From contig QFXH01000016.1 in the NCBI GenBank assembly GCA_003402345.1, forward strand, positions 1-33,726: DNA of 33,726 bases. Reading direction: 5' to 3'. The position numbers were made by a program, and so were the translations under genes. The notes beneath the pieces were generated by a model. The model was given only the letters and a program-made list of their open reading frames with translations. It was not told the origin of the DNA and made no database searches. The stretch's first letter is position 1; every line of letters starts with the position of its first letter. This document shows positions 1-33,726 of this stretch, one piece after another. This DNA is from Candidatus Nitrotoga sp. MKT. Lineage in GTDB: Bacteria; Pseudomonadota; Gammaproteobacteria; Burkholderiales; Gallionellaceae.

Positions 1-96
1 CAGTTGGTACAGCATGGGATGGCTGCATTCCCGCCGCGTGAGTTTCGCGAAGCTCTTGAGTCCTTGCGGTATGATCATCCTGTGCTGCAACTTTGA
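1..96 (+). CDS. C-terminal fragment of an unidentified protein
   Basis: An open frame runs in from the left edge of the window and stops with TGA at 94-96, leaving 31 residues that end HPVLQL. The residues look protein-like (PPREFREALESLRYD), but I do not recognise the family and the start lies outside the window. Right after the stop comes a GAGTCTGACCCCAATTTCC-type sequence. I associate that motif with the surroundings of REP-associated or IS200-like transposase genes, so this tail may belong to such a gene, but nothing in the 31 residues proves it. Confidence 0.3.
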   Translation, partial: QLVQHGMAAFPPREFREALESLRYDHPVLQL

Positions 97-118
97 GGGG
101 AGACCTCAGAGTCTGACC

Positions 119-214
119 CCAATTTCCCATGACCCCAATTTCCCACCAATTTCCTCAATTTCCTGACCAATTTCCTGACCCCAATTTCCACCACCAATTT
201 CCACCACCAATTTT
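119..214. repeat. Iteron-like array of a CCAATTTCC motif
   Basis: The nonamer CCAATTTCC starts at 119, 135, 146, 167, 181 and 194. A one-base variant (TCAATTTCC) starts at 155 and a decayed copy (CCAATTTTA) at 207. Spacings run from 9 to 16 bases. Several copies sit inside a longer unit TGACCCCAATTTCC, others inside CACCAATTTCC. The array fills the gap between the tail of the first gene and the 48-bp palindrome. It may be a degenerate tandem expansion or a protein-binding array; the sequence does not decide. Confidence 0.75.
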
Positions 215-223
215 ATTGGGGAA

Positions 224-271
224 AAATTCCAATGATGCCTAACAACCGGTTGTTAGGCATCATTGGAATTT
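224..271. repeat. Perfect 48-bp palindrome
   Basis: Positions 224-247 are the exact reverse complement of 248-271, with no unpaired centre (centre AACCGGTT at 244-251). The arms contain GCCTAAC (237-243) and GTTAGGC (252-258). It ends about 10 bases before the Shine-Dalgarno sequence of the VOC gene, so a transcript reading through would carry a long hairpin just upstream of the ribosome binding site. Confidence 0.95.
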
Positions 272-292
272 ACCCAGAAAAGGAGAAATATC

Positions 293-688
293 ATGAAAAG
301 TAATCCAGTCGTTTGGTTTGAAATTTACGTACAAAACATGGAACGTGCCAAAGCATTCTATGAAAACGTACTTGCAGTTAAGCTGGAAAAAATGCCTGCC
401 CCTACTTCAGAATTTGGGGATATAGAAATGTGGGCATTCCCTTCAGACAAGCAAACCAGCCCCACCACTTATGGTGCTTGCGGTATGCTGGTCAAAATGG
501 ATGGCTGTCCCTCTGGCGGTGGTGGCACACTGGTGTATTTCGGTTGTAATGACTGTGCGGTGGAAGCTGCCCGCGTTGCCAAAAGTGGCGGTAGTATTGT
601 TAAAGAAAAATTCTCCATTGGTGAACATGGTTTTATAGCCCTCGCTAATGACACCGAAGGCAATGTGATTGGCTTTCATTCGATGTAG
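293..688 (+). CDS. VOC family protein (glyoxalase/bleomycin-resistance fold)
   Basis: The 131-residue product fits a single-unit VOC protein. It opens with a beta strand (VVWFEIYVQNMERAKAFYENVL) typical of the first beta-alpha-beta unit, has a second unit around residues 70-110 (TLVYFGCNDCAVEAARVAKSGG), and ends IALANDTEGNVIGFHSM, the usual closing strand of the family. Such proteins form dimers with a metal site, but the substrate cannot be told from sequence. I chose the ATG at 293 because AGGAG lies 8 bases upstream. A TTG start at 263 would lie inside the palindrome arm and has no ribosome binding site. Small VOC genes of this kind are common cargo of mobile regions, and this one sits beside an antitoxin gene and repeats. 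Confidence 0.85.
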   Translation: MKSNPVVWFEIYVQNMERAKAFYENVLAVKLEKMPAPTSEFGDIEMWAFPSDKQTSPTTYGACGMLVKMDGCPSGGGGTLVYFGCNDCAVEAARVAKSGGSIVKEKFSIGEHGFIALANDTEGNVIGFHSM

Positions 689-704
689 TAATCTTTATGA
701 GAGC

Positions 705-1007
705 ATGGTGGCCAAAACTATAACTACTCGCTACGACGTCGCGGAGCATCCACGCACACCAGAAGAAATGGCGGTCTATCTGGAAGCTTGCCTGGAAGAA
801 GAAAATGGTGATGCGGCATTCATCGCAAAAGCATTGGGTGACATCGCGCGCTTTAAGGGCATGTCTCAAGTTGCTCGAGATGCCGGATTGTCACGTGAAA
901 GTCTTTACAAAGCGCTTTCAGGTGATTGCGCCCCGAATTTTGACACCATCCTGGAAGTAGTCAGCGCACTGGGCATTAAGCTACATGCTGAAGCAGTTCG
1001 CGTCTGA
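705..1007 (+). CDS. HigA/COG3636-type antitoxin, apparently without its toxin
   Basis: The 100-residue protein has the shape of the putative addiction-module antidote family. An N-terminal stretch (TTRYDVAEHPRTPEEMAVYLEACLEE) is followed by a helix-turn-helix (residues about 50-75, MSQVARDAGLSRESLYKALSG) and a closing helix (FDTILEVVSALGIKLHAEA). In known modules it binds the operator and neutralises a RelE/ParE-like toxin encoded just upstream. Here the upstream neighbour, 16 bases away, is the VOC gene, and no toxin is readable within the window on either side. An in-frame ATG at 669 overlaps the VOC gene; ATG 705 gives the family's usual MVAKT-type start. The gene therefore looks like an orphan antitoxin, which may act alone as a regulator. 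Confidence 0.85.
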   Translation: MVAKTITTRYDVAEHPRTPEEMAVYLEACLEEENGDAAFIAKALGDIARFKGMSQVARDAGLSRESLYKALSGDCAPNFDTILEVVSALGIKLHAEAVRV

Positions 1008-1015
1008 CCAAACGC

Positions 1016-1064
1016 CCAGCCCACCATTCAATTCGGGCTGGCTGGATAAAGCCGCGCCAGCCAG
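1016..1064. terminator. Two overlapping hairpins after the antitoxin gene
   Basis: CCAGCCC (1016-1022) pairs with GGGCTGG (1035-1041), and CTGGCTGG (1038-1045) pairs with CCAGCCAG (1057-1064). The two stems share bases and so exclude each other. No strong T-run follows, so a role as terminator is only possible. The rest of the 1008-1356 gap shows no gene and no clear promoter. Confidence 0.35.
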
Positions 1065-1356
1065 TTGATTTTACGTTGACGCTGTAGAAAAACTCTTTTT
1101 TAGACGATTTAAGCCCAGAACTTTTTTACCCGAAAGGCTCCCGTCTTAATACAAAAATTAGTCATGATTTCTGTTGTGGAGAGTGCGGGCAAATTATTTT
1201 GCTGGAGGGATGAAACAGTGGATTTTGCTGAGAGTTATCTCCCACCCTTGCAAAAAAACAATAAAATAAGGCATGTCATCAGTTACAACAAATGGATTGA
1301 TAGCTTCATAATAATCTGAACTTGAATCCGTTTTGCAAACGATAAAGGGGAAATAA

Positions 1357-2799
1357 ATGCTAAGGGTATCAATTGCAAAAATGATTGTAGTGGGTTCCCT
1401 ATTAGCGTCTTTGAATGGGGTTGCCGCTCCCCGGGATGAAAAAATCACGACGGCGTCAGATCAAAAGGAAGTCGCTGTCACGATTTATAACGACAACTTG
1501 GCTTTAATTAAAGATGCGCGCAGGGTAAAACTGGATCGTGATTTTAATAAATTGGCTTGGCGTGAAGTTTCCGCTCAAATGCGGCCCGAGACGGCGCTAT
1601 TGCGTAATCTCACTAATTCCGACGGGTTTCGCTTGCAGGAGCAAAATTTTGATTTTGATCTGTTGACGCCGCAAAAATTGTTGGAGAAATATCTTAACAA
1701 AGAGGTGACAGTAATTCGGACTAATCCAGCCACTGGTACGGAACTTAGGGAAATAGCTACGGTGCTTGCAACCAATGGGGGTACCGTACTTAAATTTGCC
1801 GACCGTATAGAGACCGGTGTCCCTGGTCGCTTGGCATTCTCCGGTGTACCAGAGAATTTACGCGATAAACCTACTCTGGTTGTCTCACTTATTAACCCTG
1901 TTGTGGGCGAACAAAATCTTGAACTTTCCTATTTGACTGCTGGATTATCTTGGCGGGCCGACTATGTGGCCGAATTAAATGAACGTGATGATCGCCTTGA
2001 TCTCAATGGATTGGTCACGCTGACCAATCAAAGTGGGGCAGCGTATCTGAATGCCAAGCTGCAACTGGTTGCCGGTGACCTGAATCGGGTGCGTCAACCG
2101 CAATCCATTTCGCGCAACATGATGAGTATGGCGCCAAAAATGGCAGATGCGGAGGAAATGAAAGAAGAATCACTGTTTGAATATCATCTCTATACGTTGC
2201 AACGCGCTACGACATTAATGGAGAACCAGACCAAGCAGGTAGCGCTGATGTCGGCATCCAGCGTACCCATAAATAAAGAGTTTTTGTTGGCAGGCGCGAA
2301 TTACTATTACTCTGGACAGTATGGAGACCTCGGCCAGAAGCTTAAAGTGGGGGTCTTTGTAGAATTTCAAAACAAGGGCGGGGGTTTAGGGATTCCGCTA
2401 CCCAAGGGGGTAATCCGGGTTTACAAAAAAGACGCTCAGGGCAATGCCCAATTTGTAGGTGAAGATCAAATTAACCACACACCTAAAAATGAGTCTGTTC
2501 GCTTGAAATTGGGGGATGCATTTGATGTAACAGCCGACAAGAAACAGACTGATTTTCAGAAACTGGCCGGAACGGGGCGTACTGGTAATATCTTCGAAAG
2601 TGCCTACCAGATCGTATTGAAGAATGCCAAGGCTGAGTCAGTCACAGTGGTGGTACGGGAACCCATGCCAGGTGACTGGACGATGATATCCGAATCTCAA
2701 CCTCATACTAAGGTGACATCCGGCCTGGCAGAATGGAAAGTGGTGGTACCCGCTGATAGCAAGGCTACATTAACTTATCGGGTGCGCGTTAAATATTGA
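1357..2799 (+). CDS. DUF4139 domain-containing exported protein
   Basis: The 480-residue product begins with a signal peptide (basic MLRVSIAK, hydrophobic MIVVGSLLASLNG, cleavage near VAA/PRDEK). The mature protein matches DUF4139: an N-terminal strand-rich region (VAVTIYNDNLALIKDARRV), the hallmark middle part (NLELSYLTAGLSWRADYVAEL, about residue 190), a variable insert rich in methionine and charge (residues about 250-300), and a C-terminal region (NIFESAYQIVLKNAKAESVTVVVREPMPGDW) ending in a TYRVRVKY strand. The family is widespread, and its biochemical role is not known to me. The ATG at 1357 follows AAAGGGGAA by 7 bases. The gene stands alone: 349 bases of gap upstream, and the next gene converges. 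Confidence 0.9.
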   Translation: MLRVSIAKMIVVGSLLASLNGVAAPRDEKITTASDQKEVAVTIYNDNLALIKDARRVKLDRDFNKLAWREVSAQMRPETALLRNLTNSDGFRLQEQNFDFDLLTPQKLLEKYLNKEVTVIRTNPATGTELREIATVLATNGGTVLKFADRIETGVPGRLAFSGVPENLRDKPTLVVSLINPVVGEQNLELSYLTAGLSWRADYVAELNERDDRLDLNGLVTLTNQSGAAYLNAKLQLVAGDLNRVRQPQSISRNMMSMAPKMADAEEMKEESLFEYHLYTLQRATTLMENQTKQVALMSASSVPINKEFLLAGANYYYSGQYGDLGQKLKVGVFVEFQNKGGGLGIPLPKGVIRVYKKDAQGNAQFVGEDQINHTPKNESVRLKLGDAFDVTADKKQTDFQKLAGTGRTGNIFESAYQIVLKNAKAESVTVVVREPMPGDWTMISESQPHTKVTSGLAEWKVVVPADSKATLTYRVRVKY

Positions 2800-2860
2800 C
2801 GCTACGGAGATTATGTTCTTTGGGCAATTCAGTGCATTAGAGTTAATGGGCACTGACTAT

Positions 2861-2890
2861 AAAAAACCGCTGACCGGGGGGTGTCAGCGG
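2861..2890 (-). terminator. Rho-independent terminator of the bfd-bfr operon
   Basis: Read on the minus strand, CCGCTGAC and GTCAGCGG (2883-2890 and 2867-2874) form an 8-bp stem closing an 8-base loop, followed at once by six T (2861-2866). It lies 13 bases past the bfr stop codon. Confidence 0.9.
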
Positions 2891-2903
2891 CGATAATGGC
2901 ATG

Positions 2904-3368
2904 TTACATCTGGCTTTGTAGCCAATTCTGGATGCCGACTTTTTGCATTACGTCCAATTGGGTTTCCAGCCAATCAATGTGTTCTTCGGTATCTTCCAGA
3001 ATTTTTTTAAAAATTTCGCGGGATACATAATCGTTTGCCTTTTCGCACGCGGCCATCGCGGCGACCAGATTTTCACGTGCGGCCACTTCTAGCTTGAGAT
3101 CGCAGGCCACGCACTCCTCAGCTTTTTCGCCGATCATCAATTTGCCAAGTTCCTGCAAATTAGGCAGGCCTTCCAGAAATAAAACGCGTTCTAACAGCAT
3201 GTCAGCGTGCTTCATCTCTTCAATAGATTCGTCATATTCATGCTTGCCCAGGCTATTGAAACCCCAGTTCTTGTACATGCGCGCATGAAGGAAATACTGG
3301 TTAATGGCAGTCAGCTCGTGTTTTAGTTGACGATTGAGAAACTGAATGATGTCTGTATTGCCTTTCAT
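2904..3368 (-). CDS. bfr: Bacterioferritin
   Basis: A 154-residue four-helix-bundle ferritin that stores iron as a mineral in a 24-subunit haem-containing shell in the cytoplasm. The length is normal. Met52, the haem ligand, is present in the EMKHAD motif. Of the ferroxidase-centre ligands of the E. coli protein, Glu18, Glu51, His54, Glu94 and His130 are present. The position of Glu127 is occupied by threonine ([11 protein letters not shown]), with glutamates at 128 and 129. The start is supported by the conserved [13 protein letters not shown]-terminus and by an AAGGAAACC ribosome site. It lies 10 bases downstream of bfd and ends at a strong terminator, so the two form one operon: bfd first, then bfr. 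Confidence 0.97.
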
Positions 3369-3378
3369 GTTGGTTTCC

Positions 3379-3603
3379 TTAGGTTATGGCCTCAATCAGA
3401 TGGCTGGGTTGATGTGAAATTATGTTGATATGCTTTAAATCTGCCAGGACTTCATTCAAAACCTGCTTGGCATGACAAGCACATTTACCGCACTGCGTAC
3501 CAACACCCAGGCAAGTTTTTAAATCCCGCATACGGCATGCACCTTGGCAAACGGCTTCGCGGATGGCGGAATCGGTGATGCCCTTACAAATACAAATATA
3601 CAT
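3379..3603 (-). CDS. bfd: Bacterioferritin-associated ferredoxin
   Basis: A 74-residue [2Fe-2S] protein that docks on bacterioferritin and supplies the electron needed to release stored iron. The four cluster cysteines are visible as Cys4 and Cys6 (MYICIC) and Cys38 and Cys41 (CGKC), the spacing known for Bfd. The reading frame stays open upstream to 3717, but the extra residues have no family similarity; ATG at 3603 gives the conserved [10 protein letters not shown] start. It is the promoter-proximal gene of the bfd-bfr operon, and a Fur-box-like sequence lies 113-131 bases upstream. The last 20 residues ([17 protein letters not shown]) extend past the core domain. Confidence 0.95.
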
Positions 3604-3715
3604 AATCCTGACCTTTATCCTATGCGGATCAGTTTGTTTTTGTCCCGTAATAAAATTACTGCTTAATACTGGGCGACAGGTTTTGGTCAAACTTTTCCAC
3701 GGGTGACTCTCTGAC

Positions 3716-3734
3716 AATAATGAGAATGATACTT
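3716..3734. promoter_or_regulatory. Candidate Fur box upstream of bfd
   Basis: AATAATGAGAATGATACTT matches 13 of 19 positions of the classical Fur consensus GATAATGATAATCATTATC and is built of the usual hexamers (AATAAT, GAGAAT, GATACT). It lies in the divergent region between bfd and queD, upstream of bfd. Iron-dependent repression of bfd by Fur is known in E. coli, which makes the placement sensible. I did not identify the bfd promoter itself. Confidence 0.55.
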
Positions 3735-3747
3735 AATAATAAACGAA

Positions 3748-3915
3748 ATGCAACTAATTTATTATTGGGAGGGATGCTCAACTTGGATGGATAGGTGGGC
3801 TGGCTTCTTGCAGATGCAAGCGGAAGCGAGGAAAGCAGGGAGCGCTACATGCCTTACGGCGTGCGATTGCCGCATTCAAGTTATAATCCGCACACCTACA
3901 CAGCACGCACTTATC
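3748..3915 (+). promoter_or_regulatory. Leader region of queD with a hairpin and a -10 element
   Basis: This stretch is open in the queD frame but does not look coding. A hairpin at 3803-3827 pairs GCTTC with GAAGC and TTGCA with TGCAA, with a GA loop and a 3-base bulge. A consensus -10 hexamer TATAAT stands at 3882-3887, 28 bases before the queD ATG, but I see no good -35 at the right distance. If transcription starts there, the leader is about 20 bases and the hairpin is upstream of it. Confidence 0.4.
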
Positions 3916-4365
3916 ATGCAAATTACCCGAAGACTAGAATTCGATGCAGGTCACCGCATCCCCAGTCACACCAGCCAGTGCCGGCATTTGCACGGCCACC
4001 GCTACGCCATTGAGATCACCTTGTCCGGGGAGATCATCACCACTGATGGCATCTCCGAACAAGGCATGATAATGGATTACTCTGAAGTGAAACGCATAGC
4101 CAAAGAACAGCTGGTTGATGCGTGGGACCATGCCTTTCTGGTATATCGAAATGACCAAGCGGTATTAGATTTTTTAAACTCACTGCCGAATCATAAAACT
4201 GTCGTTCTGGAAGTTCCGCCTACCGCAGAAAATCTTGCCATGCTCGCATTCAAGCTGCTCGACAGCGCCTACCGCCATAGCTATGGCAATAACCTGCAAC
4301 TGGAACGCGTGCGCATTTATGAGACGCCTAATAACTGGGCAGATTGCCTGCGCAATTCAAGCTGA
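3916..4365 (+). CDS. queD: 6-carboxytetrahydropterin synthase (QueD)
   Basis: This enzyme converts dihydroneopterin triphosphate to 6-carboxy-5,6,7,8-tetrahydropterin, the second step of queuosine (7-deazaguanine) synthesis. The 149-residue chain has the zinc ligands His13, His26 and His28 (FDAGH and HLHGH), the catalytic Cys22 just before them, a WDHAF motif with the catalytic His72, and the closing glutamate (YETPNNWA, Glu136). The frame opens earlier, at 3748, but the first 56 residues of that longer version are unlike the family; ATG 3916 gives the typical MQITRRLEFDAGH start. No other queuosine gene is in the window. It is divergent from bfd and convergent with the ABC transporter genes. 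Confidence 0.92.
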   Translation: MQITRRLEFDAGHRIPSHTSQCRHLHGHRYAIEITLSGEIITTDGISEQGMIMDYSEVKRIAKEQLVDAWDHAFLVYRNDQAVLDFLNSLPNHKTVVLEVPPTAENLAMLAFKLLDSAYRHSYGNNLQLERVRIYETPNNWADCLRNSS

Positions 4366-4392
4366 CTTTGATGAATGATTGATTGTTGCATC

Positions 4393-4408
4393 TGCACAAT
4401 CTTGTGCA
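4393..4408. repeat. Short inverted repeat between convergent genes
   Basis: TGCACAA and TTGTGCA are exact inverted repeats separated by TC, lying between the stops of queD (4365) and the convergent ABC permease (4412). The loop is too small for the full stem to close and no T-run follows on either strand. A terminator role is uncertain. Confidence 0.4.
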
Positions 4409-4411
4409 TCC

Positions 4412-5173
4412 TCAGCTCTTGAGTCGGTATCCTGTCTTAAAAATCCACCACACGGCTGTAAGACATACGATAAGAAATACCAATGTCATGCCAACGCTGA
4501 TGGCCACGTTGACGTCGGAGACATCATAAAAGCTCCATCGGAAACCGCTGATCAGATAGACCACCGGATTGAATAGCGTGATTTTTTGCCATAGGGGCGG
4601 CAGCATGCTGATTGAATAAAAACTTCCGCCCAGAAAAGCCAGCGGCGTGATGATCATCATGGGTATGATTTGTAACTTCTCGAACCCGTCAGCCCAAACG
4701 CCAATTATGAAACCGAAGAGGCTGAAGGTGACGGCAGTGAGTACCAAGAAGATAATCATCCACAGTGGATGCGCGATTTCGAACGGAACGAAAATCCGTG
4801 CCGTGGCCAGAATGAGCATGCCCAGGATGATCGATTTAGTGGCCGCAGCCCCAACATAGCCAATAACGGTTTCCACGTAAGAAATAGGGGCGGAGAGAAT
4901 CTCGTAGATGGTGCCTGAGAATTTCGGCATGTAAATGCCGAAAGAGGCATTGGAGATACTCTCTGTCAGCAGGGCGAGCATGATCAGGCCGGGGACAATG
5001 AAGGCCCCATAGCTGATACCGCCGATCTCGGTCATACGCGAGCCGATCGCCGAGCCAAACACCACGAAATAAAGCGAAGTTGAAATGACTGGCGATGCAA
5101 TGCTTTGCATCAGTGTTCGCCAGGTGCGCGCCAATTCGAAAAAATAAATCGCGCGAATTGCATAAAAATTCAT
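4412..5173 (-). CDS. ABC-2 type transporter permease (YadH-like)
   Basis: A 253-residue integral membrane protein with about six hydrophobic segments, among them [65 protein letters not shown] and [19 protein letters not shown]. The pattern and the [19 protein letters not shown] segment match ABC-2 permeases of the YadH/NodJ type, which form a dimeric exporter. The start overlaps the end of the upstream ATPase gene by 4 bases (ATGA), so the two are translated together. The exported substrate is unknown. YadGH-type pairs have been linked to export of drugs, lipids or polysaccharides, but nothing here singles one out. Confidence 0.93.
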
Positions 5174-6096
5174 GATTGTCCGCTTACCAAATTAACAAAA
5201 ATTTCTTCTAGTGAGCTTTGGCTCGACTGAAGATCCTTAAAATCGATCCCGTGCTTGGCGAGCTGCCGAAGAATATCTGCGATCCCTGTCTGTTCGCCCT
5301 GGGCGTCAAAAATATAGATCAGTTCATTGCCGTCAGCCGATAGTTCGAGTGGATATCCGGCGAGTTCCTCGGGGATGCGTGCTAATGGAGACTGCAAATA
5401 CAGCTTGAGCTGTTTTTTACCGAGCTTATCCATCAAGCTGACCTTTTCCTCCACTAGGATTATTGTACCTTTGCTAATGATCCCGATGCGGTCGGCCATT
5501 TCCTCGGCTTCCTCAATATAATGGGTAGTCAGAATGATGGTCACGCCGCTTTTCCGTAAGCCCCGAACCATCTCCCACATGTCGCGGCGCAGCTCGACGT
5601 CAACGCCAGCTGAAGGCTCGTCGAGAAATAGAATCTGTGGTTCATGGGATAGCGCTTTGGCAATCATTACCCGGCGCTTCATACCGCCCGACAGTGTTCT
5701 GATTTTTGCATCTTTTTTGTCCCACAGGGACAGATCGCGCAGCACTTTTTCGATATAGGCTGGATTGGGCGGCTTACCAAACAGGCCACGACTAAATTTC
5801 ACCGTGGCCAAAACGGATTCGAAGGCATCGGTGGAAAGTTCCTGCGGTACCAGGCCGATTTTTGATCTGGCCGCGCGATAATCAGTAACGATGTCATGGC
5901 CATCGGCCAGAACCTTGCCTTGGCTCAGACCAACAATCCCGCAAATGATGTTGATTAATGTCGTCTTACCGGCTCCATTCGGACCCAGCAGGGCAAAAAT
6001 TTCTCCACGCTGAATCTCCAGATTGATGCTTTTGAGAGCCATAAAGCCGGAAGCGTAGGTCTTTGTAAGGTTTTCGACTGATATAACTGACTGCAC
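5170..6096 (-). CDS. ABC transporter ATP-binding protein (YadG-like)
   Basis: The 308-residue nucleotide-binding subunit of the exporter formed with the overlapping permease. The Walker A motif is GPNGAGKTT (about residues 39-47), a Q-loop follows at GLVPQELS, the signature is LSGGMKRR (about 137), Walker B is ILFLDEP (about 157), and the switch histidine is in [19 protein letters not shown]-terminal extension of some 90 residues after the core domain is usual for exporters of this class. It is the first gene of a two-gene operon. The 247-base gap between it and the divergent ppa gene contains small palindromes at 6114-6125 and 6129-6150 that may be operator sites. Confidence 0.95.
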
Positions 6097-6113
6097 GTAA
6101 TTTCCTTATTGAC

Positions 6114-6150
6114 AGTAAATTTACTTTTAATGCTTTATAAAAAAAGCATT
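6114..6150. promoter_or_regulatory. Palindromes upstream of the ABC operon
   Basis: AGTAAATTTACT (6114-6125) is a perfect 12-bp palindrome, and AATGCTTT/AAAGCATT (6129-6136 and 6143-6150) form an inverted repeat with a 6-base spacer. A TTTTACTTTTAA-like stretch recurs near 6175. They sit 18-54 bases upstream of the ABC ATPase start, where a repressor site would be expected. No regulator gene is adjacent, so the link is inference. Confidence 0.35.
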
Positions 6151-6291
6151 TAATCCACTGGATTTATCCATGTATTTTACTTTTAAAAGAGAACAACATT
6201 GTCGTTCATCTTTGCTGCCTGTGTATCCGGTGGCTTGAATTTGACACTTTTTTTGAGAGACTCACTTTATGCTGGAAGAGCCTCAAACTGG

Positions 6292-6318
6292 TTGATCTAT
6301 CAGACTCGCGGGTATAAT
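6292..6318 (+). promoter_or_regulatory. Probable promoter of ppa
   Basis: A perfect -10 hexamer TATAAT (6313-6318) is preceded by TTGATC (6292-6297) with a short 15-base spacer. A start near 6325 would leave a leader of about 20 bases before the ATG at 6344. Confidence 0.5.
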
Positions 6319-6343
6319 GAACGTTTTTTAGCTAGGAATAGAA

Positions 6344-6892
6344 ATGAATCTAGATCGAGTAAGTTCTGGTCGCGACCTTCCCAATGATTGTAACGTTATT
6401 ATTGAAATTCCCATGAATGCTGATCCTGTCAAATATGAGGTAGACAAGGAAACTGGCGCCATGTTTGTGGATCGCTTCATGTCCACGGCAATGCATTATC
6501 CATGCAACTACGGCTATATCCCACATACGCTGTCAGAAGACGGAGATCCGGTAGATGTACTTGTTATCTCACCCGTGCCGCTCATTACGGGTGTGGTGGT
6601 TCGCTGTAGGCCACTGGGCATGTTGAAGATGACTGACGAAGCTGGCGAGGATGCCAAGATACTGGCTGTACCTGTTGATAAGTTATGCAGTCTTTACAGT
6701 AAGTTAAAATCACATGCCGATCTGCCGGAGCTTGTGCTGTCGCAAATTTCGCATTTCTTCGCTCATTATAAAGACCTGGAAATAGGGAAGTGGGTCAAGA
6801 TAAATGGCTGGGTTGGGGTCGAGGAAGCCAAGGCAGAAATCTTGGATGGGGTCAAGCGCTATAAATCAGCCGATAAGAAACCGATGTTTTAA
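6344..6892 (+). CDS. ppa: Inorganic pyrophosphatase (family I)
   Basis: A soluble hexameric-type enzyme that hydrolyses pyrophosphate to phosphate and drives biosynthetic reactions forward. The 182 residues fit the bacterial family I length. The signature DGDPVDV is present at about residues 66-72, with the other metal and substrate residues in YEVDKETG (about 31-38), [13 protein letters not shown] (about 50-62) and the [16 protein letters not shown] segment near the C-terminus. The ATG at 6344 follows AGGAA by 6 bases and a consensus -10 by 25 bases. The gene is transcribed alone and diverges from the ABC exporter operon. Confidence 0.97.
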
Positions 6893-7047
6893 ATAAATTA
6901 TATTGATATCAAAATATAAGCGAAAAATTTATTTTTGTTTAGAGTGGTTGTCAAAGGAAGTTGAACTATCATTTTTGAAGTTTTTGTATTTATATTTTGA
7001 ACGCTTTAGTGTTGCGTTAACGTTGCTTTCTTCCTCCAACTTCATAC

Positions 7048-8310
7048 ATGAAATTTTACCTCGGTCTCGACTTTGGCACATCCGGCGCACGCGCTTGTGT
7101 TGTGGACAAAGTTGGGGCTATTAGCCATGAAGATCATATCTTCTATCCTGATGCGGCTATACAAACTCATCTGGATTGGCGCGAAGCACTGCATACACTG
7201 CTCAAACGGCTACCCACTACTATTGCAGCGGAATTACAAAGCATCGCTATTGCTGCTACTTCTGCCACAGTATTATTGTGTGACCAAGAGTTGGAGCCAA
7301 CTACTCCCGCTTTGCTCTACTTCGACAACCGTGCACAAGAAGAATCGGAACAGCTAGAGCAGCTTGCTCCACCGGGTCATATTGCTTGTAGCGCAAGTTC
7401 AGGGTTAGCCAAGTTCATGTGGCTGACAAGGCACATCGAATTTTCAAATGTAGCGCACTTTCTGCATCAGGCGGATTGGCTGGCTGCGCTGCTTACCGGG
7501 CTAGGTGGTGTCAGCGATTATCATAATGCCCTTAAGAGTGGCTATGATGCAGAGCGCCTGTGCTGGCCAGATTGGATCAAGAGTTTGCCGCATGCCTATT
7601 TGCTGCCGCAAGTTGTCGCCCCTGGATCAAACATTACCAACATCAGTTCATTTGTGGCGCAGCATTTCAAGATTAACCCGGCGTGCATGGTGTGTGCGGG
7701 CACTACTGACAGTATCGCCGCTTTTATTGCCACAGGTGTGCATGAACCCGGCTCAGCGGTCACTTCGCTAGGCACTACGGTAGTGCTCAAACTGCTCTCG
7801 ACGCAACGTGTAGAAGCAGCACAATATGGCGTGTACAGCCATCGTTTTGGTAATTTATGGTTGGCGGGAGGGGCATCCAACGCAGGTGGCGGCGTATTGA
7901 GGCAATATTTTAGTGATTCGCAGATCGATGAACTTAGCCGGCATATTGATCCGGTTACGGATAGCCCTTTGGACTATTACCCGTTGCCGCGAGCTGGCGA
8001 ACGTTTTCCAATTAACGATCCTTCCTTGACACCACGTCTTACCCCGCGTCCTGCAGACGACATACTTTTTTTGCATGGCTTGTTGCAAGGTTTGAGCCGC
8101 ATCGAAGCGGCGGGTTACACCAAGCTGGCTGAACTTGGCGCAAGCCCGCTTAAATCTGTTATCACCACCGGCGGCGGAGCAAAAAATCAAGTGTGGGGAA
8201 AAATACGCGAACGCTTGTTAGGTGTGCCACTGTCGGTAGCGGAACACATTGAAGCTGCCTATGGCGCGGCCCTGTTGGCAAGACGTGGTTTATTAATAAA
8301 CAATCTTTAA
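7048..8310 (+). CDS. Short FGGY-family carbohydrate kinase (ribulose/xylulose kinase-like)
   Basis: A 420-residue ATP-dependent sugar kinase of the actin-like fold. The N-terminal phosphate motif is LGLDFGTSGARACVVD (residues 5-20), the hinge region shows CAGTTDSIAAFIATG (about 218) and SLGTTVVLKL, and the adenosine motif is TTGGGAKNQVWGKIRERLLGVPL near residue 375, followed by EAAYGAALLA. It is clearly shorter than typical xylulokinases (about 490) or ribulokinases (about 550). It resembles the compact plant and cyanobacterial type, for which D-ribulose has been shown as a substrate. No pentose transport or isomerase gene lies nearby. No convincing Shine-Dalgarno precedes the ATG. The substrate remains unproven. 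Confidence 0.88.
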   Translation: MKFYLGLDFGTSGARACVVDKVGAISHEDHIFYPDAAIQTHLDWREALHTLLKRLPTTIAAELQSIAIAATSATVLLCDQELEPTTPALLYFDNRAQEESEQLEQLAPPGHIACSASSGLAKFMWLTRHIEFSNVAHFLHQADWLAALLTGLGGVSDYHNALKSGYDAERLCWPDWIKSLPHAYLLPQVVAPGSNITNISSFVAQHFKINPACMVCAGTTDSIAAFIATGVHEPGSAVTSLGTTVVLKLLSTQRVEAAQYGVYSHRFGNLWLAGGASNAGGGVLRQYFSDSQIDELSRHIDPVTDSPLDYYPLPRAGERFPINDPSLTPRLTPRPADDILFLHGLLQGLSRIEAAGYTKLAELGASPLKSVITTGGGAKNQVWGKIRERLLGVPLSVAEHIEAAYGAALLARRGLLINNL

Positions 8311-8323
8311 AAAGTTCGTTTTA

Positions 8324-8731
8324 TTAAAGCCGTTGACATATGCTCTTGGCGAGTCGCACCCGCCAATCTAACGGTGGTTTTGGAATACCTGCACGTTGAG
8401 GCGTTCCCCAGATCGGGTTGGGAAAGTGTTTGTCGAGGGCGTAGCGTGGAATAATGTGCCAATGCAAGTGCGGTGTCATGTTGCCAAGGCTGGCAAGGTT
8501 GATTTTGTCGGGCTGCATCACTTCACGTAGCGCGCTTTCCACGACAAACACCACGTTCATGAAAGCATGCTGTTCGTCAGCATTCAAGTCAGTCATTTCC
8601 TTGACGTGGCGGTTACATATCGCGCGACAGAATCCAGGATAATCGGCATCCTCAACCAGCACTACGCGACAAAGCTCGCTGCGCCATAACAGTGTTTCGC
8701 TCGTTGTTTTACAGAGTTCGCAACTCATCAT
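8324..8731 (-). CDS. HIT family protein
   Basis: A 135-residue histidine-triad protein. The catalytic triad motif is HLHWHIIPR (about residue 88), of the form HxHxH. The N-terminal CELCK pair resembles the cysteines seen in one bacterial HIT subgroup. Such proteins hydrolyse or transfer nucleotides from phosphoramidate or dinucleoside substrates; the specific substrate is unknown. The gene lies 18 bases downstream of the unknown anchored protein on the same strand, so the two may be co-transcribed. It converges with the sugar kinase, the stops being 13 bases apart. Confidence 0.92.
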   Translation of the reverse strand: MMSCELCKTTSETLLWRSELCRVVLVEDADYPGFCRAICNRHVKEMTDLNADEQHAFMNVVFVVESALREVMQPDKINLASLGNMTPHLHWHIIPRYALDKHFPNPIWGTPQRAGIPKPPLDWRVRLAKSICQRL

Positions 8732-8749
8732 TATTTTGTGAATAGGTTG

Positions 8750-10000
8750 TCAGTGATATAGAGGCAGTGCGGCGATGCGGCGCTCGATTTCGTTGGTCAT
8801 TTTTATATAAGCCGGGCTGCCGATGCTGCCATAGCGGCGTTTGAACTCGCTTTCCTGCATATACTCCGGTAAATCCTTTACTTCTGGCATGATGTCGGAT
8901 TCGCGCAGGCCCGCAGTAAGTTGCCGCTGCACTTTTTGCGCGCCATTCTCACTTGCCGTGGCAAGTTCGCCGAAACGTGTACCGGCACGATCAGCGGCGA
9001 TGTCATTGAAGCTGAAGCCGCTGCCACCGTGAGAATCCTTGATTTCCTTATACAAGCCGATAACATCCGATAGCGGACTGCCGGCAGTAGAGGCGAGTGC
9101 CGCAGAAATTGTGAAATGCTGGGAAAAATCACTGCGTCCGCCTAGGGTCACACTGCGTGAAGTTGGCTTTGGCCATTGCATGGCAGCCGGAATAATGGCG
9201 CCGAGCCCTTTCCCATTAACGTAAAACGCCATTACGATGATTGCGGCACGATTTTCTGCTACTAAATCGCCACCGTTGTTTGTGCGCTGTGTGGCGAGCT
9301 CAAACAGCGCCCGCATCAGCTCATTGAACCGTAGCTTGTGTTTTAAGCCAGGTTTACCGGTCAGCTCGACCAATCGTTCATGATATGCCTTCAGCCGCTC
9401 CTGCTCCTTGGGTGGCACCAGCAAAGCCTTGAGCTGATTCGGTACCGCTGCGTTCCATTCGAAAACGATACGTAGCATCTCATTGCTTGTGCTCACACTT
9501 TTGATGATATCGGCAGCTGCCCCGTAGTCCTCGTTGGCTTGCAACTGCTTAATGCCGAACTGTAGAAGTCCGTCTGCAATGAACGCGGGCACTGGTAATT
9601 TACCAATGCGCAGATACTCAACTCGCGGTAATGTTTTTGTTTCGCGAAATTTGGCGTCGACATTAAGGTAGTGCCCGAATGGATTGGACGGCAATTCGAC
9701 AGTCGCGCGCACGCTAGCCATGCCTTGCTGTAAATCTATGCTGGAACTGGCCTTGCCGTAGTTGTTGGCAAGATAGTTGATTACAAGGTCGAGATCTTCT
9801 TGGCTAATGGTGATAGTGCGCAGTACGCCCGCTTTCATTTTACGCGGATCGTTAAGCGACAGTATGTGTTTGGCGCGTTCGATATGGGCTGGGGTAAATT
9901 CGGCTATTCCCGTAATGAGTGGCTGATTTTCGACGCTTAAATAGATTGCGGATAGCAGTACAAGCCAGACAACGATAATTAGTACAAATATAGTTCGCAT
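8750..10000 (-). CDS. Unknown protein with an N-terminal membrane anchor
   Basis: A 416-residue protein I cannot assign to a named family. It begins with one hydrophobic segment (residues 3-22, TIFVLIIVVWLVLLSAIYLS) with no clear cleavage site, so it is probably anchored in the inner membrane with a periplasmic body. The body starts with a helix (AHIERAKHILSLNDPRKM), then alternates strand-like and helical stretches, and includes the motifs EWNAAVPNQLKALLVPP (about residue 180) and SGFSFNDIAADRAGTRFGELA (about 330). The last resembles a conserved protease-like or repeat-type loop but has no diagnostic catalytic residues. It precedes a HIT gene by 18 bases. A REP-like repeat lies upstream. Confidence 0.8.
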   Translation of the reverse strand: MRTIFVLIIVVWLVLLSAIYLSVENQPLITGIAEFTPAHIERAKHILSLNDPRKMKAGVLRTITISQEDLDLVINYLANNYGKASSSIDLQQGMASVRATVELPSNPFGHYLNVDAKFRETKTLPRVEYLRIGKLPVPAFIADGLLQFGIKQLQANEDYGAAADIIKSVSTSNEMLRIVFEWNAAVPNQLKALLVPPKEQERLKAYHERLVELTGKPGLKHKLRFNELMRALFELATQRTNNGGDLVAENRAAIIVMAFYVNGKGLGAIIPAAMQWPKPTSRSVTLGGRSDFSQHFTISAALASTAGSPLSDVIGLYKEIKDSHGGSGFSFNDIAADRAGTRFGELATASENGAQKVQRQLTAGLRESDIMPEVKDLPEYMQESEFKRRYGSIGSPAYIKMTNEIERRIAALPLYH

Positions 10001-10083
10001 ATTTTGATCTACATTTGTTTATTTTTACTTTGAATGGGTATCTCCTTAGACGCATGTAGTATTACGTTTCAGTAAACCAGTTA

Positions 10084-10185
10084 CCGTTCGCGGTGAGCTT
10101 GTCAAACCGCTGGTTTCGCGCCAGCACTGGCCTTCGACAGGCTCAGGGCGAACGGATTTCAAACATAATCTGGCTAAATCAATAG
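10084..10185. repeat. REP-like palindromic repeat, copy A
   Basis: CCGTTCGCGGTGAGCTTGTC at 10084-10103 faces its imperfect reverse complement CGACAGGCTCAGGGCGAACGG at 10135-10155, with an inner hairpin GCTGG...CCAGC in the loop. The tail ATCAATAG (10178-10185) stands 22 bases after the arm, the same distance as in copy B. The element lies in the 278-base gap between the anchored protein and htpG; nothing else is seen in that gap. Confidence 0.8.
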
Positions 10186-10278
10186 TAATGTTGCTCAGTT
10201 TTTCTAATGCTTAGTACTTGGCCGTTTGGTTGGCAGGGTATGGCGTGTAAGCATACCCTGCTAAACAGTAATTCAGCG

Positions 10279-12183
10279 TTAGCTACTGCTCATTTCCAAC
10301 ATCAGCTGATTAATACGTTTCACGAAGCTGGCCGGATCGTCGAGCTGACCACCCTCGGCCAACAAGGCTTGGTCAAATAACACTGAGGCCCAGTCATCAA
10401 ATTTTTTCTCTTCGGCTTTCAGACGTAACACAACTGGATGCTTGGGATTAATTTCGAGGATAGGCTGTGACACGGGTGCCTTCTGTCCTGATGCCTTTAG
10501 TAGACGAGCCAGATTAGCGTTTATGTCATGAACATCCGCCACTAGACAGGCCGGCGAGTCGGTCAGGCGGTGAGTCACACGTACCTCTTTAACGCGATTG
10601 CTAAGGCTAGCTTTAATTTTGTCGGTCAGCTCTTTGAATACACCGGCATCTTTTTCCTGTTCCTGTTTCTCTGCCTCATCTTCGAGTTTACCGAGATCAA
10701 GTCCCCCTTTTGCGACAGATACCAACGATTTGTCTTGGAATGTGGGTAGATTACTCACAACCCATTCATCTACGTGATCCGTCAGCAAAAGCACTTCAAT
10801 GCCTTTCTTGCGGAATACTTCTAAATGCGGACTATTTTTTGCGGCATTGAAAGTATCGGCGGTGATGTAATAAATTTTGTCCTGACCTTCCTTCATGCGG
10901 CTGATGTAATCGGCCAGAGAAACAATTTCTTCCGGTGAATTGGTATAAGTGGAAGCCAGGCGCATTAAGCCAGCGATTTTGTCTTTATTAACAAAGTCCT
11001 CACCTACTCCTTCTTTCAGCACGCGGCCAAATACCTCCCAGAACTTGGCATATTTCTCCTGGTCTTTTTCGGCCATATCTTCCAGCAGGCCAAGCACTTT
11101 CTTCGTGCAACCAGAACGGATTGCTTCGATGTCTTTCGATTCTTGCAAAATTTCGCGCGATACATTAAGCGGGAGATCATTGGTATCAACTACACCGCGC
11201 ACAAAGCGCAGGTAATTCGGCATTAGTTGGGTGGCATCGTCCATGATGAAGACGCGGCGCACATACAGCTTAATGCCGTGGCTCGCAGTGCGTTCCCACA
11301 GATCAAAGGGCGCCCTGGCGGGTATATACAGCAACTGTGTGTATTCCTGGCGCCCCTCTACACGCGCATGGGTCCATGCCAGCGGATCCTCATAGTCATG
11401 GCCCACATGTTTGTAAAAACCCTTGTACTCATCATCGCTAATCTCATTTTTTGGGCGTGCCCACAGCGCAAAAGCTTGATTGACCGTCTCCTCTTCGTCC
11501 AGCACCTGTTGTGCGTTGTCTTTCCATTCCTCCTTTTTCATCAAGATAGGTTGAACGATATGGTCCGAATACTTGTGGATAATGGTGCGCAATTTTGAGC
11601 CGTTTAGCAGGTCTTCCTGCCCTTCGCGCAGATGCAGGGTAATAGCCGTCCCCCGTGTGGGCCGCTCGACCATTTCAATGGCAAATTCCCCGCCACCGTC
11701 GGATTCCCAGCTTACCCCTTGATCGATGTTCTCACCGGCACGGCGCGTTAGCACGGTTACCTTGTCGGCGACGATAAAAGCCGAATAAAAACCCACACCA
11801 AACTGGCCGATAAGATTTGCATCCTTCTGCTGGTCTCCAGAAAGCTGGGTAAAGAATTCACGTGTACCGGATTTGGCAATCGTACCGAGATTATTGATGA
11901 CTTCATCGCGGCTCATACCAATGCCATTGTCGCTAATGGTCAGCGTTTTCGCTTCTTTATCGTAGCTGACATGGATAGTCAGCTCGGAATCATTCTCAAA
12001 CAAGGCTGAGTTGTGCAGTCCCTCGAAGCGCAGCTTGTCGCAGGCATCGGACGCATTGGATATCAGTTCACGCAGGAAAATTTCTCGATTCGAATATAGC
12101 GAATGGATCATTAATTGCAATAGTTGCTTTACCTCGGCCTGGAAGCCCATGGTTTCACGATTGCTGGTTACATTATCGGTCAT
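10279..12183 (-). CDS. htpG: Chaperone protein HtpG (Hsp90)
   Basis: A 634-residue bacterial Hsp90, a dimeric ATP-dependent chaperone of the cytoplasm. The N-terminal GHKL ATPase shows [15 protein letters not shown] (about residue 39), DNGIGMS (about 90) and [11 protein letters not shown] (about 128). The middle domain includes [24 protein letters not shown], and the C-terminal dimerisation domain ends normally. The length agrees with the family (E. coli 624). ATG at 12183 follows GGAGAGAG. A strong heat-shock promoter (CTTGAAA and CCCCAATCT) lies at 12221-12248, between this gene and the RIO kinase gene, so htpG has its own heat-induced start even if some transcripts read through. Confidence 0.98.
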
Positions 12184-12220
12184 TACTCTCTCCGTTATTT
12201 TTTAGACAGGACGCCCGCAT

Positions 12221-12248
12221 AGATTGGGGTAGCCTTACAATTTTCAAG
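12221..12248 (-). promoter_or_regulatory. Sigma-32 (RpoH) heat-shock promoter of htpG
   Basis: On the minus strand, CTTGAAA (12242-12248) is followed after 12 bases by CCCCAATCT (12221-12229), close to the known RpoH consensus CTTGAAA / CCCCAT-T. The ATG is 37 bases further on. It lies at the expected place before the classical heat-shock gene htpG. Confidence 0.8.
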
Positions 12249-12257
12249 AGGGATTAT

Positions 12258-13118
12258 TTATCTGCCGTCCGCTTTAGCTGCTTGCCGCAAGAGCCGACGC
12301 ACGTTGTCCGCATCGCGAGCGGCATCAATTTCCCGCATTACAGCGCCGACGTCCGCTTGTTTTTCGCTGTGTTTGAATTTGCCCGTCAGTTCGATTTCAG
12401 GGTGCAATTCACCGCTCTCATAGAGCGACCATATTTCTTTACCATAATGGGTAGAACGTAGTTCGGGGGCGAATTGGCCGAAGTAAGTTGCCAGATTATT
12501 GACGTCTCGTTCCAGCATTTTGCAAGCATTGTTGTTTGCGGCTGCATCGACCGCTTGCGGCAAGTCAATGATGACCGGTCCGTTATTGTCGACAAGGATG
12601 TTGTATTCGGACAGGTCGCCGTGAACGATGCCCGCACACAGCATACGCACGACTTGTCTGATCAATATCTGGTGATATTGTCGCGCGAGCTCATCAGTGA
12701 GTACTAGATCATTGAGTCGCGGGGCGGGCTCGCCATTCTCGTCGGACACCAGTTCCATTAGCAACACGCCCTCGTAAAATCCGTAGGGATGCGGAACCCG
12801 CACCCCCGCTGCGGCGAGTTTGTACAAAGCGTCCACCTCGGCATTTTGCCAAGCGGCTTCCTGCTCTTTACGCCCATAGCGGGTGCCTTTTTCCATGGCA
12901 CGGGCCATACGGCTGTTTTTTACCTTGCGGCCTTCCGTGTAATGAACGGCTTGACGGAAGCTGCGCTTGTTAGCTTCCTTATAAACTTTCGCGCAGCGGA
13001 TATTTTCTCCGCAAATGACAATATAAACATTAGCTTCTTTACCGCTCATGAGCTGACGGTCAACCTTGTCCACTATGCCATCCTGGACGAGTGGCTCAAT
13101 TCTTTTTGGAGTTTTCAT
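12258..13118 (-). CDS. RIO-type serine/threonine protein kinase
   Basis: A 286-residue bacterial RIO1-like kinase. The nucleotide-binding loop is SGKEANVY (residues 25-32), the lysine is in CAKVYK (Lys44 or Lys47), the catalytic loop is HGDLSEYN (Asp168, Asn173), and the metal-binding aspartate is Asp185 in IIDLPQAVD, a hallmark of the RIO1 group in place of DFG. The archaeal and eukaryotic members act in ribosome maturation; the role of bacterial ones is unclear to me. The C-terminal 60 residues are charged and helical. It lies upstream of htpG on the same strand, 74 bases apart, but htpG has its own heat-shock promoter in the gap. Confidence 0.93.
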   Translation of the reverse strand: MKTPKRIEPLVQDGIVDKVDRQLMSGKEANVYIVICGENIRCAKVYKEANKRSFRQAVHYTEGRKVKNSRMARAMEKGTRYGRKEQEAAWQNAEVDALYKLAAAGVRVPHPYGFYEGVLLMELVSDENGEPAPRLNDLVLTDELARQYHQILIRQVVRMLCAGIVHGDLSEYNILVDNNGPVIIDLPQAVDAAANNNACKMLERDVNNLATYFGQFAPELRSTHYGKEIWSLYESGELHPEIELTGKFKHSEKQADVGAVMREIDAARDADNVRRLLRQAAKADGR

Positions 13119-13199
13119 GTGATCAAGGCGTTATCAAGAGCGTTTTTTTAAATAAACTAAGAAGTTTTTTACACGGAACAAATTTATTAGCTTGATATT

Positions 13200-13583
13200 T
13201 TAAAGAGATGTTGGGTATTCAATAAATTCCAGTGCATTATCGTCCGGGTCGCGGCAGAATAAGGCTGGGCGGCCAGACATGCTTATCGTGTAGCTCACCG
13301 TGGCTGAATCCAATTTTTGTATTAGCGTATCCAGATCATTTACCGACAGGGCTATATGGCGGTCGCGCCCTCCGTGGGCTGGACGTTGCAAGTTTGCCTC
13401 TGGATTAGGAAGTTGCATAAGGTGGATTTGTTGATGTATGCCAACGTTATACCACACGCCGGGAAAACTCATCTCTGGGCGCATGCCGTCAGGTACTAAT
13501 CCCAAAACATTTTCGTAAAAAATACGTGCCCTATTTAGGTCTTCAACCAGAAAGGTGGCATGTAACAGGTGAGTGATGTGCAT
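13200..13583 (-). CDS. VOC family protein (glyoxalase-like)
   Basis: A protein of about 127 residues with the VOC fold: HATFLVEDLNRARIFYENVLGL at the N-terminus, a middle part with HIALSVNDLDTLIQKL, and a close at FCRDPDDNALEFIEY. Putative metal ligands are the N-terminal histidine (HATF), His in RHIALSV and the Glu of LEFIE, the usual arrangement. The substrate is unknown. The frame opens at 13619. I prefer the ATG at 13583 because MHITHLLHATFLVED matches the common start of these proteins; ATG 13604 is also possible, and neither has a strong ribosome site. It is not similar enough to the VOC protein at 293-688 to be a recent copy. Confidence 0.85.
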   Translation of the reverse strand: MHITHLLHATFLVEDLNRARIFYENVLGLVPDGMRPEMSFPGVWYNVGIHQQIHLMQLPNPEANLQRPAHGGRDRHIALSVNDLDTLIQKLDSATVSYTISMSGRPALFCRDPDDNALEFIEYPTSL

Positions 13584-13619
13584 AAATCTAGTGATGCCCC
13601 GCATTATGGATAATGTCAA

Positions 13620-13948
13620 AGACGGATACCGTCGTTTCCGGCCAGATATATTATGCGTAGTAGTAATCGATTAAAATCAGAAGGCAATCAGACACCGTAA
13701 AATGCCGGTCAGAGGATGGCAATGAACTGTATCGGTATAAGATTTGATATGGCACGGTGTTGTAACTTTGACAATTGTATTTTGGCAGAAGAAGCATTAT
13801 ATAAAATAATGCAGTTACATTGTTTGTTTTATGCTCGGGGCAAATTTATGGAATAAAATCTTGGTCTTCAGGTTTTCCCCAAAAGGATTTTCCGGGCTGA
13901 GTCAAGTGCAACGAACTTAATTTATTAATTCTTAAGGAGAGCATTATC
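13620..13948. other. Noncoding gap before the DUF1566 genes
   Basis: No gene is visible. An inverted repeat GCATTAT/ATAATGC (13794-13800 and 13806-13812, 5-base loop) lies 21 bases after a TTGACA (13768-13773), but no -10 hexamer stands at the proper distance. An AAGGAGAG ribosome site for the next gene ends the gap. Confidence 0.5.
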
Positions 13949-14434
13949 ATGAAAACCGGCACTCCCCAGTCGTTGGCAGATATACCAGCCGAATCAGGCA
14001 GCTCAGATGCACAAACTCAAGCCAGATATACCATTTCGGCGGATGGAAGTGAAGTCGCTGACAGTAAAACCGGACTGATCTGGCGACGCTGTCCAGAAGG
14101 TATGACGGCCAGCCCCACTGGCTGTAGTGGGGTTGCCGCCGCGTATACCTGGGAGCAGTCCCTAGCCTTGGCCAACGACGTAGCGTCGACTAATGGCAAG
14201 CCATGGCGCCTGCCTGATGTAAAGGAGCTTTCAAGCATTGTTGATGCCAGCTTCGGAAATCCGGCAATTGACACCCACGCTTTTCCGGGGACGCCTGCAA
14301 CGCCTTTCTGGTCGGCTTCACCGGTGGAAAATAATCCGTTAAAGGCTTGGTATGTCATGTTTTATGGTGGCTTCATGAACACTTATGTCTGCGGCGGCAA
14401 GCTTCAAGTGCGCTTAGTACGTTCCGGTCAGTAA
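13949..14434 (+). CDS. DUF1566 (Lcl C-terminal domain) protein, paralogue 1
   Basis: A 161-residue protein without a signal peptide. After a polar N-terminal tail of about 25 residues comes one DUF1566 domain: RYTISADGSEVADSKTGLIW, a cysteine pair in RRCPEG and TGCSG, the PWRLPDVKELSSIVD core, and the end VRLVRSGQ. DUF1566 has a C-type-lectin-like fold and often binds ligands through its C-terminal part; it is also a frequent target of diversity-generating retroelements. The next gene, 184 bases away, is a paralogue nearly the same length. The two are very similar through the core (TGLIWRRCPEGMTAS, ELSSIVD, FPGTP) and differ most in the tail and near the C-terminus. A good AAGGAGAG site precedes the ATG. 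Confidence 0.88.
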   Translation: MKTGTPQSLADIPAESGSSDAQTQARYTISADGSEVADSKTGLIWRRCPEGMTASPTGCSGVAAAYTWEQSLALANDVASTNGKPWRLPDVKELSSIVDASFGNPAIDTHAFPGTPATPFWSASPVENNPLKAWYVMFYGGFMNTYVCGGKLQVRLVRSGQ

Positions 14435-14618
14435 TGCGCAGTGCGGGTGAACGGTGCGGAACGAAGTGACTCTGGAGTAGAATCCAACATTGACAAGATA
14501 TTGTGATTATTTTACAAATACGTATTCTCTAAATCGTTGCAGTAATTATTGATATTTTTGTGAAAACGCAGTTAACTACCTGTTAACTGATAATTAATTG
14601 ATAGAAAGAAGATTAAAT

Positions 14619-15080
14619 ATGCAGAATGAAACCGATAACTCCCAGCCGCAGGCAGATAACCCAAATGAGCAACCACTAGCACGGTTTGTTATTTCTGAGG
14701 ACGGAACTGAAGTAACAGACAATAAAACTGGCCTAATCTGGCGACGTTGCCCTGAAGGTATGACAGCAAGTGTTGATGGCTGCACGGGTATTCCCGGCGT
14801 TTATAATTTGGAAGAGGCATTGGCGTTGGCTAAAAACGAAGCGAAGGCCACACGTCAAGCTTGGCGCTTGCCTAAAGTAGAAGAGTTGTCGAGCATTGTG
14901 GATATGAGCCGCAGGGATCCGTCGATTGACACAGATGTCTTTCCAGGAACACCAGGATCCGCTTTTTTTACATCTTCGCCAGATGGCGCCCTATCCTGGT
15001 TTGTCAGCTTCTATGTTGGTAAGGTGTTTAGTGAATACAGCGCCACTCCTAATCACGTCAGGTTAGTGCGTTCTAGTTAA
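14619..15080 (+). CDS. DUF1566 (Lcl C-terminal domain) protein, paralogue 2
   Basis: A 153-residue paralogue of the preceding gene: polar glutamine- and asparagine-rich tail, then one DUF1566 domain with the cysteine pair (RRCPEG, DGCTG), AWRLPKVEELSSIVD and the end HVRLVRSS. It lacks a signal peptide. The copies differ at many silent sites throughout, so the duplication is old. The C-terminal loop (FVSFYVGKVFSEYSATPN) is the most divergent part and is three residues shorter in the segment before it. The start is taken as ATG 14619, since the longer frame from TTG 14598 adds only seven residues and has no better ribosome site. The function is unknown; ligand or surface binding is a guess from the fold. 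Confidence 0.87.
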   Translation: MQNETDNSQPQADNPNEQPLARFVISEDGTEVTDNKTGLIWRRCPEGMTASVDGCTGIPGVYNLEEALALAKNEAKATRQAWRLPKVEELSSIVDMSRRDPSIDTDVFPGTPGSAFFTSSPDGALSWFVSFYVGKVFSEYSATPNHVRLVRSS

Positions 15081-15223
15081 TGAGCGGTGAGTTATTTAGT
15101 GTCGGGATCAAGAAAATGCCAAGTCATCTCGGCTTATGCAAACTAGCTGATGTATCCCGAATTGAACTAACTGTAATCAATTGTGTATGAAAATTGTCAA
15201 TAACACGGCTTGTATGTAAAAGT

Positions 15224-15325
15224 ATGAGCCGTGGTCGTAATAAACCATATGATTCGTTACTCATGAATATGGAAGACGCGTTCGATGACAAGCAGGAAAA
15301 ACCTCAGGTAATGAATATCCGTTAA
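15224..15325 (+). CDS. Possible 33-residue small protein
   Basis: An ATG-to-TAA frame in the gap after the DUF1566 genes encodes a charged peptide beginning MSRGRNKPYDSLLMNMEDAF and ending QVMNIR. No Shine-Dalgarno is visible, and the ATG sits in the arm of a weak inverted repeat (CACGGCT 15204-15210, AGCCGTG 15227-15233). It may be chance or the head of a lost gene. The rest of 15081-15456 shows nothing else. Confidence 0.22.
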   Translation: MSRGRNKPYDSLLMNMEDAFDDKQEKPQVMNIR

Positions 15326-15456
15326 AACATACCGTCCTTAAATCTCCTTTTAATCTTTGTTGGAGTCCTTGCGATGCGTCTTGACCCCCGGTCGTTCTAC
15401 CTCCCAGTTTGGCAGTTGCATCGATTGGCCAATGTCACTTACCCAGTAAATATAAC

Positions 15457-15954
15457 ATGAAAGATATGCCCATTTTGGGGCTGCCGCTGATCCTGCTAGG
15501 TGCCCTGTGGGGAGCGGTCAGTATTGTTCTGCAGTCTTATCAGATGATCAATGCCAAGCGGGATCAGATCATGGTGCTTGTCGAATGTAAGAAGGCCTTT
15601 GCGGGGAAGTTGACAAATGCAGGGGGAGACTTTGTGGCTGTACCGGCCAAAGTACTTGATCAGTGCCACTCATGCTGTTACGGTAAAGAACTCCAGCCGA
15701 TTGATCTGTATTTATCCAACCTGCTCCCGCTCTCTCTCGGACTCTGCCTGTTCCTCGCCATAGTTTCTTTCGCTGTCGTGTGTATTCCGGGTTACCTGAA
15801 TTCAGGCGATGCCGATTTTATGCGCAGAGTACGTCGGATTAGCTGGATCACTGCATCGTTGCCGCTTTTTTCGCTGTTCGCGTTCGCCGCAGGTACATTT
15901 TTTGACGGCTATACCTTTCTGTTTAAGCTAGGCGACTGGGTTTTGTCGAAATGA
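15457..15954 (+). CDS. Unknown small integral membrane protein
   Basis: About 165 residues with three hydrophobic segments: LGLPLILLGALWGAVSIVL near the start, LLPLSLGLCLFLAIVSFAVVCI in the middle, and ISWITASLPLFSLFAFAAGTF near the end. Between the first two lies a soluble loop with a CHSCC cluster and a nearby CKKAF cysteine that could bind metal or form disulfides. I do not recognise the family. The start is unsure: TTG 15409, ATG 15457 or ATG 15466 are possible and none has a good ribosome site. The stop overlaps the start of the next gene by 4 bases (ATGA), so the two are translationally coupled, which argues that the gene is real. Confidence 0.65.
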   Translation: MKDMPILGLPLILLGALWGAVSIVLQSYQMINAKRDQIMVLVECKKAFAGKLTNAGGDFVAVPAKVLDQCHSCCYGKELQPIDLYLSNLLPLSLGLCLFLAIVSFAVVCIPGYLNSGDADFMRRVRRISWITASLPLFSLFAFAAGTFFDGYTFLFKLGDWVLSK

Positions 15955-16913
15955 AATTGGATTTTATTTCGGCGACCATACGGTTGTTTATGGCAATGTT
16001 GGGCGGCGTTGTCTTAGCAATAAACTCTGGTTGCGCTGTCCTTGACAGGAGTACACCTGCTTGGCGGGATTACCCGGCAACCTTGAAAAATGAGCCGCAC
16101 ATTAATTTACACAAGGAAGTGTCCGGTTCGGGTAAGCCCGTATTGTTAATTCACGGTTTCGGCAACAGCATTTATGTATGGCGCCATTTGATTCCTGAAT
16201 TAGAAAAACAAAATCAAGTGATTGCGATTGATTTGAAGGGTTTTGGTGACTCCCCCAAGCCAGTTGACGATCGTTATTCGGTCTACGAGCAAGCACGATT
16301 GATCCACGATTACGTAGTGGAAAATGATCTGAAAGATGTCACTATTATGGGGCACTCCCTCGGCGGCGGCATTGCGCTGGTGGCCTCGCTTTACTTGCAA
16401 CAGTCGAACCCTGGCCGACAGAGAGGTCTGGTGCTGATCGACAGTATTGCCTACCCGCAGCAGCTACCTATGTTTATTCGTGTGCTTGCAACTCCGGTAC
16501 TTGGGCCATTGATTACAGGAGTGGTGCCGCCTGAAATTCAAATCAAACAGGTAATGAAGCTGGTGTATGCAGAAAATTCTACAGTGCCTGCCGATGCAGT
16601 TAAGGTTTATGCGAAGGCCTTGAGAACACCTGAGGGGCGCTATGCCGCAGTAACCAGCGCGCGGCAGCTTCAACCGCTAGATCTGGAAGAATTGTCTTTA
16701 CAGTACCCAAGTCTCCAAGTGCCGACCCTTATTGTTTGGGGTAAGCAAGACAAGATTATTCCGGTCAGTGTCGGTGAGCGACTCCACCAAGCGATCCCCG
16801 ATTCACAGCTATTTGTGATCGATGATAGCGGTCACTCTCCAGCGGAAGAGCAGCCGCAGGTGCTCTTACCTTTAGTGGAGTCATTCCTGCGTTATTCTGA
16901 GACGACAGATTAA
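15951..16913 (+). CDS. Alpha/beta-fold hydrolase, membrane-linked or exported
   Basis: A 320-residue hydrolase. The oxyanion-hole motif HGFGNS (about residue 68) and the nucleophile elbow GHSLGGG (serine about 134) are clear. The acid is probably Asp in VWGKQDKIIP, and the histidine is in DDSGHSPAEEQP, completing a Ser-Asp-His triad. The N-terminus has a hydrophobic segment (LFMAMLGGVVLAINSGC) that could be a lipoprotein signal ending at Cys28, although asparagine at the -3 position makes the lipobox poor. The substrate is unknown (esterase, lipase or haloalkane-type are all possible). It overlaps the small membrane protein gene by 4 bases and likely works with it at the membrane. Confidence 0.9.
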   Translation: MKLDFISATIRLFMAMLGGVVLAINSGCAVLDRSTPAWRDYPATLKNEPHINLHKEVSGSGKPVLLIHGFGNSIYVWRHLIPELEKQNQVIAIDLKGFGDSPKPVDDRYSVYEQARLIHDYVVENDLKDVTIMGHSLGGGIALVASLYLQQSNPGRQRGLVLIDSIAYPQQLPMFIRVLATPVLGPLITGVVPPEIQIKQVMKLVYAENSTVPADAVKVYAKALRTPEGRYAAVTSARQLQPLDLEELSLQYPSLQVPTLIVWGKQDKIIPVSVGERLHQAIPDSQLFVIDDSGHSPAEEQPQVLLPLVESFLRYSETTD

Positions 16914-16920
16914 TGGCCTT

Positions 16921-16937
16921 CGGCGTTAATCACGCCG
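16921..16937. terminator. Hairpin after the hydrolase gene
   Basis: CGGCGT and ACGCCG form a 6-bp stem with a TAATC loop, 7 bases past the hydrolase stop. No T-run follows, so only weak termination or message protection can be suggested. The rest of the gap up to guaB contains a TATAAA (17060-17065) that may be the guaB -10. Confidence 0.4.
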
Positions 16938-17106
16938 CGTATTCATTAAGAATGCCCGGCTGGAAGTTTATCGTCCATCTCAGGCAAATTTCTGCGTTGA
17001 TTCACATTCCGGCAGCAATTATTCATTTGCATAAATTAAGGTTGGTACGGGTAAAAACCTATAAAATGCGAATCCATCGGTAAATTTTTGTTGAGGTTGA
17101 TCTATT

Positions 17107-18567
17107 ATGCGTATCACCCAAAAGGGGCTAACTTTTGACGATGTCTTGCTGATCCCGGCACACTCCAATGTATTGCCGCGGGATGTCAGTTTGCGTACCC
17201 AGCTTACCCGCAACATCACCTTGAATATTCCTTTGTTATCCGCTGCCATGGATACCGTGACCGAGGCGCGCCTAGCAATAGCCTTGGCGCAGGAAGGGGG
17301 TATCGGCATCGTTCACAAAAATATGACCGCCAAGATGCAGGCTGCTGAGGTATCCAAGGTTAAGCGTTTTGAAAGCGGCATGGTGAAGGATCCCATCGCT
17401 GTTACATCCGGGATGACAGTGCGCGATGTACTAAACCTCATTCGCCAGCACAATATTTCAGGATTACCGGTGGTGCAAGGTAAGCAGGTGGTTGGTATTG
17501 TGACTAACCGCGATTTGCGTTTTGAGAGTAACCTTGATCAACCCATCCAAAATATTATGACGCCGCGAGATCGGCTGATCACGGTCAAGGAAAACGCCAG
17601 CCGTGAAGAGGCGCGCGGGTTGATGCATCAACATCGAATTGAGCGCGTACTGGTAGTAAATGATGCGTTTGAGTTGTGTGGCCTGTTTACCGTAAAGGAT
17701 ATTCTCAAGTCCAGCGAACATCCGCTAGCGTGTAAGGATGAACTAGGCCGATTACGTGTGGGAGCCGCGATTGGTGTGGGCGAGGGCACGGACGAACGCG
17801 CCACCCTATTGGCAGAAGCCGGTGTGGATGTGCTCATAGTGGATACCGCACACGGCCACGCGCAGGGCGTACTGGACCGTGTTAAGTGGGTAAAGAAGAA
17901 TTTCCCGAACGTGGATGTGATAGGTGGCAATATTGCTACTGCCGCCGCCGCCAAGGCCCTTATGGATCATGGCGCAGACGGCGTTAAAGTAGGTATTGGC
18001 CCCGGTTCGATTTGCACTACGCGCATGGTTGCAGGTATTGGCGTGCCGCAAATCTCGGCTATCCAAAATGTGGCGGAAGCCTTGCAAGGCTCCGCTATAC
18101 CACTTATTGCAGACGGTGGAGTGCGTTATTCCGGTGACATCGCAAAAGCGATTGCGGCAGGCGCGCACGTCGTGATGTTGGGTGGCCTGTTTGCAGGTAC
18201 GGAAGAAGCGCCTGGTGAAGTTGAACTGTTCCAGGGCCGTTCTTACAAATCTTATCGCGGTATGGGCAGTTTAGGCGCGATGCAGCAGGGTTCCAGTGAT
18301 CGTTATTTTCAGGACAACGAAGCCAATAAAGAAAAATTGGTTCCTGAGGGGGTGGAAGGGCGTGTGCCTTACAAGGGTAGCGTGTTGGCGGTTATCCACC
18401 AGTTAATGGGTGGTTTGCGTGCCAGTATGGGCTATCTGGGTTGTCCAGATATCGCCACCATGCACACCAAGGCTGAGTTTGTGCAAATAACATCTGCTGG
18501 TATCCGTGAGTCGCACGTCCATGACGTGCAGATCACCAAGGAAGCACCGAATTACCATATTGATTAG
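17107..18567 (+). CDS. guaB: IMP dehydrogenase
   Basis: This enzyme oxidises IMP to XMP with NAD, the committed step of GMP synthesis. The 486 residues fit the bacterial enzyme. The N-terminal barrel begins [17 protein letters not shown]. Two CBS domains are inserted at about residues 93-200 ([19 protein letters not shown] and [19 protein letters not shown]). The catalytic loop is GPGSICTTR with the active cysteine at 303. Further on come [28 protein letters not shown] and the flap, and a normal C-terminus. guaA follows 277 bases downstream on the same strand, with a 127-bp palindromic element between them, so the usual guaBA pairing holds but co-transcription must cross that element. Confidence 0.98.
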
Positions 18568-18580
18568 TCGCTGTTAGCTA

Positions 18581-18707
18581 TTATTAATCCGGCACGAATT
18601 GAACTTGACTGCCGTTCGTGCTGAGCTTGTCGAAGCATAAGAAGCCATTCACATTTCGACAAGCTCAATGCGAACGGCTTCTTGGATAAACTGTGCCGGA
18701 TCAATAG
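18581..18707. repeat. REP-like palindromic element, copy B, with terminal inverted repeats
   Basis: A 127-bp element bounded by 15-bp imperfect inverted ends (18581-18595 and 18693-18707, 13 of 15 matching, core ATCCGGCAC). Inside, CCGTTCGTGCTGAGCTTGTC at 18612-18631 faces its near-exact reverse complement ending CGAACGG at 18677, with 20 of 23 positions pairing. It fills most of the guaB-guaA gap and begins 13 bases after the guaB stop. Part of it (18664-18702) is found exactly, inverted, at 33571-33609. This shape suggests a small non-autonomous mobile element. Confidence 0.9.
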
Positions 18708-18844
18708 CTGAGGTTAAAGATGGCTAAATACCGTAGGCTGAAAATAGGGTAGAGGCCAATTGAACTCCTTATGGGCTGGCAACAATCGCTGTACCAACCG
18801 ATTAATTAATAATCTACATTTAATAATTTACATCTGATAACTTT

Positions 18845-20410
18845 ATGTCCCACCAAAAAATCCTGATTCTCGATTTTGGTTCGCAATATACCCAGCTTAT
18901 AGCCCGCTGTGTGCGTGAGTCTCATGTTTACTGCGAGTTGCATCCATTCGATGTAAGCGATGAATTCATTCGCGATTTCAAGCCGGCTGGCATCATTCTT
19001 TCGGGCGGCCCCAATTCAGTGACGGAAGGTGATGCCCCGCGTGCACCGCAAGCGGTATTTGAACTGGGCGTGCCGGTGCTGGGTATTTGCTACGGTATGC
19101 AAACCATGGCCGCGCAATTGGGTGGGGAAGTGGAAGTTGGCTTGGTGCGCGAATTTGGCTATGCGGAAATCCGTGCACGCGGCCATTCAAAATTATTTTG
19201 CGACATTCAGGATCGTATCAACGAGGCAGGCCACGGTTTGCTGGATGTATGGATGAGCCACGGCGACAAGGTCACGCTGCTGCCGCCGGGCTTCATGGTG
19301 ATTGCTTCCAATGCAATCACGCAGATTGCCGGTATGGCCGACGAGGCACGCCGTTTCTACTCAGTACAATTTCATCCGGAAGTGACCCATACTCCGCAAG
19401 GCAAGGCGATCATCAGCCGCTTCGTGCATGACATTTGCGGCTGCGGGCAGGATTGGAACATGCCCGATTACATCGGTGAGGTGGTAGAAAAAATCCGCGC
19501 CCAAGTCGGCCAGGAAGAAGTCATCCTCGGCCTGTCTGGCGGAGTGGATTCTTCCGTGGCCGCAGCATTATTGAATCGTGCCATTGGTACGCAACTCACC
19601 TGCGTATTTGTGGACAACGGCCTGTTGCGCTTGAATGAAGCTAAGCAGGTTATGGAAACTTTTGCCCAAAATTTGGGCGTGAAAGTTATCCATGTTGATG
19701 CTGGCGCGGAATTCATGAAGCACTTGGCAGGTGTATCTGACCCAGAGCAAAAACGCAAAATTATCGGGCGCGAGTTTGTCGAAGTATTCCAGCGTGAAGC
19801 CGCCAAATTGCCACAGGCTAAATGGCTGGCGCAAGGCACCATTTATCCTGACGTGATCGAATCGGCTGGCGCCAAAACCAAAAAGGCACACGCCATCAAA
19901 TCACACCACAACGTCGGCGGCTTGCCCGATACCTTGCATCTTAAGCTGCTGGAACCGTTGCGTGAACTATTCAAGGACGAAGTGCGCGAACTCGGCGTGG
20001 CGCTCGGCTTGCCGCGCGACATGGTGTACCGTCACCCATTCCCGGGACCGGGGCTGGGCGTGCGCATCCTCGGCGAAGTCAAGCGGGAGTACGCCGACTT
20101 GTTGCGCCGTGCTGATGCAATTTTCATCGAAGAGCTACATACGTCCGGCTGGTATGAGAAAACCGCGCAGGCATTTGTTGTATTTCTGCCGGTAAAGTCG
20201 GTGGGCGTGATGGGTGATGGCCGAACTTATGAATGGGTGGTGGCGCTGCGTGCGGTGCAAACACAGGATTTCATGACCGCACATTGGGCAGAATTGCCGC
20301 ATGCCTTGCTGGCCAAAATTTCTAACCGCATCATCAATGAAGTGCGAGGCATTAACCGCGTGGTTTATGATATTTCCGGAAAGCCGCCTGCCACTATTGA
20401 GTGGGAATGA
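18845..20410 (+). CDS. guaA: GMP synthase (glutamine-hydrolysing)
   Basis: This enzyme makes GMP from XMP, glutamine and ATP. The 521-residue chain has the N-terminal glutamine amidotransferase domain with the nucleophile Cys82 in GICYGMQ and the His-Glu pair in QFHPEVTHT. The ATP pyrophosphatase domain follows with the PP-loop LSGGVDSS (about residue 226), and then the C-terminal dimerisation domain ([17 protein letters not shown] to PPATIEWE). The end PPATIEWE is the conserved one. ATG at 18845 gives the conserved [16 protein letters not shown] start. It completes the IMP-to-GMP route begun by guaB and ends 49 bases before a rho-independent terminator. Confidence 0.98.
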
Positions 20411-20459
20411 ATAGACAATTGGCAACATCTCGCAATTGCCAGTAATAAATCACTTCAAG

Positions 20460-20483
20460 GCCACGTATTAACGTGGCTTTTTT
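20460..20483 (+). terminator. Rho-independent terminator of guaA
   Basis: GCCACGT (20460-20466) and ACGTGGC (20471-20477) form a 7-bp stem with an ATTA loop, followed by six T. Confidence 0.92.
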
Positions 20484-20515
20484 CTTTTATGTCGGAAATA
20501 TCAGGCAATGGCAAG

Positions 20516-20570
20516 TAGCGGCAAGCAGGTGTTTTTCATGGGTTTATCAATGGTATATTTTTTGATGCCA
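20516..20570. repeat. Degenerate repeat, copy 1 (partner at 25958-26015)
   Basis: TAGCGGCAAG followed by a T-rich run, CATGG, TTTAT, GGTA and GATGCCA is shared in the same order with 25958-26015. By hand alignment about three quarters of some 55 positions agree. In one frame both read SGK-x-VFFM...MP, so they may be relics of the same gene. It lies in the 302-base gap between guaA and the DUF2130 gene, which otherwise holds only the guaA terminator. Confidence 0.55.
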
Positions 20571-20712
20571 TTAATAAATATCATTGAATATACAGGCAAT
20601 CTGGCATATAGACATGATGAAGCTTCGATGCGACACTCCCCTGCACTGTACATAGCGCATTCCAGCAGCAGGTAACAGTGAAGCCATTATTCACGTGTGA
20701 ATAGGAGATTTA

Positions 20713-22014
20713 ATGACAGAACCAACAATCATTTGCCCGAGTTGTAACACCGAGATCAAACTTAACGAATCGCTCGCCGCTCCGCTGATCGCGGCAACAC
20801 GCAAGCAGTTCGAGCAACAACTGGCGCAGAAGGATAATGACATCGCACAGCGCGAACAGGCTATGCGCGACAAGGAAAAGCAGCTTGCAGAAGACAAGCG
20901 CAAACTTGACGGTCAGGTGGCCGATCAAGTCGCGGCACAGTTGAAAGCAGAACGCGTCCGCGTTATTGCAGAAGAATCGAAGAAGGCCAAACTTGCCAGT
21001 GCCGTCGAACTGGAAAATAAGGCACGTGAACTGTCCGAATTGCAAGAGGTGCTTAAAACAAACAATGAAAAACTGGCCGAGGCACAAAAGACGCAAGCCG
21101 AGCTCATCAAGAAACAGCGTGAACTCGATGATGCCAAGCGCGAGCTGGAACTTACGGTAGAAAAGCGGGTGCAGGACGGATTGACCGACGTCCGCACGCA
21201 AGCCAAAAAAGAAGCCGAGGACGAACAGAAGTTCAAGGTAATGGAGAAGGAGCAGACCATTGCTGCGATGCAGAAACAGATTGAAGACCTCAAGCGCCGG
21301 GCCGAGCAAGGATCACAACAATTGCAGGGTGAAGTCCAGGAGCTGGAGCTTGAAAATCTGTTGCGCATCAAATTTCCTTTCGATGCTATTGAGCCAGTAC
21401 CCAAGGGGGAGTTCGGCGGGGATGTGCTGCATCGCGTTGTTGGCGCAGGCGGCCACCCCGGCGGCACCATTTTGTGGGAATTCAAGCGCACCAAAAACTG
21501 GAGCGATGCCTGGCTGGTAAAGCTTCGCGGAGACCAGCGCACCGCGAAGGCAGAAGTTGCCGTGATCGTGAGCCATATATTGCCGAAAGGTGTTGAAACC
21601 TTCGAAATGGTAGACGGCGTCTGGGTAACACATCCCCGCGCCGCATTGCCGGTGGCGATGGTTTTGCGCCAGTCATTATTGGAACTCGCCCTTGCACGAC
21701 AGTCCATAGAAGGCCAGCAGACCAAGACCGAAATGGTCTACCAGTACCTCACCGGCCCGCGTTTTCGCCAGCGCGTTGAAGCCATCGTTGAAGCTTTTTC
21801 TACCATGCAGGAAGACCTCGACAAAGAAAGAAAAGTCATCATGAAGCAATGGGCCAAGCGAGAAGAGCAGATTGAGCGGGTGATGGGGGCAACGGTGGGG
21901 ATGTATGGCGACTTGCAGGGGATTGCGGGGAAGTCGTTGCAGGAGATTGAGGGGCTGGAATTCCCAGCATTGGAAGCAAGTAATACAACACCCAAAGCGG
22001 TGACAAATGGATAA
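20713..22014 (+). CDS. DUF2130 domain-containing protein
   Basis: A 433-residue cytoplasmic protein. The N-terminus has a CPSC pair (a partial zinc-ribbon look), followed by a long coiled coil (about residues 30-215, rich in K, E, Q, A). The DUF2130 domain then follows, with GGDVLHRVVGAGGHPGGTILWEFKRTKNWSDAWLVKLRGDQR. Its D...E-x-K pattern fits the PD-(D/E)XK nuclease superfamily, to which DUF2130 has been related. A second helical stretch (MQEDLDKERKVIMKQWAKREEQIERV) ends the domain. The exact role is unknown; genes of this family often lie in variable genomic regions near restriction systems, as here. It overlaps the next small ORF by 8 bases. A GGAGATTTA site precedes the ATG. Confidence 0.9.
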   Translation: MTEPTIICPSCNTEIKLNESLAAPLIAATRKQFEQQLAQKDNDIAQREQAMRDKEKQLAEDKRKLDGQVADQVAAQLKAERVRVIAEESKKAKLASAVELENKARELSELQEVLKTNNEKLAEAQKTQAELIKKQRELDDAKRELELTVEKRVQDGLTDVRTQAKKEAEDEQKFKVMEKEQTIAAMQKQIEDLKRRAEQGSQQLQGEVQELELENLLRIKFPFDAIEPVPKGEFGGDVLHRVVGAGGHPGGTILWEFKRTKNWSDAWLVKLRGDQRTAKAEVAVIVSHILPKGVETFEMVDGVWVTHPRAALPVAMVLRQSLLELALARQSIEGQQTKTEMVYQYLTGPRFRQRVEAIVEAFSTMQEDLDKERKVIMKQWAKREEQIERVMGATVGMYGDLQGIAGKSLQEIEGLEFPALEASNTTPKAVTNG

Positions 22015-22234
22015 GCATTGGATTGTCTCGGCGTTGGAATACCTGACTCAAAGCCTTGAGCCGGTTCCATATGAAATCAACGAAATTGATTGGAAGGCCA
22101 GTTTATCGCCCGAAAAGAAGCGCGCCCAGGTTTTTCGCGTGATTCGGGATGCCTTGGATGGCGGGCGCATCAAACGTAAAGACCCACATTCGAAATCGTC
22201 TAAATTTACTGAATATCTGCCTTTATTGGGCTAA
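22007..22234 (+). CDS. Probable internally deleted AlbA_2 (Schlafen-like) ATPase, 75 residues
   Basis: The first 35 residues (SLEPVPYEINEIDWKASLSP) look like the opening of AlbA_2-type ATP-binding proteins. These usually continue with a conserved region of several hundred residues, which is missing here. The last part (FRVIRDALDGGRIKRKDP, then SKFTEYLPLLG) resembles the extreme C-terminus of the same proteins, which typically ends in a DALxxGxIKPxDP...YVPFW-like segment. The simplest reading is one gene that lost its middle by an in-frame deletion, leaving head and tail joined near residue 37. It overlaps the DUF2130 gene by 8 bases. Family assignment is from memory of motifs and needs a search; a genuine small protein is the alternative. 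Confidence 0.5.
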   Translation: MDKHWIVSALEYLTQSLEPVPYEINEIDWKASLSPEKKRAQVFRVIRDALDGGRIKRKDPHSKSSKFTEYLPLLG

Positions 22235-22369
22235 TATTTTTACTTGACTCAAAACGGCATATCTAAAAAAAATACATATAATTCAAATGCTTTTTATTTG
22301 ACTGGGAAACGGCGCAGCAATTTTATGACCCAAAAATGTTGAGTCCGGATTATAAAGGGAGCATCAAAG

Positions 22370-24376
22370 ATGAAGACAAATATTCAAGGGCTAGTCAAAT
22401 CACTTGATTTGAAGCAAACGCAAGGCATGATGCCTTTATTTGAAGCGATTTCAAATGCAATGGATGCGATTGCTGAGGCGGGTAGAGGTTTGAATGCGGG
22501 TAATATTGATATTCACCTAATTCGACGCACAGATTTAGGATCGAAATCAGATGAACTGCCTTTGATCAATTCGGTGATTGTGATGGATGATGGGGTTGGC
22601 TTTACGGATGAAAACCTCAAGTCGTTTGAAGAAGCCTACACTCAAGCAAAGGTCAAACTGGGCGGAAAAGGTGTTGGTCGTTTTACCTATCTGAAAGTCT
22701 TCAATCAAATTCAAATCGAAAGCAATTTTCAGGACTCTGCCGGATGTATAACTTCACGGAAATTCAGTTTCTCAATTGATAACGAGGTAGGTGATGTTAT
22801 TAATAACCCTGCCACTGCGGGCACGAAAACTGGAACTATGGTTTCCTTAGCAGAGCTTGATTCCTCATATGTGGCGGCGTGGCCTCGTGATGCTCACGCT
22901 GTCGCACAGCGCGTGGTCTCTCACTTTTTAATTCGATTCGCGGGGCGAAGCGCACCTGAAGTCCTGCTTCACGATTCAGGTATTGCGCCAATCAATCTAC
23001 TAACGTTATTTAATGAAACCGTTTTGCCAAGTATTCAAGCTGTGGATTTTTCTGTCGGGGAGCATCATTTTCACTTGCAGGTTTTAAGACAGAAGGGAAG
23101 TCGGGACGCGCATGAGATTAGCTACTGTGCTCGTGCGCGAGAAGTGTTTCAAGTTACTTTGAAAAAACTGTTGCCTGAGCTGCCGCAGACTTTTTTGGAA
23201 ACTGACAACACGCATTACACACTTAAAGTGCTGGTCACTGGTGAGTATCTCGATTCACATGCAAGTACGATTCGGACGGAAATACTTTTTAATCCTGACA
23301 GCGAGGATTTGGTAACTGACGAATCATTGATAACCCGCAAAGAGCTTGATACCGAGATTACTAAGACACTACGCACACTTTTGGTCGAGGATCTTCGTAT
23401 AACAAATCAAGAAAAGATGGATAGCATCGAGCACTTCATAGCCACTGATGCACCGGAATATCGCGTTCTGCTGAGTAACCAATATAGAGAAATGATCGAG
23501 CGAGAAGTACCCGCGGGCGCCACTGGCGACAAGCTGGATGAAGCTCTTCTCAGAATCAAGCGCAAAATTGAAGATCAAATTCGCGCGGAGGGTTCAGAAA
23601 TAAAGGCACTGGTTGATTCTGATTCGTTCGATCATTATGAAGCCAAAATGAATGAACACATTGCTCGAATCAACGACATGGGGAAATCACAACTAGCCAG
23701 CTATGTAGCTCACCGTCGTTCAATCTTGGATTTACTTGATATTAGCCTGAAGAAAAGTCGCGTAGACGAGAAGTACCGCCTTGAAGAAGTATTGCACAAC
23801 ATGCTTTTTCCGATGCGGCAAACCTCGAAGGATGTCTTTTTTGAGCAGCAAAATCTATGGGTGATTGACGAACGACTCTGCTACCACACCATCCTAACCT
23901 CAGACAAGAAAGTAAACTCTATAGCTGGGCTTGAGAATACTCACGGAAAAGAGCCTGACATTCTGGCGTTTTTTTATGACAAGCCCACTGGTGTGAGAGA
24001 GCCAGAAGATGGAAGTGGTGCGGTGGTAATCATCGAGTTCAAACGCCCTGGACGAGACAACTACTCAAGTGATCCAGCACAACAAGTGCTAGACCATTTT
24101 GTAGCCATTGAGGACGGAAAAGTGAAGGATGTGGATGGGCGCATAGTCAACCCTTCGAACATACGTTATTACGGATATTTCATTGCTGACCTCACCCCGA
24201 CGCTGAAAAAACAGATGCGTTTCAACTATCAGCAATCAGTTGATGGCGAGGGTTACTTCAAAACTCTGCCTGGTGGAAATGGTTATGTGGAGATAATTTC
24301 ATACGATAAGTTGTTACGTGACGCGCAACGTCGTAACAGGGTTTTATTTGAGAAATTGGGTTTGCATAAGCGTTGA
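22370..24376 (+). CDS. GHKL ATPase fused to a PD-(D/E)XK nuclease-like domain
   Basis: A 668-residue intact protein. The N-terminal GHKL (Hsp90/MutL/MORC-type) ATPase shows the N-box EAISNAMDA (Glu25, Asn29), the G1 box MDDGVGF (residues 72-78) and the glycine-rich GGKGVGRF (98-105). A middle region of strands and helices follows (about 190-390), then a helical, charged linker (about 400-460). The C-terminal domain has EPDILAF (Asp530) and VVIIEFKRPGRD (Glu556, Lys558), the D...E-x-K signature of restriction-type nucleases, followed by QQVLDHFVAIEDG. The pair of domains fits an ATP-gated DNA clamp and cutter, as proposed for MORC-like proteins of bacterial restriction systems. It lies 88 bases upstream of a methyltransferase fragment. 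No disruption is seen, and GGGAG precedes the ATG. Confidence 0.85.
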   Translation: MKTNIQGLVKSLDLKQTQGMMPLFEAISNAMDAIAEAGRGLNAGNIDIHLIRRTDLGSKSDELPLINSVIVMDDGVGFTDENLKSFEEAYTQAKVKLGGKGVGRFTYLKVFNQIQIESNFQDSAGCITSRKFSFSIDNEVGDVINNPATAGTKTGTMVSLAELDSSYVAAWPRDAHAVAQRVVSHFLIRFAGRSAPEVLLHDSGIAPINLLTLFNETVLPSIQAVDFSVGEHHFHLQVLRQKGSRDAHEISYCARAREVFQVTLKKLLPELPQTFLETDNTHYTLKVLVTGEYLDSHASTIRTEILFNPDSEDLVTDESLITRKELDTEITKTLRTLLVEDLRITNQEKMDSIEHFIATDAPEYRVLLSNQYREMIEREVPAGATGDKLDEALLRIKRKIEDQIRAEGSEIKALVDSDSFDHYEAKMNEHIARINDMGKSQLASYVAHRRSILDLLDISLKKSRVDEKYRLEEVLHNMLFPMRQTSKDVFFEQQNLWVIDERLCYHTILTSDKKVNSIAGLENTHGKEPDILAFFYDKPTGVREPEDGSGAVVIIEFKRPGRDNYSSDPAQQVLDHFVAIEDGKVKDVDGRIVNPSNIRYYGYFIADLTPTLKKQMRFNYQQSVDGEGYFKTLPGGNGYVEIISYDKLLRDAQRRNRVLFEKLGLHKR

Positions 24377-24464
24377 ATCTTTTAGGGGATATTGTCTGGA
24401 CTGATGCAACTGGCGTGAGATTATTTATTGAAAAGCTTGTTATGCCGGAGAATAGAGTGACGCA

Positions 24465-24799
24465 ATGAGCAAAAAGCAAAAACTAAAACTCGTGAATCTG
24501 TGGAATCTGCGGACAATGCTTTTGCCGTTGATGCTGTTGGTGATATTTTCGACAACCAACTCATCTTCGGCGACAACTTGCTGGCGTTGAAGGTTTTGGA
24601 GGCGGAGTTTGCGGGGAAGGTGAAGTGCGTGTTTATTGATCCGCCGTACAACACCGGCAGCGCTTTCACACATTACGACGACGGAGTGGAGCATTCGATC
24701 TGGCTGTTGCTGATGCGCGACCGGCTAGACATAATCCGGCGGTTGTTGACGGAGGATGGTTCGTTGTGGATCACGATTGATGACAACGAGGCGCATTAA
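24465..24799 (+). pseudogene. N-terminal fragment of a DNA adenine methyltransferase (type III Mod-like)
   Basis: Starting at ATG 24465, the first codons (MSKKQK) run into a one-base frameshift at about 24478-24490. The downstream frame then continues RESVESADNAFAVDAVGDIF and the methyltransferase start: FGDNLLALKVLEAEF, the catalytic motif IV DPPYNTG (codons from about 24638), and LLMRDRLDIIRRLLTEDGSLWITIDDNEAH. The match ends at a TAA (24797-24799) exactly where the family would go on with YLK. The remaining two thirds, including the AdoMet-binding motif of this class, are missing. It is a dead piece of a restriction-modification or stand-alone N6-adenine methyltransferase. Confidence 0.85.
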
Positions 24800-24865
24800 A
24801 GCTTGAATTGTTAGATGCGCCCATATGTGTAATGGCAGTTGCTCAAAACGTGAATTGTATTTTCA

Positions 24866-25970
24866 ATGAATTTCGACTTTGCCACTCTTGATCTATTGCG
24901 CCAAAGCCATCCAGCGTGGCGTTTGTTGCGCTCGGATCACGCACCGTTGGTAGCGTTTTTGCAGTGAGTGTTTATCGTGCCGAATGTGCGTGTTATGGCG
25001 CAAGCTGATTTGGCAGAATCACTCGAAGACGAACTGTTTGCCTTGCGCGAGAGTCTAGGCTCAGATGCTTTTCCCAAGTCTGCACTTGAATACCTCAACG
25101 ACTGGGCGAGTACTGAGAAGGGGTGGTTGCGTAAATGCTATGTTCAAGGTTCGGATGAACCGCATTTCGATCTTTCTCCACCGACCGAAAAAGCGATTAT
25201 TTGGCTTGCAACGCTCACCTAGCGCAGCTTTGTTGGCACTGAGTCCCGCTTGCTTACGCTGTTCGAGTTGCTTAAGCAAATGGGTGAAGGATCTGAATCC
25301 GATCCTCAACGCGTGTTGCTGAATTACACAAACGGCGTGATGGAATTGATGGGGAAATCGAGCAAATATTATCGGGTGATATCCCGCTGCTAGATAACAC
25401 CGCATTGAAAGACCGCTTCCAGCAATTCACGCAATTGGCGCGGGAGCTGCTGAGCGATTTTCGTGAGGTAGAGTATAACTTTCGTGGTTTGGATCGGCGC
25501 GTGCGGGAGCGTATCGTACTGTGGCAAGGCTCAAAAGGAACGCTACTGGAAGAGATCATGGGCGAGCGGGATGCAATTTCCGACTCGGATCAGGGCGCAG
25601 CTTTCGCGCATTCTGGGATTTTTTGATGTCCAGTCGACGGCAGGAGGAACTGTCGGTATTGCTTGAGCGTGTGTTGGCACTGCCACCTGTCATTGAACTC
25701 AAGCCTGACAGCCTAACACGTCGTGTACATTATGATTGGCTGGAGGCTGGAGAACATACACAGCGGATCGTCGCCTAACTTTCGCAGCAATTATGACGTT
25801 TTCTTGACGACCAAGCTTGGTTGGAAAACCGCCGCATCATGGACATTCTGCACGGTATCGAAACTAAAGTGTTAGCAGTGCGCGAATCTCAGCCGGTAGG
25901 TGTGGTGATGGATATTGCAGATACGGCTACTGACATTGAGTTACCAATGCACGCTAATAGCGGCAAGTAA
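24866..25970 (+). pseudogene. Broken DUF3375 gene (JetA-like subunit of a Wadjet system)
   Basis: Joining three frames gives a nearly continuous DUF3375 protein: LLRQSHPAWRLLRSDHAPLV at the start, then VFIVPNVRVMAQADLAESLEDEL, FPKSALEYLNDWASTEKGWL, RSFVGTESRLLTLFELLKQM, DRFQQFTQLARELLSDFREV, SFRAFWDFLMSSRRQEEL, RRVHYDWLEAGEHT, and LDDQAWLENRRIMDILHGIE. It is disabled by stops at 24965, 25220, 25776 and 25794 and by frameshifts near 25308 and 25593. The last third of the protein is missing after TDIELPM, where a degenerate repeat begins. DUF3375 is JetA (MksF-like) of the Wadjet anti-plasmid SMC system; jetB, jetC and jetD are not in the window. Several of the stops could have arisen by a single C-to-T change. 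Confidence 0.85.
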
Positions 25971-26015
25971 GTTTTTTTCATGGTTTTATTGACGGTACAG
26001 TCTTTTCAGATGCCA
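25958..26015. repeat. Degenerate repeat, copy 2 (partner at 20516-20570)
   Basis: This stretch begins at the point where the DUF3375 similarity ends and shares TAGCGGCAAG, the T-run, CATGG, TTTAT, GGTA and GATGCCA in order with the sequence just downstream of guaA. It may mark a deletion junction. The bases from 26016 to about 26150 show nothing I can name. Confidence 0.5.
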
Positions 26016-26149
26016 CTCGTTCATCGTAATACCATTGCAAAAAATAGGGTTAGACGATGACATAAAATATGAATAAGTTAAATAAACACGCGAATTATAG
26101 CGTTTTTATTTGATTCCATAATTATGGTATCAAACCACCGGGGGACGCA

Positions 26150-27010
26150 TGCTGGTGGACACAAAATTACGGAATCCAAGTTTGAAATCAAGGTATGCAA
26201 GGTCAGTGATCGAGATGATCTTATGTCGCTGTTTTGACCACAGGCGCGGTATTGCGCTATAACTACGGCATCAACGGACGGCGGGAGGCACTAATGGTCG
26301 GGCATTATGTTGTTGGGGGGCTGACACACTGACGGACGTGGAAGCTTGGGGACAGTCCGCGCATGGTGCGAGAGGCTTCTCCGTCAAGTAAGAGGCGAGT
26401 TGACGGCTAACGCGCGCAACGGCTTTATGCCCTCGCCACAAGCGGCGCTACAAGGTCATGACGGACTAGAAACATGGGGCGCGGAGCATCTGTTCGCCAG
26501 AAATTTCACGCCGATGACGCCGAACAGATTTTGATGTCGGACACACCTATTTGTAGACAGATGAAGGCTGGCTGTATCCTGGCTTATCCTGCGCGACCTG
26601 TTAACTGGGAAATCGTAGGCTGGTCGTTGAAGCCGGGCATGCAGCGGATATCGTGATCAACGCGCTGACTCTGGTTCAGGAAGAGGCCGGCCTGGGGCTG
26701 CTGCATAACTTCGTCGTGGGGGGGCATAAGCCAGTACGCTAGCTATGTCTTTCAGGAAGCTCAAGAGGGTCGGCATGGCTTGTTCGATGAGCCGGGCAGG
26801 AAACTTGCCTAGGATAACGCTCCGATGTAGAACTGGTTCAACAGCTTCAAGAACGAGCGAGTGCATGGAATTTGTTATGCCACCACGCCGGTATGAAGGC
26901 CGCCAAATTTGAATGTCGAGGTCTTTTACAAACGGAAGTACTAGCATTCGACCCTTGGCTACAGGTTGCCAGTTCAGTTGCTGAAGAATTGCATCAGAGG
27001 TGCAATATCA
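26150..27010 (+). mobile_element. Decayed IS3-family insertion sequence
   Basis: Pieces of IS3-type orfA (TESKFEIKVCK, about 26170) and orfB can be read in shifting frames. They include NFTPMTPN (26500-26530), TDEGWLYPG (26560-26582), KPGMQ and DIVINALTLV (26630-26680), then LLHNF, SQYAS and MACSMSR (26700-26790), NWFNSFKNERVHG (26831-26869), EVFYKRKY and HSTLGYR (26945-26965). These follow the order of the DDE transposase core and its C-terminus, but stops and frameshifts are everywhere; between MACSMSR and NWFNSF alone the frame changes once. The ends are approximate, since no clear terminal inverted repeats were recognised. The element is dead. Its orientation is the same as the broken genes before it. 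Confidence 0.75.
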
Positions 27011-27095
27011 GGAAAAACTGGTAGCATGAAATTCTCCCTTGGTATATTAAAAACCGAGGGAAGATCAATACTTATTCAGTATTTTGTAGTGTGAA

Positions 27096-27143
27096 CATAT
27101 TTAATAAAAAAGCCAGATAAATCTGGCTTTTTTATTAAATATG
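27096..27143 (-). terminator. Long bidirectional terminator-like hairpin
   Basis: Positions 27096-27118 are the exact reverse complement of 27121-27143, a 23-bp perfect stem with a 2-base AA gap. The core is AAAAAAGCCAGAT / ATCTGGCTTTTTT, giving a T-run on both strands. It lies 159 bases past the stop of the secreted-protein gene and could also stop transcripts coming from the IS relic. Between the two lie a short inverted repeat GGTACCG (27209-27215) / CGGTACC (27229-27235) and nothing coding. Confidence 0.85.
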
Positions 27144-27302
27144 AAATGTAATCGCTTGATCCGGCTAGTAAAAAAACTAGTTTAAGTTTGTAATGTACGA
27201 ATAAACTAGGTACCGCCTACTACAGAGACGGTACCGAAATATTAGATAAACTACTTCACTACTAGGAACGATCCAAGTTTTACAAGTGCATTAAATTCGC
27301 GT

Positions 27303-28253
27303 TTAAACTGTAACCGCAACGCAAGCTTGCGTTCCAAGATCAACAACTTCATGGAATTCATCTACTATCTTGATACAGATGTCATGCTTTCCTGGTCCGA
27401 GCAGATCCAAGCCAACAGTATAGCCATAGCTACCATTTAACAAATGTATCCCAGAGTAATGCTTACCGTCTATATAAAGATGACCATGCTCATCGTTGTA
27501 TATAATAGTCGGTGATTGATAACGGTAAGTACCCTCAGGAGCCAATTTTGTGTAACCGGCATTTTGAGGCTGGCGAGTCGTATCTACAAAATTTCCACCA
27601 GGTGTGATGGCATATTGAAGCCTGATTTTTGCCGGTTTGGTACCTGCTCTAGTATCAGTGTTTTCTACGATGGCATTCATTGTTACTGTTGTACCTTGTC
27701 CCCTTGGTCCGTCAGCATTAACAAAGTATTGTTTAGTATAGGTTTTGCTTGGGCTGGTTTCTGATGCATGATAACCAAGACCTGTCTCTATTGGAGCTAC
27801 GCAATAAGGAGCTGCGCTAGCTATACAGCCTCCGGTACCGTTTGCCCTGTCGCCTGCCCATGCTTCGTTAAAGTCTGTATCGTACAGAGGCTTGCCATCT
27901 ATATATGGAACAGCAGTTTTAAAGTCTGGGGTAAATTTGGTTGGCTGTTTACCATGATAACTGGCTTGACCAGAACCGCCTTCTTCTTTCTGCCATTGAT
28001 CCAAATGATGCTTCCCAATGTTATATTGGCCTTGGGTTTCATATTGGTATTTAGGAGCTACTTCACCACCGCCGGGAGGATAGTTACCTGGTATGCCCAG
28101 TTGCGCTCCAGGATGCAGATCGCCAGCTTGGGGATCGGATGCAAACGAACCTGCTGGAGGAAGAAAATTGAATTCAGCATGTGGGCCGTCATATGCCATG
28201 GCAGCCGGGGAACTAATAGCAAGCAGTAGTGCCAGTGAGTTAACTCTGCGCAT
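27303..28253 (-). CDS. Unknown secreted protein with two cysteine pairs
   Basis: A 316-residue protein with a clear signal peptide (MRRVNSLALLLAISSPAAMA, cleavage before YDGPH), so the mature chain of about 296 residues is exported. I do not recognise it. The first part is low in structure and rich in P, G, Q and H (residues 20-110). The middle has GGCIASAAPYCVAPIETG with two cysteines. The last 130 residues look like a beta-sandwich, with IRLQYAITPGGNF, HGHLYIDGKHYSGIHLL and LLGPGKHDICIKIVDEFHEV, and two more cysteines (DICIK, TQACVAV). The histidine clusters could bind metal. The ATG at 28253 has AGGAG 9 bases upstream; an earlier start at 28298 is unlikely. It stands alone, with a long leader and a strong hairpin downstream. 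Confidence 0.85.
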   Translation of the reverse strand: MRRVNSLALLLAISSPAAMAYDGPHAEFNFLPPAGSFASDPQAGDLHPGAQLGIPGNYPPGGGEVAPKYQYETQGQYNIGKHHLDQWQKEEGGSGQASYHGKQPTKFTPDFKTAVPYIDGKPLYDTDFNEAWAGDRANGTGGCIASAAPYCVAPIETGLGYHASETSPSKTYTKQYFVNADGPRGQGTTVTMNAIVENTDTRAGTKPAKIRLQYAITPGGNFVDTTRQPQNAGYTKLAPEGTYRYQSPTIIYNDEHGHLYIDGKHYSGIHLLNGSYGYTVGLDLLGPGKHDICIKIVDEFHEVVDLGTQACVAVTV

Positions 28254-28393
28254 AATTATTACTCCTCTAAGTAAATAAATAAAAAAAGATAAACCCACTC
28301 GTACCGTCCGCGGGGGCTCTTAGAAACTTCTAACAGCTGGGTCAGGGTAACATAATATTGGTGAGTATTGCAAAAAATATTTATACTTTTGCG

Positions 28394-28591
28394 CTATGAC
28401 TTAATAGCTTTATATTCCCTTTTTTTGGGGTTTAAAATGTAGTCTCGATACGCTGCTATGATGTGATTGAGCAATAGATCTCTGGCTATGTCGGAGATCA
28501 TGTAATTTTGCGGATTTAATGTGCTGCGGATGGAGTGTAATTCGGCGTAATTGAGGAGCGAATCGGGCGGGTGGTTGATGGAGCTAATCAT
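28394..28591 (-). CDS. Hypothetical 65-residue protein after uvrA
   Basis: The ATG lies 2 bases past the uvrA stop, with CAGGT a few bases before it, so it could be translated as the second gene of a uvrA operon. The product is rich in I, N, Y and L, ends in a basic tail (NPKKREYKAIKS) and shows no motif I know. Nothing else confirms it; a chance frame is possible. Confidence 0.4.
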   Translation of the reverse strand: MISSINHPPDSLLNYAELHSIRSTLNPQNYMISDIARDLLLNHIIAAYRDYILNPKKREYKAIKS

Positions 28592-28593
28592 AA

Positions 28594-31419
28594 TTACCTG
28601 ATTATTTGCAATACCTGCTTCAGGTAAGTGCCAGTCACGCTTTCTGGATTAGCGGCAATATCTTTGGGCGAGCCTTGCGCGATGATATGCCCGCCCCCCT
28701 CGCCACCCTCAGGCCCGAGGTCTATGATCCAATCGGCGGTCTTTATTACGTCAAGGTTATGTTCGATTACTACTACGGTGTTTCCTTGGTCACGTAGCTT
28801 TTGAATGACTTTCAGAAGTAAAGCGATATCATGGAAATGCAGGCCGGTTGTGGGCTCGTCTAAAATATATAGCGTTCGTCCTGTGTCGCGCTTGGAAAGT
28901 TCCAGTGATAATTTGATGCGTTGTGCTTCGCCGCCAGATAGCGTAGTCGCGCTTTGCCCCAATGTGATGTAGCCGAGCCCCACGTCGAGCATGGTTTGTA
29001 GTTTACGTGCGATGATTGGCACCGGCTTGAAAAACTCATGCGCATGTTCTACGGTCATTTGCAAAATCTGGTGGATGTTCCGGCCCTTGTATTGCACCTC
29101 TAGCGTTTCGCGGTTGTAGCGCATGCTATGGCATACGTCGCATGGCACATAGAGGTCAGGCAAGAAATGCATTTCAACTTTGATCACGCCATCGCCTTGG
29201 CAGGATTCGCAGCGTCCACCTTTTACGTTGAACGAGAATCGTCCCGGGCCATAGCCGCGCTCGCGCGATTGCGGCACTCCGGCGAATAGCTCGCGGATGG
29301 GAGTGAACAGGCCGGTGTAGGTGGCGGGGTTAGAACGTGGGGTGCGCCCGATGGGCGACTGATCTACGTTAATGACCTTGTCAAAAAATTCCAGTCCGTC
29401 GATTTTGGCGAACGGCGCGGGCTCGGCGTTGCTTCCATATAGGTGTTGTGCAACAGCGTGATAGAGCGTGTCGTTGATGAGGGTGGACTTTCCGGAACCA
29501 GACACGCCTGTTACGCACACCAGCAGGCCAACAGGTAAATCAAGCGTAACTTGTTTCAGGTTGTTGCCACATGCGCCTTGAATTTGCAGCATGCGTTCCG
29601 GATCGGGGGGGAGATATTTTTTTGGCGCTTCGATGTTGCGCCGACCGGAAAGGTAATCACCCGTCAGTGATTGCTGGTTGACACACACTTCTTGCGGCGT
29701 GCCTTGCGCGACGATCATGCCCCCATGCTCGCCCGCACCGGGACCCATGTCCACTACGTAGTCGGCAGCCTGGATGGCATCCGCGTCATGTTCCACTACG
29801 ATTACGCTGTTGCCCATGTCACGCAGGCGTTTCAGTGTGCCCAGCAAACGATCATTGTCACGCTGATGCAGGCCGATGGAAGGTTCGTCTAATACATACA
29901 TCACACCGGTCAGGCCGGAGCCAATTTGCGAGGCTAGGCGGATGCGCTGAGATTCGCCACCGGACAAGGTCTCTGCCGAACGATCTAACGACAGATATTC
30001 CAAGCCGACGTTGTTGAGAAAGGTCAGGCGGCTGGCGATTTCATCCACGATTCTTTCCGCGATGGCCTGCTTGTGACCTGGAAGCTTCACCTGTTGGAAG
30101 AAAGTGAGCGCCTGCTTCAAAGGTAATGCACTAAGCTCATAAATGGCATGGTCTGCGATGCGCACATTGCGGGCTTCCAGGCGCAGGCGCGTCCCCTTGC
30201 ATTCAGGGCAGATGCAGGTGTTGAGATGTTTCGCCAGTTCCTCGCGCACAGTAGGTGACGTGGTTTCCTTGTAGCGCCGCTCCAGATTATTGATGATGCC
30301 TTCGAATGCATGCTCGCGTAACGTGGGTTTGCCACGCTCGTTGAGATAGCTGAATGGGATTTCTTCCTTGCCGCTGCCGTATAAAATAATTTGCTGTACT
30401 TTTTCCGGCAGGCTTTCGAAAGGACGTTCCAGATCGAAATCGTAATACTTGGCCAGGCTGTCCAGCATCTGGTAATAAAACTGGTTGCGTCGATCCCAGC
30501 CTTTGATTGCCCCAGAGCTTAACGACAATTGTGGGAAAGCCACAATCCGTTTTGGATCGAAAAAACTGATGCTGCCCAACCCATCGCATTTCGGGCAGGC
30601 ACCCATCGGGTTGTTGAACGAGAACAAGCGCGGTTCCAGTTCTGGCAACGAATAATTGCAGATTGGGCAGGCAAACTTGGCGGAGAATATATGTTCTTTA
30701 CCGCTGTCTATTTCCACTGCCAATGCGCGCCCTTCGGCATGGCGCAATGCGGTCTCGAATGATTCCGCCAGGCGCTGCTGGTTGTCTGCGCTGGCTTTTA
30801 GGCGATCCACCACAATCTCAACAGTGTGTTTCTTGTTCTTTGCCAGCGTGGGCAGCTTGTCTATCTCATGCACGGTGCCGTTTACGCGCAGTCGCATAAA
30901 ACCTTGCGCACGCAACTCATTAAACAAATCGACTTGCTCGCCTTTGCGCTCAATGACCAATGGAGAAAGAATCATGATGCGCGTGTCTTGTGGTAGTTGC
31001 AGCACATGATCCACCATCTGCCCAACGCTTTGGGCCTGTAACACCAGATCATGCTGCGGGCAATATGGGTCACCTGCGCGTGCAAACAGCAGGCGCAGGT
31101 AGTCGTGAATTTCCGTCACCGTGCCGACAGTAGAACGTGGGTTATGCGAGGTGGCCTTTTGCTCAATGGCGATGGCAGGTGACAAGCCCTCGATTAAGTC
31201 CACATCCGGTTTTGCCATTAGTTGCAAAAACTGGCGTGCATAAGCGGACAGCGATTCGACATAGCGTCGCTGTCCCTCTGCATATAAAGTATCAAAAGCG
31301 AGGGAAGACTTACCGGAACCCGACAATCCAGTGATGACTACAAGTTGATTGCGTGGCAAATCGAGGCTGATGTTTTTCAGGTTGTGCGTGCGTGCGCCAC
31401 GTATCTTAATACTGTCCAT
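28594..31419 (-). CDS. uvrA: Excinuclease ABC subunit A (UvrA)
   Basis: The damage-recognition ATPase of nucleotide excision repair, acting with UvrB and UvrC. The 941 residues match the usual length (E. coli 940). There are two ABC ATPase modules: Walker [10 protein letters not shown] (about residue 31) and [10 protein letters not shown] (about 640), signatures [14 protein letters not shown] (about 488) and [12 protein letters not shown] (about 830), and Walker B motifs YVLDEPS and YILDEPT. Zinc-binding cysteines are seen in [11 protein letters not shown]...CPKCDGLG and in [27 protein letters not shown]. It diverges from the MFS gene across 66 bases. No LexA-type site (CTGT-N8-ACAG) was found in that gap, unlike the E. 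coli uvrA-ssb arrangement. Confidence 0.98.
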
Positions 31420-31485
31420 GCCGGTTACCGTAGGTTGCGCTAAACCTGCTAATATACGCGATTTTTTGCGCTTTCAATACTTCAC

Positions 31486-32865
31486 ATGGGAAACACACCT
31501 GATTCAATGACGCCACTTGAGCGCCGTGCCAGCATGGGTTTAGCCGGTATTTATGGCTTGCGGATGTTGGGGCTGTTCATCATTCTGCCGGTATTTGCGC
31601 TGTATGCCGCCGAACGGTTGCCTGGCGGCGAAAGCCGTACCCTGATCGGTATTGCCCTAGGGGCTTACGGCCTAACCCAGGCAGTATTGCAAATTCCAGC
31701 TGGCTGGATGTCCGACCATTACGGGCGCAAACCGGTGATCTATGCTGGACTGCTTCTATTCGCTATCGGCAGTTTCATCGCAGCTTCGGCGGACAACATC
31801 TATTGGGTCATCGCCGGGCGCGCGATCCAAGGCGCGGGAGCAATCAATGCCGCAGTGATGGCGCTAACCGCCGACCTCACGCGTGAGGAAGTCCGCACCA
31901 AGGCGATGGGGATGATAGGCATCACTATTGGTATTACATTTGCGATATCACTGGTACTAGCACCGATGTTGTATCAAGCGATAGATGTGCCTGGAATTTT
32001 TGCGCTAACCGGTGTATTGGCTCTTCTGGCCATGCTATTTGTGGCTTTTGTAATTCCAAATCCGGCTATTACGCGCTTTCATTCTGGTTCGGGGGCGAGT
32101 AGCAAACGATTTGGCGATGTGCTGCGTAATAAAGATTTGCTGCGACTCGATTTTGGTATTTTTTCCTTGCATGCGATTCTAATGTCGGTATTCATGCAAG
32201 TGCCATTCGTGCTGAAAAATAATGGGCTGGAGGTTGCTCAACATTGGCAAGTATATCTGCCAGTTATGTTGCTAGCTCTCATATTGATGGTGCCGCCTAT
32301 CATTGTCGCCGAGAAAAAAGCAAAGATGAAGCAAGTGTTTATGGGCTCGATTGCACTGGCAGCGCTAGGGCAATTATTATTAATGCTGATGCAGAACAGT
32401 GTATGGGGTGTGATGCTGTCGCTGTTGCTGTTCTTCACTGCATTTAACGTGTTAGAGGCGACATTGCCTTCAATGATCAGTAAGATCGCCCCGCTGGCGG
32501 CTAAGGGTACAGCGATGGGCGTATATAGCAGCGTGCAGTTTCTCGGCGCATTTTTTGGCGCCATGGCGGGCGGTTTTCTGATGCAATATTTTGGCGGCAA
32601 TGCAGTGTTTGCATTTGCGGTAGGCTTGTTATTGCTGTGGTTGCTAGTTGCCAGCACCATGCAGCCGCCTGCAGCGGTGCGTACCAAAATGTACCCATTG
32701 CCCGAAATGGATGGGCGTGCGGGCGCTGTTTTGCAACAACGCTTGGCGCAATTAAATGGGGTGCGCGAAGTAATGGTGGTGCCAGCCGAATGCATGGCTT
32801 GCCTTAAAGTAGATATGAGTGGCTTTGACGAAGCCGCGGTAGAAAATTTAGTGAGAGGAGAATGA
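31486..32865 (+). CDS. MFS transporter with a C-terminal cytoplasmic domain (YajR-like)
   Basis: A 459-residue major facilitator with about 12 membrane segments. Motif A between segments 2 and 3 reads [11 protein letters not shown], and [22 protein letters not shown] fits the segment 4 signature of proton-driven drug exporters. After the last segment ([16 protein letters not shown], about residue 385) come 70 further residues, including [38 protein letters not shown], which resemble the small ferredoxin-like YAM domain known at the end of E. coli YajR. The exported substrate is unknown. The stop lies 1 base before the ssb ATG, so the pair is co-transcribed. The uvrA / MFS / ssb order is one I associate with betaproteobacteria. 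Confidence 0.93.
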
Positions 32866-32866
32866 C

Positions 32867-33325
32867 ATGTCGGTAAACAAAGTAATTTTAGTAGGACGGC
32901 TGGGTAAGGATCCAGAAACGCGTTACATGCCTAATGGCGAAGCAGTGACCAATGCCACATTGGCTACCTCAGAAAACTGGAAGGACAAAAGCGGGGAGAA
33001 ACAGGAAAAAACCGAATGGCATAATCTAACTTTCTATCGTCGCCTAGCAGAAATTGCCGGAGAATTTCTGAAGAAAGGTTCGATGATTTACGTTGAAGGC
33101 AAGCTTGCCACGCGCAAATGGCAGGACAAGGAAGGCAAAGATCGCTATACCACCGATATCATTGTTAATGAGATGCAGATGCTGTCCAGTAAATCTGGCA
33201 GCGGTAATTTTGACATGGTGGATAAGCCACTTGCAGCATCGTCAACTGGTGTGCCTGCTACTAATAGACCGGCACCAGTCAAAAGCGGTGGTTTCGATAA
33301 CTTTGATGACGATATACCGTTTTGA
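32867..33325 (+). CDS. ssb: Single-stranded DNA-binding protein
   Basis: A 152-residue SSB that coats single-stranded DNA as a tetramer in replication, repair and recombination. The OB fold covers about residues 1-110 ([68 protein letters not shown]). A short flexible linker follows, and the acidic tip FDDDIPF, which recruits partner proteins, is intact. AGAGGAG stands 6 bases before the ATG, inside the end of the MFS gene. A rho-independent terminator follows 39 bases after the stop. Confidence 0.98.
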
Positions 33326-33363
33326 AATCACTTAGCGATTGCCTTGTAAAGTATAAATATAAA

Positions 33364-33384
33364 GCCCCTGCAAACAGGGGTTTT
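33364..33384 (+). terminator. Rho-independent terminator of ssb
   Basis: CCCCTG (33365-33370) and CAGGGG (33375-33380) form a 6-bp stem with a CAAA loop, extended by a G-T pair and followed by TTTTATT. From here to 33565 nothing convincing is seen. Confidence 0.88.
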
Positions 33385-33565
33385 ATTACTTTCATTCAAT
33401 GTAAACGAGTTCGTACAACGATGCGCATGAAGTTAAAAAGTTGGGGCTTAAAATATAAGATCAAAAAAATCGCCACGCCAAGTAGCTTAAAATTGCAGTT
33501 ACGCGTTTAACTTTATGATAGCAGGCTCATCTGGTAAGCCTATAGAGGCAGATAATAAGCGCATA

Positions 33566-33609
33566 TTATTGATCCGGCACAGTTTATCCAAGAAGCCGTT
33601 CGCATTGAG
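33566..33609. repeat. REP-like element, copy C, truncated
   Basis: The 39 bases 33571-33609 are the exact reverse complement of 18664-18702 in copy B, and the 15-bp terminal repeat (33566-33580) matches at 14 of 15. The copy stops in the first palindrome arm, after CCGTTCGCATTGAG, where copy B would continue CTTGTCGAA. The transposase tail begins 16 bases further on. Confidence 0.9.
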
Positions 33610-33624
33610 ATTCTATGGTTCGTG

Positions 33625-33726
33625 TCAAACATTTTTTGTAATCCTATCCGGGTCGAAAGTTGAATGGTAATGATGAATAGACCAGGCTGCGCGGGCGATT
33701 TTGCGGGCGATGATTACCAGTGCTGC
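33625..33726 (-). mobile_element. C-terminal end of an IS110-like transposase, running off the window
   Basis: On the minus strand a frame open at the right edge encodes 33 residues: AALVIIARKIARAAWSIHHY, then HSTFDPDRITKNV, ending at the stop 33625-33627. The pattern ALVxxARKxARxAW...FDP is what I know from the C-terminus of IS110-family (COG3547) transposases. The rest lies outside the window. Only about 15 bases separate the stop from the truncated REP-like copy, so the 3' end of the element must be very short. Confidence 0.65.

Follow-up and report, generated by a model that had tools for sequence, protein, structure and literature searches.

Iyer, Abhiman, and Aravind described the paraMORC3 proteins in 2008 as GHKL ATPases with an S5 domain and a C-terminal RE-fold nuclease carrying an E-D-ExK motif (PMC2292703). 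The genes are prevalent in proteobacteria and bacteroidetes and lie in restriction operons, with a subset standing alone. The account given there of this subset leaves open whether the standalone proteins have taken on a new function or have their partners elsewhere in the genome (PMC2292703). A 2025 study of VcSduA from Vibrio cholerae describes a standalone single gene that blocks phages and places it in Shedu type I-D. The activity of VcSduA is lost on mutation of the ATPase residue Glu27 or the nuclease residue Lys557, and the protein is reported to act independently of neighboring genes (PMC12137116).

The locus considered here lies in a contig of Candidatus Nitrotoga sp. MKT, the analyzed stretch of 33,726 nucleotides being referred to as the window. 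Its protein shares with VcSduA, as far as described, an N-terminal GHKL ATPase, a middle domain, a C-terminal PD-(D/E)xK nuclease, and the single-gene layout. The catalytic residues Glu27 and Lys557 of VcSduA have likely equivalents in Glu25 and Lys558 of the window protein, at nearly equal positions, a kinship drawn from architecture and residue positions and not from sequence alignment. The likeness to paraMORC3 lies in the architecture and the E-D-ExK motif, likewise by the 2008 description rather than by alignment. The window protein is of the paraMORC3 architecture, which now falls within Shedu type I-D; the family is already known and tied to virus defense, and the part worth following is the history that leads from a cassette member to an orphan gene. 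The gene and its domains are the following.

22370..24376, + strand: gene of the paraMORC3 / Shedu type I-D-like protein, 668 aa (by translation, alignment, model, and profiles), with approximate domain limits of ~1-200 for the GHKL ATPase, ~201-470 for the putative S5-type and helical middle part, and ~470-668 for the predicted SduA-type nuclease
23771..24373, + strand: predicted nuclease domain with Asp530, Glu556, and Lys558 (codons at 23957, 24035, and 24041)

Translation of the 668-codon frame at 22370-24376 (+) shows no internal stop, and an open run of this length has a chance of about 1e-13 given the frequency of stop triplets in the window. A promoter scan gives 3 promoter-like sites, compared to 4.6 expected by chance. 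The motifs MDDGVGF and GGKGVGRF occupy residues 72-78 and 98-105. In the family alignment of 43 rows, reduced to 40 distinct ones after removal of 3 duplicate copies (the window protein and 39 others, with identities to it down to 23%), Glu25, Asn29, Gly77, Gly101, Gly103, Arg104, Asp530, Glu556, and Lys558 are invariant. Glu472 is likewise invariant across the 40 rows and may represent the first E of the paraMORC3 nuclease motif E-D-ExK. Asp74 varies, with D in 21, N in 17, and T in 2 rows. A prior sequence-only reading had named the GHKL boxes and the Asp530/Glu556/Lys558 signature in one uninterrupted frame, and all of them are found at these residues.

A single-sequence Pfam search places HATPase/GHKL matches just below the cutoff, PADLOC returns only a weak match to TmtA (E 0.0098), and a single-sequence phmmer search against the PDB gives no match. 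In PHROGs, the protein matches phrog_6203, a phage family of unknown function (3e-11). The structure model used was built from 40 diverse rows and reaches a mean pLDDT of 84.9; an initial model, based on 20 close relatives, reached only 57.7 and was discarded. Foldseek comparison of the model with the PDB yields 243 matches at an E value of 0.001 or better, the best 50 of which are all GHKL proteins, namely, TRAP1/Hsp90, GyrB/ParE, TopoVI-B, and MutL. The alignments of the 50 matches listed span 363 to 528 columns, with low whole-query TM-scores of 0.21 to 0.34. An N-terminal GHKL ATPase with conserved ATP-binding motifs is present, as seen from the invariant residues, the near-cutoff Pfam matches, and the Foldseek result. 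Because the structural targets have a two-domain makeup of GHKL and S5, the model also suggests an S5-type domain after the GHKL domain, at the level of the fold only. The MORC S5 motif GhXhhpXXRhl occurs in none of the 40 rows, which rules out a MORC protein proper. The link to restriction systems that the earlier reading had attributed to Iyer and Aravind is correct for paraMORC3, not for MORC proper.

The C terminus of the window protein alone is unmatched in Pfam, SduA_C included, and a profile search of PDB sequences for the nuclease returns only 7 matches, all with E values of 0.21 or worse. An hhalign comparison of a paraMORC3 C-terminal profile (last 201 residues of 48 members, 44 kept after filtering) with 14 SduA_C domains (13 of 17 search hits and one from the distant locus L029, four hits being excluded as partial or weak) gives a probability of 95%, an E value of 2.9e-8, and a score of 56.8, with the ExK motifs aligned. 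One hundred column shuffles reach at most 17.8, and residues 1-200 and 201-470, used as control regions, score 11.8 and 12.0. This comparison of profiles, which finds what the single sequence does not, shows homology of residues 470-668 to the Shedu nuclease SduA_C (DUF4263), the nuclease domain being the part shared with Shedu SduA; a non-nuclease fold, considered beforehand as the outcome that would speak against a nuclease, is not what the profiles return. Classical SduA is shorter, as in the 459-aa protein at L029 7619-8998, in which Pfam finds only SduA_C. Two further proteins, at L115 and L116, combine GHKL-like motifs (by eye) with a weak Shedu-type C terminus and stand outside the family of the window protein. 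The SduA_C match of L115 is just above the Pfam cutoff and that of L116 below it, both being among the weakest SduA_C hits, and the paraMORC3 family HMM does not match L115.

The window protein is probably a paraMORC3 defense protein of the Shedu type I-D-like kind, predicted to combine an ATP-gated DNA clamp with an SduA-type nuclease and most likely to act alone. The S5-type middle part and the coiled arms would form a dimeric clamp around DNA, and ATP binding would close the dimer on foreign DNA and license the nuclease. The C-terminal SduA-type, metal-dependent nuclease would then cut the DNA, so that phage or plasmid DNA would be restricted directly.

The window clade is tied to a type III restriction-modification cassette, in contrast to the reported independence of VcSduA from its neighbors. 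Patterns derived from the window protein picked up 19 related loci in the genome_contigs collection, and neighbors were tabulated by tblastn with one reference protein per gene at an E value of 1e-6. Among these loci, Mod and Res are each found at 15, an SNF2 helicase at 13, an AIPR protein at 12 (L003, L004, and L012 included), and all five genes at 11; the truncation of the L011 Res by the contig end and the identity of only 26% of the L009 AIPR are to be kept in mind, as both are counted. The order at L014 is SNF2-AIPR-paraMORC3-Mod-Res, with adjacent genes overlapping or a few bases apart. No SNF2 gene lies in the 10 kb upstream at L011, and the upstream sequence at L009 extends only 1.4 kb. 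In the cassettes of L017 and L018, an AAA protein is inserted; those of L002 and L013 lack AIPR and encode a KwaB-like protein. These KwaB-like (Kiwa) genes lie at L002 7107-8045, with a Pfam match, and at L013 8986-9939, 48% identical to the L002 copy. At L002 8060-8086, an apparent vestigial Mod start is situated upstream of the real Mod start, a sign that accessory genes may have been inserted immediately ahead of mod. In the close relatives, paraMORC3 is probably an extra effector beside a type III restriction-modification system. A type III restriction operon can include a Shedu-type ATPase-nuclease as a recurrent component.

mzaABCDE-like systems resemble this cassette in combining an AIPR protein and a MutL/MORC-type protein at one locus, as far as their description shows (PMC9523054). 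The helicases differ, being a DrmD-like SNF2 protein and a type III Res in the cassette of the window clade. The AIPR protein of L014 matches AbiU in PADLOC (8.8e-23) and MzaE only weakly (3.6e-7), and the scanned cassette proteins of L014, L018, and L007 show no match to the Pfam family Z1, which we take to be the marker of MZA systems. DISARM was considered for the DrmD-like SNF2 (PADLOC) and set aside, as the other L014 cassette proteins lack a DISARM match among the matches listed. The exact order SNF2-AIPR-paraMORC3-Mod-Res was not found in the literature searched, though it may have been described before.

In the window itself, the gene appears to sit on a genomic island near guaA, judged from the following sequence features.

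18845..20410, + strand: guaA (name by eye), the insertion neighborhood of the island, with the GAGTGGGA core at 20399
20511..20563, + strand: left copy of an imperfect direct repeat of 53 nt, situated where the segment that genome G099 lacks has its left edge
20713..22014, + strand: open DUF2130 gene, 433 aa, matching nearly the whole Pfam profile
22007..22234, + strand: 75-aa open reading frame overlapping the end of the DUF2130 gene, no Pfam family
24465..24799, + strand: dead 5' stub of a type III DNA methyltransferase gene (Mod), cut after Mod residue 127
24866..25960 (outer limits by eye), + strand: dead remnant of JetA (DUF3375, Wadjet), in three frames with stops
25953..26005, + strand: right repeat copy (77% identity), where colinearity with genome G100 resumes
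26222..26398, + strand: integrase-like remnant beyond the right repeat copy, resembling genes at L016 and L013 in their N-terminal part
28594..31419, - strand: uvrA (name by eye), right border of the variable interval

The comparison of the island rests on three genomes, that of the window, G099, and G100, the latter of the same genus as the window genome. In G099, guaA and uvrA are 2.2 kb apart with colinear flanks, and the window additionally carries 20563-26566, the right repeat copy lying 0.56 kb inside this additional stretch. The gap in G100 measures 45.6 kb and holds a different paraMORC3, 52% identical, ~1 kb from guaA. In the other genomes of the 19 loci, guaA and uvrA are on different contigs, far apart, or, in G110, 22 kb from each other in the same orientation, and a full guaA was not found in G103 and G109. 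The 3' end of guaA is reported as an island site used with P4-type integrases (PMC7775301). The L016 and L013 genes that resemble the integrase-like remnant look by eye like P4-type tyrosine integrases; no second attachment core was found at the window island. At 27303-28298 (-), the window encodes a protein of 331 aa without a Pfam family, whose start resembles a signal peptide by eye; the protein is also found beside uvrA in G099 and G100.

The Mod stub, whose ATG is in another frame than the rest, is 94% identical to the Mod of L002 over 86 aa and 90% identical in DNA over 261 nt. The JetA remnant is matched by Pfam and PADLOC over 24968-25778. By tblastn, SNF2, AIPR, and Res have no detectable trace in the window, and AIPR is absent from the closest relative, L002, too. 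JetA matched no locus but the window in tblastn and is ruled out as a cassette partner. The right-hand neighbors are dead, as the sequence-only reading had stated. Its notion of decayed partners holds for the Mod stub, a relic of a partner, and not for JetA, which belongs to a different system (Wadjet). Its description of the gene as the surviving core of a decayed defense island fits the island and not the cell, which keeps an intact sister cassette elsewhere. Within the island, paraMORC3 is not the sole intact gene, as the left neighbor DUF2130 is open. A 48-aa DUF2130 scrap, 90% identical, occurs in the island of L002 at 8132-8275.

The tree joins the 20 rows close to the window protein in one group with full support, with a long-branch warning among the distant rows. 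Orphans, comprising 4 of the 19 loci and the window, occupy two places on this tree, so by parsimony the orphan state would have arisen by two changes, one in the window and one in a four-member subclade. The window copy is sister to the cassette-bearing L002. The orphan subclade of L015, L016, L019, and L020 (support 100/100) spans Comamonadaceae, Oxalobacteraceae, and Gallionellaceae, with L020 on a contig of Candidatus Nitrotoga CP45; its join to L011 is weak (82/70). Loss of the cassette is shown in the window, where the Mod stub remains, and can be deduced for the subclade from its nesting among cassette rows. The flanks of L015 extend only 5.1 kb and 2.4 kb, and type I restriction genes lie ~4 kb upstream of the orphan at L019. 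A 272-aa gene without a Pfam family stands directly upstream of the orphan paraMORC3 at L016 9099-9914 and L020 9079-9897, the two copies being 82% identical. Cassette members and orphans coexist in a single clade, and one orphan lineage extends across three bacterial families.

An orphan could be a gene whose function was lost along with its partners and which has simply not yet acquired a stop. The identity of 90% in DNA between the Mod stub and L002 allows for a recent orphaning, as such a reading needs. Against it, the window branch shows no excess of changes (10 polarized changes, compared to 11 for L002), and invariant sites are kept: among 324 positions that are constant across 18 outgroup rows, the window alone deviates at 2 and L002 alone at 1. 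At the decay rate of the JetA remnant, ~9 lesions would be expected and the chance of none is ~1e-4, a rough figure resting on 5 lesions counted by eye in 1.1 kb of a gene that may have arrived broken or died earlier. Comparison of the window and L002 genes by three methods gives a dN of 0.054-0.059 and a dS of 0.54-0.76; by domain (one method), dN amounts to 0.079 in the ATPase, 0.058 in the middle part, and 0.023 in the nuclease, the lowest value. The low dN/dS may stem for the most part from the time in the cassette, before orphaning. No relaxed selection is seen in the window copy, the orphaning itself being left undated, and we regard loss of function as improbable. Recent decay of the partners and independent selection for the protein, offered beforehand as alternatives, are not exclusive, as the Mod stub is little decayed and the protein is without relaxed constraint.

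At C6:140970-152410, the same genome contains an open sister cassette of the order SNF2-AIPR-AAA-Mod-Res, with a GmrSD-like gene after it. An SMC-like AAA ATPase of 769 aa occupies the slot between AIPR and Mod. L002 holds both paraMORC3 and a relative of this ATPase (33%). In the sister region, at L098 3200-16425 (C6:139200-152425), an integrase-like gene (by eye) adjoins. At L099 5509-10473 (C6:165509-170473), there is a second type III-like methyltransferase of 534 aa, followed by a 924-aa gene matching Res weakly. An analogy of paraMORCs to SbcC/Rad50 ATPases in restriction contexts is remarked on in a paper on HEPN proteins (PMC3710099), and a swap of paraMORC3 and the SMC-like ATPase in one slot would fit that remark.

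The orphan might work in trans with the sister cassette, whose Mod would mark self and nonself. In favor of this, the window Mod stub and the sister Mod share 93% identity over 85 aa, the homologues of SNF2, AIPR, Mod, and Res in this cassette are open, and no second paraMORC3 was found in the genome. However, the sister slot is filled by the SMC-like ATPase, so the cassette looks complete, its proteins are only 55-61% identical to those of the L014 cassette (27% for AIPR), and VcSduA is reported to be active without its neighbors (PMC12137116). We consider such a split system unlikely, if somewhat less so than a functionless gene. As the local Mod is dead, recognition by the window protein would be either methylation-free, most likely so as with VcSduA, or dependent on methylation supplied by the sister Mod. 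With the local type III system lost, the paraMORC3 defense protein of the window most likely acts alone, as VcSduA does. The coexistence of an orphan and a sister cassette in one genome makes the question of the standalone paraMORC3 proteins directly testable.

More tentatively, and possible at best, SNF2-AIPR-X-Mod-Res might constitute a distinct multi-gene defense system with interchangeable ATPase effectors in slot X, where orphaned effectors, the one in the window among them, keep working, either on their own or guided by the methylation that a sister cassette sets in the same cell. Candidates for slot X in this scheme would be paraMORC3/Shedu type I-D, the SMC-like AAA ATPase, or both with the KwaB-like protein. 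If true, this would be a modular defense system that sheds free-living effectors.

Relatives of the window protein are sparse, and many lie on plasmids, on virus-like contigs, or beside restriction genes. Within the family, 5 of 158 genomes carry one, and within the class, 2 of 369 (the window's own genome counted in both); relatives also occur in 58 of 72,556 plasmid records and in 1 of 50,697 phage records; one scan of viral_contigs gave no relative. A housekeeping DNA-repair protein of the MutL kind, to which the resemblance of the GHKL part to MutL, gyrase, and Hsp90 might point, is highly improbable with this sparse distribution and these mobile or restriction-linked contexts, and such a role is rejected. 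Homologues confined to a housekeeping context without defense genes, the pattern named in advance as contrary to a defense role, are not what the survey shows.

For the more distant relatives, at 55 loci on 53 contigs or records with flanks of varying length, tblastn found no match to Mod or Res. The distant loci come from plasmid, phage, and viral collections and the 19 close loci from genomes, so the contrast may partly reflect the collections. Among annotated plasmid loci, no single neighbor recurs throughout. At L029 806-11013 and L038 182-9013, a distant paraMORC3 closes a type I hsdR-hsdM-hsdS operon, and at L029, a classical Shedu gene immediately precedes it. On two Rhizobiaceae plasmids, a gene annotated as ScpB lies directly upstream of a distant paraMORC3 (L039 6183-6887 and L040 6222-6902).
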